This document shows positions 1 to 64,000 of a stretch of 64,000 nucleotides of DNA, piece by piece; within the stretch, counting starts at the first letter, position 1; every line of letters begins with the position of its first letter. Below the pieces are notes generated by a model, which ran no database searches, was not told the origin of the DNA, and worked only from the letters and a program-made list of their open reading frames with translations. This stretch comes from a virus, in the IMG/VR virus record IMGVR_UViG_3300009610_000028, positions 19,415 through 83,414 of that record, one strand, 5' to 3'. Position numbers and translations under genes: made by a program.

Positions 1-201
1 CTTCCACGTTGGTGCAAGTGCGGCAAGCCTATCAAGTTTGTTGACGAGCTTCGTTGCGAAGATTGCTTCGCGGACGACTCGCAGAAATATACAGGCAAGA
101 GTAACCGCGTGCAGACCACCAGTTGGCCGCCGGACACAGATCGTAAGTCTTCCAGTCCTCTTGGCCGGAGCAAACCCAATGTTCAAGTTCCGGCCTGTTG
201 A
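1..201 (+). CDS. C-terminal fragment of a small zinc-ribbon protein
   Basis: The frame is open from the window edge to a TGA at 199-201, so the start lies outside. The visible 66 residues begin with WCKCGKPI and continue to LRCEDCF, giving a CxC...CxxC set (visible residues 5, 7, 19, 22) typical of small zinc ribbons. The rest is Ser/Pro-rich and looks disordered. It overlaps the next gene by 23 nt, as is common in this genome. No function can be assigned. Confidence 0.55.
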   Translation, partial: LPRWCKCGKPIKFVDELRCEDCFADDSQKYTGKSNRVQTTSWPPDTDRKSSSPLGRSKPNVQVPAC

Positions 202-772
202 TGTTCCTGAATTCAAAGCCGGAGACATTCTCGGCTTCTCAGGCCACGCACTACTTAGTGCCTGGATCAACCTAATGACCTATGGTGTTCCCTTTTGGGG
301 ATTGAGTCATTGCGGCATTATCGCCGAGCATCAAGGACGACTGGTCCTCTTTGAGTCATGTGCCGAAACTCCTGACCCCTGCATCGTTCAAGAGAAGTTG
401 GTCAGTGGATCGCAGGCACATGACATAGGCCAAGCCGTCGCGAGTTATCCCGGCAAGGTCTGGCACTATCCGCTGTACCGTAAGCTTTATGACTTCGAGT
501 CAAAGCGGCTGTCTAAGTTCCTGCGTGGAAGTTTGGGCATGCCATACGACACGATTGGCGCGTTTCGTGCCACTGGTGTCGGGTTCTCGACGCTTGAGTC
601 AATGCTTCGTCCGGCGGACCTGAGCAGCTTGTTCTGCTCGGAATGGTGTTGTGCGGCGCACAGTGACATCGGAGTCTTTCCGACCGATCACTCCGGCCGT
701 TACAGCCCCAATCGTTTTGTAAGGACAGAACGCCGACACGGCATCTTGCTCAAGCCCACGAGGTTGAAATGA
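179..772 (+). CDS. Permuted NlpC/P60-like (YiiX/LRAT-type) amidase or peptidase
   Basis: The 197-residue protein starts at the ATG at 179; the frame is open further upstream, but that part is Arg-rich and overlaps the previous gene. The layout fits the circularly permuted papain-like fold: GDILGF (residues 15-20), His44 in GLSHCGII, Glu59 in LFES, and Cys153 in LFCSEWCC, with GMPYD in between. Family members hydrolyse amide or thioester bonds in cell wall or lipids. Here it precedes exported proteins, so cell-wall or envelope processing is plausible, but the substrate is unknown. No signal peptide is seen. Confidence 0.7.
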   Translation: MFKFRPVDVPEFKAGDILGFSGHALLSAWINLMTYGVPFWGLSHCGIIAEHQGRLVLFESCAETPDPCIVQEKLVSGSQAHDIGQAVASYPGKVWHYPLYRKLYDFESKRLSKFLRGSLGMPYDTIGAFRATGVGFSTLESMLRPADLSSLFCSEWCCAAHSDIGVFPTDHSGRYSPNRFVRTERRHGILLKPTRLK

Positions 773-1368
773 AACAAATTCTAGCGGCTGCTTTGCTGTC
801 GCTTGTGATGTTGGCTGGTTGTGGACACGTCGCGATTGACTATGGCGGACCAATAAAGGGTGTAACCCCGGTCGTCAGGAAAGAGTATCCGACTGTCAAC
901 CTGCCACTTAACCTTCGCCAGCCGAATTGGCTTGGTAACAAACGTGAAGGTTCCTGCGTGCATGCCACTGTGGTCATGCTGTTCCGCTGGCAAGGCCGTT
1001 ATGCAATGGCCAACCACTGGCGAAACACTTATGGCAACGGAGAAGTTGCTGATGAGACGTGGGATGCAAGGGATAGCCTGGCAAAGAAATTTGATCGTGA
1101 AGGAGTCCGCTACGCCTATACCATTAAAGGTGACGTAGCGTTCCTCGAATGGGCTTGCTCGACACGTCGCGGTTGCGGCGTCACTGTCATGGGCGGCAAG
1201 CACATGGTTGCTCTAGTTCACTTCGACAACGAGTGGGCCGGCATCCTCGACAACAATGACATTGACACCATCACTTGGGTCGCCCGTGAGACCTTCGTGG
1301 CTGAATGGCAGAACAGCAACGGCTGGGCGGTGACGCCTGTTTATACGCCGGCCCCACCCCTGCCGTAA
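769..1368 (+). CDS. Papain-like cysteine peptidase, predicted lipoprotein
   Basis: The start overlaps the previous stop as ATGA. Residues 1-18 form a lipoprotein signal (hydrophobic stretch, then LAGC with Cys18). The mature part has a papain/C39-like core: GSCVHA with probable nucleophile Cys63, His145 in GGKHMVALVHF, and an Asp/Asn cluster (ILDNND, about 160-165). Such proteins cleave peptide or isopeptide bonds; membrane anchoring suggests action at the host envelope, perhaps in lysis or exclusion (inference). A second papain-like protein without a signal peptide is encoded at 54410-54892. Confidence 0.7.
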   Translation: MKQILAAALLSLVMLAGCGHVAIDYGGPIKGVTPVVRKEYPTVNLPLNLRQPNWLGNKREGSCVHATVVMLFRWQGRYAMANHWRNTYGNGEVADETWDARDSLAKKFDREGVRYAYTIKGDVAFLEWACSTRRGCGVTVMGGKHMVALVHFDNEWAGILDNNDIDTITWVARETFVAEWQNSNGWAVTPVYTPAPPLP

Positions 1369-1382
1369 TGAAAGAGGAAAAC

Positions 1383-2030
1383 ATGCTCCGTCACCTGTTG
1401 GCGGTCGCCCTTTTGGTGGCCGCGATGTGTTCGCCGGTCGCTGCGCAGACTGCTATGAAAGCAGATGCTGCGTATGGCGTCCGCTATGTCGAAGAGAGGG
1501 TCGTCGAACTGCCTGGCGATCAACTCAAACCTTATCTCACAGTCTTTGGTGAGAAGGGTGATCCAAAGATGGCAGCGATGGTTAAGTGGTTTGAGACCAA
1601 CGATACCCTCAAGGGAATCAAGGACCAAACGCACTTCCTGGTGATGTACACGGACGATCCGATGTATCACCGCTACGCTGGCAACGTGCCTGCGTTGCCG
1701 TATGTGTGCCTACAAGCCGTGAACGTTGAGAAGCCAATTGCGGAATACGCCGGCTCTCAAGTTCCCATGACGGCCGACGCTCTGGCTAGGGGTCTTAACG
1801 TGACCGCCAGTAAAGCCGAGTGCTTCCGACGCCGGAATCAAGTGCAGCCTCAGCCTGGCCCTGGACCTGGACCATACATTGATCCAGCCCCGCAGCCGCT
1901 GCCGCCTACGCCTGGTCCCCCGTCTCGTCCCACGCCCCGCTTCCCTTGGTTCTTGCTCATCCTGATCGTGACTTTGAGTGCCGCTGGTGGCGCGGGTCGC
2001 GAGTGGTACAAGACCTACTACTCGAAATAA
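1383..2030 (+). CDS. Exported protein with proline-rich stalk and C-terminal membrane anchor
   Basis: ATG 1383 is chosen because AGAGGA lies just upstream; longer starts run into the preceding gene. Residues 1-22 form a signal peptide ending VAAQ. A roughly 130-residue soluble domain follows, then a Pro/Gly-rich linker (PQPGPGPGPY, PQPLPPTPGP) and a single membrane helix near the C-terminus (FPWFLLILIVTLSAAGG) with a short basic tail. This suits a protein held outside the inner membrane on a flexible stalk. No family is recognised. Its place beside peptidase and thioredoxin lipoproteins suggests an envelope role. Confidence 0.7.
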   Translation: MLRHLLAVALLVAAMCSPVAAQTAMKADAAYGVRYVEERVVELPGDQLKPYLTVFGEKGDPKMAAMVKWFETNDTLKGIKDQTHFLVMYTDDPMYHRYAGNVPALPYVCLQAVNVEKPIAEYAGSQVPMTADALARGLNVTASKAECFRRRNQVQPQPGPGPGPYIDPAPQPLPPTPGPPSRPTPRFPWFLLILIVTLSAAGGAGREWYKTYYSK

Positions 2031-2043
2031 GTCGGAGACAACA

Positions 2044-2427
2044 ATGTTCGTTCTGTCTGGTTCTACCCTGGCCATCCTTGTGTTGGGTGGCGTCTGTGCG
2101 TTCCTCGCCGGCAAATGGCTGTTCACCAAGGACAGCGAGGCCGAGGCCCGCAAGCGTGCCGCGATCAAGGTTGCGAGCACGATGGAAGCGATGGGCCTGG
2201 TTCGCCTGCCCAAGCTGCTTGAGTGCTACGCCGTCAATGACTGGAGTGGCCTGGCTCACGAGATCAAGCTTATGGCTGAACTCGCCGTCAACGAGAAAGC
2301 TCTGCTCGCAGAGTTTGACGTGACGTTCTCTCGCGTTCTCGACATGAAGCTTCGCTCGGAAGAGGGTCGCGCTCTGCTCGCCGCGAAGCTCGCCGCCACT
2401 GCCGCGCCCACGCCGGCTGTCGCCTAA
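2044..2427 (+). CDS. Small protein with N-terminal membrane helix (holin-like possibility)
   Basis: ATG 2044 follows a CGGAGA ribosome-binding site. Residues 3-25 form one membrane helix (STLAILVLGGVCAFLAGKW); the remaining roughly 100 residues are charged and helical, ending in an Ala/Pro tail. The 127-residue size and topology would allow a role as holin accessory or envelope protein, but no family motif is seen. It overlaps the thioredoxin gene by one base (TAATG), indicating translational coupling. Confidence 0.6.
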   Translation: MFVLSGSTLAILVLGGVCAFLAGKWLFTKDSEAEARKRAAIKVASTMEAMGLVRLPKLLECYAVNDWSGLAHEIKLMAELAVNEKALLAEFDVTFSRVLDMKLRSEEGRALLAAKLAATAAPTPAVA

Positions 2428-2753
2428 TGCGAGCCTTACTGGCCGCATTTCTGTTCGCGATTCTGATTGCAGGTTGTGAGGTTCAATCCTCATCTTCTCC
2501 ATCGCTGGTCGCTGTTACCGCGACATGGTGCGAACCCTGCCAACGCGACAAACCAAAGCTCGTGGAAGTCAGTCAAGAGTTTCCTGTAACCGTGCTTGAC
2601 TTTGACCAACAGCGAGCGGATGCCGACCGCCTCGGTGTCTCAAGTGTGCCTACCTACGTCGTCTATGACGCCAACGGTAAGGAAGTGCAACGGTTCGACA
2701 ACTTGAAGCGTGCCATTTGGCTGCTTCGCAAGTTGTATCAATTGAGCAATTGA
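2427..2753 (+). CDS. Thioredoxin-fold lipoprotein (TlpA-like)
   Basis: The 108-residue protein has a lipoprotein signal (LIAGC, Cys17) and a thioredoxin active site WCEPC (Cys35, Cys38), followed by the cis-proline motif SVPT near residue 75. It should be anchored in the membrane and act on disulfides outside the cytoplasm. Cytoplasmic phage thioredoxins and glutaredoxins usually serve ribonucleotide reductase; an exported one instead suggests redox control of envelope or lysis proteins such as its cysteine-peptidase neighbour (inference). The protein is compact and appears complete. Confidence 0.85.
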   Translation: MRALLAAFLFAILIAGCEVQSSSSPSLVAVTATWCEPCQRDKPKLVEVSQEFPVTVLDFDQQRADADRLGVSSVPTYVVYDANGKEVQRFDNLKRAIWLLRKLYQLSN

Positions 2754-2758
2754 TCGGT

Positions 2759-2809
2759 GGCCCTCATTAGAGGGCCGCTTCGTTCACCTACTGAGAGTGA
2801 ACGAAGCGG
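2759..2809 (+). promoter_or_regulatory. Two overlapping hairpins after the envelope gene cluster
   Basis: GGCCCTC (2759-2765) pairs with GAGGGCC (2770-2776) around a 4-nt loop. CCGCTTCGTTCAC (2775-2787) pairs perfectly over 13 bp with 2797-2809 around a 9-nt loop. The helices share bases 2775-2776, so the lowest pairs compete. No T-run follows, so a simple intrinsic terminator is unlikely; an mRNA end, processing site or attenuator is possible. The next gene's ribosome-binding site begins at the edge of the second stem. Confidence 0.6.
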
Positions 2810-2820
2810 AGGTTAAGGAA

Positions 2821-2946
2821 ATGGATTACTACGACAAGGTAATGATGCTCATCTTTGCTCTGAGTTGCTTATACGCAGCCGTCCGCATCGCTGAGATAAA
2901 CGTCACTGCCTCGTCGCCTAACCGCCGGACCAAGAAGGAAACCTAA
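2821..2946 (+). CDS. Small single-pass membrane protein (41 aa)
   Basis: A short frame starts at ATG 2821 behind GGAGG plus AAGGAA and stops directly before the next ATG. Residues 7-22 (VMMLIFALSCLYAAVR) form one membrane helix; the C-terminus is basic (NRRTKKET). The strong ribosome-binding site and exact fit between neighbours support it. Function unknown. Confidence 0.55.
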   Translation: MDYYDKVMMLIFALSCLYAAVRIAEINVTASSPNRRTKKET

Positions 2947-3546
2947 ATGACAGTACGCAACCCTCGCAGGTGCCGCCGCAACTGTCCAGAGGAAGCTCCT
3001 AAGCCGGGAATTGCACCAGCGCGTCCAGCGCAGTCACTGTCTGTGACTTCCAAATCGGAAGGTGATCGGATTTGGAGGCACGCGCTTTACGGTACGGGCA
3101 CGTGCATCGGAATGATCGAAGGCTATGCCCAAATGGGTATGCCTGGCGATCCTTTGGACACCATCAACGAATTTGTTAGGCGGCTCGTATCGGTCGCTGC
3201 TCACATAAAGGCCAAGAGAAATGAAAGTACGGATGCCCAGAGCGGACAACTTCCCGCTCGTGAAGATCACAGCCAAGGGTCTGAACTGGTCGAGCGAGAT
3301 GCTCCTGGATCAGACGCACAAGGAATGCGACATCCCGCTCCCAACAGGGACGGACGAGAACGACGTGGAAGTGACCGCGACGTTCTGCAACGGTCGGGGA
3401 CAGACGGTGGAAGATTGCGGAGTGCTGAAAGCACGAGTCGAGAAACCGAAACCGGCCCCAAAGAAAGCCGAGCCGAAACCGGAACCAAAGGTGGAAGCAA
3501 AGGCCGAAGCAAAGCCGGAAGCAAAGTCAGCGCCGGCGAAGAGTGA
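2947..3546 (+). CDS. Hypothetical protein overlapping the next gene in another frame
   Basis: ATG 2947 directly follows a stop, with AAGGAA upstream. Residues 36-90 look like an ordinary folded helical domain (DRIWRHALYGTGTCIG... INEFVRRLVSVAAHIK). The second half, which overlaps the 3221 gene for 326 nt, is a low-complexity Arg/Ser/Gly/Glu sequence and may simply be the shadow of that gene's repetitive tail. Either the two genes are overprinted or the true product is shorter. Function unknown. Confidence 0.5.
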   Translation: MTVRNPRRCRRNCPEEAPKPGIAPARPAQSLSVTSKSEGDRIWRHALYGTGTCIGMIEGYAQMGMPGDPLDTINEFVRRLVSVAAHIKAKRNESTDAQSGQLPAREDHSQGSELVERDAPGSDAQGMRHPAPNRDGRERRGSDRDVLQRSGTDGGRLRSAESTSRETETGPKESRAETGTKGGSKGRSKAGSKVSAGEE

Positions 3547-3559
3547 GTCAGTCGAATAA
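3221..3559 (+). CDS. Small protein with Lys/Glu/Pro/Ala-rich tail
   Basis: ATG 3221 is preceded by AAGAGAA. Residues 1-72 form a compact beta-like domain (FPLVKITAKGLNW, NDVEVTATFCNG). Residues 75-112 are a low-complexity tail of PKPE, KAEA and KPEA units ending SESVE. Such tails are common in small phage virion or decoration proteins. Codon content of this frame explains the odd composition of the overlapping upstream frame. A terminator-like hairpin pair follows. Confidence 0.6.
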   Translation: MKVRMPRADNFPLVKITAKGLNWSSEMLLDQTHKECDIPLPTGTDENDVEVTATFCNGRGQTVEDCGVLKARVEKPKPAPKKAEPKPEPKVEAKAEAKPEAKSAPAKSESVE

Positions 3560-3564
3560 CTTCT

Positions 3565-3607
3565 GCGGGCCTTCTATGCCCGCGCCGCCGATCTGCGGCT
3601 TTCTTTC
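3565..3607 (+). terminator. Tandem hairpins, second followed by T-rich tract
   Basis: GCGGGC (3565-3570) pairs with GCCCGC (3578-3583). Immediately after, GCCGC (3584-3588) pairs with GCGGC (3595-3599) and is followed by TTTCTTTC. The second has the form of an intrinsic terminator, separating the envelope cluster from the accessory virion genes. Confidence 0.6.
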
Positions 3608-3627
3608 AGCGATCCAAGGAGCCGTAG

Positions 3628-4089
3628 ATGGCCAATCTCGTTTACAACAGGTTCAAGAAAAACATCGCTGACGGCACGATTGACTTCGATGCCGCCGGCA
3701 CAGTCGTGCGGTGCTTGCTCGAACGCAGCACTTCCACCTATTCGCCGAACGCCGACGATGACTTCGTTGGTGATCTGACCGGGCTGGTGGAGATCACGGT
3801 CGCCAGCTATGCCCGCCAGACTGTTGCCAGCAAGGCGGTCAACCAAGACGACACGAATGATCGAGCGGAACTCGATTTCGATGACCTTGCCTTTGGCAAC
3901 CTCGAATCAGGTCAGACCGTCAAAGCTCTGATCTTCTACGTCCAGACCGGCGGCAGTGATGCCACGCCGAACGACGACATTCTGATCGCCCGCGTTGATA
4001 CCGACGCTGGAGCGATTCTTCCCGTGGCCCTGGCCGGCGGCGCGTTCAACGTCGCAGTGAATGCCGAAGGCTTCCTCCAACTCACGTAA
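3628..4089 (+). CDS. Putative virion structural protein (MANLVYN family)
   Basis: The 153-residue protein opens MANLVYNRFK...GTIDFD and contains VTVASYARQTV-like and NQDDTNDRAELDFDDLAFG segments. These resemble a widespread family of small phage structural proteins that open MANxVYNxGK and carry a VxQDNTNDRA motif near the middle (family resemblance from memory). The biochemical role is not known. It is the first gene after a terminator, behind an AAGGAG ribosome-binding site, and heads the accessory virion group. Confidence 0.65.
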   Translation: MANLVYNRFKKNIADGTIDFDAAGTVVRCLLERSTSTYSPNADDDFVGDLTGLVEITVASYARQTVASKAVNQDDTNDRAELDFDDLAFGNLESGQTVKALIFYVQTGGSDATPNDDILIARVDTDAGAILPVALAGGAFNVAVNAEGFLQLT

Positions 4090-4094
4090 ACAAC

Positions 4095-4610
4095 ATGGCT
4101 TTCTTTGCAGTCTTTGATCGGGTTAGTCCCAATCTGAACAAGTACATGGCGACGTTGTTCAACACGTCGGCCACACGCAAGGTTGTCGTCAATCGCATCT
4201 ACCGCTTCGATTGGCAAGTGCAAGCGGCGACTGGTGTGCAACTTGAGCAAGAGTTGCGGGGCATTACTGCCCGCAGCGGCGGTAACGCCGTGACGATTGT
4301 GTCCGAAGACCCTAACGATTCGTTGAGCGCCGGCATTACCGCCGAGCATGGTTCAACTGGTGTTACGGAAGGCGGACACGGACTTGTGCGACGGCTGTTT
4401 GCAACCAGTGAGGAAGTGGCGCTTGCTGCTTCAATCACACCGCCCTTTGTGTTGGGCCATGACAGCGATGCGCAACTCATCTACCAGCGCAGTGCAAACT
4501 CCAGCGGTCTCGTACTACGCGAGAACGACGGACTCACAATCAAGAATCTGACCAACAGCAACGTCGGCACTGTTAGCTACGTGTTCGAGTTTGAAGATCA
4601 GCCGGCGTAA
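4095..4610 (+). CDS. Putative virion protein, paralogue of the next gene
   Basis: A 171-residue beta-rich protein without signal or membrane segments. Its C-terminal segment SSGLVLRENDGLTIKN...YVFEFE matches the pattern in the next protein (GQGIVLRQNQGLEMLQ...FLIGFTVE), indicating a shared fold. The receptor or decoration role is inferred from position among structural genes. It lies 5 nt after the previous stop. Confidence 0.5.
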   Translation: MAFFAVFDRVSPNLNKYMATLFNTSATRKVVVNRIYRFDWQVQAATGVQLEQELRGITARSGGNAVTIVSEDPNDSLSAGITAEHGSTGVTEGGHGLVRRLFATSEEVALAASITPPFVLGHDSDAQLIYQRSANSSGLVLRENDGLTIKNLTNSNVGTVSYVFEFEDQPA

Positions 4611-4622
4611 AGAAGGTGACTC

Positions 4623-5267
4623 ATGGCTCTGGCAGGTGATTCAATCCTGGTGACTCCAGGTTCTGGTGCAACGGTTGCGACCCATACCGTTTCGTCCAAG
4701 GAACATCAGGTAGTGATGTTCGCCGATCAGACCGGCCACATCTGGGGTTCCAAGCCGCTCTACTACTTTCGTGTTCCGTTTCAGGTTCACGTCGGCGCTG
4801 CCAATACGAAGCATTGGGATTTGTTCAATGCTGACGCCTCACTAATCGTGCGCGTAGTCAGCACCATAATGATTCCTGACACGGTTACAGCCGTGACAGG
4901 GCAAATGTTTGATTGGAACATGTCTCGCACTACGGCAGTCGGCACAGGCGGCACTGCGCTAACAGCATGGTTGCCAGATTTGAATCAGACCGCCTTGGAC
5001 GCGGACATTACCTGCCGCGCCAAACCAACAGGCGGTGCAACGAATTCTACCATTTTGACGCAATGGCAGATGAATTCAGAAGAAACCAATACCAACTCAC
5101 AGCTAGTGGCTTCATTAGGCGGCTATGAGGCAATGCCAGAACCATTACGACCTGTGAATGGCGGGCAGGGCATTGTCCTTCGTCAAAATCAGGGTTTGGA
5201 AATGCTGCAAGTCACTGCGGCCTCTGCGGGAAACAGTGCTTTCTTGATTGGATTTACTGTGGAGTAA
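4623..5267 (+). CDS. Putative virion protein, paralogue of the previous gene
   Basis: A 214-residue beta-rich protein with an AAGGTGA ribosome-binding site before ATG 4623. It shares the C-terminal G(I/L)VLR(Q/E)N(Q/D)GL motif with the 4095 gene and is likely a diverged duplicate. Many small and polar residues (TGGTALTA, TGGATNST) suit a surface-exposed capsid or tail protein. No catalytic motif is visible. Confidence 0.5.
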   Translation: MALAGDSILVTPGSGATVATHTVSSKEHQVVMFADQTGHIWGSKPLYYFRVPFQVHVGAANTKHWDLFNADASLIVRVVSTIMIPDTVTAVTGQMFDWNMSRTTAVGTGGTALTAWLPDLNQTALDADITCRAKPTGGATNSTILTQWQMNSEETNTNSQLVASLGGYEAMPEPLRPVNGGQGIVLRQNQGLEMLQVTAASAGNSAFLIGFTVE

Positions 5268-5273
5268 CCTCGT

Positions 5274-6392
5274 GTGTCGCTACTCCTACTACTCAATCAG
5301 ATACCGCCGACCAATGTCTCGCTGAATGCAGTTTCGGCAGCGTGGTCAACAGTAGCGCCAACAGTCCGACGCGGAACGTCTCTCTCGCTTAGCCCGCTCA
5401 GTCGGACAATCTCAGTCGTCACTCCTACCATCACGGTAGGACGCTCGCTAAGCCTCTCACCGATTAGTCGCACGATCTCGGTTGTCGCTCCGACAGTCCG
5501 AGTTGGGACATCGCTTGCGTTGACTCCTGTCACCGCTGCCTGGTCTGTTGTCGCCCCGACCGTCTCAGCCAACACGCAAGTCTCGTTTGCTCCGCTAGTC
5601 GTCTCGACGCAGGCGGTTGCACCGAGCATCACGGTTGGAACCACGCTCGCACCTAATGTGCTGGTTGTGGCCTCTTCGCTCACTCAGCCTACGATCACTC
5701 GCGGCATCAACCTTACGTTGACACCGCTTGTCGTTCAGGCAACGTCTGTCGCGACTACGATCACTCGCGGCGTTGAAGTGACGTTGACCCCGGCTGATGC
5801 TCACTGGTCGGTGGTTGCTCCTGCGGTCACGAGTGGAACAACGCTTAGCCTGGCACCGCTGGTTGTGGCGACAAGCATCGTTGCTCCTGCGATTACGTTC
5901 GCCACGGATCACAACGTATCGCTTGCTCCGCTTGTTGTCAGTGTGACTTCGGTCGCACCAACAATCACAGTCGGACGCACACTTCAACTCAGTCCGCTTA
6001 GTGTTGCATTCTCTAGTCCACTGCCTAGCATCACGCGGGGTGTGGCTCTCGCGCTTTCACCAGCGGTCATCAGTTCGGCGATTATCGCGCCAGCGATTAG
6101 TCGCGGTGTATCTGCGACACTCACGCCGCTCGTACTGACGTTCACGCCAGTCGCTGTCACTCTTGGTGACATCACGACAATCGTCCTCAATCCGCTCGTC
6201 GTATCAATGACGTTCGGTTTGCCGTTGCTCACCGTAGAAGCCGGCGTTCACCCCTTCTTCTTTGAGTTTCTCCGCTCTGTGAACGTCGAGTTTCCGAAAC
6301 GTCGAAGGAATCGGTTTGTGATGCCAATCGTGAACCAGTATCCAATCGCGTTTGTGTTCGACCGGCAGGAACGATTGAAACTGGAGAGTTAA
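5274..6392 (+). CDS. Virion protein made of about fourteen 22-residue beta repeats
   Basis: Translation starts at GTG 5274. Residues 15 to about 320 are a tandem array of units close to SLSLSPLVVSxTSVAPTITVGT, fixed by a xLxP centre, a VAPTIT-like block and a closing Gly-Thr/Arg. Individual copies diverge but keep 22-23 residue spacing. Each probably forms two short beta strands, giving a long solenoid or fibre shaft. A non-repeat, basic C-terminus follows (FPKRRRNRFVMP). A fibre, whisker or capsid surface role is inferred. Long antisense frames here are by-products of the repeats. Confidence 0.65.
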   Translation: MSLLLLLNQIPPTNVSLNAVSAAWSTVAPTVRRGTSLSLSPLSRTISVVTPTITVGRSLSLSPISRTISVVAPTVRVGTSLALTPVTAAWSVVAPTVSANTQVSFAPLVVSTQAVAPSITVGTTLAPNVLVVASSLTQPTITRGINLTLTPLVVQATSVATTITRGVEVTLTPADAHWSVVAPAVTSGTTLSLAPLVVATSIVAPAITFATDHNVSLAPLVVSVTSVAPTITVGRTLQLSPLSVAFSSPLPSITRGVALALSPAVISSAIIAPAISRGVSATLTPLVLTFTPVAVTLGDITTIVLNPLVVSMTFGLPLLTVEAGVHPFFFEFLRSVNVEFPKRRRNRFVMPIVNQYPIAFVFDRQERLKLES

Positions 6393-6393
6393 T

Positions 6394-6702
6394 ATGGCCG
6401 GTCAAATTCATCAGTTCGACATTGGTACTGAGTTCATCTTTGAGTTCAGAGACCAAGACGCCATTCTCCCTCTCGATGACGCCACTCTGATCGAAGTCAT
6501 CTTTCGCAAACCGGGTGCTCCGAACGTCACTAAGGAACCAACCTTGGTGACAGATGGTTCCGATGGATTGGCCCGCTACATCGCCCTCGAAAATGATCTC
6601 GATGTAACCGGCAAGTGGCGAGCACAGGGTCACGTCATTAAACCTTCCGGCGAGTGGCACTCTACAGAAGCCGAGTTCACGGTCTATCCGAACTTGGATT
6701 AA
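6394..6702 (+). CDS. Small Ig-like virion protein (BppU-type fold possible)
   Basis: A 102-residue protein one base after the previous stop. The pattern DIGTEFIFEFRDQD, DDATLIEVIFRKPG, LDVTGKWRAQGHV and STEAEFTV is the alternating-strand layout seen in immunoglobulin-like phage domains such as the N-terminal part of baseplate upper proteins. It likely joins or decorates the neighbouring fibre-like protein (inference). It is complete and has no membrane segment. Confidence 0.55.
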   Translation: MAGQIHQFDIGTEFIFEFRDQDAILPLDDATLIEVIFRKPGAPNVTKEPTLVTDGSDGLARYIALENDLDVTGKWRAQGHVIKPSGEWHSTEAEFTVYPNLD

Positions 6703-6743
6703 CGGTGGTCGAAAGATCGCCACTCTCAGGCCGGTGATCTTTT

Positions 6744-8420
6744 ATGAGTTCGATTTACGACGAGCTACGCGCGTCAATCGCGGACGGTCTCAAGAACCGT
6801 ACATTGACAAGCTGCTCACGATGGGCTGCTCGTCGCAGAATCATGGGCGGCGAATTCGCCGGACCATATTCGGATTGTAAGCATCCGTGGGTCAGAGAGA
6901 TGCACGACAGTTGGGCACCGTTCAACTGGGTAATGAAGGGCGCACAAGTCGGATGCACCGAAGTCGCCATCAACCGAGCGCTCTACACGATTGACAAGCT
7001 GCACCGGGACGTGATGTACGTCCTGCCCACCACGAAGAACGCCAGCAAGTTCAGCAAGGGTCGTTTTGGTACTGCTCTTGCTCTGAGTCCCTATCTCAAG
7101 GGTCTCTTCACTGACACGAACTCGGTGGACCTCAAGCAGGCCGGGGCCAACTGTCTCTACATCAGTGGCTCACGAGGCGACAGCAACCTCAAGTCGGTGC
7201 CTGTCTCCGAACTCGTTCTCGACGAGTTGGACGAAATGGACAAGTGGGCGATCAGTCTAGCGCTGACTCGTCTTCAAGGTCATACCGAGAAGCACGTCTT
7301 CGGTCTCTCGACTCCCACCATTCCTAATCGTGGCATCCACGAGCAGTTCAAGAATAGCACCCAAGAACATTTTGTGTTCCCGTGCCCAAGCTGCTCGCGG
7401 CAAATCCACCTAACGTGGCCAGACAACATTGAAATCCTCGGCGAAAGCCTGATCGACCCGAAAATCAAAGACTCCTATCTCAAGTGCCATCTCTGCAATG
7501 CTCGTCTTGAGCATCTCGACAAGCCTAACTTTCTAAAGCATGCGACATGGGTCTCCATGAATCCCAACGGGATCAAGGAGCACCGAGGCTTCCACGTCTC
7601 GCAGATGTACAGCTTCACGATGAGTCCTGCGGAACTCGTCTATTTCTACTTCAAAGGCTTCGGCAGCGAGTGGGACGCCAAACAGTTCCACAATTCGCAG
7701 CTAGGCGTGCCATTCATCAGTGACGGAGCACAAGTCACTGACGAGATGATCGACCGTTCTATTCGTAACCATACGAAGAACGATGACCGACCAGTGGTTG
7801 GCGGTGAGAAGATCATCACGATGGGCGTGGATCAAGGCGACTGGAGCTACTACGAAATCTGCGAGTGGACGATTGAGAGCTTCGGCCTCGATCTGAATGC
7901 AACGTCGCAATGCAAAGTGATTTGCGAAGGCAAGTTCTGGCGAGAAGACTTCGACCGTGAACTCAATCGACTAATGCGTGAGTGGCAAGTCCTCACGTGC
8001 GTCATCGACGCTGACCCCTTCGGCCTTGAAGCTCGACGATTCGCTCGTCGCTTCCCTGGCCACGTCTATCTCTGCCGCTATCGCAGCGGAGTGACGGCAC
8101 GGGAGATCGCGATCACCGATGACGAAGACGGCGCACCGATCATCACAGTGGATCGCTCCAACTGGATGAGTGCGGCTTTGGGACGGTTCAAAAACAACCC
8201 GTCTCGGATTTGGTTACCCGCTGATGTGTCGCATGAATACCGCGAGCACGTCAAGAACCTCGTCGGCACGTACAAGCAAGACGAGGAGTTCGGCAATCCG
8301 GTCTATGTCTATGAAGACATCGGACCAGATCACTTCGGACATGCCCGCTGCTATGCGGAGATCGCGTTGCCGCTGGTGGCAGTGCAAATGACCAACAAGG
8401 ATGTCAAGGCGTTCCTATGA
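6744..8420 (+). CDS. terL: Terminase large subunit, GpA family
   Basis: A 558-residue DNA-packaging motor ATPase/nuclease. The ATPase Walker A-like loop is MKGAQVGCTE (64-73), with Walker B SELVLDELDE (155-164). A GpA-type zinc knuckle follows (CPSC 214-217, CHLC 248-251). The RNase H-like nuclease domain begins at MGVDQGD (Asp363) and continues with IDADPFG (Asp422, Asp424) and DHFGHARCYAE near the C-terminus. Length and order match the lambda gpA family (Terminase_GpA). No small subunit is recognised next to it. It overlaps the portal gene as ATGA. Confidence 0.93.
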   Translation: MSSIYDELRASIADGLKNRTLTSCSRWAARRRIMGGEFAGPYSDCKHPWVREMHDSWAPFNWVMKGAQVGCTEVAINRALYTIDKLHRDVMYVLPTTKNASKFSKGRFGTALALSPYLKGLFTDTNSVDLKQAGANCLYISGSRGDSNLKSVPVSELVLDELDEMDKWAISLALTRLQGHTEKHVFGLSTPTIPNRGIHEQFKNSTQEHFVFPCPSCSRQIHLTWPDNIEILGESLIDPKIKDSYLKCHLCNARLEHLDKPNFLKHATWVSMNPNGIKEHRGFHVSQMYSFTMSPAELVYFYFKGFGSEWDAKQFHNSQLGVPFISDGAQVTDEMIDRSIRNHTKNDDRPVVGGEKIITMGVDQGDWSYYEICEWTIESFGLDLNATSQCKVICEGKFWREDFDRELNRLMREWQVLTCVIDADPFGLEARRFARRFPGHVYLCRYRSGVTAREIAITDDEDGAPIITVDRSNWMSAALGRFKNNPSRIWLPADVSHEYREHVKNLVGTYKQDEEFGNPVYVYEDIGPDHFGHARCYAEIALPLVAVQMTNKDVKAFL

Positions 8421-10198
8421 CTTTGTATCAAACGCGAATCATCGACAGCCGGCATCCCAACTTCCTGTCGAACGTAGGTGACTGGGAGAAGTGGCGACTG
8501 ACCTACCGGGGTGGGGAAGAGTTTCGCAACAAGTACCTCGAACAATTTACTAACCGCGAAGATCGACAGGACTTTGAAGCCCGCAAGCGAGTGACTCCTA
8601 TTCCGAGTTACGCGAAAGCGGCCATCAACGACATCCGTAACTCGATCTTCCAGCGGATGCACGACATCACACGTCGAGACGGCAGCAAAGCTTATCAACG
8701 AGCGATTGCTGGCTTGGATGACGGAGTAGATCGTCGTGGATCAACGATGAATTCGTTCCTCGGCATCAAATGCCTGACGGAACTTCTGGTGATGGGGCGA
8801 GTCGGCGTCTGCGTCGATTCCCCGGTAGTTGAAGGTGCTACGCTCGCCGACGCCAAGGGCGCTCGGCCGTATCTCTACAGCTATCAAGTTGAAGACATTC
8901 TCAACTACTCATGCACCAAGCCTGACGAGCCGAGTGAGTTCCAATCCGTGTTGCTTCGCGACACGTGCATGGACTACGACCAACGCACCATGCTGCCGCT
9001 TGGAACCTTCCAGCGGCTGCGGATGATGTGGATCGACAAAGAGACTGGCTTCGTCAATGTGCAGTTCTACAACGCAGCCGGCGATCCAATCGACAGCTAC
9101 GGGAACACATCAGGCCCGGTGCAACTCGAACTCACGAAGATTCCCTTCGTACTATTCGACGTTGGTGACTCGCTCATCAAGGATGTCTGTAACCACCAAG
9201 TTACGCTTCTGAATCTGATCTCCAGTGACGTGAACTTCGCGCTCAAGGCGAACTTTCCGTTCTACGTCGAGCAACGCGACATGCGTGCGGTCGGCAGCCA
9301 CTTGAAGGTCGCTGCTAACCCGGATGGCACCGCCACAACTGGTGGCCAAACATCCCACGACAACGAGATCAAGGTCGGTGCCACGCAAGGTCGGTTCTAC
9401 GACATCAAAGCGAACGCACCAGCCTTCATCAATCCGTCGCCCGACCCGCTCAAGGCGTCGATGCAGTTGCGAGCCGAAATCGCAACCGAGATTCGACGCT
9501 TGGTCAACCTTCGAGTTGAAGGCATGGCAGAACGAGCCAGCGCCGAGAGCAAGGCAATGGACAACCAAGGGCTGGAAGCTGGTCTCAGCTTCATCGGCCT
9601 GGTCCTGGAGAGTGGCGAACGCAAGATCGCCGAACATTGGGCCGCGTTTGAGGATCGAGTCGAAACCCGCCGCAAGGTGGCCACGATCAAGTATCCCGAC
9701 CGCTATAGCCTCAAGACCGATGCTGATCGCATCGACGAGGCCACTAAGCTCTCCAAGCTGATGTACACGGTGCCGGGCCAGACAGTGAAGAAAGAGATCG
9801 CCAAGATCATCAAAGATTCGCTGCTCGGTGGCAAGGTCAACGTGGAAACCATCTCGACAATCAATTCAGAGATCGACAATTCGGACTATACGACTAGCGA
9901 TCCTGAGACGATTGTTCTGGCCGTCGAGAACGGCCTATGCGGTGACCAAACCGCTTCTATGGCACTGGGCTTTGACGAGAACGAATACTTGCAAGCTCAG
10001 AAGGATCACGCCGCTAAAGCCAAGCGTGTTGCTGAGGCGCAAGCCAGCGTCAAGCCGGACCCAGGAGCACGGGGCGTCGATTCACTTTCGACCGATCCCA
10101 AGTCTGCTCCGAAAGAGAAGGCCGCCAGTCGGGATAAGTCCCTACAAAGTGACAATCAGAAGCGTGTTCGTGGCAACGGCCGCTTTCCCAAGGAGTAA
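8417..10198 (+). CDS. Portal protein (DUF4055-like)
   Basis: A 593-residue protein directly downstream of and overlapping the terminase. The N-terminal half has portal-like segments (PSYAKAAINDIRNSIFQRM, a GLDDGVDRRG stretch, ELLVMGRVGVCVDSP). The middle carries the long helical part (RAEIATEIRRLV ... AESKAMDNQGLEAGL) expected of the stem and wing. The C-terminus is charged and disordered. Portals form the dodecameric ring through which the terminase pumps DNA. Assignment rests on position, size and these segments. Confidence 0.82.
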   Translation: MTLYQTRIIDSRHPNFLSNVGDWEKWRLTYRGGEEFRNKYLEQFTNREDRQDFEARKRVTPIPSYAKAAINDIRNSIFQRMHDITRRDGSKAYQRAIAGLDDGVDRRGSTMNSFLGIKCLTELLVMGRVGVCVDSPVVEGATLADAKGARPYLYSYQVEDILNYSCTKPDEPSEFQSVLLRDTCMDYDQRTMLPLGTFQRLRMMWIDKETGFVNVQFYNAAGDPIDSYGNTSGPVQLELTKIPFVLFDVGDSLIKDVCNHQVTLLNLISSDVNFALKANFPFYVEQRDMRAVGSHLKVAANPDGTATTGGQTSHDNEIKVGATQGRFYDIKANAPAFINPSPDPLKASMQLRAEIATEIRRLVNLRVEGMAERASAESKAMDNQGLEAGLSFIGLVLESGERKIAEHWAAFEDRVETRRKVATIKYPDRYSLKTDADRIDEATKLSKLMYTVPGQTVKKEIAKIIKDSLLGGKVNVETISTINSEIDNSDYTTSDPETIVLAVENGLCGDQTASMALGFDENEYLQAQKDHAAKAKRVAEAQASVKPDPGARGVDSLSTDPKSAPKEKAASRDKSLQSDNQKRVRGNGRFPKE

Positions 10199-10201
10199 GC
10201 A

Positions 10202-10501
10202 ATGTCAGCAGTTCAAGTGGTGAAAGAATCGTTGCCAGGTTTCATGGCAGGTAATGGGACAGTCGGCGGAACGCCGGCTCAACTCACGACCATTGCGTTT
10301 CCAATCACCAAGCACGTCGTTGTCCAGGCTGCATCTGGCAATGGCAGTACGGTCAGCGTGGGGCCAGCCTCAGCGCAAGCCGCAAACGGATACATCCTGG
10401 CAGCGGGCGAGAGCACGCCGCCGATTTACGTGGACGATACGTCCAAAGTGTGGGTCGTCGGGGGTGCCGCCGACCAGGATTACAACTGGATCGCAAACTA
10501 A
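10202..10501 (+). CDS. Small virion protein, capsid decoration candidate (paralogue of 11231 gene)
   Basis: A 99-residue beta-rich protein starting VVKESLPGFMAGNG and ending ADQDYNWIAN. The gene at 11231 has the same ends (TKESVPGLLHGH ... ADQDVAWIGL) and similar length, so the two flank the 10514 gene as paralogues. The size and position between portal and capsid genes suit a head decoration or cement protein (inference). Confidence 0.55.
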   Translation: MSAVQVVKESLPGFMAGNGTVGGTPAQLTTIAFPITKHVVVQAASGNGSTVSVGPASAQAANGYILAAGESTPPIYVDDTSKVWVVGGAADQDYNWIAN

Positions 10502-10513
10502 GGAATCAAATCA

Positions 10514-11218
10514 ATGGGTATTCTCGCCGACCTTCTTGCCGCCCCGCTCACGTACAGCAACACGCCTGGTGTTGGCCGACACGTGTATCGGAACCTGGAA
10601 GACATCCTTCGCACGTATGGTGACTTTGACTATCCGAGTGGTTTCAACACCGGGAACGAAGTTCAAGGTATCGCTGTTCACTCCGGCACAGTCAGCGGTG
10701 GCACGTTCACCTTGACTCCTCAAGTGACTGGTGCCGTTGCAACTGGCAACATCAACCACAACGCCAACGCTGCCACGATTCAGACCGCTATCGACACCGC
10801 AATGACTGGTGTCGCTGGTTACGTTGCCGGACATCTGGCAATCACTGGTGGACCTCTCACCACGACCCCGCTGGTTCTCACCTACAGCGGTGCCTCGGTC
10901 GATGCGACCAACTACGCCCTGGTTGTGGGTGACGGTGCTCTGCTCACTGGTGGTGGCACGCTCGGTGCGATCACGCAGACGACCGCTGGTCAATCTGCCC
11001 GCGCTGCTTGGGCCTTCCTCAAAGTGGCTGGCATCATCACCAGTGCTCCGCCGGATCAAGGCAGTTCTGGCACTCCAACTGTTGGCTCTGGCCGTGGGCA
11101 GTTCCCGTTCAAGCTCAACAACGACACCGTGATCGCTCTCATCGAAGAGGCGGCTTCCAAGGACGGTGGAATCGCGGCTGTGAAGACTTCCCTTCTGACC
11201 GCACTCCGCTTGCCGTAA
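10514..11218 (+). CDS. Virion protein with inserted Ig-like domain
   Basis: A 234-residue protein. Residues about 55-155 match a recurring phage structural insertion: GTFTLTPQVTG, NANAATIQTAIDTA, GPLTTTPLVLTYSG and LTGGGTLG. A related domain sits inside the second tail tube protein at 22271. The flanking N-terminal (LEDILRTYGDFDYPSGF) and C-terminal helices would form the actual body. Possibly a head fibre or decoration protein. No enzyme motif is visible. Confidence 0.5.
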   Translation: MGILADLLAAPLTYSNTPGVGRHVYRNLEDILRTYGDFDYPSGFNTGNEVQGIAVHSGTVSGGTFTLTPQVTGAVATGNINHNANAATIQTAIDTAMTGVAGYVAGHLAITGGPLTTTPLVLTYSGASVDATNYALVVGDGALLTGGGTLGAITQTTAGQSARAAWAFLKVAGIITSAPPDQGSSGTPTVGSGRGQFPFKLNNDTVIALIEEAASKDGGIAAVKTSLLTALRLP

Positions 11219-11230
11219 GAGGTTTGACCC

Positions 11231-11548
11231 GTGGAGATCACAAAAGAATCAGTGCCTGGATTGCTACATGGGCACCAGGCTGCCGGCACTTCGCGGATTC
11301 GTCTCACTGATCTGGACATTCCAGTTCACAAAGGCGTGCTGATGCGATGCCCCGGATCGGAAGACGCGGGCGGTGGCAATACGGCACCCGTTTGGGTCGG
11401 TGGCAACGGCGTAACAGCCGATTCAGCCGCGACCGGCGGCATCCCAATCCTGCCAGGCGATTCGCTCTTCGTGCCGATTGAGCGGCCGATGTCGCTCTTC
11501 ATCATCTCGACCGATGCGGACCAAGACGTTGCGTGGATCGGACTATGA
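11231..11548 (+). CDS. Small virion protein, capsid decoration candidate (paralogue of 10202 gene)
   Basis: The 105-residue protein begins at GTG 11231. It shares its start (KESVPG) and end (DADQDVAWIGL) with the 10202 product, plus a Gly-rich middle and IPILPGDSLFVPIE in place of GYILAAGEST. It overlaps the next fibre gene as ATGA, suggesting coupled expression with the adhesins. Confidence 0.55.
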   Translation: MEITKESVPGLLHGHQAAGTSRIRLTDLDIPVHKGVLMRCPGSEDAGGGNTAPVWVGGNGVTADSAATGGIPILPGDSLFVPIERPMSLFIISTDADQDVAWIGL

Positions 11549-12786
11549 GCATCATTTACATCAGCAGTAGGGGCGTGGCTGGCCCACAAGGCATTCAAGG
11601 CGACCCCGGTGCCGGTGTAATCAATTGGCTCGGCGTTTGGGACAGCGGCACTACTTACGAAATCAACGATGCTGTTTCCTACCAAGGAAGCAGCTACATC
11701 TGCCTCGTTCAGCATTCCAACCAAGTTCCTCCGAACCCGACCTATTGGGGCGTGCTCGCGGAAGTTGGTGACACAGGTGCAACCGGCCTGACCGGCGACA
11801 CTGGTCTTGGAATCACCTGGCTTGGCGACTGGGACAGCGGTGACCCATACGTCGTCAACGATGCAGTGGTCTTGGATGGCACGAGTTACATCTGCATCCA
11901 GGATCATACGAATCAACAACCGCCGAATGTCGCGTACTGGAACATCCTCGCACAGAAGGGTGGCACTGGAGCGACGGGCAACACGGGCGCAACCGGCGCT
12001 CGTGGCCTCACGTGGCGAAACGCTTGGAACAGCATCACGGCCTATGCAGTGGACGATGCCGTTCAATACAACGGCAGCGCATACATCTGTCTTCAAGCAC
12101 ACACGAATCAGTTTCCAACGAACCCTACCTATTGGAGTCTGCTGGCTTCAAAAGGTGACACTGGCACGACGGGCGACACCGGATTAACCGGAGCGGCCGG
12201 TGCTGACGGGCAGGGCTTCACCTGGCGTGGCTCATGGAGCGGCGCAATCACCTACGCTCCCTACGACGTAGTTGAGTTCGACGGGTCCAGCTACAACTGC
12301 ATTCTCGGCCACACGAATCAAACCCCACCGAATCCCACCTACTGGGAGACGATGGCCCAAGCTGGAGAAGATGGCGGCGGTGGCGGCAGTGGCGAAGGGC
12401 TGGTCACCGAGGCCGAGAACACGAACGCTGGTTCAATCTCAAAATGTCGCGTGGTCTATATCAGCGGCGTTGAAGAAGTTGATCTGGCGCGGGCTAACAA
12501 CACAACCACCGCCAAAGCTTTTGGCCTGGTTGCGGATAACTCCATCTCTGCGAGTGTCTCCGGCAACATTCAGATCAGTGGCATTCTCGAAGCCACAACC
12601 GGCCAGTGGGACACTGTGACCGGGCAAAGCGGTGGGCTGACATCAGGTGCCATCTATTACCTCAGCGCAGCCACCGCAGGCGCAATGACGACGACAGCGC
12701 CTGTCTCTGGATTCATCGTCGAACTCGGCAAGGCGCTGAGCACAACCAAATTTGACACCACGATAAGGCGGCCGATTCGGCTGTAA
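11545..12786 (+). CDS. Tail fibre with collagen-like linkers and four carbohydrate-binding-like repeats
   Basis: ATG 11545 overlaps the previous stop. After MSIIYISSRGVAGPQG come four units of about 60 residues. Each has a W-x(3)-W/Y start, NDAV, a SSYIC-type strand, HTNQ, PPNPTYW and a short collagen-like GDTGATG linker. This resembles the small carbohydrate-binding domains of chitinases (CBM5/12-type). The C-terminal 120 residues form a separate beta domain shared with the 12791 product. It is likely a receptor-binding fibre; the first 30 residues match the 15793 fibre and are the probable particle anchor. Confidence 0.75.
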   Translation: MSIIYISSRGVAGPQGIQGDPGAGVINWLGVWDSGTTYEINDAVSYQGSSYICLVQHSNQVPPNPTYWGVLAEVGDTGATGLTGDTGLGITWLGDWDSGDPYVVNDAVVLDGTSYICIQDHTNQQPPNVAYWNILAQKGGTGATGNTGATGARGLTWRNAWNSITAYAVDDAVQYNGSAYICLQAHTNQFPTNPTYWSLLASKGDTGTTGDTGLTGAAGADGQGFTWRGSWSGAITYAPYDVVEFDGSSYNCILGHTNQTPPNPTYWETMAQAGEDGGGGGSGEGLVTEAENTNAGSISKCRVVYISGVEEVDLARANNTTTAKAFGLVADNSISASVSGNIQISGILEATTGQWDTVTGQSGGLTSGAIYYLSAATAGAMTTTAPVSGFIVELGKALSTTKFDTTIRRPIRL

Positions 12787-12790
12787 ATAA

Positions 12791-13273
12791 ATGGCTGCTC
12801 GCAAACCGCTAGTCATCAACGGCGGACAAATCGAACAACTCCAAGCCGGCGATACGCTTGATGCGTCAGTCACCGAAGTGGATGTGGTCAGCAAGACCAA
12901 TGACAACGCCAGTCCAATCGTCATTGGCAACGTTGTCTATAACAAGACAGACGGTGACGTTGACCTGGCTCGCGCAAACGCGCAGGGCACCGTTCAAGTT
13001 CTCGGCTTGGTCCGAGACGCAAGCATTGCCGCAGCCGCCGCCGGCAACATCCAGACAGACGGAATCCTGACAGCCACTACCGGCGAATGGGACGCTGTGA
13101 CTGGAGGGTCTGGTGGTCTCTCGCCCGGCGTGCCGTACTACGTCAGCGCCGCGACAGCGGGCTTGATTACAAGCACCGCACCTTCTAGCGCCGGTCAGTT
13201 TGTTGTGCGCATTGGACTGGCCAGTAGCGCTACCTCATTGGACATCTCAGTCGAACCCCCGATCAAGCTATGA
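12791..13273 (+). CDS. Fibre accessory protein: anchor plus beta domain
   Basis: A 160-residue protein with two parts. Residues 1-25 (MAARKPLVINGGQIEQLQAG) match the start of the next spike protein, and the rest (DLARANAQGT, ILTATTGEWDAVTGG, GVPYYVSAATAG) matches the C-terminal domain of the 11545 fibre. It therefore combines an anchor from one adhesin with a domain from another. It overlaps the spike gene as ATGA. A virion role is inferred. Confidence 0.6.
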   Translation: MAARKPLVINGGQIEQLQAGDTLDASVTEVDVVSKTNDNASPIVIGNVVYNKTDGDVDLARANAQGTVQVLGLVRDASIAAAAAGNIQTDGILTATTGEWDAVTGGSGGLSPGVPYYVSAATAGLITSTAPSSAGQFVVRIGLASSATSLDISVEPPIKL

Positions 13274-15477
13274 CCATCCGCAAACCGCTTACTATCACCA
13301 ACGGACAGATTGAAGCATTCCAATCCGGTGATCTAGTCAGCGGAGTTGCGAATGTTCTCACCAACACAACTCTCTATGTTGAGACTACGGGCAACGACAC
13401 GACCGGCGACGGTTCGATTGGCAATCCTTGGTTGACCATCGGGAAAGCACTCAGCTATCTCGCGGACAAATGGATCGAGAAAGACAACTTTGTCACGATC
13501 AACGTTGGTGACGGCAACTTTGCCATCTCTTCGTCGCTCACGATCAAGCATCCCTGCGGCGACCGGATTACGATCACTGGCACCAACACCCACGACAAAA
13601 CGTTGTCGAGCATTCAGAGTTCCTCCGGCTCGGCCGGTGCCTGGTCATACGTGCTCAATGTCAATACGGTGACCAACATTGCCGTGAATGACTACGTGCT
13701 CATTCGCGGGCCAGCCAATGGGACTCGACCAGAGTTTATCGCTGGTTGCCACGAAGTCACCAACGTCGATGCAGTCAATACTCGCATCACAATCGCGGTC
13801 AAGCATAAGCACACTTCTGTGGCGTCTGGCTCTGTCACAGGCACGGTCACGTGTGTGAAGACACGAGTGACAGTCACGGGCGTGGACGGATTGGTAGTCG
13901 ATCCCAATCACACGCTTGGCTTCATGGACAAGGTAGTGTTCGTGGGCGATGCCACGGCAACCAAGAGTGGAATTCTTAGTGGTCATGGTCTGGCCGCAGC
14001 CAATACCCATCTGTGGGTTGGCAACAATGTAGGCGTCGTGAACTTCCAGTATGGCGTACAAGTTGTCGGCGGCTCGTTCCGTGGCAACATTATCGCGTCT
14101 GGTTGTGTTTCTGATGGCGCACGTACATTCGCTGGTGCCAAAATCTATGCTTCGAGTGGAATCACGGCTACTGGCTGTGGTGCCTTTGGAGTCTTTGCCA
14201 CGCTGAATGGTTCGATCTATTGCCCGGCATCCCGGCTAACAGGTAACTCTGACAGCGGCGCTGGCGCTAGCGCTGGCGGGGTAGTTAGTTGTCCCTCGGC
14301 CCATCTGACGGGAAATACGCTCAACGGTGCTGTTGCTGAAAATCAAGGTTGCATTCTGTGCGACCTGGCTTTTATCAACAACAACTTGGACAATGGCATC
14401 ATAGCTCTGAATCAAAGCCATATCAGTTCGCCCTCAGCGACGATCCAAACGAACTTCAAAGGCGTGTACTGCGACAAAGGTTCTTACATCTATGTCGAAG
14501 GCAGTACCATCTCCAGCAACACGAGCGGAAGTTACAACATTTCCGCAGATACGCTTTCAGTCAATGGCTCGTACATTGACACGGGCGCAGCGGCAGGCTT
14601 CCCAATTCACGGTTCACCAGTGCCTGGTGGTCGTTTGACCCTGGAAAGCAACGTGGCGGTCTCAACCACCGATCAAGCTTCCGCTTCGACTATTTACTAC
14701 AAATCATTTCAACACGGCCATATCTGGCTCTACAACGGCTCGGAGTGGCTCCGGCGAACTCTGCCAGGCGGCCAAATCTCCGCAGCGTGCCCCACAGCTT
14801 CCGGCTCAAACAAGCCTTATGACGTTTTCATTTATGATGATAACGGCACACCAACCTTAGAGTTCCTGGCGTGGACGAATAACACGACACGCGCAACTGG
14901 CCTCCTTAATACTAGCTCTCCCTACTTGTGGACAAAGAGTGGTGACACCACGCGGCTCTACGTCGGGACGATCTATGTAACTACTAGCGGTAATACAAAC
15001 GACACACTGCGCAGTCGCCACGTGTGGAATATGTTTAACCGCGTAGTACGCGATATGTTTTGGATCGGCCCTCAAGCAAGTTACACATACAGTGCGAACA
15101 ATGTTGCACGCTATGTGAATGGTGGCACAGCACCATCGCTTTCAATAGTTGTTGGACTCTCTGAGGACATCTACCAAGCCGAAGCGCGAGTTACCGCCTC
15201 CAAATCTGTTGGAGCGAATGGTACAGCGATTGATATGGGCATCGCTCGCGATGCAACCAATACCACATTTGCGGTTGGTTGCCAGGCGGGAGTGATCCGT
15301 TCTACGACGGCAACTGATCTTGACCTCAGAACGCTGCAAACCACGTTCAGCGAAATCGCCCCTATTGGCTACCACGAATACAACTGGACTGAGCGTACTG
15401 GTACGAATTCCGTGACTCTCAACGTGGTTGGCACGAATGCCAATGAATGCGGCATGTTCGGTTGGTTCCCAATGTAG
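13270..15477 (+). CDS. Tail spike with right-handed beta-helix (pectate-lyase-like)
   Basis: A 735-residue protein. After an anchor segment (RKPLTITNGQIEAFQSGD) comes YVETTGNDTTGDGS.GNPWLTIGKAL, a hallmark of phage beta-helix spikes and parallel-beta-helix repeats. The middle has repeated short-turn strands (ITATGCGAFGV, SSPSATIQTNFKGVYC, TISSNTSGSYN). The C-terminal 250 residues form a distinct beta domain. Such spikes bind or cleave surface polysaccharide; no specific catalytic residues can be fixed. It is one of three adhesins between portal and capsid genes. Confidence 0.75.
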   Translation: MTIRKPLTITNGQIEAFQSGDLVSGVANVLTNTTLYVETTGNDTTGDGSIGNPWLTIGKALSYLADKWIEKDNFVTINVGDGNFAISSSLTIKHPCGDRITITGTNTHDKTLSSIQSSSGSAGAWSYVLNVNTVTNIAVNDYVLIRGPANGTRPEFIAGCHEVTNVDAVNTRITIAVKHKHTSVASGSVTGTVTCVKTRVTVTGVDGLVVDPNHTLGFMDKVVFVGDATATKSGILSGHGLAAANTHLWVGNNVGVVNFQYGVQVVGGSFRGNIIASGCVSDGARTFAGAKIYASSGITATGCGAFGVFATLNGSIYCPASRLTGNSDSGAGASAGGVVSCPSAHLTGNTLNGAVAENQGCILCDLAFINNNLDNGIIALNQSHISSPSATIQTNFKGVYCDKGSYIYVEGSTISSNTSGSYNISADTLSVNGSYIDTGAAAGFPIHGSPVPGGRLTLESNVAVSTTDQASASTIYYKSFQHGHIWLYNGSEWLRRTLPGGQISAACPTASGSNKPYDVFIYDDNGTPTLEFLAWTNNTTRATGLLNTSSPYLWTKSGDTTRLYVGTIYVTTSGNTNDTLRSRHVWNMFNRVVRDMFWIGPQASYTYSANNVARYVNGGTAPSLSIVVGLSEDIYQAEARVTASKSVGANGTAIDMGIARDATNTTFAVGCQAGVIRSTTATDLDLRTLQTTFSEIAPIGYHEYNWTERTGTNSVTLNVVGTNANECGMFGWFPM

Positions 15478-15484
15478 GTGACAG

Positions 15485-15787
15485 ATGAGAGACATTCTCG
15501 CTTTGCATAATGCGTTACGAGACGCAGGACTCGACATCTCCGGTGTCAGTGATCCAGGGCCAAACGCCTACATCAACGGATGGAACACCACGCCCACAGA
15601 AGCTGAGCGTGCTCAAGCGGGTGCCATTCTAAAAGCATTCGATTGGACCGAGAAGCCAGCACTAACTCTCGCGACTATTGAAGCGCTTTCAAGTGATGAG
15701 AAATCGCGACTGATTGATTTGCTACTGACACAAGCGGCTGGCGTGCGACCGGACCTATTGGACATGGCGAAGAAACCAAAGGCGTAG
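15485..15787 (+). CDS. Small fibre-associated protein
   Basis: A 100-residue, mostly helical protein between spike and fibre genes. Segments PGPNAYINGWNTTPTEAERAQAGAILKAFDWTE and LIDLLLTQAAGVRPD are visible. Short proteins of this shape often follow adhesin genes and are thought to help fibre assembly or attachment. That is a positional inference; no motif proves it. Confidence 0.5.
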   Translation: MRDILALHNALRDAGLDISGVSDPGPNAYINGWNTTPTEAERAQAGAILKAFDWTEKPALTLATIEALSSDEKSRLIDLLLTQAAGVRPDLLDMAKKPKA

Positions 15788-15792
15788 GACAA

Positions 15793-17163
15793 ATGAGTAT
15801 CATTCATGTCAGTAGCCGTGGTGTTGCCGGTCCCCAAGGCATCCAAGGTGATCCAGGACCAGGCGTCATTAACTGGCTAGGCGAGTGGTCAGACGCCACC
15901 GCCTACGAAGAGAATGATGCGGTAACCTGGCTCGGCACGAGCTATATCTGCATCGTCGCTCACACCGATCAAGAGCCACCTGATCCCACCTACTGGGACG
16001 TGCTCGCTTCCAAAGGCGATGAGGGTGACGCGGGCGACCAAGGTGATGCCGGCCTCAGCATTGAGTGGCAAGGCAATTGGGATAGTGGTCAACCATACGT
16101 GGTGAATGATGCTATCACACTCGATGGCACCAGCTACATTTGCACGGTCAATCACACAAATCAATCGCCGCCCAACGCTGGCATTTGGAATGTGCTCGCC
16201 GCGAAAGGTAGTACAGGTCTCACTGGAAACACCGGCCTCACGGGTCCGATTGGAATCACCTGGCGAGGCGCGTGGAACTCAATCACGAGTTATGCCCTCA
16301 ATGACGCAGTGACTTCTGGTGGCAGTGACTACATCTGCATTCAAGCTCACAGCAATCATCAACCGCCCAACGTCATCTACTGGGACTTTGTAGCCTCGAA
16401 GGGCGACACTGGCACCACGGGTGACACTGGCGAGACAGGTGACACTGGTGCTACCGGCGATGGCTTCACATGGGAAGGTGAATGGAGCGGCGCAGAACCT
16501 TACCAAGTGCGTGATGTCGTTCAGTTCGATGGATCGAGCTACAACTGCATCCTCGGACACACCAATCAAACGCCACCGAATCCCACCTATTGGGAATTGA
16601 TGGCGTCGAAGGGTGACACTGGCACTTTTGACACAGACCCACTCACAGGCGCTGAGACCGGCACGGACGTAACCGCACAAACGGTGTCCACTCATCGGCG
16701 ACCTGAGACGATCCAATCGACGCACACATTCACTAACCAAAGCGTCACGATCACGGATCACACGACGGATGGCGGCCACGGCGGTGTGAAAATCTTCGAC
16801 TATCCCGAAGGCCATTTCGTGGTCGTTGGTGCTGTCGGCAATCTCACGATTGCTCGCGTCGGCACGAACCTGACAGCAACTGCTGCTCTGGTGTTCTCAC
16901 TCGGTACGACGGTCGCTGGTATCGACAACGATACGCTCACCGGAACCGAAGCTGACATCATTCCGTCAACAGCCGCCACGCTGAGTGGTGGAACAGTCAC
17001 GGTCAACTTTCAGAAGTCAGCCTTGCAATTCATCGACGGCACCGCCGGAGCGGCCGACGCCTACTTCAACGTGGTGTCTCCCGATGCTGGCATTTCTGGC
17101 AATGATGCTGTGCTCGTCAATGGCACTGTCATCCTCACCTTGATTCGCTTGGGTGACAACTAA
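15793..17163 (+). CDS. Second tail fibre with collagen-like linkers and four binding repeats
   Basis: A 456-residue paralogue of the 11545 fibre over residues 1-275: the same MSIIHVSSRGVAGPQG anchor, four W...NDAV...SYIC...HTNQ...PPNPTYW modules and collagen-like GDTGETGDTG linkers. The C-terminal 180 residues differ (GGHGGVKIFDYPEGHFVVVGAVG ... TVILTLIRLGDN) and form another beta domain. The pair therefore shares a shaft but has exchanged tips, suggesting two receptor specificities. It ends in a TAATG overlap with the connector gene. Confidence 0.75.
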   Translation: MSIIHVSSRGVAGPQGIQGDPGPGVINWLGEWSDATAYEENDAVTWLGTSYICIVAHTDQEPPDPTYWDVLASKGDEGDAGDQGDAGLSIEWQGNWDSGQPYVVNDAITLDGTSYICTVNHTNQSPPNAGIWNVLAAKGSTGLTGNTGLTGPIGITWRGAWNSITSYALNDAVTSGGSDYICIQAHSNHQPPNVIYWDFVASKGDTGTTGDTGETGDTGATGDGFTWEGEWSGAEPYQVRDVVQFDGSSYNCILGHTNQTPPNPTYWELMASKGDTGTFDTDPLTGAETGTDVTAQTVSTHRRPETIQSTHTFTNQSVTITDHTTDGGHGGVKIFDYPEGHFVVVGAVGNLTIARVGTNLTATAALVFSLGTTVAGIDNDTLTGTEADIIPSTAATLSGGTVTVNFQKSALQFIDGTAGAADAYFNVVSPDAGISGNDAVLVNGTVILTLIRLGDN

Positions 17164-17720
17164 TGGCCATCAACTTCGACTACTACGGCTCGCTCAGCGA
17201 AGCCAATGAATACTTTGACATGCGTCTCCACGAGAGCGCATGGTATGGGGCGACTCTCACGACTCGTCCCAAGGCACTGTGGGCCGCGACCAGAATCATC
17301 GACACCTTGAACTACAAAGGGTTCAAGAGCACTGTCTATGACTTGCTGGTTGCAAACAGCCTCACAGACTTGCCACGCGATCTCAGTGACACGAGCACTC
17401 CAACATTGGACGAAGTTCTGGCTGCTGAGGCCGCGCAGGTGCTGGAGTTTCCGCGAGGCTTGGATTCAACAGTGCCAGAGGCGATTCGCATCGCCCAGTA
17501 TGAGATCGCTCACACGCTCCTCGATGGCAAAGACCCAGAGTTGGAGCTTGAGAACCTTGGCATTATCAGTCAAGGCTATGCGTCAGTTCGCACAACCTTT
17601 AGCAGAACGCACGTGCCCGTTGAACATATCGTCAACGGCGTGCCTAGCTCTACGGCCTGGCGACTTCTAGTCCCGTTTCTTCGGGATGACGACGCGATTC
17701 GCGTTAGCCGGGTGTCGTAA
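17163..17720 (+). CDS. Head-tail connector / adaptor (DnaT-like fold)
   Basis: A 185-residue helical protein beginning NFDYYGSLSEANEYFDMRLHESAW, with an ALWAATRIIDTLNYKG helix and PEAIRIAQYEIAHTLLDG. This matches the phage adaptor family annotated as DnaT-like, which docks under the portal. Its location before scaffold and coat fits a head-completion role. The last residues (LVPFLRDDDAIRVSRVS) form the usual short tail. Confidence 0.7.
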   Translation: MAINFDYYGSLSEANEYFDMRLHESAWYGATLTTRPKALWAATRIIDTLNYKGFKSTVYDLLVANSLTDLPRDLSDTSTPTLDEVLAAEAAQVLEFPRGLDSTVPEAIRIAQYEIAHTLLDGKDPELELENLGIISQGYASVRTTFSRTHVPVEHIVNGVPSSTAWRLLVPFLRDDDAIRVSRVS

Positions 17721-17816
17721 CACCAGGCTTCTAGGGCTACGGCCCATCCTTACCGGCTGGCAGAACCCGTGCCAGACCTACCGGGTCCAAATTCGGGGTG
17801 CAAGGAAATGTTGGTC

Positions 17817-18674
17817 ATGTTCGTGAATGATTGGTACAAGCTGTGCGCGCTCGTTGCCTGCTATGACGGCGAAAACGAGGAGATTCCTGATCCGCCTGTC
17901 GCTCCCAAAGAAGAGGAGATGAAGGCACCGGAAGGATTCACTGCCGAGCAGCAAAAGAAATTCAATGATGCCGTCGCGGCCGAGCGCCGCAAGCAAGAGA
18001 CGAAGTGGCGAAGTCAGCTAGAGAAGGCTGAGGCCACTTACAAAGAGATGCTCGCGAAGACGGAAGGTCTCAGCGCCAAAGAGCGTGCGACCATCCAAGA
18101 GAATCTCGATACGGTCTCTGGACAACTCCGCAGCAAAGAGCATCAAGCTCAACTGGAGAAGAAGGAGTTGGAAGCTTCCTACCAAGGGAAGCTCACAGAA
18201 GCTCAACGTCGGGCCGAGATCGCTGAACAGCGTTATCGCGATTCGACCATCATGCGTGCGCTACAAGACGCCGCAGTTGAGCACGAGGCGTATAGCGCCT
18301 CACAGGTCGTCACGCTTCTCCGTGAGAAGACCAAGCTCGTCGAGACGCTCGACGAGAAGACCAACAAACCCAACGGACAGTTCAAGGTCGTCGTCGAGTT
18401 TCCTGACAAAGACAACACGACTGGCCAAGAGGTAATGACCACCAAGACGCCGGCAGAGGCAGTGAAGCGGATGACAGAGGTTGCTGAGTTCCAAAACCTC
18501 TTCCGCAAGAACGTCGTGTCTGGTGTTGGTGGCAACTCGGCTATCGGTGGCCTTACACCGGGTTCAAACGGGCGTATTGATGCGGCGAAGCTAACGCCGG
18601 AGCAATACCAAAAGGTGCGAGCAGAGAACCCTGAACTGCTCGGTCTGCGGCCTACTACTAAGCGCCGCCGTTAA
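17817..18674 (+). CDS. Capsid scaffolding protein
   Basis: The ATG at 17817 is chosen because AAGGA lies 10 nt upstream; the frame is open back to a GTG at 17769 with no good site. Residues 40-160 are a long charged coiled coil (TAEQQKKFNDAVAAERRKQETKW ... EAQRRAEIAEQRYRD). The C-terminus is basic (RPTTKRRR), as scaffolds that bind coat often are. It sits directly before the coat gene. Its N-terminus WYKLCALVACY resembles the coat N-terminus at 7 of 11 positions. Confidence 0.75.
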   Translation: MFVNDWYKLCALVACYDGENEEIPDPPVAPKEEEMKAPEGFTAEQQKKFNDAVAAERRKQETKWRSQLEKAEATYKEMLAKTEGLSAKERATIQENLDTVSGQLRSKEHQAQLEKKELEASYQGKLTEAQRRAEIAEQRYRDSTIMRALQDAAVEHEAYSASQVVTLLREKTKLVETLDEKTNKPNGQFKVVVEFPDKDNTTGQEVMTTKTPAEAVKRMTEVAEFQNLFRKNVVSGVGGNSAIGGLTPGSNGRIDAAKLTPEQYQKVRAENPELLGLRPTTKRRR

Positions 18675-18729
18675 AGCGATCAGGGGTCGAATTTCCCGAA
18701 ACAAAGAAACGTCCCTTTTGGAGACAAAC

Positions 18730-20148
18730 ATGAACCTGTGGTATCTCTCTGTGGCCGCTGTGGCGTGCTACGCAAATGACAATGATGCTTTCGTGCCCGA
18801 ATTGTGGGCGAACGAGGGGTTGGCCATCCTCGAAGAGAATATGGTCGCCGCGAATCTCGTTCACCGCGATTTCGAGCCGGAGATTCGCAACTTCGGCGAT
18901 GTGGTCAACACCCGCCGGCCGGGCACCTTCGGCATTCGCCGGAAGGTTGACGGAGACACACTGAGCCAGCAAGACGCGAACGCGACGAACGTCCGTGTGC
19001 CTCTGGATCAGTGGTTCTACAACTCGTTCACGATCAAGGATGGCGAGGCTTCGCTGAGCTTCCAAGACCTCGTGGACATCTATCTGCTCCCCGGCATGCA
19101 GACCATTGCCCGCTCGGTTGACCGCGCGGTGCTCGGTCGCATCCATGCCTTCTTCAACACTCCGACCAAGCGAGCCGGCAAGCTCGGTGGCTTGGATTCC
19201 ACGACCGCCAAGGATTACACCTTGGAGGCTCGCCAGATTCTCAACGAGAACCTGGCCCCTCTCGACGGACGCCGGAGCCTTGTGCTCTCGCCCGCGAGCG
19301 AGACCGGAATGCTCAAGAACGAACTCTTCATCCGCGCCAACGAGCGTGGTGATGGTGGGTCGGCTCTTGAGAATGCGACCCTCGGTCGTATCCTCGGCTT
19401 CAACACGTTCCTTGACCAGAACGTGAACAACATCTCGACTGGTGCCGAGACTATCGCTGGCACGATCACCAACGCCCTCGCGGCTGGTGGATCGGGCAGC
19501 CAAGCTTGCACCGTCACGGCGTATGAGGTCAATGTTGGCGAGTTCGCGACGGTGGCTGGCAACATGCAGCCCACCTACGTGACCGCCCGCACGGCTTCGA
19601 CCAACACCACTGCCGTCACCTTCAATGAGGCCAACAAGTACGCCACGCTCGCTTCGGCGGTCCTGACTGTGTACAAGGCTTGCGATGTCAACGGCGCTTA
19701 CGCCGCTGGCTACAGCAAGGGCATCATCCTGGATGGCTGGAACACCGATCAGCCCCCGCAGGCTGGTCAGTTGGTTGCGTTCAACACCGGCAGCAACCGC
19801 CGGACCTACACCGTCATCAACAGCGAGCTTACCGCCGCTGGCGAGCAGACTGTGTACCTGGATCGGCCGCTCGAAGTCGCCCTGGCGAACAACGACCTGG
19901 CCTTCCCCGGTCCCTACGGTAGCTTCAACTGGGCGCTGCACCGCGAGGCCATTGCCCTCGTGAGCCGTCCGTTGGCCATGCCGAACAACCGCATGGGCGT
20001 GATGAGCCAAGTTGGTGTCCACAACGACATCAGCATGCGCGTCAGCATGCAGTACGACATCAGCGCCGGTGGCACCATCGTCAATCTCGACCTGCTCTGC
20101 GGTGTCGCGGTTCTCGATAGCCGTCTGTGCGTGCCGCTGCTTGGTTAA
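18730..20148 (+). CDS. Major capsid protein (P22 coat-like, HK97 fold)
   Basis: ATG 18730 follows TTGGAGA; an in-frame TTG at 18718 is the weaker choice. The 472-residue protein has the P22-coat-type start (FVPELWANEGLAILEENMVAANLV), then GDVVNTRRPGTFGIRRK, VRVPLDQWF and DGEASLSFQDLVDIYL. GRILGFNTFLDQNV follows in the middle. An inserted Ala/Thr-rich domain fills about 245-310. The C-terminus (GVAVLDSRLCVPLLG) completes the fold. It forms the icosahedral shell. A strong terminator follows. Confidence 0.9.
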   Translation: MNLWYLSVAAVACYANDNDAFVPELWANEGLAILEENMVAANLVHRDFEPEIRNFGDVVNTRRPGTFGIRRKVDGDTLSQQDANATNVRVPLDQWFYNSFTIKDGEASLSFQDLVDIYLLPGMQTIARSVDRAVLGRIHAFFNTPTKRAGKLGGLDSTTAKDYTLEARQILNENLAPLDGRRSLVLSPASETGMLKNELFIRANERGDGGSALENATLGRILGFNTFLDQNVNNISTGAETIAGTITNALAAGGSGSQACTVTAYEVNVGEFATVAGNMQPTYVTARTASTNTTAVTFNEANKYATLASAVLTVYKACDVNGAYAAGYSKGIILDGWNTDQPPQAGQLVAFNTGSNRRTYTVINSELTAAGEQTVYLDRPLEVALANNDLAFPGPYGSFNWALHREAIALVSRPLAMPNNRMGVMSQVGVHNDISMRVSMQYDISAGGTIVNLDLLCGVAVLDSRLCVPLLG

Positions 20149-20170
20149 TCCAAGGCAGTAGCCTTCATCG

Positions 20171-20209
20171 GGCTGCCCGGTCCAACCGGGCCGGGCAGCC
20201 TTTCTTTTT
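20171..20209 (+). terminator. Intrinsic terminator after the coat gene
   Basis: GGCTGCCCGG (20171-20180) pairs perfectly with CCGGGCAGCC (20191-20200) around a 10-nt loop and is followed by TTTCTTTTT. A classic terminator, separating the highly expressed capsid gene from the connector genes. Confidence 0.9.
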
Positions 20210-20224
20210 ATCTCCGAGGGGAAC

Positions 20225-20479
20225 ATGCCCACGATTCTAGCAGTGGGTGAGTTTGGAGATGCGGTCGCACTGGTGAAACAGTTTGGCCCCTTCTTTCTCG
20301 CCGTAGTTTTCTTTCTGTGGCGGGACTGGCAGCGTGAAAACCGCCTCTCCAAACGCATCGACGAGCTAGAAGACGAGCATCGTCAAGTGCTTCTACCACT
20401 TGTCAAAGAGTCTTCGGCTTGCATCGCAACCAACACGCACGTGTTGGAACGCATCGAGAAATACCTTGACCGTTTGTAG
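20225..20479 (+). CDS. Small membrane protein with coiled coil (holin-like)
   Basis: The 84-residue protein has a membrane helix (FGPFFLAVVFFLWRDW, about 20-35) followed by a charged helix (RENRLSKRIDELEDEHRQVL). This is the architecture of BhlA-type and other small phage holin-like proteins. A GAGGGGA site precedes ATG 20225. Holin activity cannot be told from sequence alone; its place among structural genes also allows a virion membrane-facing role. Confidence 0.5.
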   Translation: MPTILAVGEFGDAVALVKQFGPFFLAVVFFLWRDWQRENRLSKRIDELEDEHRQVLLPLVKESSACIATNTHVLERIEKYLDRL

Positions 20480-20488
20480 GAACATTGC

Positions 20489-20995
20489 ATGCAACCGCCT
20501 ATCAACAGAAATCTCAACCAGCGGATTCGCATGGCGCTCTACGCTCTCAAGCGGGACTACGGAGCACCAATCGACATCTACAAGCTGGTCAGCAGTTCAA
20601 CCGACGTGCGGACAGGGGTGAAGTCAGTCACCAAAACTGTCACTCATGTGCGTCGGGCAATTGTAGTCCCATCAAGAATTGATCGTATCGCTCAGCAAAC
20701 GATCTCCCTTATCTCAGCGAACAAACAGTTCGTTACCGGCGGCACTTGGGACGCGAGTCAGCGCGAATTCATCATCGACCGCCGAGACGTGCCAGTTCTT
20801 CCAGAACTCACTGCGGATGATTGGATTGTTTACAACAGCCGCAAGTATCAGGTCCGACAGATTGAAGCATTCGAGGTTGACGCCGGGTGGGTGATTGTCG
20901 CCCGCGAATTGGTAGGCGAAGTCCCCGAACAAATCTTTGATCTCTCAGCGGAATCACATCTTTCACTTACAGATGCCGCCGAGCTAACGGCATAG
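20489..20995 (+). CDS. Head closure / head-tail joining protein
   Basis: A 168-residue protein. VDIYK-like and VVPSRIDR segments, then DVPVLPELTADDWIVYNSRKYQVRQIEAFE, resemble phage head-tail adaptors, where a beta barrel gives DxI(V)xxG/NxxYxVxxIE. It lies between capsid and tail-tube genes, the usual site for head-closure proteins. The function is a family and position inference. Confidence 0.6.
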   Translation: MQPPINRNLNQRIRMALYALKRDYGAPIDIYKLVSSSTDVRTGVKSVTKTVTHVRRAIVVPSRIDRIAQQTISLISANKQFVTGGTWDASQREFIIDRRDVPVLPELTADDWIVYNSRKYQVRQIEAFEVDAGWVIVARELVGEVPEQIFDLSAESHLSLTDAAELTA

Positions 20996-21003
20996 GAGCA
21001 ACC

Positions 21004-21516
21004 ATGCCGGCGAACCCTAACTGGGCACGATGGATTTTCGCTTCCGTGGCAGACACGCTCAAAGCGGTCGCCACCGACATTGACTTGCCGGTGCTCGTAG
21101 AGCACTTCGATGAGCGCACAGCCGCCTTCGAGCAAGCCACCGACAAAGTGGAAATTCGCATCACGGGACCGTTCACTCAGGAACTGTCTCACAACTACCA
21201 CCGCATCTGGGTTGATGCGAACGTGCTTCTCACAAGCCGCTACGACGGCGCGAAGAAGAACCCGTTCAACATCATCAAGTACGCGGGTTTGTTTCACGAG
21301 GCTATGGCGGCCCCGATTCCTGTTTGGAATTTCGGGAACGAGCCAGGCGACTACCAGGATGGAAATGTGGATAGCCAGGTATTTCTTGGCTGCCTCGAAC
21401 CTCGGCCTGGGAAGAACGACAGCATTCGAGTCTTGCACTTCGGACAGATGGACAAGACCGACAAGATCAAACAGACGGCCGTGGATGCACGGTATGTCAT
21501 CTACCTCAACGAATAA
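21004..21516 (+). CDS. Tail terminator / completion protein
   Basis: A 170-residue protein immediately before the tail tube genes, where siphophages place the tail-terminator. It has ITGPFTQELSHNYHRIWVDANVLLTSRYD, GLFHEAMAAPIPV and a beta-rich C-terminus ending VDARYVIYLNE, compatible with that family's alpha/beta fold. No diagnostic motif is seen, so the role is inferred from order. Confidence 0.55.
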   Translation: MPANPNWARWIFASVADTLKAVATDIDLPVLVEHFDERTAAFEQATDKVEIRITGPFTQELSHNYHRIWVDANVLLTSRYDGAKKNPFNIIKYAGLFHEAMAAPIPVWNFGNEPGDYQDGNVDSQVFLGCLEPRPGKNDSIRVLHFGQMDKTDKIKQTAVDARYVIYLNE

Positions 21517-21531
21517 TAGCAGGAGATACGA

Positions 21532-22260
21532 ATGGCTCGTATTGAATTGCGAGACGCCGTTATCAAGATCAAAGACGGTCTTGCTGGAACGGCGCTCATC
21601 AACGAGAGCATGGCGATGTCGGGCGATACTGACCTGACCATCGACACTGTTTCTCTCAACACCACGGATACCGATCTGGTTCCCGTTGGTGCGCGTTTCA
21701 CTGTGCAAGGCGAGACCGCGAGCACGACTGTTCACACTGTTACCCAACGCACGGGTAACCCGGTGACGAACATTGTCTTCACGCCCGCTCTCACCGCCGG
21801 CACCTATAGCAACAACAACGTCCTCACGTTCACCAGCCAAGAAGTCGAGATCAAAGTCGGCGATGGCGATGTGACCTACACGGAATCGAACGAGTACAAC
21901 TACGATCTTGATCGTGGTGATCTTGACACCGTGCGCGAGGGCAACCAAGTCCCGATGGATGTGTCGTTCGACATTGTGTACGAACACATCACCACGGGCA
22001 CGAATGAGACCATCTCTCCAATGGATGCTCTCAAGCGGAAGGGTGGGGCCACTGAATGGGTCTCCAGTGCGAGCGATCTCTGCGAGCCTTACGCCGTGGA
22101 TGTCGAAGTCACGCACGCTTCGCCTTGCGGCACTTCGCAAGACGAGACCACGACCTTCCCCGACTTCCGTAGCGAGTCGCGCGAGATCAGTTTCGCCGAT
22201 TCGGTCATCTCTGTCTCTGGCCGCTGCAATGCCGTCGAACCCATCGTGGCCCGCAGCTAA
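21532..22260 (+). CDS. Major tail tube protein, copy 1
   Basis: A 242-residue protein. EVEIKVGDGDVTYTESNEYNYDLDRGDLDTVREG and MDVSFDIVYEHITTG lie in the conserved core, and the C-terminus ends with RSESREISFADSVISVSGRCNAVEPI, typical of tube proteins with two beta barrels. The next gene is a close paralogue with an extra internal domain. Tube subunits stack as hexamers on the tape measure. RBS AGGAGA. Confidence 0.75.
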   Translation: MARIELRDAVIKIKDGLAGTALINESMAMSGDTDLTIDTVSLNTTDTDLVPVGARFTVQGETASTTVHTVTQRTGNPVTNIVFTPALTAGTYSNNNVLTFTSQEVEIKVGDGDVTYTESNEYNYDLDRGDLDTVREGNQVPMDVSFDIVYEHITTGTNETISPMDALKRKGGATEWVSSASDLCEPYAVDVEVTHASPCGTSQDETTTFPDFRSESREISFADSVISVSGRCNAVEPIVARS

Positions 22261-22270
22261 GGAGATATAA

Positions 22271-23293
22271 ATGGCACGGATTGAGCTTCGAGACGCCATC
22301 GTGCGTTTCAAGGATGGTTTTGGAGGGAGCGGCCTAGTCGATGACACGGCAATTGCTGGCGGCAACGACAGCTTGTCCATCGACACGCTCACCGGCCTAA
22401 CCAACAGTGTGACGCTGGTCCCTGTCGGGGCACGCTTCACAATCAACACGGTTGCGGACACGGTGTTCACCGTGACCGAATCAACTGCGAACGAGATTCA
22501 GCGGCTGACGATTGACGCTACTAGCGGCAACTTCACCCTAGACTTCGACGGCGAAGAGACCGCCAACATCTTGTTCAACGCGAATGCTGCCGCGATCCAA
22601 GCAGCGCTGGTTGCTCTGTCCAACATTGGACCGAGCGACGTGGTTGTCACCCTTGTGAGTGGCAGCATCTTCGACATCGAGTTCACTGGAGTCTATGAAG
22701 GACTCGACGTGGCCTTGATTATTGCAACGGACGTGGACCTTTCCGGCGGTGGCGACACCGTGGGCGTGGTTCTCCGCGAGCCGGCTGCCAGCACGAACTA
22801 CATCGAGTTCACCCCTGTCTTGGACGGCGGCGATCTGCCGGCGAACAACGACACGATCACGTTCCTGCCTCAGCAGATCGAAATCAAGGTGGGCGATGGC
22901 GATGTGACCTACACGGAATCAAACGAGTACAACTACGATCTTGATCGTGGCGATCTCGATACCGTCCGTGAAGGCAACCAAGTGCCGATGGATGTCGCGC
23001 TCGACATTGTGTACGAGCACATCACGACTGGCACCAGTGAAACCGTTTCGCCGATGGACGCCTTGAAGAAGAAGGGCGGAGCGTCGGGATGGTTTAGCTC
23101 AGCTTCGGATCAATGCGAACCCTACGCCATTGATGTTGAGATTGAGCATGCGTCTCCCTGCGGAACTTCGCAGGACGAGATTACGGTGTTCCCAGACTTC
23201 CGCAGTGAGTCCCGTGAAGTCAGCTTCTCGGATGCGGTGATCTCTGTCTCTGGTCGCTGCAATGCGGTCGAGCCGATTGTGACTCGCGTCTAA
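22271..23293 (+). CDS. Major tail tube protein, copy 2, with inserted Ig-like domain
   Basis: The 340-residue paralogue of the previous protein is nearly identical over the core (VGDGDVTYTESNEYNYDLDRG and the last 100 residues). It has about 85-95 extra residues inserted after the first beta stretch (FTVTESTANEIQ ... VVLREPAASTNY). The insert (GNFTLDFDGEETANILFNANAAAIQAAL) is the Ig-like domain type also present in the 10514 protein. Tubes with surface Ig domains may contact host surface sugars. Mixed tubes or a morphogenetic switch are possible. Confidence 0.75.
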   Translation: MARIELRDAIVRFKDGFGGSGLVDDTAIAGGNDSLSIDTLTGLTNSVTLVPVGARFTINTVADTVFTVTESTANEIQRLTIDATSGNFTLDFDGEETANILFNANAAAIQAALVALSNIGPSDVVVTLVSGSIFDIEFTGVYEGLDVALIIATDVDLSGGGDTVGVVLREPAASTNYIEFTPVLDGGDLPANNDTITFLPQQIEIKVGDGDVTYTESNEYNYDLDRGDLDTVREGNQVPMDVALDIVYEHITTGTSETVSPMDALKKKGGASGWFSSASDQCEPYAIDVEIEHASPCGTSQDEITVFPDFRSESREVSFSDAVISVSGRCNAVEPIVTRV

Positions 23294-23313
23294 ACAGTTC
23301 TCAGTCAGTTCAT

Positions 23314-23350
23314 AGCCGGGCTGACGCTCTGCGCCAGCCCGGCTTCTCTT
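23314..23350 (+). terminator. Intrinsic terminator after the tail tube genes
   Basis: AGCCGGGCTG (23314-23323) pairs with CAGCCCGGCT (23335-23344) and is followed by TCTCTT. It lies between the tube gene and the chaperone, consistent with lower expression of the latter. Confidence 0.8.
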
Positions 23351-23373
23351 AACTATGCGAGGGAGAAATCGCA

Positions 23374-23895
23374 ATGAAGATTGGTGGAGTTGATCCGAAG
23401 ACTTTGACCCCGGAGTACACGCTTGTTCTTCCGCGTGGCGAGTCTGTCATCGTATTCAAAGCTCGTGGTCTGAAAGATTACGACGAGTTCAACAAGCTGT
23501 GCCCTGAGCCGTCCGTGCCCCGGAAGCTCACGAAGGACGGCTACGTTGATGACCTCAAGAACACAAACTACACGATTGATCGTGCCAGCTACGAGAAGCG
23601 ACGGCTGGCTTACATGATCGTCAAGTCACTGGAACCATCGGCCATCGAGTGGGAGACAGTGAACATCGACGTTCCCGGAACGTGGGCAAATTGGGAAGTC
23701 GATCTCAAGAACTCGGAATTCTCGCAAGTCGAGATGAACCGAGTTGTCGGCCTTGTCCTCGAAGCGAACTGCCTTGACGAACTCAAGCTCAAGCAGGCCC
23801 GCGATGTTTTTCTACGTGGTCCTCAGCCGGGGTCGGCCGCATCAAGTGGCCAGACTACCGAACCGGAGAATACGCCGTCTGGCGTGCCTGCGTAA
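23374..23895 (+). CDS. Tail assembly chaperone, short form (gpG-like)
   Basis: A 173-residue protein between tube and tape-measure genes. It begins with a short beta domain (EYTLVLPRGESVIVFKARGL) and is then helical (ERRLAYMIVKSLEPSAIEW, QVEMNRVVGLVLEANCLDELKLKQARDVFL), ending in a low-complexity GSAASSGQTTEPENTPSG tail. Position and length match gpG-type chaperones that coat the tape measure before tube assembly. A second frame overlaps its 3' end and supplies the extended form. Confidence 0.75.
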   Translation: MKIGGVDPKTLTPEYTLVLPRGESVIVFKARGLKDYDEFNKLCPEPSVPRKLTKDGYVDDLKNTNYTIDRASYEKRRLAYMIVKSLEPSAIEWETVNIDVPGTWANWEVDLKNSEFSQVEMNRVVGLVLEANCLDELKLKQARDVFLRGPQPGSAASSGQTTEPENTPSGVPA

Positions 23896-24056
23896 GGCTA
23901 GGCATTCTCCCGCCCAACGTGAATCCACGTTGGGACGAAAACGGCCCAATGACTCAGGCCATGATCGTCGCCTTCGATCAGATCACGACGAACGACGAAA
24001 TGGAGCATGAGGCTCGAATGCTTGGGGCAGGGAAGCCCTCGGCCAAGAAAGCATAA
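23806..24056 (+). CDS. Tail assembly chaperone extension (gpT-like), by probable -1 frameshift
   Basis: The -1 frame relative to the 23374 gene is open from 23778 to TAA 24054-24056. It reads as a plausible protein: GRIKWPDYRTGEYAVWRACV, then RLGILPPNVNPRWDENG and AMIVAFDQITTNDEMEHEAR. No good start lies before 23949, so it is best explained as a translational extension. The most slippery spot in the overlap is GTTTTTC at 23806-23812 (zero frame GTT TTT CTA); this is not a perfect heptamer, so the exact site is uncertain. This mirrors lambda gpG-T. Confidence 0.65.
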
Positions 24057-24068
24057 GGGCTGTGGACC

Positions 24069-24587
24069 ATGAAATTCACGGGCAAGTTCAAAGCACCACG
24101 ACTGGCGCTCAAGCAATACCAAAAGCGCCTTGCTCAACAACTCAACACAGCCATCGCGGAAGCGACGGCTGAATGGTTGGGCGCAGTAGTAGATCGGGTG
24201 CCGGTGTGGAGTGGTGCATCACGCGCTACGTTCCTGCCGCTCGCCCGCGCAATCGACTACTCGTTGACCATTCAACCCTCCGTATTCGCAGGGCGGAATC
24301 GAGTCAACCTCGGCTTGTCACGATCAGACGGCGTAGTCGTATCTGATCCTGCCGCCGGCAAGTTCTTCATGCACTACGAGACGAGCTTACCGCATCTGAT
24401 CTGGAACGAGTTTCACAACGCAAACATCGACCCCGATCCTACTAAGTTCCGCGACGTGGACCTTATTGACCCAGGCCCTTACGAGTTTCAAAAGCTCGGC
24501 CAGGAAGCCTTCGAGCGTTACGCGGCAGGCGTCTCTCTGCCTGATCCGTATCTTTCTCTTCGCGTCAGAACAATCCGGGTGAAGTAG
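24069..24587 (+). CDS. Minor tail / tail-completion protein (HK97 gp10-like possibility)
   Basis: A 172-residue protein between chaperone and tape measure. It opens with a helical segment (LALKQYQKRLAQQLNTAIAEATAEWLGAVV), then DRVPVWSGASRATFLPLARAI, resembling gp10-like proteins in which a helical start precedes a (V/A)PVxSGxLR motif. The C-terminus YEFQKLGQEAFERYAAG is helical. It stops directly before the tape measure start. Role inferred. Confidence 0.55.
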   Translation: MKFTGKFKAPRLALKQYQKRLAQQLNTAIAEATAEWLGAVVDRVPVWSGASRATFLPLARAIDYSLTIQPSVFAGRNRVNLGLSRSDGVVVSDPAAGKFFMHYETSLPHLIWNEFHNANIDPDPTKFRDVDLIDPGPYEFQKLGQEAFERYAAGVSLPDPYLSLRVRTIRVK

Positions 24588-27500
24588 ATGGCTGATATTA
24601 CCCAGACACTCGGCTTTGACGCCGGGCAGGCTCTGGCTGCGCTCCAGCAGCTAGACGGCAGCCTTGCCACGTTCGAGGCACGGCTGCAAAGCACGGCGAC
24701 TGCGCTCAATACCTTCAAGACAGGTGGGCGTGGCATCGCTGGTGGCTTCACGAGAATTGGTAACGCCGCTGGTACAGCAACCACGGCACTCAATTCATTC
24801 CATCAAGCGGCTGCGGCAGCGAACCAAGCGGCGGTCCCACAGACGCCCGCTAACATCCAGGCGCTCATCCAAACGCTCACTCAGGTTCAAAGTAGCCTGA
24901 ACGGACTGGTTGGATCGGCGAACAAAGCACAAGCCGCGATCAACAAGCTCGCGACAAGCTCTGGACAGAATCTGAAAGCAGCCCAAGGGGCGGCCTCCAA
25001 ACTGGTAGTCACCTTCGGCACGCTGGCACGAGTCGTACAGACTCAGTTGATTGTGCGTGCCCTCTCGACCCTGCGCAGCGGACTAGAAGATTCAGTCGGC
25101 CAGGCAATTAAGTTCGAGACGCAACTAGCTCAGATTCAAACGATTGGCGGGCAGACAGTTGGCAGCTTGGGCGCAATCGGCGCACAAGTCCGAGCACTCA
25201 GCGAAGAGTTCGCTCAGCCGATTGAAGACGTAGCCCAAGGCTTCTATGACATCTTGTCGAATCAGATCGGCAACGCCGCTGATTCGGCCCTGGTGCTCCG
25301 TGAGTCCTTGCTGCTCTCCAAGGTCGCTGTGTCGAGCACGGCCGATGCCGCGAATGCTCTGTCGAGCATCATCAACAGCTACAACCTGAACGCCTCCGAC
25401 GCTGCCGACATTAGCGGCAAGCTGTTCGCTGCGGTGGATGTCGGGCGATTCGTGCTTAGCGACATCGCGAACACCATCGGTCGAGTGACAACGCTCGGTG
25501 CTGAGATGGGCGTCACGCTGGACGAAGTGCTCGCCTCTCTCTCGACGTTGACGATCAACGGTGTCAAGGCTGACGAAGCCATGACGCTCTTGTCGAATGC
25601 GATGCGTGGTCTGCTCAAGCCGACAAAGGCTATGCAGGCGGCGTTCGCCGAACTCAACGTCGATAGCGCCGAGATCGGTATTGCCACCTTCGGCTTCCAA
25701 GGCTTCCTAGAGAAGTTGCGGGAGACGACGAATGGCACCGCCTCGGAGATCACCCAACTCACTGAGAACATCCGCGTGGGTCGCGGAGTGTTCGGCTTGA
25801 CCGGAAAGGCCGCCGAACAATACCAGAAGGCCCTCGAAGAGATCAGAAAGAGCGGCGCGCAAAACGCTCGCGAGAAGTCGGCTCTGATCCTGGAGACCAA
25901 TGCTCAGCAAGTCCAGAAGGAATTTACCGAGCTTCGCAACCTGTTGGTTGTGGACTTCGGTCAGAAGGCTCTGCCTGTCATCAAAGAACTCTTCGACGCC
26001 TTCGGTGTCGAAGGGAAGACTGGAATCCTGGCGGTCACTGACTCCCTATTGTTCTTCCTTAGCTCACTTGCAAAGGCACAGAAGGAAGCCTCCGAGTTTT
26101 GGGGTCCGATCATCACGGGGGCCTTGCGGTTTTCAGACATCATCACACTTGGAATCATTCCAGGTCTCGGTGAGTTGAACGATGCGCTCACTGGCAACGC
26201 ACTGAGCGTTGACCAAATCCGGCGCAAGCAGGAAGTGCAGTTCAATGAGTTCAGCAAGAACGTCGATCAAGAGGCCGCGCTGCTCTTGATCGCTGAGAAG
26301 AAGAAACAAACCTCTCGGCAAGAAACGATTGACATTGCGTTCAAGTCACAACTTGAACTCGCTGCTCAAGTCGATGCGATCTACAAGAAGGATCGCGACA
26401 GTGCCGTTGCTGCCCAGAAGCAAATCACGGATCGCATCAAGGGCCAATTGAAAGAGCGGCTCTCGTTGATCGAGAAGGTCATCAACGAGCTTGAGAAGAA
26501 GCAGCAAGACTCGCAGCGAATCGTTGATAAGAATCGCAAAGAGAGTGCTGACCTCTTCCTCAAGGGCGAAGAGAAGTTCTTTGACCGACGCATTCGGTTT
26601 TTCAGCGAAGAGCAAAAAGCTGTTCTTGATATTCAGCGGTCACAGGAACTGAGTCGCCGAGCGTCCGACCTTGCGAACAAGCAGGACTTCGAGGGCGCAG
26701 ACGAGCTTCTCCAGAACGCAGACGCCCGCGCCAATGCGGCCTTGGAACTCGCAGACAACCGGCTCAAGGAAGCGAAGAGTTCCCAAGAGCAGTTCGACGC
26801 CCAACAGCAAATCCTGTCAGCAGAGAACGAGGTCAAGAGGGTTCTACAAGAACGCCTCAATCTGCGAGCACAAGAGAACAAGCTGGCAGAGGAACAAGCG
26901 GCTGCGGCTCAGAAGGAAATCGTTGCCCGTCGCGAACAGTTGAAAGACGCGAAGGAACTGATCGGTCAGATCACCAAGTTCCAAGTGCTCGCCAAGGATG
27001 AAGGCAAGAGCATTGGTGATCGAGAGACCGCGAAGAAAGCAATCGAGCCACTCGCAAAGCAGCTTGAAAGCGTCTTGAGTCGCGGCGATCTGAGCATCGA
27101 GCAATTTCTAGGTATCCAGGACTTCACAAAGAAGATTCGCGGTGACTTTGAAAGCGCACTCGATGGTCGGCCTGTCAGTTTGAACTTTGCCTTCCAAGAA
27201 GGCATCAACGACATCTTCAACAAGCTGAACGGACATCGCGTCGAGATCACTGGACTTATCAACAAGCTCGAACTGTCGAGCGAAGCGAAGTTCAGCGAAG
27301 TGACCGGAGCGAAGGAGATTCGCAAGGCATTAGTCGATAAGAAAAACGAACTCGGCAAAGCCATCAACGATCTCTCCGGCATCCCGCAGAGCGAAGCGAA
27401 TCTCAAGAAGACTCGCGAGCGGGCTGGCAAACTAGCTTTAGACCCCTCGCTGGAAAATGCCAATAAGTTTCTCAGGGGCGATCTGACTGATGTTCAGGCT

Positions 27501-28361
27501 GAGGCCGAGAAGGCAATTCAAGGCCAGGCGAACATCCTCGAAGTCCTGATCGACCACTTCCTGACGGCTCGGAAAGAGATGCAGGCGGAGGCTCAAACCC
27601 TCACGGGCGAAGAGAATCAGGTCAAGCGCGATACGCTTGTCACAGGTGCCGAAACTCTGTTCACGCTAGTCGGCACTCTCAAAGAGTTGCAAGAGGGCGC
27701 GATCAAGCTCCAGGCTCTCAAGAACTCTGAGTCCCAGGTAAACGCCGCTATCAACCAGAATCAGGCCGTTGGCCTGGGCGCTGAGTTTGATAAGACGAAG
27801 CTTGCGGAGAATCAGCAAGCGGCCATCGACAAAGCGAAAGAACTCAATGTGCAGACGGCTGGTGTTGGCACGGCTGCCATCGCCGGCGCTGCGGCGGCGG
27901 CTCAGCCGCTTGACGGTTTGAAGGGCAAGCTGGACGCTGCGGCAACTTCTGCTGCTCGACTGAAAGCGATCCTGAATGACATCAACGCTCCCGACATTGA
28001 AGAACCCGATTTCGAGTTCGACATGCGGGGTGGAGTGATTCGTGGATTCAATCGTGGTGGTCGGATCAACAGTCGCTACTTCGCCAAGGGCGGACTCGCT
28101 CGTGGCACCGACACAATTCCAACGATGCTTGGCTCTGGCGAAACAGTCGTCGATGCCAAGAACAGTTCTCGCTTCTTCTCTCAACTCCAAGCAATTCGTG
28201 CTGGTGTGACGCCCAACTTCGACCGAAGTCCAGGCGTGACCCATCACAACACCACTGTGGGTGACATCATCATCCAGGGCGCTCAGCAACCTAACAAGGT
28301 TGCACGAGAAGTCATGTCTGCGATCAAGCGTGAGCAACGTCGCAACACGAGCCGCCTGTAA
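24588..28361 (+). CDS. Tape measure protein
   Basis: The largest gene in the window: 1257 residues. The N-terminal third carries the TP901-type core (FETQLAQIQTIGGQ ... LSEEFAQPIEDVAQGFYDIL ... NTIGRVTTLGAEMGV ... NGVKADEAMTLLSNAM). A long coiled-coil region follows (about 560-790). The end is Gly-rich with MLGSGETVVDAKNSSRFF, the usual closing motif. At roughly 0.15 nm per residue it would set a tail near 190 nm (a rule of thumb, not measured). No lysozyme domain is seen. Confidence 0.92.
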   Translation: MADITQTLGFDAGQALAALQQLDGSLATFEARLQSTATALNTFKTGGRGIAGGFTRIGNAAGTATTALNSFHQAAAAANQAAVPQTPANIQALIQTLTQVQSSLNGLVGSANKAQAAINKLATSSGQNLKAAQGAASKLVVTFGTLARVVQTQLIVRALSTLRSGLEDSVGQAIKFETQLAQIQTIGGQTVGSLGAIGAQVRALSEEFAQPIEDVAQGFYDILSNQIGNAADSALVLRESLLLSKVAVSSTADAANALSSIINSYNLNASDAADISGKLFAAVDVGRFVLSDIANTIGRVTTLGAEMGVTLDEVLASLSTLTINGVKADEAMTLLSNAMRGLLKPTKAMQAAFAELNVDSAEIGIATFGFQGFLEKLRETTNGTASEITQLTENIRVGRGVFGLTGKAAEQYQKALEEIRKSGAQNAREKSALILETNAQQVQKEFTELRNLLVVDFGQKALPVIKELFDAFGVEGKTGILAVTDSLLFFLSSLAKAQKEASEFWGPIITGALRFSDIITLGIIPGLGELNDALTGNALSVDQIRRKQEVQFNEFSKNVDQEAALLLIAEKKKQTSRQETIDIAFKSQLELAAQVDAIYKKDRDSAVAAQKQITDRIKGQLKERLSLIEKVINELEKKQQDSQRIVDKNRKESADLFLKGEEKFFDRRIRFFSEEQKAVLDIQRSQELSRRASDLANKQDFEGADELLQNADARANAALELADNRLKEAKSSQEQFDAQQQILSAENEVKRVLQERLNLRAQENKLAEEQAAAAQKEIVARREQLKDAKELIGQITKFQVLAKDEGKSIGDRETAKKAIEPLAKQLESVLSRGDLSIEQFLGIQDFTKKIRGDFESALDGRPVSLNFAFQEGINDIFNKLNGHRVEITGLINKLELSSEAKFSEVTGAKEIRKALVDKKNELGKAINDLSGIPQSEANLKKTRERAGKLALDPSLENANKFLRGDLTDVQAEAEKAIQGQANILEVLIDHFLTARKEMQAEAQTLTGEENQVKRDTLVTGAETLFTLVGTLKELQEGAIKLQALKNSESQVNAAINQNQAVGLGAEFDKTKLAENQQAAIDKAKELNVQTAGVGTAAIAGAAAAAQPLDGLKGKLDAAATSAARLKAILNDINAPDIEEPDFEFDMRGGVIRGFNRGGRINSRYFAKGGLARGTDTIPTMLGSGETVVDAKNSSRFFSQLQAIRAGVTPNFDRSPGVTHHNTTVGDIIIQGAQQPNKVAREVMSAIKREQRRNTSRL

Positions 28362-28440
28362 CTGAGTGGCCGCAACGTGTGGCCCTCTTCTTTTGCCGCC
28401 GGCTCAGGCGGTCGCGCATTCATCTCTTTGGGGAGACCCT

Positions 28441-28995
28441 ATGGCTGACGTTAAGACTCATATTCCACTCCGAGGTAAATTCCGCGTCGAGCACTGGCGT
28501 GAAGGCAAGTTGCTCCGCGTGCATGAATTTCCCAACGGCATCACAACCGAAGGCAAGAACCGCTTGCTCGATGTGATGTTCCACGGCACCACTGCCCACG
28601 GCACGTGGTATCTGGGACTCATCGACAACGCGAGCTTTACCGCGTTGGCCGCTGCCGACAACTACGACAACATCAACCAGGCCGGCAACGGTTGGGATGA
28701 GTTCGATGACTACACTGACGCCAACAACGCCAGTAGCGCGGTCACTCGGCCTACATGGGCTGAGGGTGCTGCGGCGAGTTCTTCGATTACCAACTCCACT
28801 GCTGCCATCTACGACATCACCGCGACTGGGACGGTGAAAGGAATCTTCGCTGTAGCAGGCACGAATGCTCAGACGAAGAACGATCACACTGCTGGAACCG
28901 CGCACGCCCTCTGGGCCACGGCGTTGTTCAATCAGGGTGACCAAGCCGTGAATAACGGTGACCAACTTCGCGTCACATACACGGTGAGTGCATAA
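28441..28995 (+). CDS. Putative tail-associated virion protein
   Basis: ATG 28441 is chosen for the GGGGAGA site upstream. The 184-residue protein has GKFRVEHWREGKLLRVHEFPNG, ITTEGKNRLLDVMFHGTT and TWYLGLIDNASFTALAAADNYDN. It resembles widespread phage structural proteins in which WYLGLI(D/N) precedes a VTRPTW segment, also present here as AVTRPTWAEG. It lies between tape measure and adhesin-like genes, so a tail-tip role is likely. A terminator follows. Confidence 0.6.
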   Translation: MADVKTHIPLRGKFRVEHWREGKLLRVHEFPNGITTEGKNRLLDVMFHGTTAHGTWYLGLIDNASFTALAAADNYDNINQAGNGWDEFDDYTDANNASSAVTRPTWAEGAAASSSITNSTAAIYDITATGTVKGIFAVAGTNAQTKNDHTAGTAHALWATALFNQGDQAVNNGDQLRVTYTVSA

Positions 28996-29005
28996 CTCCC
29001 TCGCC

Positions 29006-29046
29006 AAGGCCGGGTGTGGGTGCAAGCCCCGCCCGGCCTTGTTTTC
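29006..29046 (+). terminator. Intrinsic terminator
   Basis: AAGGCCGGG (29006-29014) pairs with CCCGGCCTT (29032-29040) and is followed by GTTTTC. It sits just ahead of the ribosome-binding site of the next gene, so some readthrough would be needed or a promoter lies nearby. Confidence 0.8.
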
Positions 29047-29061
29047 TATATGGAGGGTGCA

Positions 29062-30165
29062 ATGAGCGTAAGAGACTTTGACGGCTTCGAGAGCTATGGC
29101 ACCACTGGTGCTGTCGCCAGTTACTTTGGCAACCGTTATACGTGGTACGACACTCCGGGTGGCGATCAAGTCCCATTCTACAACAACCTGGAAGTTGCCA
29201 CCGGCAGACTTGCAGGCTTCGGTGTCAAGAATGGTGCAAGTGCGGCAGCCTGCTATTTCCGCTTGCAGAAGTCAGGCCCGTTCGCAGACGGCAATGTCAC
29301 GGTTGGCTTCGCGTGCAAAATCGGCGGTGAGCATAAGTTCTTCACCCTTATCGAACTGGCACTCGAAGACGACTTTGATTTCGTAGAGGCCGAGAACTTC
29401 AATCTCCGCACAGAAGCTGACGGGAACATTTCGGTCTATTTCCAGAACTCATTGCTCGACACGACTACCGGCATTGATCTGGACGACAGCGACTGGCACT
29501 ACATTGAGTTCAACGCCAAGTGTCATCCCAGTGCTGGTTCATACCAATTGATCGTCGATGGCGTAACTGCATTGTCGGACACGGGTCTCGATAGTCAAGT
29601 CTTCCCCGATGCCGGTCACTTCATTGAAGGCCGATACGAGGGAATGGAATGGGGCAATCAGGACGATACCGATCCCGATTATCAGTTCGACGATATGTAC
29701 ATCACGCTGGACGATGCGTCTGGCTTGAATGACGGTGTGCTAGGTCCACGAGTTGTGGAAGCGATCACTCCCAATGCGGACGGTGACACCACTGACTGGA
29801 CTCCAAGCACGGGAACCGATAACTACGCGCTGGTTGATGAGAATCCGCCAAACGACGACACCGACTACAACGAGGCAGCCGACTCCAGCAACGTCACAGA
29901 CTTGTACCAATACACGAGTCTTTCAACAATCGTTGGTGCGGTGAATGCGGTGATGATTCTCACCACACTGAAACATGACACAAGCATCGGTTTCTACGAC
30001 ACGCTCTGGAAAGAAAACGGCACACAAGACGATGACAGCGGCCCAAGCATCTCCACTGATTACGAACAGCGCCCGGTACTCGTAGAGCAAAGTCCTGACG
30101 GTCCTACGAACTGGACGGTCTCACGAGTAAACGGCGCACAATTCGGGATCAAGGAGGACGGCTAA
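29062..30165 (+). CDS. LamG/concanavalin-like tail protein
   Basis: ATG 29062 follows GGAGG. The 367-residue protein starts with FDGFESYGTTGAVASYFGNRYTW, then a beta-sandwich pattern (ISVYFQNSLLDTTTGIDL, DSDWHYIEFNAKCHPSAGSYQLIVDG). It continues with DDMYITLDD, then LNDGVLGPRVVEAITPNADGD. This is a known type of phage lectin-like tail protein thought to bind sugars at the tail tip. It ends in a TAATG overlap with the next gene. Confidence 0.65.
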   Translation: MSVRDFDGFESYGTTGAVASYFGNRYTWYDTPGGDQVPFYNNLEVATGRLAGFGVKNGASAAACYFRLQKSGPFADGNVTVGFACKIGGEHKFFTLIELALEDDFDFVEAENFNLRTEADGNISVYFQNSLLDTTTGIDLDDSDWHYIEFNAKCHPSAGSYQLIVDGVTALSDTGLDSQVFPDAGHFIEGRYEGMEWGNQDDTDPDYQFDDMYITLDDASGLNDGVLGPRVVEAITPNADGDTTDWTPSTGTDNYALVDENPPNDDTDYNEAADSSNVTDLYQYTSLSTIVGAVNAVMILTTLKHDTSIGFYDTLWKENGTQDDDSGPSISTDYEQRPVLVEQSPDGPTNWTVSRVNGAQFGIKEDG

Positions 30166-31208
30166 TGTCAGCTATTCGCATTACTCGTCAGATCGTTGAA
30201 GTTCTCGGTAAAGACCCGACCTTTCCAACGTTGGTCGATGCCAGCAGTCCGATTAGTCTTACGTCAACCGCCAGCGTCGGTTTCACGAAGTCGATCTCGG
30301 CAACCAGTACAATCGCGCTCACGCAAACTGCGTCGGTCAAGGGCACAAAGAATCTTAGTGCATTAAGCGAGGTCACCCGGCAAGAGCTTGATCCTGAGAC
30401 GCTGGAAATCATTGAAGTCGGCCTCAGCCAGAATGTGGGTCTCGGCCTCACGGTATCCAAGAGCATCGTCGATTCGATCCCGCTAACGCAGGACGCGGAC
30501 GGCGTTCGCTATGATGCCGACGCAGAGATTCTCACTGCTGACAGCACGATCTCACTGGCTCACTCGTCATTGATCGTTGAAGAGCCGTTGGGAGATTCTG
30601 TCATCACGGTGACTGACTCGGCCGACGTGATGGTGGTTAAGCCACTCTACAGCACGTTGGAACTGACGCATGAAGCGTCGGTCAGTGGCACCTGGGCGCG
30701 ATCTGCGGAGAGCGAGATCGAGCTTACTCAATCGGTTGGCATGGTGTATATCCCCGGCGGCGGGGTCAAGCTGTGCGAATCTGACATCGACCTAGATGGC
30801 CCGTACACTGGTGTCACTTCTCCCTTCGCCCTGATCTATCCAGCCACGGGCGGGGCGACTGATACCGTCGAGTTGAAAGCCCCAAATCTTGGCAATCGAG
30901 ATCGGCTCAGCTTCGACAAGATCAATGAAGAGACAAGAGGCGGCACGTTGATCGTGTTCGCTGATCCCATCTGGCCAAAGGTGCAAACCCTGGCGCTAAC
31001 CTTCTCTGGCCTCACGTCAGCGGAAGGCCAAGAGCTTCTCCGATTCATGCAAGAGCATCTCGGCGAAGAGATCAGGCTAAGCGACTGGGAGCAACGAGTC
31101 TGGCGCGGAATCATCACAACCCCAAACGAACCACTCGTTCAAGACGGGCCAGGATGTCAATTCACCGCCAGCTTTGAATTTGAAGGCGAACTGACAACCC
31201 CACCGTAA
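30165..31208 (+). CDS. Tail protein with repeated beta segments
   Basis: A 347-residue protein beginning SAIRITRQIVEVLG, a start common to phage proteins that follow lectin-like tail genes. Residues 28-200 carry loosely repeated segments of the form S(T/P)I(S/A)LTxTASV, separated by 25-45 residues. The C-terminal third (SFDKINEETRGGTLIVFADPIWPKVQ ... WRGIITTPNEPLVQDG) resembles a small globular domain in tail-tip proteins. Structural role inferred. Confidence 0.55.
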   Translation: MSAIRITRQIVEVLGKDPTFPTLVDASSPISLTSTASVGFTKSISATSTIALTQTASVKGTKNLSALSEVTRQELDPETLEIIEVGLSQNVGLGLTVSKSIVDSIPLTQDADGVRYDADAEILTADSTISLAHSSLIVEEPLGDSVITVTDSADVMVVKPLYSTLELTHEASVSGTWARSAESEIELTQSVGMVYIPGGGVKLCESDIDLDGPYTGVTSPFALIYPATGGATDTVELKAPNLGNRDRLSFDKINEETRGGTLIVFADPIWPKVQTLALTFSGLTSAEGQELLRFMQEHLGEEIRLSDWEQRVWRGIITTPNEPLVQDGPGCQFTASFEFEGELTTPP

Positions 31209-31219
31209 GCGAGGCGAGC

Positions 31220-31618
31220 ATGTTCACGTTTGAAGCGCCCGCTTCGGGCGTTGTCACAACGGTGTTTCTACCGAACCCGTTGTTCAGCGACACCGAGTCC
31301 CTCACGGACACGGTACAAGTCAAGCGTGCAATGGATGGCACGCTCTACAGCTACATCAAGACGAAGAATGGCCGCAGGCGTCTTCAATGGACCTTTCGGA
31401 CAACGCGGAACAAGGGATTGGAATTCCGCGCCTTCCTCTTGACGTATTTTGCTTCCAAGGTTCGAGCAACGGACCACAACGGCCGCGTGTGGGTGGGCAA
31501 CTTCACCAACAACCCGTTTGAGTTCGACACGACAAGTCGTGCGGCACCGGCTATCTCGCCGATGCCCAGAGGCGAGACCCAGGAAATCACGATTGAGTTC
31601 GAGGGAGTGGAGCAATGA
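31220..31618 (+). CDS. Small tail protein (distal tail candidate)
   Basis: A 132-residue beta-rich protein (TVFLPNPLFSDTESLTDTVQVKRAMDGTLYSYIKT, then RRRLQWTFRTTRNKGLEFRAF). It resembles the C-terminal domain of the previous gene product (LRFMQEH, WRGIITTPNEP versus LLTYFASK, WVGNFTNNPFEF). This suggests duplication of a small tail domain. It overlaps the next gene as ATGA. Confidence 0.5.
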   Translation: MFTFEAPASGVVTTVFLPNPLFSDTESLTDTVQVKRAMDGTLYSYIKTKNGRRRLQWTFRTTRNKGLEFRAFLLTYFASKVRATDHNGRVWVGNFTNNPFEFDTTSRAAPAISPMPRGETQEITIEFEGVEQ

Positions 31619-34206
31619 GAGACATTTCGGTGACCTCGTTGGCCGAGATCGCCATGAAGACTGGCACTGAGCCAATCAACATCTTGGCGATCCAGTGGGT
31701 GGATGGTGGAAGCCTTGACCAATATGCCGACCGCGATCTCGCAGGCGGGATCAAGGGCAAGATCAAATTCCTTAGCGAGCTAGACGCAGTAATCAATGTG
31801 TCTGGTGGCGGGCAATCTCAGGCAATTGAAGTCACTCTCGATGACACCGATGGCTCGATCAAAGCCATCCTCGATGCCAACGACATCCATAAGCGTCCGT
31901 GCTATATCTACCAATGGTTCGAGGGCCTGGACCTGACCGAGAAGTTTCTGATCTTCCAGGGTCAGGTGTCTAGCCCGATCACCTGGAACGAATCTGGACG
32001 CCAGGTCTCGTTCACCGTGATCTCAAAACTCGAAGACCGTGAAGTCGGCTTCTCGGCCGAGGACGGAGCATTCGAGGCCATCCCGGAAGAGATTGTTGGC
32101 CAACCCTGGCCAATGATCTTCGGCACTGCGTTGCATGTACCCGCACTCGCAATCAGTAAGCCACGGGTCGGAACGATCACGAGTGGTGCAGCCATCCGTG
32201 ACTTCACGATCCCGCTCCAGATCGACGTGCTCGCTTTGCAAAGAGCGAACACGCTTTCGATTGCTTTGATTTTCCGCAACAACGCGGAGCACGCCGAAGA
32301 AACCGGCGACCTGGCGGCAAAGACCGACTTCCTGAATCGCAAGGCCCAAGCGGAGACGCGGGCCGGAGAGTTGCTCTTTCAAGCCGGCCAACTCCAGGAT
32401 GCGCTCGACGAACAAATTCTCCAAGAGACATCGACGCTGACCATCCTCGGTGGCGAAGACTTCCCGCAAGGCACGTCGATCACACTCGACATCAACGGCG
32501 GGCTGTTCACTGGTTACTTCTCTGGCGTCAACGGAACGACCTTCCACATCACGGATAGGCAGCACCCAGAGTTCGGCAACATCGAGACGCCGTTTATCGA
32601 AGTGTTGTTCGTTACGAAGTCACCATCGACCGGGCCACTTGAACTTGTCGGCTATAGCGAAGAGGTCACTGGCGATAGCGCTGGATTCTTCTTTGCCCAA
32701 GCCGGCAGTCGCGTGAAGCTGGCCGGTGCTGAGCCGATTGACCACGTGGTATCCATTGTGCCCGGCGAAATCATCAGCGTACATGCGTACCGCGCCTTTG
32801 AAGGCGTTCGACGCCTGGTCACGGTGCCGCCGAACTACTACACGACACGCACGCAAAGCTTCGGTTCAATCAGCGCAGAGATGGTTCGCCTGGTGAAGCC
32901 GCTGTCGAACTACGAAGACGAAGGATGGGACGACGACATTTATGTCACGTTCGAGTCCGACGTTGGTCCGAACGTGGTTGACATCCTAGAGTATCTGATC
33001 GAGCAGTACACGCCGGAGTTGACAGTTGATGCCACGAGCTTCAACTACGTCAAGACACGCCAGGAAGAATACCCGGCAAACTTCGCTCTGCTCGAACGCA
33101 AGAATGTGGTCCAGGTATTAGAAGAGATTGCTCGGCAAGCCCGCTGCGCAATCTGGCTGACGGGAGACACGTTCTACCTTCGCTATTTGTCTGAGGAACC
33201 TTCGCCTACCGTGAGCATCGCGGAAAGCGATGTTGTGCCGAAGACAATGGAAGTCTTCCATACCAACACGGAAGACTTGGTGACGAAGTATGTGGCTGAG
33301 TGGCGTGAGCACTACGCCGTCGCTGAGCCGAACAAGGTAATCCTCAAGCACAACGTCAAGAAATACGGAACGCAGGAGCTTGTTGAAGACTACTACATCT
33401 ACAACACGCAAGAGCTTGTCATCAAGAGTGCCACGTTCTGGCTCATTCGGATGGCGAACACTTGGAAGAAGATTCGCTTCTCGACCTACCTGACGAAGCT
33501 GCAACTGGAGACACTGGATTCTGTCGATCTCGACTTCACAAACACCTACGTTGCCAACGAGTCTGTCGTTGGAATCATTGAACAAGCCAACTACGATTCC
33601 GACAACAACCAGATCGCCTTTGAGATTTGGACGCCGGTAAAAGCCGGCACGATGGTCGCGTATGACTTTGCGTTCCCGGCCGACATCGACCAGACGCTTA
33701 TCTTCCCGACTATCGAAGAGGAGTTCGCTGGTAATGCTGGTGGCGATGGTCCTGGCAAGGATGCTGACGGTGATCTCGGTAGCGGTACGATTGTGACAAT
33801 CACTGGCTACCGCGCGAACCAAAGCTACGGCGACAAGAATCCTTCTGACACTGGTGATGTTGCTCCGCCACTCCCACCCATTGTCACCACAGGCGTATTC
33901 GATGTCACGAATCCCAACCTGACGAGTCCTGTCTTCCAGAAGAACGCTTCGTACAACCCCGGCGCATCTGCGACTGGTGGGTCAGTCATTGACATCCACA
34001 CGACGATTATCAATGACTCGCTGACGAACAAGCAAGCCAAGCTCGACACGTTCTTCAAAGAGATCGGCACAGATTTGAAGCTGCACATGGACACCAACGC
34101 CGTAATCGACGATGGCACCAATGAAGGAACGTTTGACTTCTTCTATGACTCCGTGAACTCACCCAACAAGTGGGCCGCCGGACGTGCGAAACTCTTAGAC
34201 GTGTAA
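31615..34206 (+). CDS. Large tail hub / tip protein
   Basis: An 863-residue protein after the small tail genes, in the usual place of the tail hub or receptor-facing tip protein. The first 150 residues (INILAIQWVDGGSLDQYADRDL, EVTLDDTDGSIKAILDAND, ISKLEDREVGFSAEDG) resemble tail-tip proteins with a hub-like fold. A coiled stretch occurs at 215-260, and the middle domain (LEYLIEQYTPELTVD, RQARCAIWLTGD) is also hub-like. The C-terminus (about 700 on) is low-complexity and may hold a fibre contact. Confidence 0.6.
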   Translation: MRDISVTSLAEIAMKTGTEPINILAIQWVDGGSLDQYADRDLAGGIKGKIKFLSELDAVINVSGGGQSQAIEVTLDDTDGSIKAILDANDIHKRPCYIYQWFEGLDLTEKFLIFQGQVSSPITWNESGRQVSFTVISKLEDREVGFSAEDGAFEAIPEEIVGQPWPMIFGTALHVPALAISKPRVGTITSGAAIRDFTIPLQIDVLALQRANTLSIALIFRNNAEHAEETGDLAAKTDFLNRKAQAETRAGELLFQAGQLQDALDEQILQETSTLTILGGEDFPQGTSITLDINGGLFTGYFSGVNGTTFHITDRQHPEFGNIETPFIEVLFVTKSPSTGPLELVGYSEEVTGDSAGFFFAQAGSRVKLAGAEPIDHVVSIVPGEIISVHAYRAFEGVRRLVTVPPNYYTTRTQSFGSISAEMVRLVKPLSNYEDEGWDDDIYVTFESDVGPNVVDILEYLIEQYTPELTVDATSFNYVKTRQEEYPANFALLERKNVVQVLEEIARQARCAIWLTGDTFYLRYLSEEPSPTVSIAESDVVPKTMEVFHTNTEDLVTKYVAEWREHYAVAEPNKVILKHNVKKYGTQELVEDYYIYNTQELVIKSATFWLIRMANTWKKIRFSTYLTKLQLETLDSVDLDFTNTYVANESVVGIIEQANYDSDNNQIAFEIWTPVKAGTMVAYDFAFPADIDQTLIFPTIEEEFAGNAGGDGPGKDADGDLGSGTIVTITGYRANQSYGDKNPSDTGDVAPPLPPIVTTGVFDVTNPNLTSPVFQKNASYNPGASATGGSVIDIHTTIINDSLTNKQAKLDTFFKEIGTDLKLHMDTNAVIDDGTNEGTFDFFYDSVNSPNKWAAGRAKLLDV

Positions 34207-34217
34207 GGGAGCGAAGG

Positions 34218-34787
34218 ATGAAGCTGGCGAAGGAGAGCATTGATCGTTTCTTTGACTACGACATTCACGTCGAGAGTCGAACGATCTGGCTAGGTGATGA
34301 CGAAGATGGCATCACGGAGAAAACATCGGAGCGTCTCGTGAAGGCGCTCCACATGCTGGCCAACGCCGCGCCCGACAGGGAGATCACTATCTTCCTGAAT
34401 AGTCTGGGCGGCTGTTGGTTCAATGGCATGGCAATCTACGATGCGATTCGGGCCTGCCCATGCCCGATCACTTGCTACATCATCGGCGCTGCGATGTCGA
34501 TGGGTAGCATCATTGCACAGGCATGCGACCAGCGTCTGATCTATCCGAACGCAACCATGATGGTCCACGACGGGTACGAGACACGGGTCGATGACATCCC
34601 ACGGACGTTTCAGAACTGGGCGGACTACTCGAAGCACACCCAGAAGAAGATGTACGAAATCTATGCTGAGCGGTCTGGACGGCCAGTGACCTTCTGGCGG
34701 AAGAAGTGTTCGGCCGATCTCATCCTGACAGCGGCCGAGGCCAGGGAGCTTGGCCTGGTCGATGCGATCTTCGGAGAGCCAGCATGA
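34218..34787 (+). CDS. ClpP-like serine protease
   Basis: ATG 34218 follows GGGAGCGAAGG. The 189-residue protein has the ClpP/crotonase layout: ITIFLNSLGG (58-65), GAAMSMGS with nucleophile Ser94, MMVHDG with His117, and a likely third triad residue Asp167 near ILTAAEARELGLVDAIF. Phage ClpP-like proteins usually act as prohead maturation proteases beside portal and capsid genes; this one lies after the tail genes, 14 kb away. It could still cleave capsid proteins or process tail proteins. Confidence 0.85.
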   Translation: MKLAKESIDRFFDYDIHVESRTIWLGDDEDGITEKTSERLVKALHMLANAAPDREITIFLNSLGGCWFNGMAIYDAIRACPCPITCYIIGAAMSMGSIIAQACDQRLIYPNATMMVHDGYETRVDDIPRTFQNWADYSKHTQKKMYEIYAERSGRPVTFWRKKCSADLILTAAEARELGLVDAIFGEPA

Positions 34788-35581
34788 TTTTTACGCTCGA
34801 TGATTGGAATGGCCTCATCACTGACATCAATGCCTTGGCCGTTGACCCGCCGGCTGGCTGCTCGGCCGTGGCTACCTTGCCACTAGCCGTTGATCCCCAC
34901 ATCTTCAAGAAGACGGACATTACCAGTGCGCGTGCCACGCTCTTGCAGCTATGCTATGAGAATGCGTTTCCGTCGCCCCTGGTAATCTGGCTTCAAGATA
35001 ACATCGACGAAATCGAAGCTGCGATTGCCACAGGATGGTGCAACTGCGATTGCGATAATTGTGATGCACTCTATGCGGGCATCTGCGCGATCAGCGATCT
35101 CGCGAGTCTGGATCGTGAACGGTTCCCCGACATTAGCTGCACCAATCCTGAGAACGAAGCCGGCGCTCACAAGATCAGCGGTCATAGACACTGGACCGTA
35201 ACCTGGCACGAAGCTACGGAAGTCACGCGAGTTGAGTTCGCGGACGTGGATTGTGAAGGTACAGGAACGTTCGGAACACTGCCGTTCGATGTGGGGATCG
35301 TGGACGACGATAACTCAGGCAGCGATCAGCGGACGAAGATATTCTATACAAACAACGAGGCACGCGCTCGGCTGGTGTATGACGTAGTTACGCGAGCGCT
35401 CGCTTCGCCCTGTGCGATTGTGGGCTTTCCTTGGGTGACGCCGTTCTTCGCTGCACCAACAATCGCTTTGGAAAACACCATCTTTCCCACTTTCATTGAC
35501 CAAGAGTATTTCCACAGAAGCAATAACTGCTTCGGAAGCAATCCGTTTCCGTTCTCAATCTTTGATGCAGTCGATTGCTAA
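34784..35581 (+). CDS. Hypothetical protein with cysteine cluster
   Basis: ATG 34784 overlaps the protease stop as ATGA. The 265-residue protein starts MIFTLDDWNGLITDINAL and has a CNCDCDNC cluster around residues 85-92, followed by further cysteines, compatible with a metal site. The rest is aromatic-rich and beta-like (FPTFIDQEYFHRSNNCFGSNPFPFSIFD). It is the last gene of the rightward structural block. A tail-tip or adhesin role is possible; no family is recognised. Confidence 0.6.
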   Translation: MIFTLDDWNGLITDINALAVDPPAGCSAVATLPLAVDPHIFKKTDITSARATLLQLCYENAFPSPLVIWLQDNIDEIEAAIATGWCNCDCDNCDALYAGICAISDLASLDRERFPDISCTNPENEAGAHKISGHRHWTVTWHEATEVTRVEFADVDCEGTGTFGTLPFDVGIVDDDNSGSDQRTKIFYTNNEARARLVYDVVTRALASPCAIVGFPWVTPFFAAPTIALENTIFPTFIDQEYFHRSNNCFGSNPFPFSIFDAVDC

Positions 35582-35586
35582 AACGA

Positions 35587-35619
35587 AAAAGGCCCGCCTG
35601 GATTCCAGGCGGGCCTTTT
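35587..35619. terminator. Bidirectional terminator between convergent gene blocks
   Basis: A 15-bp perfect stem (AAAAGGCCCGCCTGG at 35587-35601 with its complement at 35605-35619) encloses a 3-nt ATT loop. The A-run on one side and T-run on the other make it functional on both strands. It separates the structural block from the minus-strand block. Confidence 0.92.
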
Positions 35620-35624
35620 GGCGT

Positions 35625-36245
35625 TTACAGGATGTCCATCATCAACATTGCCCGGTACACTTCCGTCTCTGCGATGGCATCACAGAGAGCGTCGTGTGGA
35701 TTCGGGTTGTGGACGTTGAAGCGGTTGCACAGAGCACCGAGGCCAACCTTGGGAAAGAGTGGCGTCAGTCCGGCGAATGCTGCCTTGTCGTTCATGTGAA
35801 TGGCGGTCAGCATCGCGTCACGAGCATGGCTATGGAATAGCTGCTGCGCGAGATCGACGCCTAGCCAGGCTTCTAGGAACTTGGACTCGAAGGCCCAGTT
35901 GTGGGCCAGCGGTACAAGACATTTGCCAAAGGGCAGATCGAGGCTGGCGACCCACGCCGTCAGCAGATCGGCTACCTTGCCCGGCTCTGGAGCGTGGAGA
36001 AGTAAATCCTCCATGCTGATGCCGTGAACGAAGCCTGCCTTGTGTTCTTGACGTTCGGGATAGTTGGGCTTGATTGTGGTGTAGAACGGTCGCACGCCTT
36101 CCAGCGGGCGAATGTCAGAGTTGAGTGGCACCACGGCGATTTGAATCGGCTCGTGGAAACCGGCACGACGGCCGGTGGTCTCCAGATCAACAGATGCCAG
36201 GAGGTTGCCGTTTAGATTGACCAAGCCCGAATAGGTCTTGGTCAT
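35625..36245 (-). CDS. DnaQ-like 3'-5' exonuclease (DEDDh)
   Basis: The start at 36245 overlaps the upstream stop (ATGA) with GGGAGG ahead. The 206-residue protein has exonuclease motif I SVDLETTG (Asp20, Glu22), motif II AHNWAFESKFL (with Glu120 where most relatives have Asp) and motif III HDALCDAIAE (His184, Asp189). It could proofread, trim DNA or degrade nucleic acid. The family A polymerase encoded at 50403 has its own exonuclease domain, so this is a separate enzyme. First minus-strand gene before the convergent terminator. Confidence 0.8.
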   Translation of the reverse strand: MTKTYSGLVNLNGNLLASVDLETTGRRAGFHEPIQIAVVPLNSDIRPLEGVRPFYTTIKPNYPERQEHKAGFVHGISMEDLLLHAPEPGKVADLLTAWVASLDLPFGKCLVPLAHNWAFESKFLEAWLGVDLAQQLFHSHARDAMLTAIHMNDKAAFAGLTPLFPKVGLGALCNRFNVHNPNPHDALCDAIAETEVYRAMLMMDIL

Positions 36246-36898
36246 GCGGCAATTGCCTCCCACGGCTCGATGACTTCCACTTCTAGCGCTCGACGCATGA
36301 CGCCTGGCCCGCGTTCCGGCTTGCAGCCTTCATCGCAAAGCCATCTCGCATACATCTCACCCCATCGGCGAAGTTCTTCAATGTCGCCAGTTTCGCCGAA
36401 GATATTATCCCAACCGTCGAAGTTGAGTAGCTCCCGATCCGGCTTGTTCTTCCCAGGCCCATAGCCTGGTCGAACGATCTTGATTAGTTCACCGCCGACT
36501 TCCTTAACGGCCGCCGCCTCGTTGTAGAAGCGCGTGTCGGGGATCAGCACTATGTCCAAACCGAGATCGCTCTTGAGCACATAGTCGAGCCACGTGCGTT
36601 CATAGACCTTCTCGCGGACTGCCGCCGTGCCCATGTCGATCCAAATCTGGCGCGGACTTTTGCCGACTGCCGGCAGCACGACTTCGCGTAGGCTTGCGCC
36701 GGGTTCCGTTTCGTAGAACTCAAGCTCTCGCAGGCCCGCCCAAGCATAAAGCTGGTGACATACGTCCTTGAGCTTCATCGCCCACGGCACCTTCCCGACG
36801 CGAATATCAGGATTCAGGTGTCGAACGTTGGCGATCACTGAGTTTGCGAACGTGTCTTTGCCAACACGGGCATAATGCCCGATGGCGATAACTTTCAT
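36242..36898 (-). CDS. Deoxynucleoside monophosphate kinase (T4 gp1-like)
   Basis: ATG 36898 lies behind CTGGAGGAG. The 218-residue protein begins MKVIAIGHYARVGKDTFANSV, giving the P-loop GHYARVGKDT (7-16) of phage dNMP kinases. Further expected features are LREVVLPAVGKSPRQIW, then MGTAAVREKV and a VLIPDTRFYNEAAAV strand. It phosphorylates dNMPs to dNDPs for DNA synthesis, complementing ribonucleotide reductase and dCMP deaminase encoded near the window end. It overlaps genes on both sides by 4 nt. Confidence 0.8.
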   Translation of the reverse strand: MKVIAIGHYARVGKDTFANSVIANVRHLNPDIRVGKVPWAMKLKDVCHQLYAWAGLRELEFYETEPGASLREVVLPAVGKSPRQIWIDMGTAAVREKVYERTWLDYVLKSDLGLDIVLIPDTRFYNEAAAVKEVGGELIKIVRPGYGPGKNKPDRELLNFDGWDNIFGETGDIEELRRWGEMYARWLCDEGCKPERGPGVMRRALEVEVIEPWEAIAA

Positions 36899-37056
36899 TC
36901 TTGCTCCTCCAGTAGTTGTATGAAGTCTCCGCCGTACTTTCGTAGGAGGGACTCTTCGTCTTCTGGCCACTGGTCAAGCTCGATCTCCACAACCAGTTCC
37001 GCGCCTTGCACGGAACGAGAGACCGGGCCGACCACCCGATAGATACCGACGCGCAT
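36895..37056 (-). CDS. Small acidic protein (53 aa)
   Basis: ATG 37056 follows directly on the primase stop (TAA then ATG). The sequence is MRVGIYRVVGPVSRSVQGAE, then an acidic helical end (QWPEDEESLLRKYGGDFIQLLEEQE). It overlaps the kinase start by 4 nt, so the four genes form one leftward operon. No function is known. Confidence 0.6.
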   Translation of the reverse strand: MRVGIYRVVGPVSRSVQGAELVVEIELDQWPEDEESLLRKYGGDFIQLLEEQE

Positions 37057-39774
37057 TTATTCCTTCCTCGTCAACCAACCATCGACCACAATCCAAGGTC
37101 GCACGTCAGCCGGAGCCTTTTGCTCCCATGAGAGATTGCCGATCATTCGCTTGTTGTCCGTGTACGCCCCATACGGGAAGCGACGGCGGACTTCTTCGAT
37201 TACCACGCTCTTCTTCCACTCGTAGCGCTTCTCGGCAGGTAGCCACTCTTGGAACTTCTGGAAGAACTTACTGAACTCGACCATCTCGCCCGGTACTTCG
37301 TGCAACTCGGCAAGGAAATTGTCCAAAGCACTGCGGTTCATTTCCTCGGCGTGCTCTTTGTTTCGAGTCTTGATTGCTGGAAGCAAGAGGCGGCTGTGAG
37401 GCGAGGGCAGAGTCAGGTCCATGATCGTCCGCATGAAGTGCGAAGCTTCCTCTTCGAGCTTCGACATCAGGTGTCGTTTGGGAATCTCGTCGCCGGGCAG
37501 AAGGTCGGGCACGAAGAGCACGCAGATGCGTGTGTCACCAGGCGGGATCGGGCAGGCTTTCAACTCATTGGCAACGTGAATGATGTGGAGCGTGTTCGGC
37601 TGCGAGTACGCATCCGTCCGCATCTTCCTGATCCACAGCACGGGGCTGGTCACCCAATCCTTGAGCTTGTTGTAGGCCGATGCGCCGGCGGTCGAGATGT
37701 CTTTCTCTTCGACGTAGGCCAGCACGCAGTTCGCAAGCTCGCCGTTGAAGTCTCCCGTATTCGTGAGTGCCCGGTCGGCTGATGCCACGCCCTTTGTCAT
37801 CAGCAATGCGATTGCCTCATGCAAGATCGACTTGCCGCTATTCTGATTCCCATACAGGAATAAGTAGGGCAACGGATGGAACGGCTCTTTGAGGAGTGAA
37901 GCGGTCCAGTACAGAAGGTAATCGGCACCGTTCTTGATGTTGTTCTCGTGGCACCACTCGTCGCGGCGCACAGCGGCATCGAGGTCTTGGCCACAATGCT
38001 TGAAGATGCGATCCCAGTGCGGATGGAATGGGGCCTCATCGTCACTCAGATTGGCGGGCTGGAAGCGATACTGAGCCGCATCGAGGTTCCACTGGCGGTC
38101 GCCGGGGTACTCTGCCTGGAAAGGCAGGTTCACCAGCTTCCATGATTTGCCGATGGTGCTTCCAAGGATGAGTTCGACTTCTGGCTTCGTGTTACCTAGC
38201 GTCAGGAGGCGCAGCTTCACCTTCTCGGTCGAGAAGCGTTGCCAGCCACCGTCCGTGCTACGCAGATACCAGCCAGCGTCCTCGCGTGACGGCGTGATGA
38301 GTTGGCGGATAATGTTGTCGTACTCAGCGAAGCCGGCATCCTCTTTCTTCGTGTCCGTTTGGACCTCGAAAACTTTGACCCACTTGCCTTTCTTGCTTAG
38401 CCATCCGTCAATGTCACCGCGATCACGATCCTTCTCACGCTTGAGGATTTGCATCACCAGGCGGCCGTCCTTGTGCGGCTTGAGGACCGCTCGTCGGCTC
38501 TTGAGCTTCTCTGGGAACGTGATCTTCTGTCCGAGAACCTCGGCAGCTTTCACGGCATCTTCGACGTTCTTGAATGCAAAGCCCCCGACATCCGGGTCTT
38601 CCTTCCCACCGAGCGACTTGGCGGCGACGGCTAGGTTTGGCCGCCTGTTGAAGAAACATTCCGTCCAGCCCTCTTTGTCCTGATTCCAGGTCTCGGCCTC
38701 ATTGATGCCAGGAGAGAAGCGATAGACTCGCCAGCCGCCATGTTCCAAAGGGAACATGAAGCAATTTGGTGTGCCGGGGTCTTTACCGTTGGAGATCGTC
38801 TTGAAGACGCCGACCAGTTCAAGCTCCTCGGCTTGCTCACTCATCAACTTGGCCAGGGCGCAGGTATGCGTCTGGAGAAGATGGTGGTCGGGCACCCAGA
38901 TCGCCGTGAAGCCTGACGACGCCAAGGCGTCCAGGACAGCCTTGTGCTTCTCGTCGAGCGGCACGATCTTGCGAGCGGACGCCAGCGCCTCGAACGGATC
39001 GAGATGCTCGTCTTTCATTTCGGTGTGGACGCGGACCTTGGCGCGGCGTCGAGTAACAACCTCGATGTGATCCCGCCAGTTAGTCGGCAGATCAGAGAGC
39101 GACAAAGTTTTCTCGGCCGACTTGATGAGCTTGAGACCCTCGTTGGCCTCGCTCATCTTGCGATGCCAAATCCACATATTGCCACCGCAGGCGTCGATCT
39201 GACTTGCAAAGTCAAACCCCGTCTCCGACGACATCATGCCGAGCACGGCTCGGCCGAGGGCCGCGTGCTCCGTGTGATTCGATGTTGGAATGCCGGCTTC
39301 GTCGAAGTACACGTAAAGGTGCAGACCGTTGCCGCCAGTGCTCTTACGCACTTCGACATACGGCAGACACTTTGCGGCTTCCTTGACTCGATCAAGCTCT
39401 TCATCACTGACGCCGATGCCCTTGGCATGGCCCACGATGGAGTCGAAGTCGAATCCGAGTGCGCGGCTCTTGCGTGCTGACCAATCCCATCCTGTCCAAC
39501 CGATGCCTTCCGCGTGAAGGTCGAGTGGCCAGCGGAGTTCGTAGTCACGAAACTCTGGCGATGAGGATGCGTTCTTTGGAATGCGGATGTTGAACCACTC
39601 GTACACGCCATCTGTGTAGGTGTTCGGCTTCCCGTCAACACGTTCGCCGTTTCCGGCAGCGACGTTTATCTGTGTCTCCATGAATGGAGTCCAGCGGTCC
39701 AGGAGATCGGGACCGTTGTGACTGGCGCGGCGTGCGCGCAGGAAGTTCTGGATGGCTTCCGTAACCTTGGGCAT
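37057..39774 (-). CDS. Primase (AEP/prim-pol type) fused to SF3 helicase
   Basis: The start at ATG 39774 has GGAG 5 nt ahead. The 905-residue protein has an archaeo-eukaryotic primase domain: ALGFDFDSI (Asp109, Asp111), STGGNGLHLYVYFD (His152) and FASQIDACGG (Asp194). The C-terminal superfamily 3 helicase has Walker A YGNQNSGKSI (641-650), Walker B VLAYVEEKD (684-692) and a HIIHVANE motif (730-737). It primes and unwinds at the phage origin. It is the promoter-proximal gene of the leftward operon, facing the candidate origin region. Confidence 0.85.
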   Translation of the reverse strand: MPKVTEAIQNFLRARRASHNGPDLLDRWTPFMETQINVAAGNGERVDGKPNTYTDGVYEWFNIRIPKNASSSPEFRDYELRWPLDLHAEGIGWTGWDWSARKSRALGFDFDSIVGHAKGIGVSDEELDRVKEAAKCLPYVEVRKSTGGNGLHLYVYFDEAGIPTSNHTEHAALGRAVLGMMSSETGFDFASQIDACGGNMWIWHRKMSEANEGLKLIKSAEKTLSLSDLPTNWRDHIEVVTRRRAKVRVHTEMKDEHLDPFEALASARKIVPLDEKHKAVLDALASSGFTAIWVPDHHLLQTHTCALAKLMSEQAEELELVGVFKTISNGKDPGTPNCFMFPLEHGGWRVYRFSPGINEAETWNQDKEGWTECFFNRRPNLAVAAKSLGGKEDPDVGGFAFKNVEDAVKAAEVLGQKITFPEKLKSRRAVLKPHKDGRLVMQILKREKDRDRGDIDGWLSKKGKWVKVFEVQTDTKKEDAGFAEYDNIIRQLITPSREDAGWYLRSTDGGWQRFSTEKVKLRLLTLGNTKPEVELILGSTIGKSWKLVNLPFQAEYPGDRQWNLDAAQYRFQPANLSDDEAPFHPHWDRIFKHCGQDLDAAVRRDEWCHENNIKNGADYLLYWTASLLKEPFHPLPYLFLYGNQNSGKSILHEAIALLMTKGVASADRALTNTGDFNGELANCVLAYVEEKDISTAGASAYNKLKDWVTSPVLWIRKMRTDAYSQPNTLHIIHVANELKACPIPPGDTRICVLFVPDLLPGDEIPKRHLMSKLEEEASHFMRTIMDLTLPSPHSRLLLPAIKTRNKEHAEEMNRSALDNFLAELHEVPGEMVEFSKFFQKFQEWLPAEKRYEWKKSVVIEEVRRRFPYGAYTDNKRMIGNLSWEQKAPADVRPWIVVDGWLTRKE

Positions 39775-40199
39775 GTGTACTCCAGAAGGGAGAGAAGACG
39801 CCACGATGGCGTGCTTGACTTGCTGGAGATACTAGAAGCAGAATGTTCGCCGGATTCCAACCTCGCGGCTGTCTAGCCGTTAGAACTAGCAGAATCGGTA
39901 TCGGTTGTAGCGATGCGCCTAATTACTCCGGTCCTGTCGGACATACTGCGCAATGAATGAATTGATTCATTCTTCTATATTACCTCACGCACAAGAAAGT
40001 ATAGAAGGCTAACATATATGCCGGTAATGTAGGCCGCCGTCTCGTTCATCTGGCACTACAGTCGTCACAGTCGTTACTGTCGGCACAATCCCTACAGGCT
40101 ACGCATTCTTAGGCAATCTCTGCTTGCCGCGTTGGCCACGTTGGAATTCCTCAAGAATTCTGCTTCTAGTATTGGCAAGTAAGAACGGAGAACAGCCGC
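39775..40199. other. 425-bp gene-free region, candidate replication origin
   Basis: No convincing gene lies here on either strand. It is more AT-rich than its surroundings and holds several repeats: GAATGAAT/ATTCATTC (39955-39972, 2-nt loop), CTTCTATA (39972-39979) with TATAGAAG (40000-40007), direct ACAGTCGT repeats near 40060-40080, and a partial third copy of the promoter motif at 39884-39895. Divergent transcription starts at both ends, with primase-helicase on one side and a ParB-like gene on the other. These features together suit an origin; none proves it. Confidence 0.5.
39829..40172. promoter_or_regulatory. Paired divergent promoter-like motifs
   Basis: On the plus strand GTTGGAAT (40140-40147), nine bases, then ATTCTGCTTCTAGTAT (40157-40172) lie 27 bases before the ParB start. 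The minus strand carries the same two blocks with the same 9-base gap (39829-39844 and 39854-39861), about 55 bases before the primase start. GCAAGT occurs 2 and 5 bases further on in the respective directions. TTGGAA and TAGTAT could be -35/-10-like, though a 20-base spacer is long. A shared operator or phage-specific promoter is equally possible. Confidence 0.7.
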
Positions 40200-41096
40200 A
40201 TGGACGACAAGGTTGCGTTCCTGCCCGTTGATCGTCTTTTAGAACCTAAGAGTCTGCTGCGGCTGGTTGATCGGAACTCACTCGACTACATGCAGATGCT
40301 GGACAGCATCCGCGAGTGGAAGGTGTTGAAGCCGATCCTCGTTAGACCGTCCTCGCAAGACGGGTACTACGAGATCATCGACGGTCTGTATCGCTATAGC
40401 TGTGCTAAGGATGCCGGCCTGGCAACAGTGCCCGCGCACATCAAGCACGGCGTCACAGACGACGACGTACTGATCCTGCAAATTCAGACGAACGCGATCT
40501 CGCCTGAAACAAAGCCGATGGAGTACGCCGAGCAGATGAAACGTCTGCTCGTGCGGAAACCGGACTTAACGGTGCGTGAATTGGCTCGCCTCATCCGCAA
40601 GTCAACCTCATGGATCAATGATCGCCTCGGATTGCTAAACCTTCGCAAAGAGTTGAAGCAAGTTGTGGAGCGCGGAGAAATCTCGCTCGCCAATGCTTAC
40701 ATGCTCGCGAAGATTCCCAAGTCGATGCAACTCGACTATGTGGACCAAGCGAAGACGATGCCAGGTAGAGCCTTCAAGGCGCTGGCCGCTGCTTGTGTAA
40801 AGCGATTCATGGAGGCGGTGCAACAGGGAAAGATGGATGCCTTCTATGCGGAGCAATTCTCTCCGCAGGCCCATCTCAGATCGCTAACGGACATCGAGAA
40901 CGAGATCAGCAAGCAAGGGGTCGGAGCACTGGTTGCGGTGGGTGAGGGCTGCCAAACCGTGCTGGACGGCTTCTATGCGGGCCTGCGTTGGGCCTGCCAT
41001 CTCGATAGAGCCAGCGTGCAGGAACAAGAAGCCACGATTCGTGGCCGGGAAAGGCAGGTGCTTGATGTATCTGCGCTAGACGAAAGTCCTAGCTAA
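40200..41096 (+). CDS. ParB-like DNA-binding protein 1
   Basis: The 298-residue protein has a ParB/Srx-type N-terminal domain (VDRLLEP, SIREWKVLKPILVRP, IIDGLYRYSCAKDAGL) followed by a helix-turn-helix (VRELARLIRKSTSWINDRLGLL). The usual ENxxR motif is altered (QIQTNAISPETKPMEYAEQM), so CTP binding is uncertain. No ParA is present, so a partition role is unlikely; transcription control or replication accessory function is more plausible. It is the first rightward gene after the candidate origin, behind CGGAGAA. Confidence 0.75.
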   Translation: MDDKVAFLPVDRLLEPKSLLRLVDRNSLDYMQMLDSIREWKVLKPILVRPSSQDGYYEIIDGLYRYSCAKDAGLATVPAHIKHGVTDDDVLILQIQTNAISPETKPMEYAEQMKRLLVRKPDLTVRELARLIRKSTSWINDRLGLLNLRKELKQVVERGEISLANAYMLAKIPKSMQLDYVDQAKTMPGRAFKALAAACVKRFMEAVQQGKMDAFYAEQFSPQAHLRSLTDIENEISKQGVGALVAVGEGCQTVLDGFYAGLRWACHLDRASVQEQEATIRGRERQVLDVSALDESPS

Positions 41097-41146
41097 ATTT
41101 CCTCTCACATTGAAACAAGAACCCTCAAATTTCGGAAACCACACAA

Positions 41147-41887
41147 ATGAGTAATGCTTTAGCCGTCCTTGATCCGAATCTTCTCCCTTCAACGCAACTC
41201 GGCACTGACGACCAGTTTGAGGAGGCCAGTCGTAGTACCGGCTTCCTCGGTCGCATGCAGTTGTACTCGAAGGGCCGTGCCATTGATGAGGGCCTGATTC
41301 CGCCGGGCAACTACGGTATCCCGGAGACAGACAAGAAGATCATCAACCTTGGCAAGGAGATCGACATCCTCCCGTTGGCCCGCCGCCTCAAGGCACTCGA
41401 CATGAGTGACAAAGATGCGGTGATCGCGAACTACGATGCAACGAGTGACACGTTCCTCGACATTCAAGCGCGCAGCAAGGAAAGCGAATCGGGCTGCCAA
41501 TGGGGCACCAGCTTCCTCGTCATTGAGCGAAGCACGAGACGGTTCCTGGAGTTCTTCTGCGGCACCAAGAGTGCCCGCCCTGTCGCTGGCGAAATCGCCT
41601 GGTACTGCCCGCTGAATCAAGCGGACATCGACCGCAAGGCTGCCAAGGGCGACGACGTGAGCAAGCTGTTCGTCCACGGTCCTCTGCCTTGCACCCTCAA
41701 GGTGCGGCTGGCCAAGGGCGGTAGCTTCTCGTGGCACGTGCCAGAGCCGCAAGAGTGCTCGATGCCCTTCACCAATCTCCCGAAGATGGAAACCATCATC
41801 GCGGAGATCAACAAGTTCGTCGCGGCGAAGACGGATGGCGATGAGACGGTCAAAGAGCCGGCCGGCAAGAAAGTCCGCGCTCGCTAG
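41147..41887 (+). CDS. Hypothetical early protein
   Basis: A 246-residue soluble protein. GNYGIPETDKKIINLGKEIDILPLARRLKALDM and QWGTSFLVIERSTRRFLEFFCGTKSARPVAGE indicate a mixed alpha/beta fold. The C-terminus is charged (ETVKEPAGKKVRAR). Placement after the ParB-like gene and before two terminator-like hairpins suggests early expression. A single-stranded-DNA binding role has been considered but no signature supports it. Confidence 0.65.
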   Translation: MSNALAVLDPNLLPSTQLGTDDQFEEASRSTGFLGRMQLYSKGRAIDEGLIPPGNYGIPETDKKIINLGKEIDILPLARRLKALDMSDKDAVIANYDATSDTFLDIQARSKESESGCQWGTSFLVIERSTRRFLEFFCGTKSARPVAGEIAWYCPLNQADIDRKAAKGDDVSKLFVHGPLPCTLKVRLAKGGSFSWHVPEPQECSMPFTNLPKMETIIAEINKFVAAKTDGDETVKEPAGKKVRAR

Positions 41888-41913
41888 ACCCATTTTGGCG
41901 GTCTAGTCCTTTT
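41884..41913 (+). terminator. Terminator-like hairpin overlapping a stop codon
   Basis: CTAGACC (41884-41890) includes the stop of the preceding gene and pairs with GGTCTAG (41900-41906), followed by TCCTTTT. A moderate 7-bp stem with a 9-nt loop. Confidence 0.6.
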
Positions 41914-41933
41914 GCCGGACAGAGACTTCTACA

Positions 41934-41967
41934 CCGTTCCGGGATTCGTCCCGGAGCGGTTCTACTT
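41934..41967 (+). terminator. Strong hairpin with TTCG tetraloop
   Basis: An 11-bp stem (41934-41944 with 41949-41959, one T:G pair) closes on the very stable TTCG loop and is followed by TTCTACTT. Second of two tandem hairpins before the lipoprotein gene; it may terminate or stabilise the mRNA end. Confidence 0.65.
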
Positions 41968-41983
41968 ACACAACGAGGCACAC

Positions 41984-42208
41984 ATGCGATACGTCTTGAT
42001 TTTTCTGGGCTTGCTCGCACTGCCTGGCTGCCATCTACAAATGGGCACGCAGCCGGCCAATCCGTATGGCATGCCCAAGCCGCCCACCACGCCGCCCTAC
42101 GAGAAGCCGTACTACGAGCCTCACCCTGAGCCTCGATACGACTACTACCAGGGCCACGGCCCGCAGCCGGTTCATGTGCAGCCGGCCCCGCGCCCGTACC
42201 AGTATTGA
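41984..42208 (+). CDS. Small lipoprotein, Pro/Tyr-rich
   Basis: ATG 41984 follows CGAGG. Residues 1-16 form a lipoprotein signal ending LPGC. The mature part is almost all low complexity: PKPPTTPPYEKPYYEPHPEP, then RYDYYQGHGPQPVHVQPAPRPYQY. It should be a short flexible extension anchored in the envelope, for example in superinfection exclusion (inference; small phage lipoproteins often do this). It stands alone between hairpins and the tRNA-like element. Confidence 0.65.
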   Translation: MRYVLIFLGLLALPGCHLQMGTQPANPYGMPKPPTTPPYEKPYYEPHPEPRYDYYQGHGPQPVHVQPAPRPYQY

Positions 42209-42244
42209 TGCTTGTCTGTCACGCGGGCGTTGCCGGCGTGACCC

Positions 42245-42340
42245 GACGCCGATGGTGTAACGGTTAGCACGCGGGAACGGGTTCGGTGCATGCGCCGATC
42301 AGCGTCTCCGGCGGATGCGGTTCGACTCCGCACGGTGTCC
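42245..42340 (+). ncRNA. tRNA-like element with extended anticodon-arm helix
   Basis: The acceptor stem GACGCCG (42245-42251) pairs with CGGTGTC (42333-42339). The D-arm region is GGTGTAACGGTTAGCAC (42254-42270), the T-arm is TGCGG TTCGACT CCGCA (42316-42332), and a 5-nt variable region is exactly in place. The anticodon arm is abnormal: 42272-42310 folds into one long imperfect hairpin (CGGG with TCCG, then ACG with CGT, then TCGGTGC with GCGCCGA) instead of a 7-nt loop, 22 nt longer than normal. It could be an intron-bearing, degenerate or functional tRNA-like RNA. No CCA is encoded. Confidence 0.5.
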
Positions 42341-42346
42341 TTCTAT

Positions 42347-42364
42347 GCGGCGTGGCCACGCCGC
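42347..42364. repeat. 18-bp perfect palindrome
   Basis: GCGGCGTGGCCACGCCGC is fully self-complementary and lies 7 nt after the tRNA-like element. It could be a protein site, a processing stem or part of a terminator complex. No T-run follows. Confidence 0.7.
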
Positions 42365-42370
42365 GATCTT

Positions 42371-42418
42371 CGGTGGAGTGGGCTGCGCCTTTCAAGCGGG
42401 GCCTGCCACCGTTTTCTT
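42371..42418 (+). terminator. Terminator-like hairpin
   Basis: CGGTGG (42371-42376) pairs with CCACCG (42406-42411), with an inner CGC/GCG stem, followed by TTTTCTT. It lies between the tRNA-like element and the next gene. Confidence 0.5.
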
Positions 42419-42432
42419 ACACAGGATTTGCC

Positions 42433-42675
42433 ATGAAGGTTTGGTCGTTGCGCCCATTGGACGAAGCACTTGGTCCGTGGGTTCCGTGGGAAGACAAGTG
42501 CTTTGGATTCGTGATCGCCGCTGAGGACGAAGCGACTGCTCGTGCTATGGCTGCCGGCGATCCTGGCGACGAGGGGGCGGATGCCTGGTTCGATCCTACG
42601 ATGTCCTCTTGCATCGACATCTCTTCTAACCCACCGGCCGAAGCCACGGTCATCATGCGCGACTATGCGTCATAA
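42433..42675 (+). CDS. Conserved small phage protein (80 aa)
   Basis: ATG 42433 follows CAGGA. The sequence MKVWSLRPLDEALGPWVPWE, DKCFGFVIAAEDEATARAMA, DEGADAWFDPTMSSCIDI and EATVIMRDYAS has the layout of a common small phage protein of unknown role, in which xxFGFVVxAxxExxARxxA is followed by xWLDPxxSxC (family recalled, not searched). Soluble and compact. No enzymatic motif. Confidence 0.65.
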   Translation: MKVWSLRPLDEALGPWVPWEDKCFGFVIAAEDEATARAMAAGDPGDEGADAWFDPTMSSCIDISSNPPAEATVIMRDYAS

Positions 42676-42685
42676 AGGATAACGA

Positions 42686-43213
42686 ATGCCTGTCGAAGCC
42701 GTGCTCATTCAACAGCCGGCAATCGACTTCACAACTCTTCTGACAATCAGTGGCCAAGCTCTCGGCCACAACATCGCCCGCGAGGCTGACACCAGTCACC
42801 GCAAGATGGCGGATGCTGAGAAGTTCCTGTCGTGCCTCTCAGCACTGCGGGATGAAGTCGTTGCACCAACTCCCAATCTTCTATCGCACGTCTCGTTCAG
42901 CGTCCTCTTGATCGCTGACAACTACGACCTACTAGACATCCTCGAATGCGCCTCCGGTATGCCGTTCGTGCGGGCTGAGACTACAGCCCCACAGGACATC
43001 GACCTGTGCGTCATCAGTGGAACGCTCCAGCAGTGGCGAGATGCCGTTGCCACGGGCACGTCCGAGTCAGTGTCGTCAAACGTGCGCCTCTGCTACTCAA
43101 AAATCCTTCTGCTGTTTGATCGCGTCGGCCTCTCGAACGTCTGGAAAGACTACGAGAAGCGCCCGTCCGCAGATCACAGCGGCTTCTACTTAGAGGACAA
43201 ACGGCGTGTCTGA
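42686..43213 (+). CDS. Hypothetical protein upstream of helicase
   Basis: A 175-residue, mostly helical protein (AREADTSHRKMADAEKFLSC, LCVISGTLQQWRDAVATG, SSNVRLCYSKILLLFDRVGL). It overlaps the helicase gene by 8 nt, so expression is coupled. It lacks recognisable motifs. It may assist the helicase or be an independent early protein. Confidence 0.6.
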   Translation: MPVEAVLIQQPAIDFTTLLTISGQALGHNIAREADTSHRKMADAEKFLSCLSALRDEVVAPTPNLLSHVSFSVLLIADNYDLLDILECASGMPFVRAETTAPQDIDLCVISGTLQQWRDAVATGTSESVSSNVRLCYSKILLLFDRVGLSNVWKDYEKRPSADHSGFYLEDKRRV

Positions 43214-45212
43214 AATTCTCGATGTCAAACTCACTACTCGAACTTCAAGCGGAAGACTGATTCGTTCATCGGCCAAGATTGAATACAAGGACGGCCGCAT
43301 CTACTTCGTCAAATCGCCCTTCTCGCTCAAAGACGAGATCAAGGCAATGCGGGGATCGCACTGGCACGGCCGGGAAGACGATTCCTACGAAGACTACCGG
43401 AAGATTTGGTCGGTCGATGACTGCCAACGCAATCGCTTCCAACTTGGCTTCCTCATGGAAGAGGATGTCTATGCCTGGTTCGACCGCGACCTGATCCAGC
43501 ACACCTATGAAGGCACGACGCTCGATGGGCTGCCCAAAGAGTTGATGCCCCACCAGAAGGACTTGGCGGATAGCGGCCTGACCTATCACTTCCAACTGTG
43601 GGCTGCGGAGATGGGCGTCGGCAAGACGCTGGCCGCCCAGAAGGTGATTGAGAAGAGCGGCGCGAAGCTTTGGTATTGGATCGGACCCAAGTCGTCGATA
43701 CCCAACATCAAGCGTGAGTTCCGCCGATGGGGCTTCAACTTCGATGGCCCAATCAAAGTCGAGTTCATCACCTACGAAGAACTCGTTCGTCGCGTTGACG
43801 ATTGGAACTGGGAAAGCGACAAGCTTCCCCAAGGCGTGATCTTCGACGAGTCCAGCCGCCTCAAGGGCGCTACGAGTCAACGGACCAAGGCCGCTCAGCG
43901 GCTGGCCGATTGGATTCGCGAGCACTACGGCGTCGAGAAGGGCTTCGTCATCGAGATGAGCGGAACGCCGTCTCCGAAGTCGCCTGTCGATTGGTGGAGT
44001 CAGTGCGAGATTGCCTGGCCTGGCTTCCTGCGAGAAGGCAGCCCGAAGGCGCTGGAGCAACGCTGCGGCTTTGTCGTTATGCAGCAGTTCGATGCGGGAG
44101 TGTTCCCGAAGCGGATTGGCTGGAAGGACGATGAGCGGAAATGCAAGCACTGCGGTCTCTTTGAAGAGGCCGGTGTTCACGAGCTTGATCCAGACGCGGC
44201 CGAGGCGGACTTTCACCGCTACGATCCGAGCATCAATGAAGTTGCCTTCATGTACGACCGGCTCAAGGGCCTGGTCGTAATCAAGCACAAGAAAGATTGC
44301 TTGACGTTGCCGGACAAACGCTACCGGAAAATCATGTGCCCGCCCAACGCGAGCACGCTCCGAGTGGCCAGTGCGATTGCCGAGAGTGCGCCCAACACGA
44401 TCACGGGCTTGACGCTGCTCCGCGAATTGAGCGACGGCTTCCAATACCGCGACGTGGAAGATGGAGAAATTCCTTGCCCGCACTGCCCGAAGAGTTGCGG
44501 GGAGATTGAGGAATGGTTCGATCCTTCTGACGAAGAGGCAACCTACAGTGCCATCGAGTTCCTCAGTGAGGAGTTCGTGGCCAAGCTCCAGAAGCGAATC
44601 GTGCCTTGCACGCGCTGCGGTGGCGACAAGGTTGTGCCGAAAGTTGTTCGGATCACTCGCGAGATTCCTTGCCCGAAAGACAAGGCTCTCAAGCAACTGC
44701 TCGAAGAGTGCGAAGAGACCGGCCGGATCGTGATCTTTGCTGGCTTCACTGGCAGCGTGGATCGCGTCGTTACCTTCTGCCAGAAAGAGAAGTGGTCGGT
44801 CGTTCGCTGCGACGGCCGTGGTTTCCAAGTCACCGACAAGGATGGCAACGTTATCACGCAGGGCGGCGAAGAGGCGCTCAACTACTGGGCCGACCGTGAG
44901 AACCAACACGTTGCCTTCGTGGCCCACCCTGAATCGGGCGGCATGAGCTTGACCCTGGTCGAAGCACGGATGGCCGTGTACTGGTCGAACAGCTTCAAGC
45001 CTGAGTACAGATCGCAAAGCGAAGATCGTATCCACCGTAAAGGAATGGATGAAAATCTTGGCTGTGAGATCGTTGATCTAATTCACCTGCCAACTGATTC
45101 GCGGGTGCTCGAAGTCATCCAAGCCAACCGCAAGTTGGAACTGATGACGATGGGCGAGTTCACGGACGCTCTCGAAGGTGAGGGCGCGGATGTCGAAGAA
45201 CTCGCGGCCTAA
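43206..45212 (+). CDS. SNF2-type superfamily 2 helicase with zinc-binding cysteines
   Basis: The 668-residue protein starts at GTG 43206. Helicase motifs are visible: Q-like LPKELMPHQKDLADSG, motif I AAEMGVGKTLAA (133-144), motif II VIFDESSRLK (211-220; DESS instead of DEAH), motif III MSGTP and motif VI QSEDRIHRKG. Between the lobes lie CKHC, CPHCPKSC and CTRCGG pairs that probably bind zinc. Such proteins move on duplex DNA and may remodel replication or recombination complexes. SWI/SNF-like helicases are common in large phages. Confidence 0.85.
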   Translation: MSEILDVKLTTRTSSGRLIRSSAKIEYKDGRIYFVKSPFSLKDEIKAMRGSHWHGREDDSYEDYRKIWSVDDCQRNRFQLGFLMEEDVYAWFDRDLIQHTYEGTTLDGLPKELMPHQKDLADSGLTYHFQLWAAEMGVGKTLAAQKVIEKSGAKLWYWIGPKSSIPNIKREFRRWGFNFDGPIKVEFITYEELVRRVDDWNWESDKLPQGVIFDESSRLKGATSQRTKAAQRLADWIREHYGVEKGFVIEMSGTPSPKSPVDWWSQCEIAWPGFLREGSPKALEQRCGFVVMQQFDAGVFPKRIGWKDDERKCKHCGLFEEAGVHELDPDAAEADFHRYDPSINEVAFMYDRLKGLVVIKHKKDCLTLPDKRYRKIMCPPNASTLRVASAIAESAPNTITGLTLLRELSDGFQYRDVEDGEIPCPHCPKSCGEIEEWFDPSDEEATYSAIEFLSEEFVAKLQKRIVPCTRCGGDKVVPKVVRITREIPCPKDKALKQLLEECEETGRIVIFAGFTGSVDRVVTFCQKEKWSVVRCDGRGFQVTDKDGNVITQGGEEALNYWADRENQHVAFVAHPESGGMSLTLVEARMAVYWSNSFKPEYRSQSEDRIHRKGMDENLGCEIVDLIHLPTDSRVLEVIQANRKLELMTMGEFTDALEGEGADVEELAA

Positions 45213-45228
45213 CTCTCAAAGGATTTCC

Positions 45229-46557
45229 ATGAGCAAGAAGATCAGCCCGGCTAAGGCTGCGCGCATAAAGGCCGACATCGCAACTGAGATGACGCAGGCC
45301 AAGATCGCAAAGAAGCACAAAGTCAGTCGATCCGTTGTCAGTGACATTGCTACCGGCCGTCTGCATAAGAACGTGCCCTGGCCCAACGGTGAGCCGGTCC
45401 CGAAGAGGTCGGGCGGCCAGCGAAAGAAACTCGATAAGGTCGATCCCACAAACAAACGCATCTTGGAGCTTGAGGCGGAGATCATCCATCTCACCGAGGA
45501 GCGGAATCGCGAACGGGCAAAGAACAAGGCCAGCGCCAAGACGCAGGGACTGTTCCGCGCCATCGTGAAAGAGATGGAAGATCGGGTCGTGCCCTTCAAG
45601 CATCTGCCCAAGGCTATCCAGTCACGCAAACGCGGCAGTGCAATCGAAGAACACGTCGTAATGCACTTGAGCGACGGCCACCACGATCAGGTCATCACAC
45701 CAGAAGAGACACTCGGTTTCGAGCAGCACGATTTTCCAATCGCTTGCTGCCGCGCTGAGCAATACGTGGACACGGTGATCGACTGGTGCAAGGGCACGCT
45801 CGCTCCTAAGTTCGATTTCAGAGTGCTCTGGATTCCTGCCTACGGTGACCACACCAGCGGTGAGATTCACGGACACGGCAATCGGTCGTACTACCGCAAT
45901 CAGTTCAAGAACTGCCTGGCGATTGGACAACTCCATGCCCTCATGTATCGCGATCTGGCTTGCCATTTCGATCAAGTCAATGTCGTGTACCTTTCCGGCA
46001 ATCATGGTCGGCGTTCGACGACAAAAGATTATCACGGTGCCCAAGACAACTTCGACTTCCTCATCGGTGAAGTAGCTCGACTGCATTGCCGGGACATGGC
46101 GAACGTTTCGTTCCTCATCCCGAATGCGTACTCGATCAATCTCGACATCAACGGCGTCGGGTTCAACTTCTCGCATGGCGACGACGTGAAGGGCAACGGC
46201 GGCATCCCATTCTACGGAATGGTGAGACGCCAGAAGGGTCTCTCGGCCCTGCATGCGATGAGCGGTCAACAACGAGTCCGCTACTTCTGCATGGGCCATC
46301 ATCACACGACAAGTGCCCTGTCCGATCTGGACGGCGAACTGTTGGTGAACGGTGCCTGGGTCGGAACCGATCCTTATTCGTTCAACTCGTTCAGCGGCTA
46401 CCGCGAGCCGGCACAGCTTCTCCACGGAGTCAATCCCAAGTACGGGATCACGTGGCGGATGAACGTGAAGCTTCGCCAAGAGTCGGAACTGTTCGGTCCC
46501 AAGCGATACAAGATCGACGGCGGCCGTGATGTTGGTCCCTTACTCCTGGAGCGCTAA
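45229..46557 (+). CDS. Metallophosphoesterase with N-terminal helix-turn-helix
   Basis: ATG 45229 follows AAAGGA. Residues 22-45 form a helix-turn-helix (TQAKIAKKHKVSRSVVSDIA) and 70-105 a charged helix. The calcineurin-like core has HLSDGHHD (Asp149, His151), YGDHTSGEI, LSGNHGR, FNFSHGDD and MGHHHTT, the five metal-binding blocks. The enzyme likely cleaves phosphodiesters, perhaps on DNA; the DNA-binding N-terminus would position it. This combination resembles large-phage nucleases or repair phosphoesterases, but the substrate is unknown. Confidence 0.8.
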   Translation: MSKKISPAKAARIKADIATEMTQAKIAKKHKVSRSVVSDIATGRLHKNVPWPNGEPVPKRSGGQRKKLDKVDPTNKRILELEAEIIHLTEERNRERAKNKASAKTQGLFRAIVKEMEDRVVPFKHLPKAIQSRKRGSAIEEHVVMHLSDGHHDQVITPEETLGFEQHDFPIACCRAEQYVDTVIDWCKGTLAPKFDFRVLWIPAYGDHTSGEIHGHGNRSYYRNQFKNCLAIGQLHALMYRDLACHFDQVNVVYLSGNHGRRSTTKDYHGAQDNFDFLIGEVARLHCRDMANVSFLIPNAYSINLDINGVGFNFSHGDDVKGNGGIPFYGMVRRQKGLSALHAMSGQQRVRYFCMGHHHTTSALSDLDGELLVNGAWVGTDPYSFNSFSGYREPAQLLHGVNPKYGITWRMNVKLRQESELFGPKRYKIDGGRDVGPLLLER

Positions 46558-46728
46558 ATGACGAGCGACGAAGACTGCAAGCAACGCGCTGAGCAACTTC
46601 TGGCCTACATGGCGGGCGACGAAGACGTGTGGGATGGCTACGGCGTTTACGAAGTAGCCAGCATCCTCGAACCACTCGCTCACTTCTACCTGGAGAACGC
46701 ATGCCTGCCTTCCGCAAGAAGCCCGTGA
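46558..46728 (+). CDS. Small acidic protein (56 aa)
   Basis: The frame starts directly after the phosphoesterase stop (TAA then ATG). It reads MTSDEDCKQRAEQLLAYMAG, DEDVWDGYGVYEVASILEPL, AHFYLENACLPSARSP. The helical, acidic sequence and its 28-nt overlap with the next gene support translation. Function unknown. Confidence 0.55.
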   Translation: MTSDEDCKQRAEQLLAYMAGDEDVWDGYGVYEVASILEPLAHFYLENACLPSARSP

Positions 46729-46985
46729 TCGTCGAAGCGTTCCGCGCTGCCGAGCGGACGATCATCGCCGCAGAACTAACGCTGCACAAGCACGATCTGC
46801 TCGCCGAGGAAGGTGACTGGATCATCAAAGGACTCAATGGAGAGATGTATCCCTGCAAGGACGACATCTTTCGGGCGACGTATGAGCCGGTCGGGAAAGA
46901 AGGCGTGTGGGCGTTGCTCGCCGCCGGACCCGACACACCCAATGACGACGAACCAATCATCCTCAAATTCCCTGGTGTCGAATGA
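46701..46985 (+). CDS. Conserved small phage protein (94 aa)
   Basis: ATG 46701 has GGAG 5 nt ahead. The sequence MPAFRKKPVIVEAFRAAERT ... EEGDWIIKGLNGEMYPCKDD, IFRATYEPVG matches a frequent small phage protein pattern, (K/R)KPVVVEAxxW...GDW(I/V)xxGxxGExYPCxPDIFxxTYE. Its role is unknown. It overlaps genes on both sides. Confidence 0.7.
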   Translation: MPAFRKKPVIVEAFRAAERTIIAAELTLHKHDLLAEEGDWIIKGLNGEMYPCKDDIFRATYEPVGKEGVWALLAAGPDTPNDDEPIILKFPGVE

Positions 46986-47269
46986 ACCTGAACAGTGAGC
47001 TTGATGCAATGCGGCTGCTCATCGAGCAGCGTTTGAACGGTCTGATCCTCGCGACAGCGCCTTCGGAGAAGTCAGAGATCAGCCAGGTGCTGCTCCCGCT
47101 TCTCGACTTCGCCAAGCTGCTCATCGAACTGGACCTCAAGTTGGTCCAGCCCGTCACGGTGAAGCCGAAGCGGTCTTACAACCCTTTCGACGACATCGAA
47201 GACGATGATGAGGATGACGACTTCATTCCCGATGAGGATGACACGGACCTCGAAGAGTGGGGTCTATGA
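46982..47269 (+). CDS. Small protein with very acidic C-terminus
   Basis: A 95-residue protein; residues 1-50 are helical (ELDAMRLLIEQRLNGLIL, EISQVLLPLLDFAKLLIELDLK), while residues 68-93 are almost all Asp/Glu (FDDIEDDDEDDDFIPDEDD). Acidic tails of this type occur in DNA mimics and SSB-like partners. Overlaps its neighbours as ATGA at each end. Confidence 0.6.
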   Translation: MNLNSELDAMRLLIEQRLNGLILATAPSEKSEISQVLLPLLDFAKLLIELDLKLVQPVTVKPKRSYNPFDDIEDDDEDDDFIPDEDDTDLEEWGL

Positions 47270-48012
47270 ATTCATCGTTTCTCGCCTTCCCATCCTACGA
47301 CGGGAAGGTTGACGCCCGTGCCAGCAAGGGCGCGTTCTTTGCAGGCCGGCATCCAATCTACGTCTCCTGTCAAGGTGACAGTCTCCTCGCGAAGAACTTC
47401 AACACGCTCTATGCCACGGCATTAGAGATGAAGTTGGTCAATCCTGACATGAAGTGGTTTGCGATGCTCCACGCGGACATCGAACCAGAAGAGTTTTGGC
47501 TAGACAAGCTTATCGCTGAGGCCGAACTGCACGACGCGGATATGCTATCCGTTGTGGTGCCAATCAAGGATGACCGGGGTGTCACAAGCACTGCGTTTGC
47601 TAAGCCTGGTGATCGGTTCAATATGCACACCCGCCTGACAATGAATCAGGTGAACCACGCATCGTTTCCACAGACGTTTGATTTGCATCAAGCGGCTGAT
47701 GCGTTGGAGCGGTTGCCAATTCATCTACGGATGAAGAACGTGCCGCGCGAAGCTCTGCTCGTCAACACGGGCTGCTTCTGTTTGAATCTCGATAAGCCGT
47801 GGTCCGACCAACTATGGTTCACGATCAACGACAAGATCGAGAAAGTGGATGGGCACTACGTTGTGCTCAACGAACCGGAAGACTGGTTCTTCTCGCGACT
47901 CCTGGCCTCACATGGCGCGAGAGTGATGGCAACAAAGCACGTGCGTTTGAGCCATCACGGCGTAACACCCTACAAGAATTGGGAAACCTGGGGCCAACCC
48001 AAAGACCTGTAA
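47266..48012 (+). CDS. Putative GT-A fold glycosyltransferase
   Basis: ATG 47266 overlaps the previous stop. The 248-residue protein has WFAMLHADIEPEEFWLDKLI, with an HAD tripeptide where GT-A enzymes carry their metal-binding DxD. ADMLSVVVPIKDDRG, NTGCFCLNLDKPW and EPEDWFFSRLLASHGARVMATKHVRLSHHG follow. The last block (E-D-W ... G.... H.G) is typical of family 2-like glycosyltransferases. In a phage it could modify DNA, virion or host surface sugars; nothing here decides which. Confidence 0.7.
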   Translation: MNSSFLAFPSYDGKVDARASKGAFFAGRHPIYVSCQGDSLLAKNFNTLYATALEMKLVNPDMKWFAMLHADIEPEEFWLDKLIAEAELHDADMLSVVVPIKDDRGVTSTAFAKPGDRFNMHTRLTMNQVNHASFPQTFDLHQAADALERLPIHLRMKNVPREALLVNTGCFCLNLDKPWSDQLWFTINDKIEKVDGHYVVLNEPEDWFFSRLLASHGARVMATKHVRLSHHGVTPYKNWETWGQPKDL

Positions 48013-48020
48013 AGGAACGT

Positions 48021-48161
48021 ATGAGCGATTCTCTAATCTACTTTCTGGGCCACCGTCCGCTGTTCAATCTCGTTCGGTGGGCCGCTTTCTTCACCACAGC
48101 GGGGTTCGGCTTGGGTTTCGGCCTTTCGCTGAGCACCTTCCTGATGCGGGTGATCTTCTAG
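48021..48161 (+). CDS. Small membrane protein (46 aa)
   Basis: ATG 48021 follows AAAGGAA. Residues about 18-38 form a membrane helix (VRWAAFFTTAGFGLGFGLSL). The short size and Gly/Phe richness suit a toxin-like or membrane-lesion peptide, or simply an accessory membrane protein. Function unknown. Confidence 0.55.
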   Translation: MSDSLIYFLGHRPLFNLVRWAAFFTTAGFGLGFGLSLSTFLMRVIF

Positions 48162-48220
48162 TCAACATACCCGGTGTCCCTCTCCCGCTTGCGGTGACGA
48201 ACATAAAGGCCGGGTTTTAC

Positions 48221-48292
48221 TGTGCCCTAGCACAATGGTAGTGCTCGTCACTGTTAATGACGCGGTTCCTGGTTCGAGTCCAGGGGGCACAG
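48221..48292 (+). tRNA. tRNA-Asn (anticodon GTT)
   Basis: A complete cloverleaf of 72 nt. The acceptor stem TGTGCCC pairs fully with GGGCACA, the D-stem is GCAC/GTGC, and the anticodon stem CGTCA/TGACG carries loop CTGTTAA, giving anticodon GTT at 48253-48255. The T-arm is CCTGG TTCGAGT CCAGG with discriminator G. CCA is not encoded. It lies between small early genes, a usual place for phage tRNAs. Confidence 0.93.
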
Positions 48293-48311
48293 CTTCACAA
48301 TGGAGGTTTGA

Positions 48312-48794
48312 ATGTTTCACTCACCGATGGCACCCGATGCTCACGACAGCATGGATCGAACTATTGAGTTTGGTTACGACGTGATGATCGGAGGAACGGT
48401 TGCATGGAAGATCGAAAGGATCAGTCGGTTCGAGGAACGGCGTACTCGGATTTGCTGTCTTCGAGACGGGGAGCACGACTCCGAGACAGAGAAGGACATC
48501 AAAACGCTCGAAAGTTGGGGCGTCTATGTTCGTCAAGTTCCTCGGATCGGGTTTTGGGAGAACACGATTGGCGGTGGTTGGTGGCGTTTACATGACACTC
48601 CGATGGTTCGCCAAGTTCTTCAAAGGATCAATAAGCACGACGAGCAACTAAGCGACATGCTCACCGATGCCTTCGATGTTGTGTTCAAAGCGGGCTATCG
48701 TCCGCATGTTCTGATTGCTGATGCGGTTGGCGACGTTCGCTGGACGCCAGTAACAAGTAAGAACGTTTGCGCGAGGAATGACAATGGACGCTGA
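48312..48794 (+). CDS. Hypothetical protein (160 aa)
   Basis: ATG 48312 has GGAGG at a good distance. The frame reads as a plausible soluble protein (WKIERISRFEERRTRICCLR, VRQVPRIGFWENTIGGGWWR, NKHDEQLSDMLTDAFDVVFK). Shorter frames overlap it in other registers but lack comparable start signals. No family is recognised. It overlaps the next small gene by 11 nt. Confidence 0.6.
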   Translation: MFHSPMAPDAHDSMDRTIEFGYDVMIGGTVAWKIERISRFEERRTRICCLRDGEHDSETEKDIKTLESWGVYVRQVPRIGFWENTIGGGWWRLHDTPMVRQVLQRINKHDEQLSDMLTDAFDVVFKAGYRPHVLIADAVGDVRWTPVTSKNVCARNDNGR

Positions 48795-48960
48795 ACGTGT
48801 TTTCAAAGCTCTGCTCGACGAACTGAACAACTTCGAGAAGGGTGAAGTGTGCGTGGCGCTCGCGGAGTTTCTCCGCGACCAAGACTATTTCGTCGCCGAG
48901 GACGAGGACGAACTGTTTGACCTGGCCCTGGAAAACACGGACCTCGTTGAACCCGAATAG
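48784..48960 (+). CDS. Small acidic protein (58 aa)
   Basis: GAGGA lies 6 nt before ATG 48784; the ATG at 48778 is too close to it. The acidic sequence ERVFKALLDELNNFEKGEVC, VALAEFLRDQDYFVAEDEDE is helical throughout. A terminator follows the stop. Function unknown. Confidence 0.6.
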   Translation: MDAERVFKALLDELNNFEKGEVCVALAEFLRDQDYFVAEDEDELFDLALENTDLVEPE

Positions 48961-48967
48961 GATATAT

Positions 48968-48994
48968 GCCCGGCCTCGCGGCCGGGCTTTCTTC
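48968..48994 (+). terminator. Intrinsic terminator
   Basis: GCCCGGCC (48968-48975) pairs perfectly with GGCCGGGC (48980-48987) around TCGC, followed by TTTCTTC. It ends directly upstream of the second ParB-like gene. Confidence 0.88.
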
Positions 48995-49000
48995 GTCTCT

Positions 49001-49834
49001 ATGGAACGCATCGCAAAGTACGACGCCTATCGGGTGCCCACGCCACGTATCTACGTGGACCTCGATTTCAACTGCCGGCTACCGTTCACTTTGGAATCGG
49101 TGCAGAGCCTGGCTGACAACATTCGCGACAACGATCTTGAGATTCCGGTCGTGCTCCAGCGCGTGAGCGACATGGACAACCCGATCTCAGGATTCGACTT
49201 CCGTCTCGTCGCTGGTTTCCGTCGCTACTTCGCGATGGTCTATCTGCTCAAGTGGACGGAGATTCCTGCAAACATCCGAGAAGGAATGACGGATCGTCAG
49301 GCGGAGATTCTCAACCTGACGGAGAACCTGGAGCGCCGAGACCTGAACCCACTGGAAGAAGCGCAAGCACTTGCTCGACGCTTCCCACCTGGCACGCCGC
49401 TTCGCACGATTGCCAAGGCCGTGAATCGCGACAAGCGATGGGTTAGCCAGCGTCTTCACATCATGGAGCTTGCCGAACAACTCCGACCGAAGGTGGCAGC
49501 CAAGATGCTGACGCTGCTCGATGTCGAGATGCTCGTCAAGCTGCCGCCGGAGAGACAGATCGAAGGTGCCAACGAGTTGATCCAAGCTCGCGGCAAGAAT
49601 AAGCACAAGCTCAAAGTCAATCCTGAGTTCCGTCGCAAGTTCCGCGAGAAGCGGGGCAAAGAGGAAGTGAACCGCAGGATCGCCCAACTTCTGCAACTGG
49701 GACTCGGCGGACTAGCAACCCGCTTCGGTGCCTGGTTTGTGGGTTATATCAGTGATGAGGATTTTGACGGCGACATACGGCTTGCCCTCAAATCTTTGGA
49801 CCCAAAATCGGCACAACCTGCATTTGCCGGGTAG
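49001..49834 (+). CDS. ParB-like CTPase/DNA-binding protein 2
   Basis: A 277-residue protein from ATG 49001. It retains both CTP-binding motifs of ParB: GFRRYFA (box C1) and ENLERRDLNPLEEA (box C2), followed by the helix-turn-helix LRTIAKAVNRDKRWVSQRLH. The first ParB-like protein (40200) lacks a clean C2 box, so only this copy looks able to act as a CTP clamp. No ParA is present, so roles in gene control, chromosome compaction or spreading on phage DNA are more likely than classical partition. It follows a terminator closely. Confidence 0.8.
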   Translation: MERIAKYDAYRVPTPRIYVDLDFNCRLPFTLESVQSLADNIRDNDLEIPVVLQRVSDMDNPISGFDFRLVAGFRRYFAMVYLLKWTEIPANIREGMTDRQAEILNLTENLERRDLNPLEEAQALARRFPPGTPLRTIAKAVNRDKRWVSQRLHIMELAEQLRPKVAAKMLTLLDVEMLVKLPPERQIEGANELIQARGKNKHKLKVNPEFRRKFREKRGKEEVNRRIAQLLQLGLGGLATRFGAWFVGYISDEDFDGDIRLALKSLDPKSAQPAFAG

Positions 49835-49847
49835 CAGGAATTCTCCC

Positions 49848-49999
49848 GACCCTCCAACTCAATGAGGGTCTCAGCGAGCGCTCTCTAGCGCTGAACCTAT
49901 AACCGCACGGCCGCAAAGCTAGGACTGCCGTTGCCGGGCTGTAACGCATTTCATTTCGACCGTGGCTGGTCGAGCACCCTGCGGATCGCTGAGACCCTC
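49848..49999 (+). ncRNA. Structured intergenic RNA candidate
   Basis: Between two genes, GAGGGTCTCAGCGA (49864-49877) pairs perfectly over 14 bp with 49986-49999. Inside lie GCGCT/AGCGC (49878-49891, 4-nt loop), ACGGC/GCCGT, and TCGACC/GGTCGA around 49957-49974. An alternative helix pairs GACCCTC (49848-49854) with GAGGGTC (49864-49870), which would break the long helix. This is a multibranched fold with a possible switch, typical of functional RNAs. No known class was recognised by eye. Confidence 0.5.
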
Positions 50000-50010
50000 C
50001 AAGACACTCT

Positions 50011-50406
50011 ATGTACCCAGATCACGAGAAGGACTTTCTCATCCCAGTCAAGCTCAAGAGCGGGTTAGTTGTTTACCTGCTTGAAGAGGATGACGCCGAC
50101 GCTGTGAAGGCCGCTGATCGAGCCGGCCGACCGCTTCCGCCACCGAAGAATCACCGGCTGCTGCCGTTCGGTCAGGGAGTCAAAGAGATCACTAGCGAGC
50201 GCTTCGAGTGCCACTACCGAGATGAGAGTCTCGGCACCTTTCGCACGCTCTATGAAGCTCTTTCGCAATGGGACTACGCAGAACGCTACGAGCGCTTCTG
50301 CATCATTCGTGATCGCGAGCAAGCGGAGATTGACTCCCGCTATTACTCCGAACTGACATTCGACAAGGACGGCTACAAGGTGTTCAAACCTCGGCCGAAA
50401 GAATGA
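50011..50406 (+). CDS. Hypothetical protein upstream of DNA polymerase
   Basis: A 131-residue protein (DFLIPVKLKSGLVVYLLEED, HYRDESLGTFRTLYEALSQWDYAERYERF) overlapping the polymerase gene as ATGA. Mixed alpha/beta with charged ends. Coupling to the polymerase suggests a replication role, but no motif identifies it. It starts 11 nt after the structured RNA candidate. Confidence 0.6.
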   Translation: MYPDHEKDFLIPVKLKSGLVVYLLEEDDADAVKAADRAGRPLPPPKNHRLLPFGQGVKEITSERFECHYRDESLGTFRTLYEALSQWDYAERYERFCIIRDREQAEIDSRYYSELTFDKDGYKVFKPRPKE

Positions 50407-52931
50407 GCAAGATTTACATCGACTCCGAGACGTGCGGCCTGCACTCTCAGATGGTTCTCTTGCAGTACGCAGAAGAAGACGGCCCGATTGTTTTGCACGA
50501 CGTATGGACTCGCCCGATTCGTGAGACGCTCCAGATCATCGAGTGGTTCTGCGAGAACACGGTGGTTGGATTCAACTTGGCGTTTGACTGGTTTCAAATC
50601 GTCAAGACGTACACGACATTCCGGCTGGCCAATCCTGACTGGATTCCCCACGAGCACATCAACGAAATTGCAATGCTTGAGCCGGCCGCCCAAGACGGCC
50701 CGTGCGTCAAGCCGGCCAACGCGCTCGATCTGCTGCTGCACTCCCGTAAGGGACCGTATCAATCTCTGATGGCCCGCGAGGACATCAGAATCCGCAAGGT
50801 GCCTACCGCTCTAGCGTATGCCCTCGCAATGGAACTGGAAGATCGCATCCATCTGGATGACATCTACTTCGCCAAGAGCGCCGACAAGGATGCTCCCAGG
50901 TGGCAAGTGTTCGACCGGAGAGCGCCTGATGGCACACTCGACGAAACGTTCAAAGATGTCGTTCTTCGTTTCAACGCCGCAGGCGGACTCAAATTCCTGG
51001 CCGAGCATGCTTTGGGATTCCAACCGAAATTCCATTACAAGGATGTCGAGCCTGATCCTGCCTGGCGACCCTATGAACTCGGATACGCTCCAACCGCTCT
51101 GGCCGTCTCAAGCCCCGAAGCTAACTGGGAAGTTTGGGGTAACAAAGACGGGAAGGATAAGCTGCTCGGCCGAGCCTGGCCGGCGGTCATCGACAAGTTC
51201 ATCGACCATTGGGCCACTCGCACCGATGCTCGCGAGTACGCCACGGACGACATCGTTTACACCAGAGCACTCGACAAGCACTTCGGTTGCCCGACGCCTG
51301 GTGATGATGACTCGATCCTGGCTTGCATGGTGCCGGTCATTCGTTGGCGTGGCTTCACGATCAACGTCGAAGGCATGAAGGGATTGTTGGCGGACGCTCA
51401 GAAGATCGTCGCCAGCAGCCCCGTCAACATCAACAAGCCGTCTGCCGTTCGTGCGTACCTCTTAGAGGTCATGGACGACATCGAGAGTCTCAAGATTCAG
51501 GAGAGCACGAAGAAAGCGAACCTTGAGGCCGTCTCGAAGTACGAAGTCAAAGCCAAGCTGATCGAAGAGGAAGACGAAGATGAAATCGGAACCGAGGGAA
51601 TCGAAGGTTGGGAAGAAATCAAAGACCCCGAATTCTGTCTCAAGTGCGATGGCACTGGACACCTTGGACCGAGCACTACTTGCGCTCGTTGTAATGGCCT
51701 CGGAGTTCTCAAAGCTGGAACAAAGCATCCGGCTGCTGTGCGAGCAAAAGAGCTTCTCAAAGTCAAGGTCGCCGCGAAAGAAATCGAACTCTACTCGAAG
51801 CTGATCTTCGCCAAGAAGTTCCACGCGAGCTTCAACATTGTGGGCACGTTGTCCAACCGCATGTCGGGTGGCGACGGCTTGAACGCCCAAGGGATCAAAG
51901 GCTCGGATGAAGTCCGTTGCATGTTCCCGCTGGCCTGGAAAGGCTACCAACTTTGCGGCGGTGACTTCGACTCATTTGAAGTGACCATCGCAGACGCGGT
52001 TTACAACGACCCTGAACTACGCAAGACGCTGGTCACCAAGGCAGCTTGCAAGTGCAAGGGCGAAGACAAAGAGTGCGACGACTGCGAAGGCACGGGCATC
52101 ACGACTAAGAAAGTCCATGCTCTATTCGCGATGATTATCTTCGACTGCACTTACGAAGAAGTGATCGCAGACAAGGACAAGTACAAGAAGGGCAAGGGTG
52201 GCGTGTTCGCCGAGATTTACGGCGGCAACGAAGACACCCTGGTCCGCAACCTTGGCATCAGCAAAGAGCTTGCGGTCAAAGCTCACAACGGATGGGCCGA
52301 ACGCTACAAGGGCATCGGCAAGTCACGTGAGCGGACGATCAAGAACTTCTGCTCGATGAAGCAGCCGGCCGGCGCTGGATCACAAGTGATCTGGGATGAG
52401 CCAGCCGAGTTCGTCGAAAGCTTCCTTGGTTTCCGTCGCTACTTCACGTTGGAAAACAAAATCTGTCGTGCCTTGTTTGACTTGGCACGCAAGCCGCCGA
52501 AGGGCTGGAAGAATCACCCGGTCAAAGTCGTCCGACGAGATCGCGTGCAAACAGCCGGCGGCGCAGTCGCTTCCGCTCTCTATGGGGCCGCCTTCCAAAT
52601 CCAGGCTGCCAACATGCGGGCTGCGGCCAACCACGAGATTCAGTCACCAGGCGGCCAGATCACCAAAGCGGTGCAGCGGGCCATCTGGGATTTGCAGCCT
52701 CACGGGATTCACGAGCTACTCGTCGGTCCCATGAACGTGCATGACGAACTCATGGTGAGCACTCACCCAAGTGTGGTGAAGCAAGTGACGCATAAGGTTC
52801 GGACGGTGGTTGAATCATACCGAGACAAAGTGCCACTCATCGGTATGTCCTGGTTCGAGGAAATGGCGAACTGGGCAGAGAAAAAAGATGGCGCTCAAAA
52901 GGTCAAGATTCGTGCCCCGGAGATGATGTGA
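50403..52931 (+). CDS. Family A DNA polymerase with 3'-5' exonuclease and two CxxC-type inserts
   Basis: The 842-residue replicative polymerase has an exonuclease domain (IDSETCG with Asp7/Glu9, GFNLAFDWF with Asn58/Asp62, YATDD with Asp283). Its polymerase motifs are divergent: A (GGDFDSFE, Asp521), a B-like GKGGVFAEIYGG and C (NVHDELMV, His780-Asp781-Glu782). Two cysteine-rich inserts occur: CLKCDGTG...CARCNGLG (412-434), which looks like a DnaJ zinc finger, and CKC...CDDCEGTG (549-565) just after motif A. No 5'-nuclease domain is present. Confidence 0.9.
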   Translation: MSKIYIDSETCGLHSQMVLLQYAEEDGPIVLHDVWTRPIRETLQIIEWFCENTVVGFNLAFDWFQIVKTYTTFRLANPDWIPHEHINEIAMLEPAAQDGPCVKPANALDLLLHSRKGPYQSLMAREDIRIRKVPTALAYALAMELEDRIHLDDIYFAKSADKDAPRWQVFDRRAPDGTLDETFKDVVLRFNAAGGLKFLAEHALGFQPKFHYKDVEPDPAWRPYELGYAPTALAVSSPEANWEVWGNKDGKDKLLGRAWPAVIDKFIDHWATRTDAREYATDDIVYTRALDKHFGCPTPGDDDSILACMVPVIRWRGFTINVEGMKGLLADAQKIVASSPVNINKPSAVRAYLLEVMDDIESLKIQESTKKANLEAVSKYEVKAKLIEEEDEDEIGTEGIEGWEEIKDPEFCLKCDGTGHLGPSTTCARCNGLGVLKAGTKHPAAVRAKELLKVKVAAKEIELYSKLIFAKKFHASFNIVGTLSNRMSGGDGLNAQGIKGSDEVRCMFPLAWKGYQLCGGDFDSFEVTIADAVYNDPELRKTLVTKAACKCKGEDKECDDCEGTGITTKKVHALFAMIIFDCTYEEVIADKDKYKKGKGGVFAEIYGGNEDTLVRNLGISKELAVKAHNGWAERYKGIGKSRERTIKNFCSMKQPAGAGSQVIWDEPAEFVESFLGFRRYFTLENKICRALFDLARKPPKGWKNHPVKVVRRDRVQTAGGAVASALYGAAFQIQAANMRAAANHEIQSPGGQITKAVQRAIWDLQPHGIHELLVGPMNVHDELMVSTHPSVVKQVTHKVRTVVESYRDKVPLIGMSWFEEMANWAEKKDGAQKVKIRAPEMM

Positions 52932-53188
52932 TGAAGCCAATGATCCTTACCGAACCCGTTTCGTGGCCGAATGGCTCAAACGTGTTGGGAAGCATGTTCC
53001 AAGGAACTGCCTATGCAGCCGCTGTGCTCACTCGTGAGCAGATTATGGCCAAGCACGATCTCACCCTTGAGCAAGTAATTGCGATTGAGGATCAGGTCAA
53101 CGCTAAGACGATTCTGGATGCGCGTTTCTCATGGCCGGATGGCCCACGCTACGACGTGATGATGATGCTCGTTGCTTTTTGTGGCTAA
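52931..53188 (+). CDS. Small hypothetical protein (85 aa)
   Basis: ATG 52931 is favoured over the GTG at 52928; GGAG lies 8 nt ahead. It reads MKPMILTEPVSWPNGSNVLG, then AAVLTREQIMAKHDLTLEQV and IAIEDQVNAK. Soluble, no recognised domain. Its leader (GGAGATGATGTGATG) is repeated before the next gene. Confidence 0.55.
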   Translation: MKPMILTEPVSWPNGSNVLGSMFQGTAYAAAVLTREQIMAKHDLTLEQVIAIEDQVNAKTILDARFSWPDGPRYDVMMMLVAFCG

Positions 53189-53206
53189 GCCACTGGAGAT
53201 GATGTG

Positions 53207-53467
53207 ATGGACGGTTTGAAACTGATGGTTCTGCAAGTCTTGAACTCCAGCGTTCAAGAGATTCTGGACGGCTTCGAGATCGCCGCCAAACAAAGCCCGC
53301 GCGGCGTTGGCGGAGCGTTCTGTCTGATCTCATTGGAGAAGGCCGTGTGGCAGATCGAGGCGGAGATTGCCGCTGGTCTCGACGCCGATGGCGAACTCGC
53401 AATCCTTGTTCGCGACATCAAGGCCAAGGCCGAAGAGATCAAGGCTGTCGGTCCTGGAGATATGTAA
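53207..53467 (+). CDS. Small helical protein (86 aa)
   Basis: ATG 53207 follows the same GGAGATGATGTG leader as the previous gene. The protein is helical (LKLMVLQVLNSSVQEILDGF, LISLEKAVWQIEAEIAAGLD, ILVRDIKAKAEEIKAV). No function is recognised. It overlaps the next gene by one base (TAATG). Confidence 0.55.
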   Translation: MDGLKLMVLQVLNSSVQEILDGFEIAAKQSPRGVGGAFCLISLEKAVWQIEAEIAAGLDADGELAILVRDIKAKAEEIKAVGPGDM

Positions 53468-53682
53468 TGCTCGCGATTGGCGGACCTTGCCACGGCAACT
53501 TCCTGGAAGGAACTATGGGCCGCGATGTTATCGACGTGCCCGTTCCTATTAAGCGCCAGAACCCGTTTGCTGATTGGCCGCCAGAGCCTTCGCCTGAGCC
53601 AACCTATCAGACGGTGCGGTACGAACGATTGGTCATCGTGACACGTTCCGGTCAGCGTATCCCTGTGTGGGTAGTCGAATGA
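53467..53682 (+). CDS. Small conserved-type phage protein (71 aa)
   Basis: ATG 53467 overlaps the previous stop, with GGAGAT ahead. The MLAIGGPCHGNFLEGTMGRD start resembles small phage proteins that open with a xxxIGGPxDG pattern, and VRYERLVIVTRSGQRIPVWV is the usual beta-rich end. Role unknown. Confidence 0.6.
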   Translation: MLAIGGPCHGNFLEGTMGRDVIDVPVPIKRQNPFADWPPEPSPEPTYQTVRYERLVIVTRSGQRIPVWVVE

Positions 53683-54062
53683 TCGTTTACAAGGTGCAAA
53701 CTCATCTCGATTCCGTAGGCGGCTACGACAACGTGGTCGCCTTCAACCCCGACTACGTTTGGTCGGTGATGAAGTTCAAGCGCTACTGGCCGTTGCCGTG
53801 GCCCTTCATCGAGATCGGTGTCGTGATGAATCTCCGCAAGGCGGAGAAGGCTGCACTGGAGAAAGCGCTGAACCACGCAAAGGTTCTACGCCGCCGGATC
53901 AAGACACGCATTCTGCGTGTCACCACACTCAACGGTACGGAGACTAAGGACATCATTTGGGACAACGGCAACTGGCTCGACCTGAAAGAGGTCACGTGGT
54001 ACTGGCGTCCGTGGTGTTGGTTTTTCAATGCGAAAGATAAGACAGGCAAAGCACGGTCCTGA
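53679..54062 (+). CDS. Small basic protein (127 aa)
   Basis: ATG 53679 overlaps the previous stop as ATGA. The protein has an aromatic stretch (FKRYWPLPWPFIEIGVVMNL), a charged helix (RKAEKAALEKALNHAKVLRRRIKTRI), and a Trp-rich end (WYWRPWCWFFNAKD). It could contact nucleic acid or membrane; no domain is recognised. Confidence 0.55.
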   Translation: MIVYKVQTHLDSVGGYDNVVAFNPDYVWSVMKFKRYWPLPWPFIEIGVVMNLRKAEKAALEKALNHAKVLRRRIKTRILRVTTLNGTETKDIIWDNGNWLDLKEVTWYWRPWCWFFNAKDKTGKARS

Positions 54063-54522
54063 GTGGTACATCCAAAAGGACTTGATGGAGTTTCTCAAGG
54101 ATCGTAATTGGCTCGTCGAGCGGATGATTGGCAACGCCTACCAGTACGGCATCCCTGATCTGTGGGTGCATCACAAGAAGTTCGGCGGGCGGTGGATCGA
54201 CGTGAAGAATCCGACGCGCTACAGCTTCACCAAAGAGCAGCGACACAAGTGGCCGCTCTGGGAGAAGTTTGGCTGCGGAATCTGGATTCTCACTGCTGCA
54301 ACGCAGGACGAATACGACAAGCTGTTCGCCCCTCCTAACTGGCGCGATTATTGGAAGCCGTCTTACGACAAGACGCACGACATCGACGCCCTTCTCGACG
54401 AGCTTGAACATGAAGCTGCAAACGAAACCCTCGCGCTGGCAATGCGCGATCACAGCCTTCGCGATGGCATTGAACCTGCCGGTCGCGGAGCTAATAGAAC
54501 AAGTCGGGCACGACGGAAGTGA
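54028..54522 (+). CDS. VRR-NUC-type nuclease
   Basis: The 164-residue protein has the VRR-NUC/PD-(D/E)XK core: an early Glu12 (PEWYIQKDLMEFL), NAYQYGIPDLWVHH (Asp44) and GGRWIDVKNP (Asp58, Lys60). Such nucleases resolve or trim branched DNA, for instance during packaging or recombination. It overlaps the preceding gene by 35 nt and the following cysteine-peptidase gene by 113 nt. Confidence 0.75.
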   Translation: MRKIRQAKHGPEWYIQKDLMEFLKDRNWLVERMIGNAYQYGIPDLWVHHKKFGGRWIDVKNPTRYSFTKEQRHKWPLWEKFGCGIWILTAATQDEYDKLFAPPNWRDYWKPSYDKTHDIDALLDELEHEAANETLALAMRDHSLRDGIEPAGRGANRTSRARRK

Positions 54523-54892
54523 GATCATCTTCGAGAACCAGACCGAACCGGGATGCCGGGCTGGTCACAGTCTCTACGAGTTGATCTACCAATCCCTCAA
54601 GCTCGGCTATGCGGTAACTCCGATGCCGTTGATCCTGGCACACGCCAGCATTGACCATCAACAGTACCGCGAGGTTTGGGATTTGGAAGACGGTTGGGAC
54701 ACCTTTCATCTATTCGGTGTCATGCGGCGGGGCGTTGTGGAATGTCACGGCCCACGCTGGAAGCACATGGTCGCGTTCGACCAAGGCACTGTCTTCGATC
54801 CCGATGGCGACACCTTCCCATTTCTCCGCGAGGAGTTTGAGAAGCGCCAACTCTATCCAGTATTTCTTTGGCGAGTGGACAAGATCGCATGA
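54410..54892 (+). CDS. Papain-like cysteine peptidase, cytoplasmic
   Basis: The start must lie at or before ATG 54410 because probable nucleophile Cys12 (PSRWQCAITAFAMAL) is essential. His119 (RWKHMVAFDQ) and Asp130 (VFDPDGD) complete a C39/papain-like triad. It resembles the lipoprotein peptidase at 769 but lacks a signal peptide, so it should act in the cytoplasm, perhaps on host proteins or virion precursors. It overlaps the nuclease gene by 113 nt, an unusually long overlap here, and couples to the sigma-like gene as ATGA. Confidence 0.65.
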   Translation: MKLQTKPSRWQCAITAFAMALNLPVAELIEQVGHDGSEIIFENQTEPGCRAGHSLYELIYQSLKLGYAVTPMPLILAHASIDHQQYREVWDLEDGWDTFHLFGVMRRGVVECHGPRWKHMVAFDQGTVFDPDGDTFPFLREEFEKRQLYPVFLWRVDKIA

Positions 54893-55557
54893 ACCTAATG
54901 GAACATTGTAGGGCCGCTGGATTCAGCGAACCTCTCTCACGACAGAAGAACCTCGAACTCTACTCTCGACTCAAAACTGATCCCGCCGCACGTGAAGAAA
55001 TGATTATGGGCAACTTAGCCTTGGCCACCGTGAAGGTGGAATCGTTTCTCTCCGAAGTGCCGCAGATGGCTTACTACCGCGATGACTTAATCAGCGTCGC
55101 GGCATCAGCAATCATGCGGGCCGTGGACATGCTCAAGAAGAGCAACCAAAAGATCAAGAACCCCACGGGCTACATTTATCGTTCGATTGAGGTTGCACTT
55201 AGCAACGTCTCCGACGAAGAGTCCACGATCTCGATCTCACGCGAGACGAAGCGCGTTGCCCGCAAAGAGGGTAAGGACATCGACGAACCTGTGGCAATGC
55301 CGCAGAGCGCGCAAACCACACTCTTTGCTGCACTCGAAACGCCAAATGAATTGGCGCTCATGGAGTTGAAGGAAGAGATCGAAGCCTGTTGCCAGGACGA
55401 GACCGACTTGAAGATCGTTCGCATGCGTGCGGATGGTTACACCGATCAAGAGATTTGCCAAGAGACAGGCATCAACGACGCCACGATTTCTTACCGTGGC
55501 AAGAGGATCGAAGATCGCTTCGTTGAGCGATGCCCGGAGTATGGACGCCGTGCATAA
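54889..55557 (+). CDS. Sigma-70-like RNA polymerase factor
   Basis: The 222-residue protein has a region-2-like part (NLALATVKVESFLSEVPQMA, YYRDDLISVAASAIMRAVDM, NPTGYIYRSIEVAL) and a region-4-like helix-turn-helix (LKIVRMRADGYTDQEICQET, NDATISYRGKRIEDRF). Phage sigma-like factors redirect host RNA polymerase to phage middle or late promoters. The divergent motif near 40 kb could be one target (speculation). It overlaps genes on both sides. Confidence 0.75.
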   Translation: MNLMEHCRAAGFSEPLSRQKNLELYSRLKTDPAAREEMIMGNLALATVKVESFLSEVPQMAYYRDDLISVAASAIMRAVDMLKKSNQKIKNPTGYIYRSIEVALSNVSDEESTISISRETKRVARKEGKDIDEPVAMPQSAQTTLFAALETPNELALMELKEEIEACCQDETDLKIVRMRADGYTDQEICQETGINDATISYRGKRIEDRFVERCPEYGRRA

Positions 55558-56125
55558 AACAATCCTTCTCGACATCGACGGAGTGATGAACCGCTTCCAG
55601 TGGTACATCTTCCAACGGCTCGGAGTCCCGATGGACGACGAGTCACAGTATCCAGTCGAGTGCGGGTGGGACATCGTGAAGGCGGCGAACACGCTGCTTG
55701 GTTGCGAACACTACTCGAAGACATCTTTCTGGAACTCAGTCACCCGTGAGATGTGGGCCGACGTTCCACCATCTGAATTCTTCGGCTATCTGCTTGGCAT
55801 GGCCGAGTCAATGGTCGGCCAAGAGAACGTTCACTTCCTCACGTCGCCCACGCTCGACGCTGACTGCTTGGCTGGCAAAGCGGACTGGATAAAGCGGTTT
55901 GCACCCAAATGGATGCACCGCAACTTCCTGATCGGCCCACCCAAACATCTCTGTGCTCAGCCTGGCGCGGTGCTCATCGACGACGCCGACAAGAACGTCG
56001 ATGCCTTCAACGCTCATGGCGGCAAGGGAATCTTGCTGCCTCGGCCGTGGAACAGTCTTCACGGCAATGATCCGCATTTCCACGTCTCGCATGAGATCAA
56101 CAACTATGTCAGCCAAAGATTCTAA
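55541..56125 (+). CDS. HAD-family 5'(3')-deoxyribonucleotidase, copy 1
   Basis: ATG 55541 has GGAG close by. The 194-residue protein has the HAD nucleophile motif LLDIDGVMN (Asp11, Asp13) and the late motif GAVLIDDADKNVDAFNAHGG, with LPRPWNS at the C-terminus. It dephosphorylates nucleoside monophosphates, shaping the nucleotide pool. A second copy is at 59075. It overlaps the sigma-like and ligase genes. Confidence 0.75.
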   Translation: MDAVHKTILLDIDGVMNRFQWYIFQRLGVPMDDESQYPVECGWDIVKAANTLLGCEHYSKTSFWNSVTREMWADVPPSEFFGYLLGMAESMVGQENVHFLTSPTLDADCLAGKADWIKRFAPKWMHRNFLIGPPKHLCAQPGAVLIDDADKNVDAFNAHGGKGILLPRPWNSLHGNDPHFHVSHEINNYVSQRF

Positions 56126-57212
56126 GCGCCGCGAACTGCTGCAACTCGCCGAGACCTACGCGGCCGGCAAGTTCAAGATCGCTGGCCTCTGGGTCAGCGA
56201 GAAGCTCGACGGCACACGTTGCTTTTGGGACGGCGGGATCACCCGCGAAGTCTCGACCGATCAAGTGCCGTGGGCCGGCATCCTCGATCCGAAAACCATG
56301 AAGCGGAAGGGCAAGATCAAGCCGAAAGCGACGGGCCTCTGGTCGCGCTACGGCAATCCGATCATGGCCCCGGATTCATTCCTCAATACTCTTCCTGCCT
56401 GCCCGCTAGACGGCGAACTGTGGGCGGGGCGCGGCAAGTTTCAACTCTGCCGCTCGATCTGTGCTGGTGACGAACCCGATCCACGGTTCCATCAGATTTC
56501 ATACGCGGTTTATAGCTGCCCGTCGTTTGAAGACTTCCTGATGCCTGGCCTCATCAAGAACGCCCAGATGTATTGCGACCTCAAGGCCAACGCCGTCGAG
56601 TGGGCCAACGACCGAGCTAAGAGCATCCCCGGCTTCGGCCAGGTACATGCACAGGCGACGTTCGATGAGGAGCTTATGTTCCTCCGCGAGTTTCTCGAAT
56701 CTCAGAACGACAAGGTGTTCATCCACCAGCAGTTCAAGATGCCGACCGTGGAAACGGAAGCCCTGGAGTTCGTCGAAGAGTTGCTCAACGCTGTGCTCGA
56801 CAAGGGCGGTGAGGGCCTAGTGATCCGTGACCCGGCCGCCAGGTGGATCGCGAAGCGCCACAAGGGGCTGCTCAAGTTCAAGCCCTACGAAGATTCCGAA
56901 GCCGTCATCGTCGGCTACACGTCTGGCAAGCCCGGCAAGGAAGGCAACCGCCTCGGAAAGATCGGCGCTCTCATCGTCAAGTGGGGCGAGAAGGAATTCA
57001 AGATCGCGTCGGGCCTCTCTGGCAAGACGTGGGAGTTCAAGGACCAACTCATGTCGCAGTATGCGGCCGAGCATCCTGACGAAATCATGCCCGCTCACTT
57101 TGAAGGGAAGACACTTGGCAAAGGCGACACGATCACTTTCAAATACCGAGAACTCTCTGACGACGGTGTTCCGAAAGAAGGCCGCTTCTGGCGTGTCCGT
57201 GGACTGGAGTAA
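56106..57212 (+). CDS. ATP-dependent DNA ligase
   Basis: A 368-residue ligase from ATG 56106. The AMP-accepting lysine is in VSEKLDGTRCFWDG (Lys33, KxDGxR). Further motifs are CPLDGELWAGRG (III), KGGEGLVIRDP (IV) and GLLKFKPYEDSEAVIVGY (V), followed by an OB-like domain (LGKIGALIVKWGEKEFKIAS). It seals nicks during replication and recombination. It overlaps the preceding HAD gene by 20 nt. Confidence 0.9.
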   Translation: MSAKDSKRRELLQLAETYAAGKFKIAGLWVSEKLDGTRCFWDGGITREVSTDQVPWAGILDPKTMKRKGKIKPKATGLWSRYGNPIMAPDSFLNTLPACPLDGELWAGRGKFQLCRSICAGDEPDPRFHQISYAVYSCPSFEDFLMPGLIKNAQMYCDLKANAVEWANDRAKSIPGFGQVHAQATFDEELMFLREFLESQNDKVFIHQQFKMPTVETEALEFVEELLNAVLDKGGEGLVIRDPAARWIAKRHKGLLKFKPYEDSEAVIVGYTSGKPGKEGNRLGKIGALIVKWGEKEFKIASGLSGKTWEFKDQLMSQYAAEHPDEIMPAHFEGKTLGKGDTITFKYRELSDDGVPKEGRFWRVRGLE

Positions 57213-57615
57213 GCCGTTCACGAAGAAAGACTTCTCGCGTCTCCGAGCCGTGTGCGACGTGGTGCGCGAAGCTTTGATCGGACCCATCCCGTGCGACTAT
57301 CGTCTCGCGGGCAAGAGCAAAGAGAACGCAGCGGCTTCCTGGATTCCAGGCTCTGGCTGGTTCTTGAAGATTCACTTCTACGACGGGTTCTTCGACCGCT
57401 CACTGGAGAACCAGCTTTACACCATCGTGCATGAGCACGTTCACGTGATGGAGCAACCGACCGATCAAGCGCTTGCCCGCTGCGAGCGTTTGGTTCCCAA
57501 GAAATACCACGACGAGTATTGGGAGCGGATTCACGTCGCCCGCGAGATCACTGTCGAGCGGGCAGCCGGCGCTCTGATGCCTCTGCTACTCCCAAAGATT
57601 GCGGAGGTTCTGTGA
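57199..57615 (+). CDS. Putative zinc metallopeptidase-like protein (HExxH)
   Basis: The start is uncertain: GTG 57199 (or 57193) lies inside the end of the ligase gene, and the frame further up is a ligase shadow. The 138-residue protein contains IVHEHVHVMEQ, an HExxH zinc site, with Glu residues further on (YWERIHVAREITVERAAG) that could be the third ligand. Such small proteins may be peptidases. Substrate unknown. Confidence 0.55.
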   Translation: MDWSKPFTKKDFSRLRAVCDVVREALIGPIPCDYRLAGKSKENAAASWIPGSGWFLKIHFYDGFFDRSLENQLYTIVHEHVHVMEQPTDQALARCERLVPKKYHDEYWERIHVAREITVERAAGALMPLLLPKIAEVL

Positions 57616-57953
57616 TTCCATTTGCAATCGCCTGTGCGATCCTCGGCGTGCTGCTAATCGTGCAGACTCACAACGCAGAGAAGTGGGAACGACTCTGCCG
57701 CGAGGCGTGGGCACGCGATGTCATCCCGCGTTCTGCATTACCCAAGTCTGATTGTGAAGCTCAGGTCGGTTCCTTGCGAGCACCGATCTACAAGCCTTTC
57801 GCAATCTTTGATGCCACGGAAACGATTGACGCTCGCGACTATTCCGTGTTGAAGGGCGGCGAAGTCATCGAAACAAGTCCGCTGCCATTCCGTGTGAGCA
57901 TGGTCAACGGCGACCGACTCTATCTCGCCTTGGACGCGAAGCGCCAGGCGTAG
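57612..57953 (+). CDS. Small protein with N-terminal membrane helix (113 aa)
   Basis: GTG 57612 overlaps the previous stop (GTGA) and has GGAGG ahead. Residues 2-19 (IPFAIACAILGVLLIVQT) form a membrane helix. The soluble part (FAIFDATETIDARDYSVLKG, PLPFRVSMVNGDRLYLALDA) is beta-rich. No family recognised. Confidence 0.6.
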   Translation: MIPFAIACAILGVLLIVQTHNAEKWERLCREAWARDVIPRSALPKSDCEAQVGSLRAPIYKPFAIFDATETIDARDYSVLKGGEVIETSPLPFRVSMVNGDRLYLALDAKRQA

Positions 57954-57999
57954 CTCTTCCTGACTGATCCCCAAACCTTCTGCGCTCAAGGTGCGCCCT

Positions 58000-59082
58000 A
58001 TGTCAACAAACTTCATCGAGATCGTTCAAATCGACGCCGTAAAGGCGCACCCGAATGCTGACAAGCTGGAGCTTGCATGTATTCGTGGGTCAGAGACTGC
58101 CATCCAGAAGGGATCGTTTGTCGCTGGCGACATTGTGATTTTCTTTCCGCCGGACATGCTCATCCCGGAACACGTGGGTGAGTTACTTGGCGTCAAGAAG
58201 TATCTCAAGCACTCGATCATGGACGGATTCAAGCGGCAGTGCCGTGTGTCCGCTTGTCGTCTGCGGGGTGAGCCGAGCTACGGCTTCATCATTCCCTACT
58301 CGCATGCTCCGACCAAGGAAGCTGTGCCGGTCGGGACCAACGTCGATCACTGGTTTGACGCTCAGAAGTACGTCCCTCCAGTGCGTACTGGCTGCGAAGA
58401 GTCAGAGCGTGACGATGCCCGGTTCCACCAATACACCGGCATCGAGAAGTACGACCGTTACCCAGAGGCAATCGCTCCAGGAACGCCGGTCAGGATCACA
58501 GAGAAGATTCACGGCACAAATAGTCGTGTCGGCATCATCCAAACGCCGGCTGGTGAGTTTGAGTGGATGGCCGGCTCGCATCGTGTTCGCCGCCGCCGGC
58601 CAGAGGAGGGTAAGCGGTCACTCTACTGGTCACCGCTCGACAACCCGAAGCTGGCTGAGCTTATCACCGCGCTACACGACGGAGTTCACTCTGTCATCGT
58701 CTTCGGTGAAATCTACGGCGGCACCGTCCAAGACATGGACTATGGCGTGCCTGGTTGCACCGGCTATCGCGTCTTCGACATCTCGATTGATGGGAAGTAT
58801 GCCGACTGGTCGCTTGTGCTAAGCGCCTGCCAACAGTGCGGCATCGAACTGGTGCCGCTGCTCTACGAAGGACCGTTCAGCCACGAGCTTGTGAAAGAGC
58901 ACACCTACGGCCCCACGACTCTCGCCACACGCGAAGAGATCAAGACCAGCTTCAAAGATCGGGAAGGCTGCGTCATCACACCACTGACAGAGACATTCTA
59001 CGCCCCGACTGGCGGCCGACTGATTCTCAAGTCAGTGAGCGCTGACTACCACGACCGCAAAGGTGCTCAAGACAATGAATAG
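58000..59082 (+). CDS. RNA ligase, DraRnl/Rnl5-like
   Basis: ATG 58000. The 360-residue protein has an N-terminal OB-type domain with AHPNADKLELACI, then the ligase domain: ITEKIHGTNSRVG (Lys169, motif I KxHGxN), FGEIYGGTVQDMDYG (III), DREGCVITP (IV) and RLILKSVSADY (V). This layout, with an N-terminal OB domain before the ligase core, recalls Deinococcus RNA ligase. It may repair cleaved tRNA, fitting the phage tRNA gene. It overlaps the following HAD gene by 8 nt. Confidence 0.85.
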   Translation: MSTNFIEIVQIDAVKAHPNADKLELACIRGSETAIQKGSFVAGDIVIFFPPDMLIPEHVGELLGVKKYLKHSIMDGFKRQCRVSACRLRGEPSYGFIIPYSHAPTKEAVPVGTNVDHWFDAQKYVPPVRTGCEESERDDARFHQYTGIEKYDRYPEAIAPGTPVRITEKIHGTNSRVGIIQTPAGEFEWMAGSHRVRRRRPEEGKRSLYWSPLDNPKLAELITALHDGVHSVIVFGEIYGGTVQDMDYGVPGCTGYRVFDISIDGKYADWSLVLSACQQCGIELVPLLYEGPFSHELVKEHTYGPTTLATREEIKTSFKDREGCVITPLTETFYAPTGGRLILKSVSADYHDRKGAQDNE

Positions 59083-59587
59083 ACAAATCCTTCTGGACAT
59101 GGACGGGGTGATCGTCGATCTCCCCTGCCCGGTCCCGGCCACTCCCGACGAACTACTCCAGTTCTATCGCGGCGAGTTAGCTCAAGATCGGGACAAGGTG
59201 TGGCAGGGCATCGACGCCGACTGGTGGGCCTATCTGCCCTGGACCAACAACGGCAAGGAAATCCTAGCTCTCTGCGAGAAGTGGGTTGGCAAAGAGAACG
59301 TCGTTCTCTGTTCATACCCGTGCAACGCGGAATCCGCCGCCGGCAAGATTCTGTGGATCGAACACAACATGCCGGATTATGCGTTCCGGTACATCTTGAC
59401 GCCTCAGAAGTACCAGATCGCCAGCCCACGAATGCTCTTGCTGGATGACAACGACAAGAACGTGAGGCTGTTTCGCAGTGAGGGTGGCGCTGCACTGCTC
59501 TGTCCCCGTCCCTGGAACACGAACGCGAACCTAGCCGATGACTGCGCCAAGTTCATCGACGTGATGCTGGAGAACATGACCGCATGA
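59075..59587 (+). CDS. HAD-family 5'(3')-deoxyribonucleotidase, copy 2
   Basis: A 170-residue protein from ATG 59075: ILLDMDGVIVDL (Asp8, Asp10), SYPCNAESAAGKILWIEHNM, and MLLLDDNDKNVRLFRSEGGAALLCPRPWN. The ending mirrors copy 1 (GKGILLPRPWNS), so the pair are paralogues that differ in their cap region. Substrate specificity may differ, for example dUMP versus dCMP products. It overlaps the RNA ligase and Nudix genes. Confidence 0.8.
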   Translation: MNRQILLDMDGVIVDLPCPVPATPDELLQFYRGELAQDRDKVWQGIDADWWAYLPWTNNGKEILALCEKWVGKENVVLCSYPCNAESAAGKILWIEHNMPDYAFRYILTPQKYQIASPRMLLLDDNDKNVRLFRSEGGAALLCPRPWNTNANLADDCAKFIDVMLENMTA

Positions 59588-60060
59588 CCCAATACGTTCT
59601 GTGCTATGCCGTGCCTGACACCATCGACTGGGACGACGTGCTTCTGATTGAGAAGCTCAAGCCTGAATGGCAACGCGGGAAGCTCAACCTTCCCGGCGGC
59701 AAGATCGAGGAAAACGAGTCGATCCACGAGGCTGCCTCTCGCGAGCTTCGAGAAGAGACCGGCATCTACTGCGGTCTCAATGACATCACGCTGCTCGGTC
59801 GCATCTACGGCGAGTGGGGCGATTGCTATGTGTGCCACTGCGTCTATCGCGACAACCAGCATTGGGAGCAGAAGGAAGCCGAGAAGCTCGTCAACCTGAA
59901 CTACTCAGACGCGATCCGCGACGAGCGACTCATCGACAATCTGCGGCTCATCATTCCCTGGTGCCGCTGCGAGCTAAATGGCTGGTCACTTTACCAGGGA
60001 CCAATGCACTATCCGAATCAATGGGAGATCAAGCACGATGCGGAAACCGAAGTATCTTAG
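59584..60060 (+). CDS. Nudix hydrolase
   Basis: The 158-residue protein contains a full Nudix box, GKIEENESIHEAASRELREETGI (39-61), fitting GX5EX7REUXEEXGU. It hydrolyses nucleoside diphosphate derivatives such as oxidised dNTPs, dinucleotides or caps. It is coupled by ATGA to the HAD nucleotidase. Together they suggest pool cleaning or nucleotide salvage. Confidence 0.88.
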   Translation: MTQYVLCYAVPDTIDWDDVLLIEKLKPEWQRGKLNLPGGKIEENESIHEAASRELREETGIYCGLNDITLLGRIYGEWGDCYVCHCVYRDNQHWEQKEAEKLVNLNYSDAIRDERLIDNLRLIIPWCRCELNGWSLYQGPMHYPNQWEIKHDAETEVS

Positions 60061-61030
60061 TCATTCGTCCCTGACACTGTGGGGCAAGGACAAGGAAGAG
60101 TTTTTCATCAAGCACCTGGCCGAGACGCGGGCCGCCAGGATCAAGCAAGAGAACTACATGGCGGTTGGTGCTGGCTTCGATGCCTTCGCCAAGTCTGCCC
60201 TGCATGAAGCGCTCTTCGGCGCTGGCTCGGACCCACAGTTCGAGTTCACCGCGATCTTTGAGACGCAAGTCGAGCCACACAATCGAGACTTCTGCCGCGA
60301 GGCGGGTCAGTACGTCTTCGATTGCTACAAGCTCAGCGGGGCCTACGACGAGCTTCTCGCGATGCTCCAGAAGTCGAAAGAGTCACCGCGATTCGAGTTC
60401 TCTGTGGAAGGCGTGCTCAATGGCCAGGTGCCGTTCCTCGGCAAACCTGACTGCCGGTTTATCCACGAGTGCGGCGTCCACGTCATTCTCGATTGGAAGG
60501 TCAAGAGCTTTTGCAGTGCCTACGCGGCCAGCCCTTCCAAGAACTATCGCCTCTGTCGCGATGGTTGGATCGGGAAGCAAAGCAAGAGTAACAATACGGC
60601 GCATAAGAACTATGTGCCCTACGACCATCACGGCTTCGAGATCAACAAGTCGTACATGGAAGAAGCCAACGACGATTACGCCGACCAGCTTTGCACCTAC
60701 GGGTGGCTGCTCGGTGAGAAGATCGGCGACGAAGAGGTCGTGGTCTGCATTGACGAGATCGTGGCAAAGCCAATGCCGGAAGGCAAGCCGCAGTTGCGTA
60801 TCGCCAATCATCGCGCCCGCGTGAGTGCTCAGCATCAAATGAGCGTGCTCAATCGTGCGGCCGATTGTTGGGACGCGATCAGCAGTGGCTACATCTTCCG
60901 AGACCGCAGCCGCGAGGAAAGCGACGAGCGCTGCGTGCAACTCGAACGTAAGGTGGCGATGCTCGCTTCCGATGGTTCAGTTGAAGATGAACTCTACGCC
61001 CAGATGGCGAGGCCACAGTCATACCGATGA
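60038..61030 (+). CDS. PD-(D/E)XK nuclease (Cas4/RecB-like fold)
   Basis: ATG 60038 begins MRKPKYLSHSSLTLWGKDKE, the usual SxSxLxxxxxC-type start of RecB-like nucleases. The catalytic core is FLGKPDCRFIHECGVHVILDWKVKS (Asp138, Asp152, Lys154) with DDYADQLCTYGWLLGE (QxxxY). The 330-residue protein is likely a DNA exonuclease used in recombination or host-DNA turnover. It lacks the Cas4 iron-sulfur cysteine set, so Cas4 function is unlikely. It overlaps the Nudix gene by 23 nt. Confidence 0.75.
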   Translation: MRKPKYLSHSSLTLWGKDKEEFFIKHLAETRAARIKQENYMAVGAGFDAFAKSALHEALFGAGSDPQFEFTAIFETQVEPHNRDFCREAGQYVFDCYKLSGAYDELLAMLQKSKESPRFEFSVEGVLNGQVPFLGKPDCRFIHECGVHVILDWKVKSFCSAYAASPSKNYRLCRDGWIGKQSKSNNTAHKNYVPYDHHGFEINKSYMEEANDDYADQLCTYGWLLGEKIGDEEVVVCIDEIVAKPMPEGKPQLRIANHRARVSAQHQMSVLNRAADCWDAISSGYIFRDRSREESDERCVQLERKVAMLASDGSVEDELYAQMARPQSYR

Positions 61031-61497
61031 GTTTTGAAATGCGTCCATCCGAAGCGCGGGACGCACATTACCTCATAGACATCGACACGAAATGTTTCTT
61101 CTACGCCTGGACGCCCGAAGAGTGGCGTCAGGTGAGCCAAGAGTGTCTGGCTACCGTTGTCACTTTTAACGGTGAGCCAATCGCGATGGCAGTCTTCGGG
61201 AAGAATCCTGATGGCGATGTTGAGATCGTAAAGGTGGCCGTCAAGCAAGCCTTCCGCCTTCGCGGAGTCAGCCGGCGGCTCATCTACAACTGTGCTCTCT
61301 ATGCCCGCGAGATCGGGGCAGCAGCCCTGGTCATGTTGATCCCGGAGTATCGTTTGCGACCCGGCGATCCTGACGACCTGAGTGTCTGGCTCGGCAAGCT
61401 CGGCTTCCGCGCTACGACCATCTTCCGCAAAGAGTTCCACGCCTACGGTCGCGATGAAGACGGCGTGCAGTTTTCCATACCCATCCCCTTGAGTTGA
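61027..61497 (+). CDS. GNAT-family acetyltransferase
   Basis: A 156-residue protein with the GNAT core: VEIVKVAVKQAFRLRGVSRRLIYNCALYAR (the acetyl-CoA loop RLRGVSRRLI) and LRPGDPDDLSVWLGKLGFRA (C-terminal helix-strand). The substrate may be a protein N-terminus or lysine, or a small molecule. It is coupled by ATGA to the nuclease gene. Phage GNATs are known but diverse. Confidence 0.8.
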   Translation: MSFEMRPSEARDAHYLIDIDTKCFFYAWTPEEWRQVSQECLATVVTFNGEPIAMAVFGKNPDGDVEIVKVAVKQAFRLRGVSRRLIYNCALYAREIGAAALVMLIPEYRLRPGDPDDLSVWLGKLGFRATTIFRKEFHAYGRDEDGVQFSIPIPLS

Positions 61498-61500
61498 TTC

Positions 61501-61830
61501 ATGTCAAGACGCACATACCTGGAGTACCAGGACACTCAGACAGCCATCCGCAAACCGAAGAAAACGTTCGGCGATGCGATGGAGATGCTCAAACGAGCGA
61601 TCAAGAAGCGAGCCATTCAGCTTGGCCACATCATCGTTCCGAAGCCCGCTAACTACTGGTGGGAATACTTCGTGCCCACGCCTTGCGACAAGGGCACGCT
61701 CATGCAGGTTGGCTTCATCAAAGGAACAACCAAGAGTGAAGCCCGTGCTCGGCTCAAGCGTGAGTTGAAGATGAAGAAGCGGCTTCCGCCAGGCACCAAG
61801 CTCGTAAGGAGCGGCGATGCAGATTGCTAG
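61501..61830 (+). CDS. Small basic hypothetical protein (109 aa)
   Basis: Starts 4 nt after the GNAT stop. Basic helices (AMEMLKRAIKKRAIQLGH, KSEARARLKRELKMKKR) flank a YWWEYFVPTPCDKG segment. It might bind nucleic acid. It overlaps the next small gene by 14 nt. No family recognised. Confidence 0.55.
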   Translation: MSRRTYLEYQDTQTAIRKPKKTFGDAMEMLKRAIKKRAIQLGHIIVPKPANYWWEYFVPTPCDKGTLMQVGFIKGTTKSEARARLKRELKMKKRLPPGTKLVRSGDADC

Positions 61831-62047
61831 TCAAGCTCTGGCCCGCATCAAGGAGTCTCCGATGCGGGGTGAAGGCATTGCCACCATCTTCGAGGCAATG
61901 GCTGGCGCTCTCAAGTTCGGGTCACCAACTGCTCACTTCGCGTTGGATTTTCAGCATCCCGATGACGTGCTGAACGACTCCGATCTCATCCCGGTCATCA
62001 CTCTATCTCTCAGGCCCGCACGGGTAACGGAAAGCACCCACGAGTAA
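61817..62047 (+). CDS. Small hypothetical protein (76 aa)
   Basis: A short frame (MQIASQALARIKESPMRGEG, IATIFEAMAGALKFGSPTAH) between two overlapping neighbours, with GGAGCGG ahead. The end is acidic (DDVLNDSDLIPVITL). Coupled by TAATG to the ribonucleotide reductase gene. Function unknown. Confidence 0.5.
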   Translation: MQIASQALARIKESPMRGEGIATIFEAMAGALKFGSPTAHFALDFQHPDDVLNDSDLIPVITLSLRPARVTESTHE

Positions 62048-63747
62048 TGTTTCAATCCGAAGTGAACCCAATGTTCCGCTCGAAGTTCAGCGAGGACATT
62101 TTCAACGCCAAGTATCGGCATACTGGCTGCGAGACGTGGGCGAAGCTGGCCGAGGTTCTGGTTGACGACGTTTGCGGAAAGGTTGGTGATAAGCATCCAC
62201 AACTACTGACTGATGACGAGATCAAGACGCTCAAGCAGTACATCACCGATCTCAAGTTCATCCCCGGCGGTCGCTATCTCTATTACGCAGGTCGCGGCAA
62301 GAAGTTCTTCAACAACTGCTACCTCCTGAAAGCTGAGGAAGATAGCCGCGAAGACTGGGCCAACCTGTCATGGAAGGCTGAGTCCTGCCTGATGACTGGC
62401 GGCGGGATCGGCATCGACTACTCGATCTATCGCAAGAGCAACTCGGTTCTATCTGGCACCGGCGGCCTGGCCTCTGGGCCGATTCCGAAGATGCTGATGA
62501 TTAACGAGATCGGCCGCAACGTGATGCAGGGCGGCTCTCGCCGATCTGCGATCTACGCTTCTCTCAACTGGAAGCATGGCGATGTTGACAAGTTCCTGAC
62601 CGTCAAGAACTGGGACAAGATCGGAGTGCCGGGCACGAAGCTCACGCTCGCCGATCTCAAGCAGCTTGACTTCAACTGGCCAGCGCCGTTGGACATGACC
62701 AACATCAGTGTCAACTATGACACGGATTGGTATCTCCAATACTGCAAGACGAAAGACCCTGGCGAAGTCTTTATGAAGAACCTGTTGCAGGCCGTCTCCT
62801 CGGCCGAGCCAGGATTCTCATTCAACTTCTTCGAGCAAGAGGCGGACACACTCCGCAACGCTTGTACCGAAGTGGTTAGTGCCGACGACTCCGATGTCTG
62901 CAATCTCGGCAGCATTAACATGGGTCGCATCGCAACGATTGAAGAGTTCAAACAAGTCTGCGAACTGGCCACGAAGTTTCTAGTCTGCGGCACACTGCGG
63001 GCTGATCTGCCCTACGAGAAGGTCTATAAGGTGCGCGAGAAGAATCGCCGCCTGGGCCTCGGTCTGATGGGCATCCACGAATGGATGCTGCAACGTGGCT
63101 ATCGCTACGAAGTCACGCCAGAGCTTCACGACTGGCTGCGGTTCTACCGGGGCATGACGAACAAGGTCTCAACCGAGTTCTCCGACAAGCTCTCGATTTC
63201 GCGGCCCATTGCCAAACGCGCGATCGCGCCTACAGGCACGATTGGCATCTTGGCGGGCACGAGCACTGGCATAGAACCGATCTTCGCGGTTGCGTACAAG
63301 CGCCGCTACCTGCGAGAGGGTACGAAGTGGCACTACCAATACGTGGTTGATTCGGCCGCCCAAGAGTTGATCCAACTCTACGGCCTCAATCCTGAGAAGG
63401 TGGAAAGCGCACTCGACCTGGCAGACGACTATGAGCGCCGAATGAAGGTCCAGGCCGACGTACAGGATTACGTTGACCAGGCCATTAGCTCGACGATCAA
63501 CCTGCCGAAGTGGGGCAGCAAGCACAACAGCCCCGACACAGTGAAGGACTTCGCGATCACGCTTGCGAAGTATGCCCCGCGTCTTCGCGGCTTCACTTGC
63601 TATCCCGATGGTGCTCGCGGCGGACAGCCGTTGACATCGGTGAGCTACTCCGAAGCGGTCGAGAACCTTGGCAAAGAGTTCGAGGAAGCCGTGGAGACCC
63701 ATGACATCTGCTCGCTAACCGGGCATGGAGGAGTGTGCGGAGTATGA
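62047..63747 (+). CDS. Ribonucleotide reductase, class II (B12-dependent type)
   Basis: A 566-residue reductase. Redox cysteines are Cys91 (KFFNNCYLL) and Cys285 (SDVCNLGSINM); the catalytic NxCxE motif is RNACTEV (Asn271, Cys273, Glu275). AIAPTGTIGILAGTSTGIEP is the conserved phosphate-binding loop. The C-terminus ends with a cysteine pair (CSLTGHGGVC) for electron relay. A single chain without a small subunit gene nearby suggests adenosylcobalamin-type class II. It makes deoxynucleotides for phage replication and precedes dCMP deaminase. Confidence 0.88.
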   Translation: MFQSEVNPMFRSKFSEDIFNAKYRHTGCETWAKLAEVLVDDVCGKVGDKHPQLLTDDEIKTLKQYITDLKFIPGGRYLYYAGRGKKFFNNCYLLKAEEDSREDWANLSWKAESCLMTGGGIGIDYSIYRKSNSVLSGTGGLASGPIPKMLMINEIGRNVMQGGSRRSAIYASLNWKHGDVDKFLTVKNWDKIGVPGTKLTLADLKQLDFNWPAPLDMTNISVNYDTDWYLQYCKTKDPGEVFMKNLLQAVSSAEPGFSFNFFEQEADTLRNACTEVVSADDSDVCNLGSINMGRIATIEEFKQVCELATKFLVCGTLRADLPYEKVYKVREKNRRLGLGLMGIHEWMLQRGYRYEVTPELHDWLRFYRGMTNKVSTEFSDKLSISRPIAKRAIAPTGTIGILAGTSTGIEPIFAVAYKRRYLREGTKWHYQYVVDSAAQELIQLYGLNPEKVESALDLADDYERRMKVQADVQDYVDQAISSTINLPKWGSKHNSPDTVKDFAITLAKYAPRLRGFTCYPDGARGGQPLTSVSYSEAVENLGKEFEEAVETHDICSLTGHGGVCGV

Positions 63748-64000
63748 GCATCGACCAAATGCTCAGGAATCTCTATCGGTTTGCGGCCATCAACTCAGAC
63801 GATCTCTCCAACCAGAACGCGGCTCTGCTGCTCGACGGTAGTGAGATCGTGTCGATTGCCTGCAACAAGATTCCTGATGGCGTGGTCAAGACGCCAGAGC
63901 GTATCTCGCAGCGGCCCATGAAGTACGCCTTCATCGAGCACGCCGAGCGGGGCGCGATCTACGAAGCGGCCCGCAAGGGCCACAAGACTGAGGGCCTCAC
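63744..64000 (+). CDS. dCMP deaminase family protein, N-terminal part
   Basis: ATG 63744 overlaps the reductase stop. The visible 85 residues read MSIDQMLRNLYRFAAINSDD, LLLDGSEIVSIACNKIPDGV and AFIEHAERGAIYEAARKGHK. HAE is the zinc-binding and catalytic motif of cytidine/dCMP deaminases; the second zinc site should lie beyond the window. It converts dCMP to dUMP on the path to dTMP. Confidence 0.8.
   Translation, partial: MSIDQMLRNLYRFAAINSDDLSNQNAALLLDGSEIVSIACNKIPDGVVKTPERISQRPMKYAFIEHAERGAIYEAARKGHKTEGL

Follow-up and report, generated by a model that had tools for sequence, protein, structure and literature searches.

The virus-derived DNA analysed here encodes a family A DNA polymerase that carries two cysteine-rich inserts and belongs to a widespread and largely undescribed polymerase family. 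One of the inserts is a putative zinc hairpin in the thumb that may serve as a plug-in site for partners, and some family members contain a J-domain at exactly this site, which, if working, would turn the polymerase into a co-chaperone of DnaK and bring host Hsp70 to the replication fork. We regard this combined reading as a serious possibility whose chances fall a little short of even. Throughout the text, the window denotes the whole stretch of 64,000 nucleotides that was analysed; it was taken from a virus record with a length of 83,414 bases (IMG/VR record IMGVR_UViG_3300009610_000028).

The polymerase and its active site

An earlier note on this DNA had read positions 50403-52931 as a family A DNA polymerase with exonuclease motifs, and this assignment is corroborated by Pfam, PHROG, the fold match and an alignment to PolA from Escherichia coli. 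The open reading frame starts with ATG at position 50403, ends with its stop codon at 52931, exactly as given in that note, and encodes 842 amino acids. The following features are relevant here:

50403..52931, + strand: phage DNA polymerase of family A, 842 amino acids, including a 3'-5' exonuclease (Pfam, PHROG, Foldseek)
50403..51281, + strand: 3'-5' exonuclease domain, residues ~1-293 (aligned to the PolA exonuclease region)
51546..51725, + strand: insert 1, residues 382-441, a thumb insertion separating the counterparts of helices H2 and I (hhalign to PolA; joint alignment with T7, PolA and G20c)
51561..51623, + strand: acidic flexible linker within insert 1, residues 387-407, EEEDEDE... 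(pLDDT below 50)
51636..51704, + strand: predicted zinc knuckle 1, CLKCDGTG-CARCNGLG, residues 412-434 (conservation as a cysteine block; site of the nested J-domain in relatives)
51963..51980, + strand: motif A, DFDSFE, residues 521-526, with catalytic Asp521 and Glu526 (aligned to PolA D705/E710)
52041..52103, + strand: insert 2 with CxC...CxxCxGxG, residues 547-567, following the motif A helix and preceding fingers helix N (absent from PolA; cysteine block)
52182..52223, + strand: motif B, residues 594-607; Tyr594 replaces PolA Arg754 (K598, F602 and Y606 kept)
52740..52748, + strand: motif C, His-Asp-Glu, residues 780-782 (conservation among homologs)

The Pfam profile DNA_pol_A matches the protein with 65.8 bits against a cut-off of 34.3 (4.4e-18), which places it in family A, and PHROG 17 (DNA polymerase) matches at 3.6e-31. 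An AlphaFold model built with 81 aligned sequences has a mean pLDDT of 90.9. When this model was compared with solved structures in Foldseek, DNA polymerase I of phage G20c was the top PDB match, followed by the Klenow fragment (1e-13 to 1e-14), and T7 and other family A polymerases were matched as well. The polymerases that come closest in fold and profile, G20c/P23-45 DNA polymerase I (PDB 7r0k) and PolA Klenow, have the same palm, fingers, thumb and 3'-5' exonuclease, but they share only ~13-17% identity with the window polymerase and both lack inserts 1 and 2; in addition, PolA has Arg754 where a tyrosine is found here.

Scans of viral contigs and bacterial genomes provided 116 distinct full-length homologs besides the window protein, and the conservation of individual residues was assessed on this basis. 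The exonuclease residues (Exo I D7/E9, Exo II D62 and Exo III Y279/D283) are each kept in 116-117 of the 117 homologs, and the 3'-5' exonuclease of the window polymerase is, as far as its sequence tells, intact. In the polymerase domain, equivalents of PolA R668, D705, E710, K758, F762, Y766, H881, D882 and E883 are all present and near-invariant among the 117 homologs. Those of D705, E710, D882 and E883 (the catalytic carboxylates in motifs A and C) and of K758, F762 and Y766 (in the O-helix) are kept in 115-117 of them.

Motifs A and B had both been called unusual in the earlier note. Motif A is ordinary as far as its catalytic residues are concerned: Asp521 (PolA D705) and Glu526 (PolA E710) occur in 117/117 homologs. 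Motif B, on the other hand, is indeed deviant. It reads YKKGKGGVFAEIYGG and retains K598, F602 and Y606 as the counterparts of PolA K758, F762 and Y766, but the position of PolA Arg754 in the O-helix (52182-52184 in the window) is taken by Tyr594, and by tyrosine in all 116 readable homologs, such that the active site is not of the canonical Klenow/T7 type. In PolA, Arg754 contacts the phosphates of the incoming nucleotide. Judged from the alignment, the uniform exchange of this arginine for tyrosine is a second trait of the family. Phenylalanine at position 762 has been linked to virulent phages (PMC6302109); two of the homologs seemingly reside in prophages, and this link may therefore not hold for the polymerase family studied here.

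Two cysteine-rich inserts

Units of the type CxxCxGxG start at residues 412, 427 and 558, just where the earlier note had seen them. They are not a matter of composition: among 100,000 shuffles of the same composition, 195 contained the unit once and none contained it three times. Cluster 1 comprises the cysteines at positions 412, 415, 427 and 430, and cluster 2 those at positions 549, 551, 558 and 561 in a CxC plus CxxC arrangement; mean pLDDT values amount to ~89-91 in the region of cluster 1 and to 82-91 in that of cluster 2. Cluster 2 had been described as directly following motif A, which is approximately right: it is located downstream, but starts 23 residues past the motif.

The cysteines were expected to be conserved in relatives and they are, in the form of all-or-none blocks. 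In cluster 1, C427 and C430 are cysteines in 97 of the 117 homologs and gapped in the other 20, while C412 is a cysteine in 95 and C415 in 97 of them; the block as such is absent in 18-20, and the knuckle pattern is retained even in relatives with ~45-50% identity. The four cysteines of cluster 2 occur together in 26-27 homologs, and 90 homologs lack the entire block. The nearest relative (L001/L027, ~80-83% identical) has kept cluster 1 and possesses a longer version of cluster 2 with seven cysteines. An absence of the clusters from close relatives, which the earlier note had named as evidence to the contrary, is thus not observed for cluster 1 and is seen in part for cluster 2, which most relatives are without. 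At both sites the four cysteines are conserved together, as is typical for zinc-binding proteins, and this gain and loss in blocks makes it very likely that both inserts bind zinc. Since 20 of the 117 homologs do without insert 1 and 90 without insert 2, neither can be required for polymerisation.

The number of cysteines in insert 1 varies across the homologs (0, 4, 8-10 and once 13). Six CxxC units with a total of 13 cysteines are found in insert 1 of the polymerases L106 and L010, compared to four such units in DnaJ. The resemblance to the DnaJ zinc finger pointed out in the earlier note is obvious at the level of the motif, as cluster 1 is clearly of the CxxCxGxG type, but it does not extend to the domain: the central zinc domain of DnaJ (PF00684) matches insert 1 below threshold (E=0.0015, 19.1 bits against a cut-off of 32.7), with two units instead of four. 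An identification of insert 1 as a DnaJ zinc domain was not adopted for this reason. Insert 1 carries a net charge of -7 in the window polymerase, with a homolog average of -2.3. Its acidic nature speaks against simple DNA binding and favours a protein partner.

The position of the inserts on the polymerase fold differs from what had been assumed. In an hhalign alignment, E. coli PolA is interrupted at residues 620/621 by insert 1 and at residues 728/729 by insert 2 (~547-567), neither of which has a counterpart in PolA. When transferred to the T7 polymerase, in which helix H2 spans residues 365-372, helix I residues 376-400 and helix N residues 504-514 (PMC9198812), insert 1 comes to lie between thumb helices H2 and I and insert 2 just ahead of fingers helix N; this placement is based on a joint MAFFT alignment together with PolA, the local profile alignment of T7 to the family being of low probability. 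The alignments thus put insert 1 into the thumb and insert 2 at the junction of palm and fingers. Zinc fingers inside the palm, as proposed in the earlier note, can be rejected for insert 1 because of its position in the thumb, and insert 2, part of the loop that leads from the motif A helix to helix N, constitutes a border case. In T7, helices H1, H2 and I crosslink to nucleic acid (PMC9198812).

The thumb of another phage enzyme of family A, T7 gp5, is likewise extended by an additional module, which binds a protein of the host and presumably forms a clamp in support of processivity (PMC9198812). The thioredoxin-binding insert of T7 precedes H1, ~45 alignment residues upstream of the site between H2 and I at which insert 1 with its predicted zinc knuckle resides. 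Insert 1 does not share the T7-type location before H1, and equating it with the thioredoxin-binding domain was rejected on these grounds; the two are neighbours that represent separate insertions.

A J-domain nested in the thumb insert of relatives

In five relatives on different contigs (L005, L033, L037, L056 and L063), ~55-65 residues intervene between the two CxxC pairs of insert 1, and they comprise a J-domain, the part of DnaJ by which DnaK is recruited. In a Pfam scan of ten members of the homolog set, all five exceed the cut-off for PF00226 (32.6-44.9 bits against 27.8, E-values of 8.8e-8 to 1.3e-11). J-domain polymerases number at least five. The HPD tripeptide is invariant in these five domains, and their profile matches many solved J-domains, among them that of SV40 large T (PDB 1gh6). 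The structural model of L056 has three helices (I-III) in the expected order with HPD between the second and the third (residues 427-477, pLDDT ~75-93). The junctions are precise: related polymerases with and without J-domain share the flanking sequences EPCGxC and CxRCGG. One J-domain polymerase is present on two contigs stemming from separate metagenomes (L119 and L120). The five J-domains differ at ~40-47% of positions from the first of them. Their pN/pS ratios amount to 0.31-0.54 and are below 1 in all ten pairs, the substitutions being mostly silent.

In a polymerase tree calculated with the insert columns left out, the J-domain changes state five times and inserts 1 and 2 eight times each. 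Among 60 viral J-domains, the five from polymerases form one group (SH-aLRT 88, a moderate support that stems from few columns), and the polymerases that carry them are scattered on the tree. The simplest readings of this pattern would be a single acquisition followed by repeated loss or a transfer of the J module between polymerases. In the window record a match to PF00226 was not found, and the window polymerase is not a J-domain polymerase. The phage records that encode J-domain polymerases are fragments, and in those examined neither a second J-domain nor DnaK/Hsp70 was found; a functional J-domain would consequently need the DnaK of the host. Many separate J-domain proteins of ~190-360 amino acids, some of them with four CxxC units, are encoded on viral contigs L121-L195, and none in this set matches the polymerase.

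The combination of CxxCxGxG units in the polymerase thumb, four or more in some members, with a Pfam-grade J-domain including HPD in five relatives is reminiscent of DnaJ and other type I J-domain proteins. The differences are that the J-domain is situated inside the zinc hairpin instead of at the N-terminus, that a substrate-binding C-terminal domain is missing, that the zinc part scores below the cut-off and that the whole is embedded in a polymerase. As in RB43 Rki and the phage J-proteins of ~190-360 amino acids, the J-domain is phage-encoded, but in those proteins it is found at or near the N-terminus, whereas it is nested in the thumb here. SV40 large T antigen is also a viral replication protein with a J-domain; however, it is a helicase whose J-domain is N-terminal, and neither the polymerase context nor the location within a zinc finger is shared. 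In the open-licence literature we found neither a report of a DNA polymerase with an internal J-domain nor one describing zinc knuckles on the thumb of family A polymerases from phages.

Genomic neighbourhood and host

The ATG of the polymerase gene overlaps the stop codon of the preceding gene (50011-50406). Nearby, two ParB-like genes and genes for a helicase, an ATP-dependent DNA ligase, an RNA ligase, a deoxynucleotidase-like protein and ribonucleotide reductase are found, and the phage also has terminase, portal and tape-measure genes. The polymerase neighbourhood is the replication module of a tailed phage. The following genes of the window are referred to below:

2478-2702, + strand: thioredoxin-like gene (PF00085, 7.6e-12)
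40200-41096 and 48842-49834, + strand: ParB-like genes, the second located two genes upstream of the polymerase gene
43206..45212, + strand: helicase with CxxC pairs, CKHC and CPHC...CTRCGG (PHROG 62 DNA helicase, 2.4e-45; sequence)

The helicase homolog encoded on contig L109 (3292-5409) contains CPHCDG...CPRCGGSG, pointing at zinc knuckles in a second replication protein. The thioredoxin-like protein possibly acts as a reductant for the phage ribonucleotide reductase (62047-63747).

A tblastn search against 50,697 named phage records gave zero matches at 1e-5, looser limits yielded weak matches in the palm region only, and a search of plasmids for relatives of the polymerase returned nothing useful. 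In bacterial genomes, homologs are present at nine loci, four of which are in metagenome-assembled genomes (MAGs) of Planctomycetota. Two contigs from Planctomycetota MAGs, L109 (444 kb) and L110 (290 kb), combine the polymerase homolog with ABC transporter genes. This is suggestive of prophages and, for some members of the family at least, of a planctomycete host, with misassembly of the MAGs as a possible source of error. The window polymerase is read as the replicative enzyme of a tailed phage, probably one of Planctomycetota.

Possible functions of the thumb insert

The overall best explanation, to which we give an even chance, is that a zinc-stabilised hairpin in the thumb constitutes an evolvable docking or clamp module that recruits host DnaK in some lineages. 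Insert 1 would form such a hairpin between the equivalents of helices H2 and I, in a part of the thumb whose T7 equivalent contacts nucleic acid, and insert 2 would provide a small second zinc loop at the base of the fingers. The thumb insert may hold a protein partner or help to embrace the primer-template, in a similar way as the thioredoxin-binding insert of T7 but from a nearby point. Taken by itself, this function as a docking or clamp module appears evenly balanced to somewhat favoured. In some lineages, the two CxxC pairs of the thumb insert have become four or more, and at least five lineages carry a complete J-domain inside the hairpin. There, it would most likely recruit host DnaK to the polymerase and thereby promote assembly, remodelling or stabilisation of the replication complex, and such recruitment is likely if the J-domain works as others do. 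RB43 Rki binds DnaK via its J-domain, DnaK, DnaJ and GrpE are required for replication of phages lambda, P1 and P2, and SV40 T antigen uses its J-domain in replication (PMC3486835). As the window polymerase has the zinc hairpin without J-domain, only the docking or clamp part of the explanation applies to it, and as most members of the family, that of the window included, lack a J-domain, recruitment of DnaK is not the general role of the insert.

Both inserts may also be ordinary structural zinc knuckles at insertion-tolerant loops, stabilising the local fold with no role in partner binding or clamping, and the J-domain may be an occasional passenger. We consider this possible, albeit rather doubtful. 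Both insertion sites are loops between conserved helices, the frequent state changes on the tree (eight for either insert, five for the J-domain) would be in keeping with such tolerance, and the CxxC pairs in the neighbouring helicase look as if this group of phages favoured zinc knuckles. It would be less easily understood, however, why the knuckle pattern is maintained in 97 of the 117 homologs, relatives with ~45-50% identity included, why HPD is kept and pN/pS stays below 1 in all ten pairs of J-domains, and why the thumb site lies in a region that contacts DNA in T7 (PMC9198812).

A redox or metal switch, in which oxidation of the cysteines or loss of zinc from the thumb insert alters the polymerase under host stress, appears unlikely. 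The cysteine-rich CxxC modules would be suited for this purpose, oxidoreductase activity is reported for DnaJ, and a thioredoxin-like gene is present in the same phage record (2478-2702). Thioredoxin is, however, equally well explained by the ribonucleotide reductase gene at 62047-63747, and it occurs in just three of eight related records. Quite unlikely, too, is a function outside of replication, in which the J-domain polymerases occupy or misdirect host DnaK/DnaJ and, for example, blunt chaperone-dependent sensing of phages. Although RB43 Rki acts on DnaK and sigma32 (PMC3486835) and, according to a study cited in PMC12619734, DnaJ is necessary for phage sensing by a bacterial NLR-like protein, a low-copy and site-bound polymerase would make a poor decoy, and a J-domain nested in the thumb instead of being separate argues for a role at the enzyme. 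Finally, an origin of the J-domain inserts from chimeric assembly or as dead insertions is rejected as highly improbable. Although these inserts are rare (5 of 117, a lower bound), they are in frame, and in all five divergent sequences they are joined precisely at the same place between two CxxC pairs. One J-domain polymerase recurs in two separate metagenomes, and the J-domains form one group (support 88), yet differ at ~40-47% of positions from the first and evolve under constraint.

Implications

Borrowing of host factors is a feature of phage replication, with thioredoxin in T7 and DnaK/DnaJ/GrpE in lambda as examples. A polymerase with a thumb-borne J-domain would, if true, unite T7-type and lambda-type borrowing in one enzyme. 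Whether Hsp70 acts on an active replisome could then be addressed directly, using a single purified protein and a single point mutation in HPD. Some phages may link a chaperone of the host directly to their replication machinery in this way. In addition, thumb inserts of graded complexity (absent, two CxxC pairs, four or more CxxC pairs, J-domain) occur naturally on one and the same polymerase scaffold in this family, and the O-helix arginine, a contact of the incoming nucleotide in well-studied family A polymerases, is lost throughout it. Such a series could aid studies of processivity and nucleotide selection.
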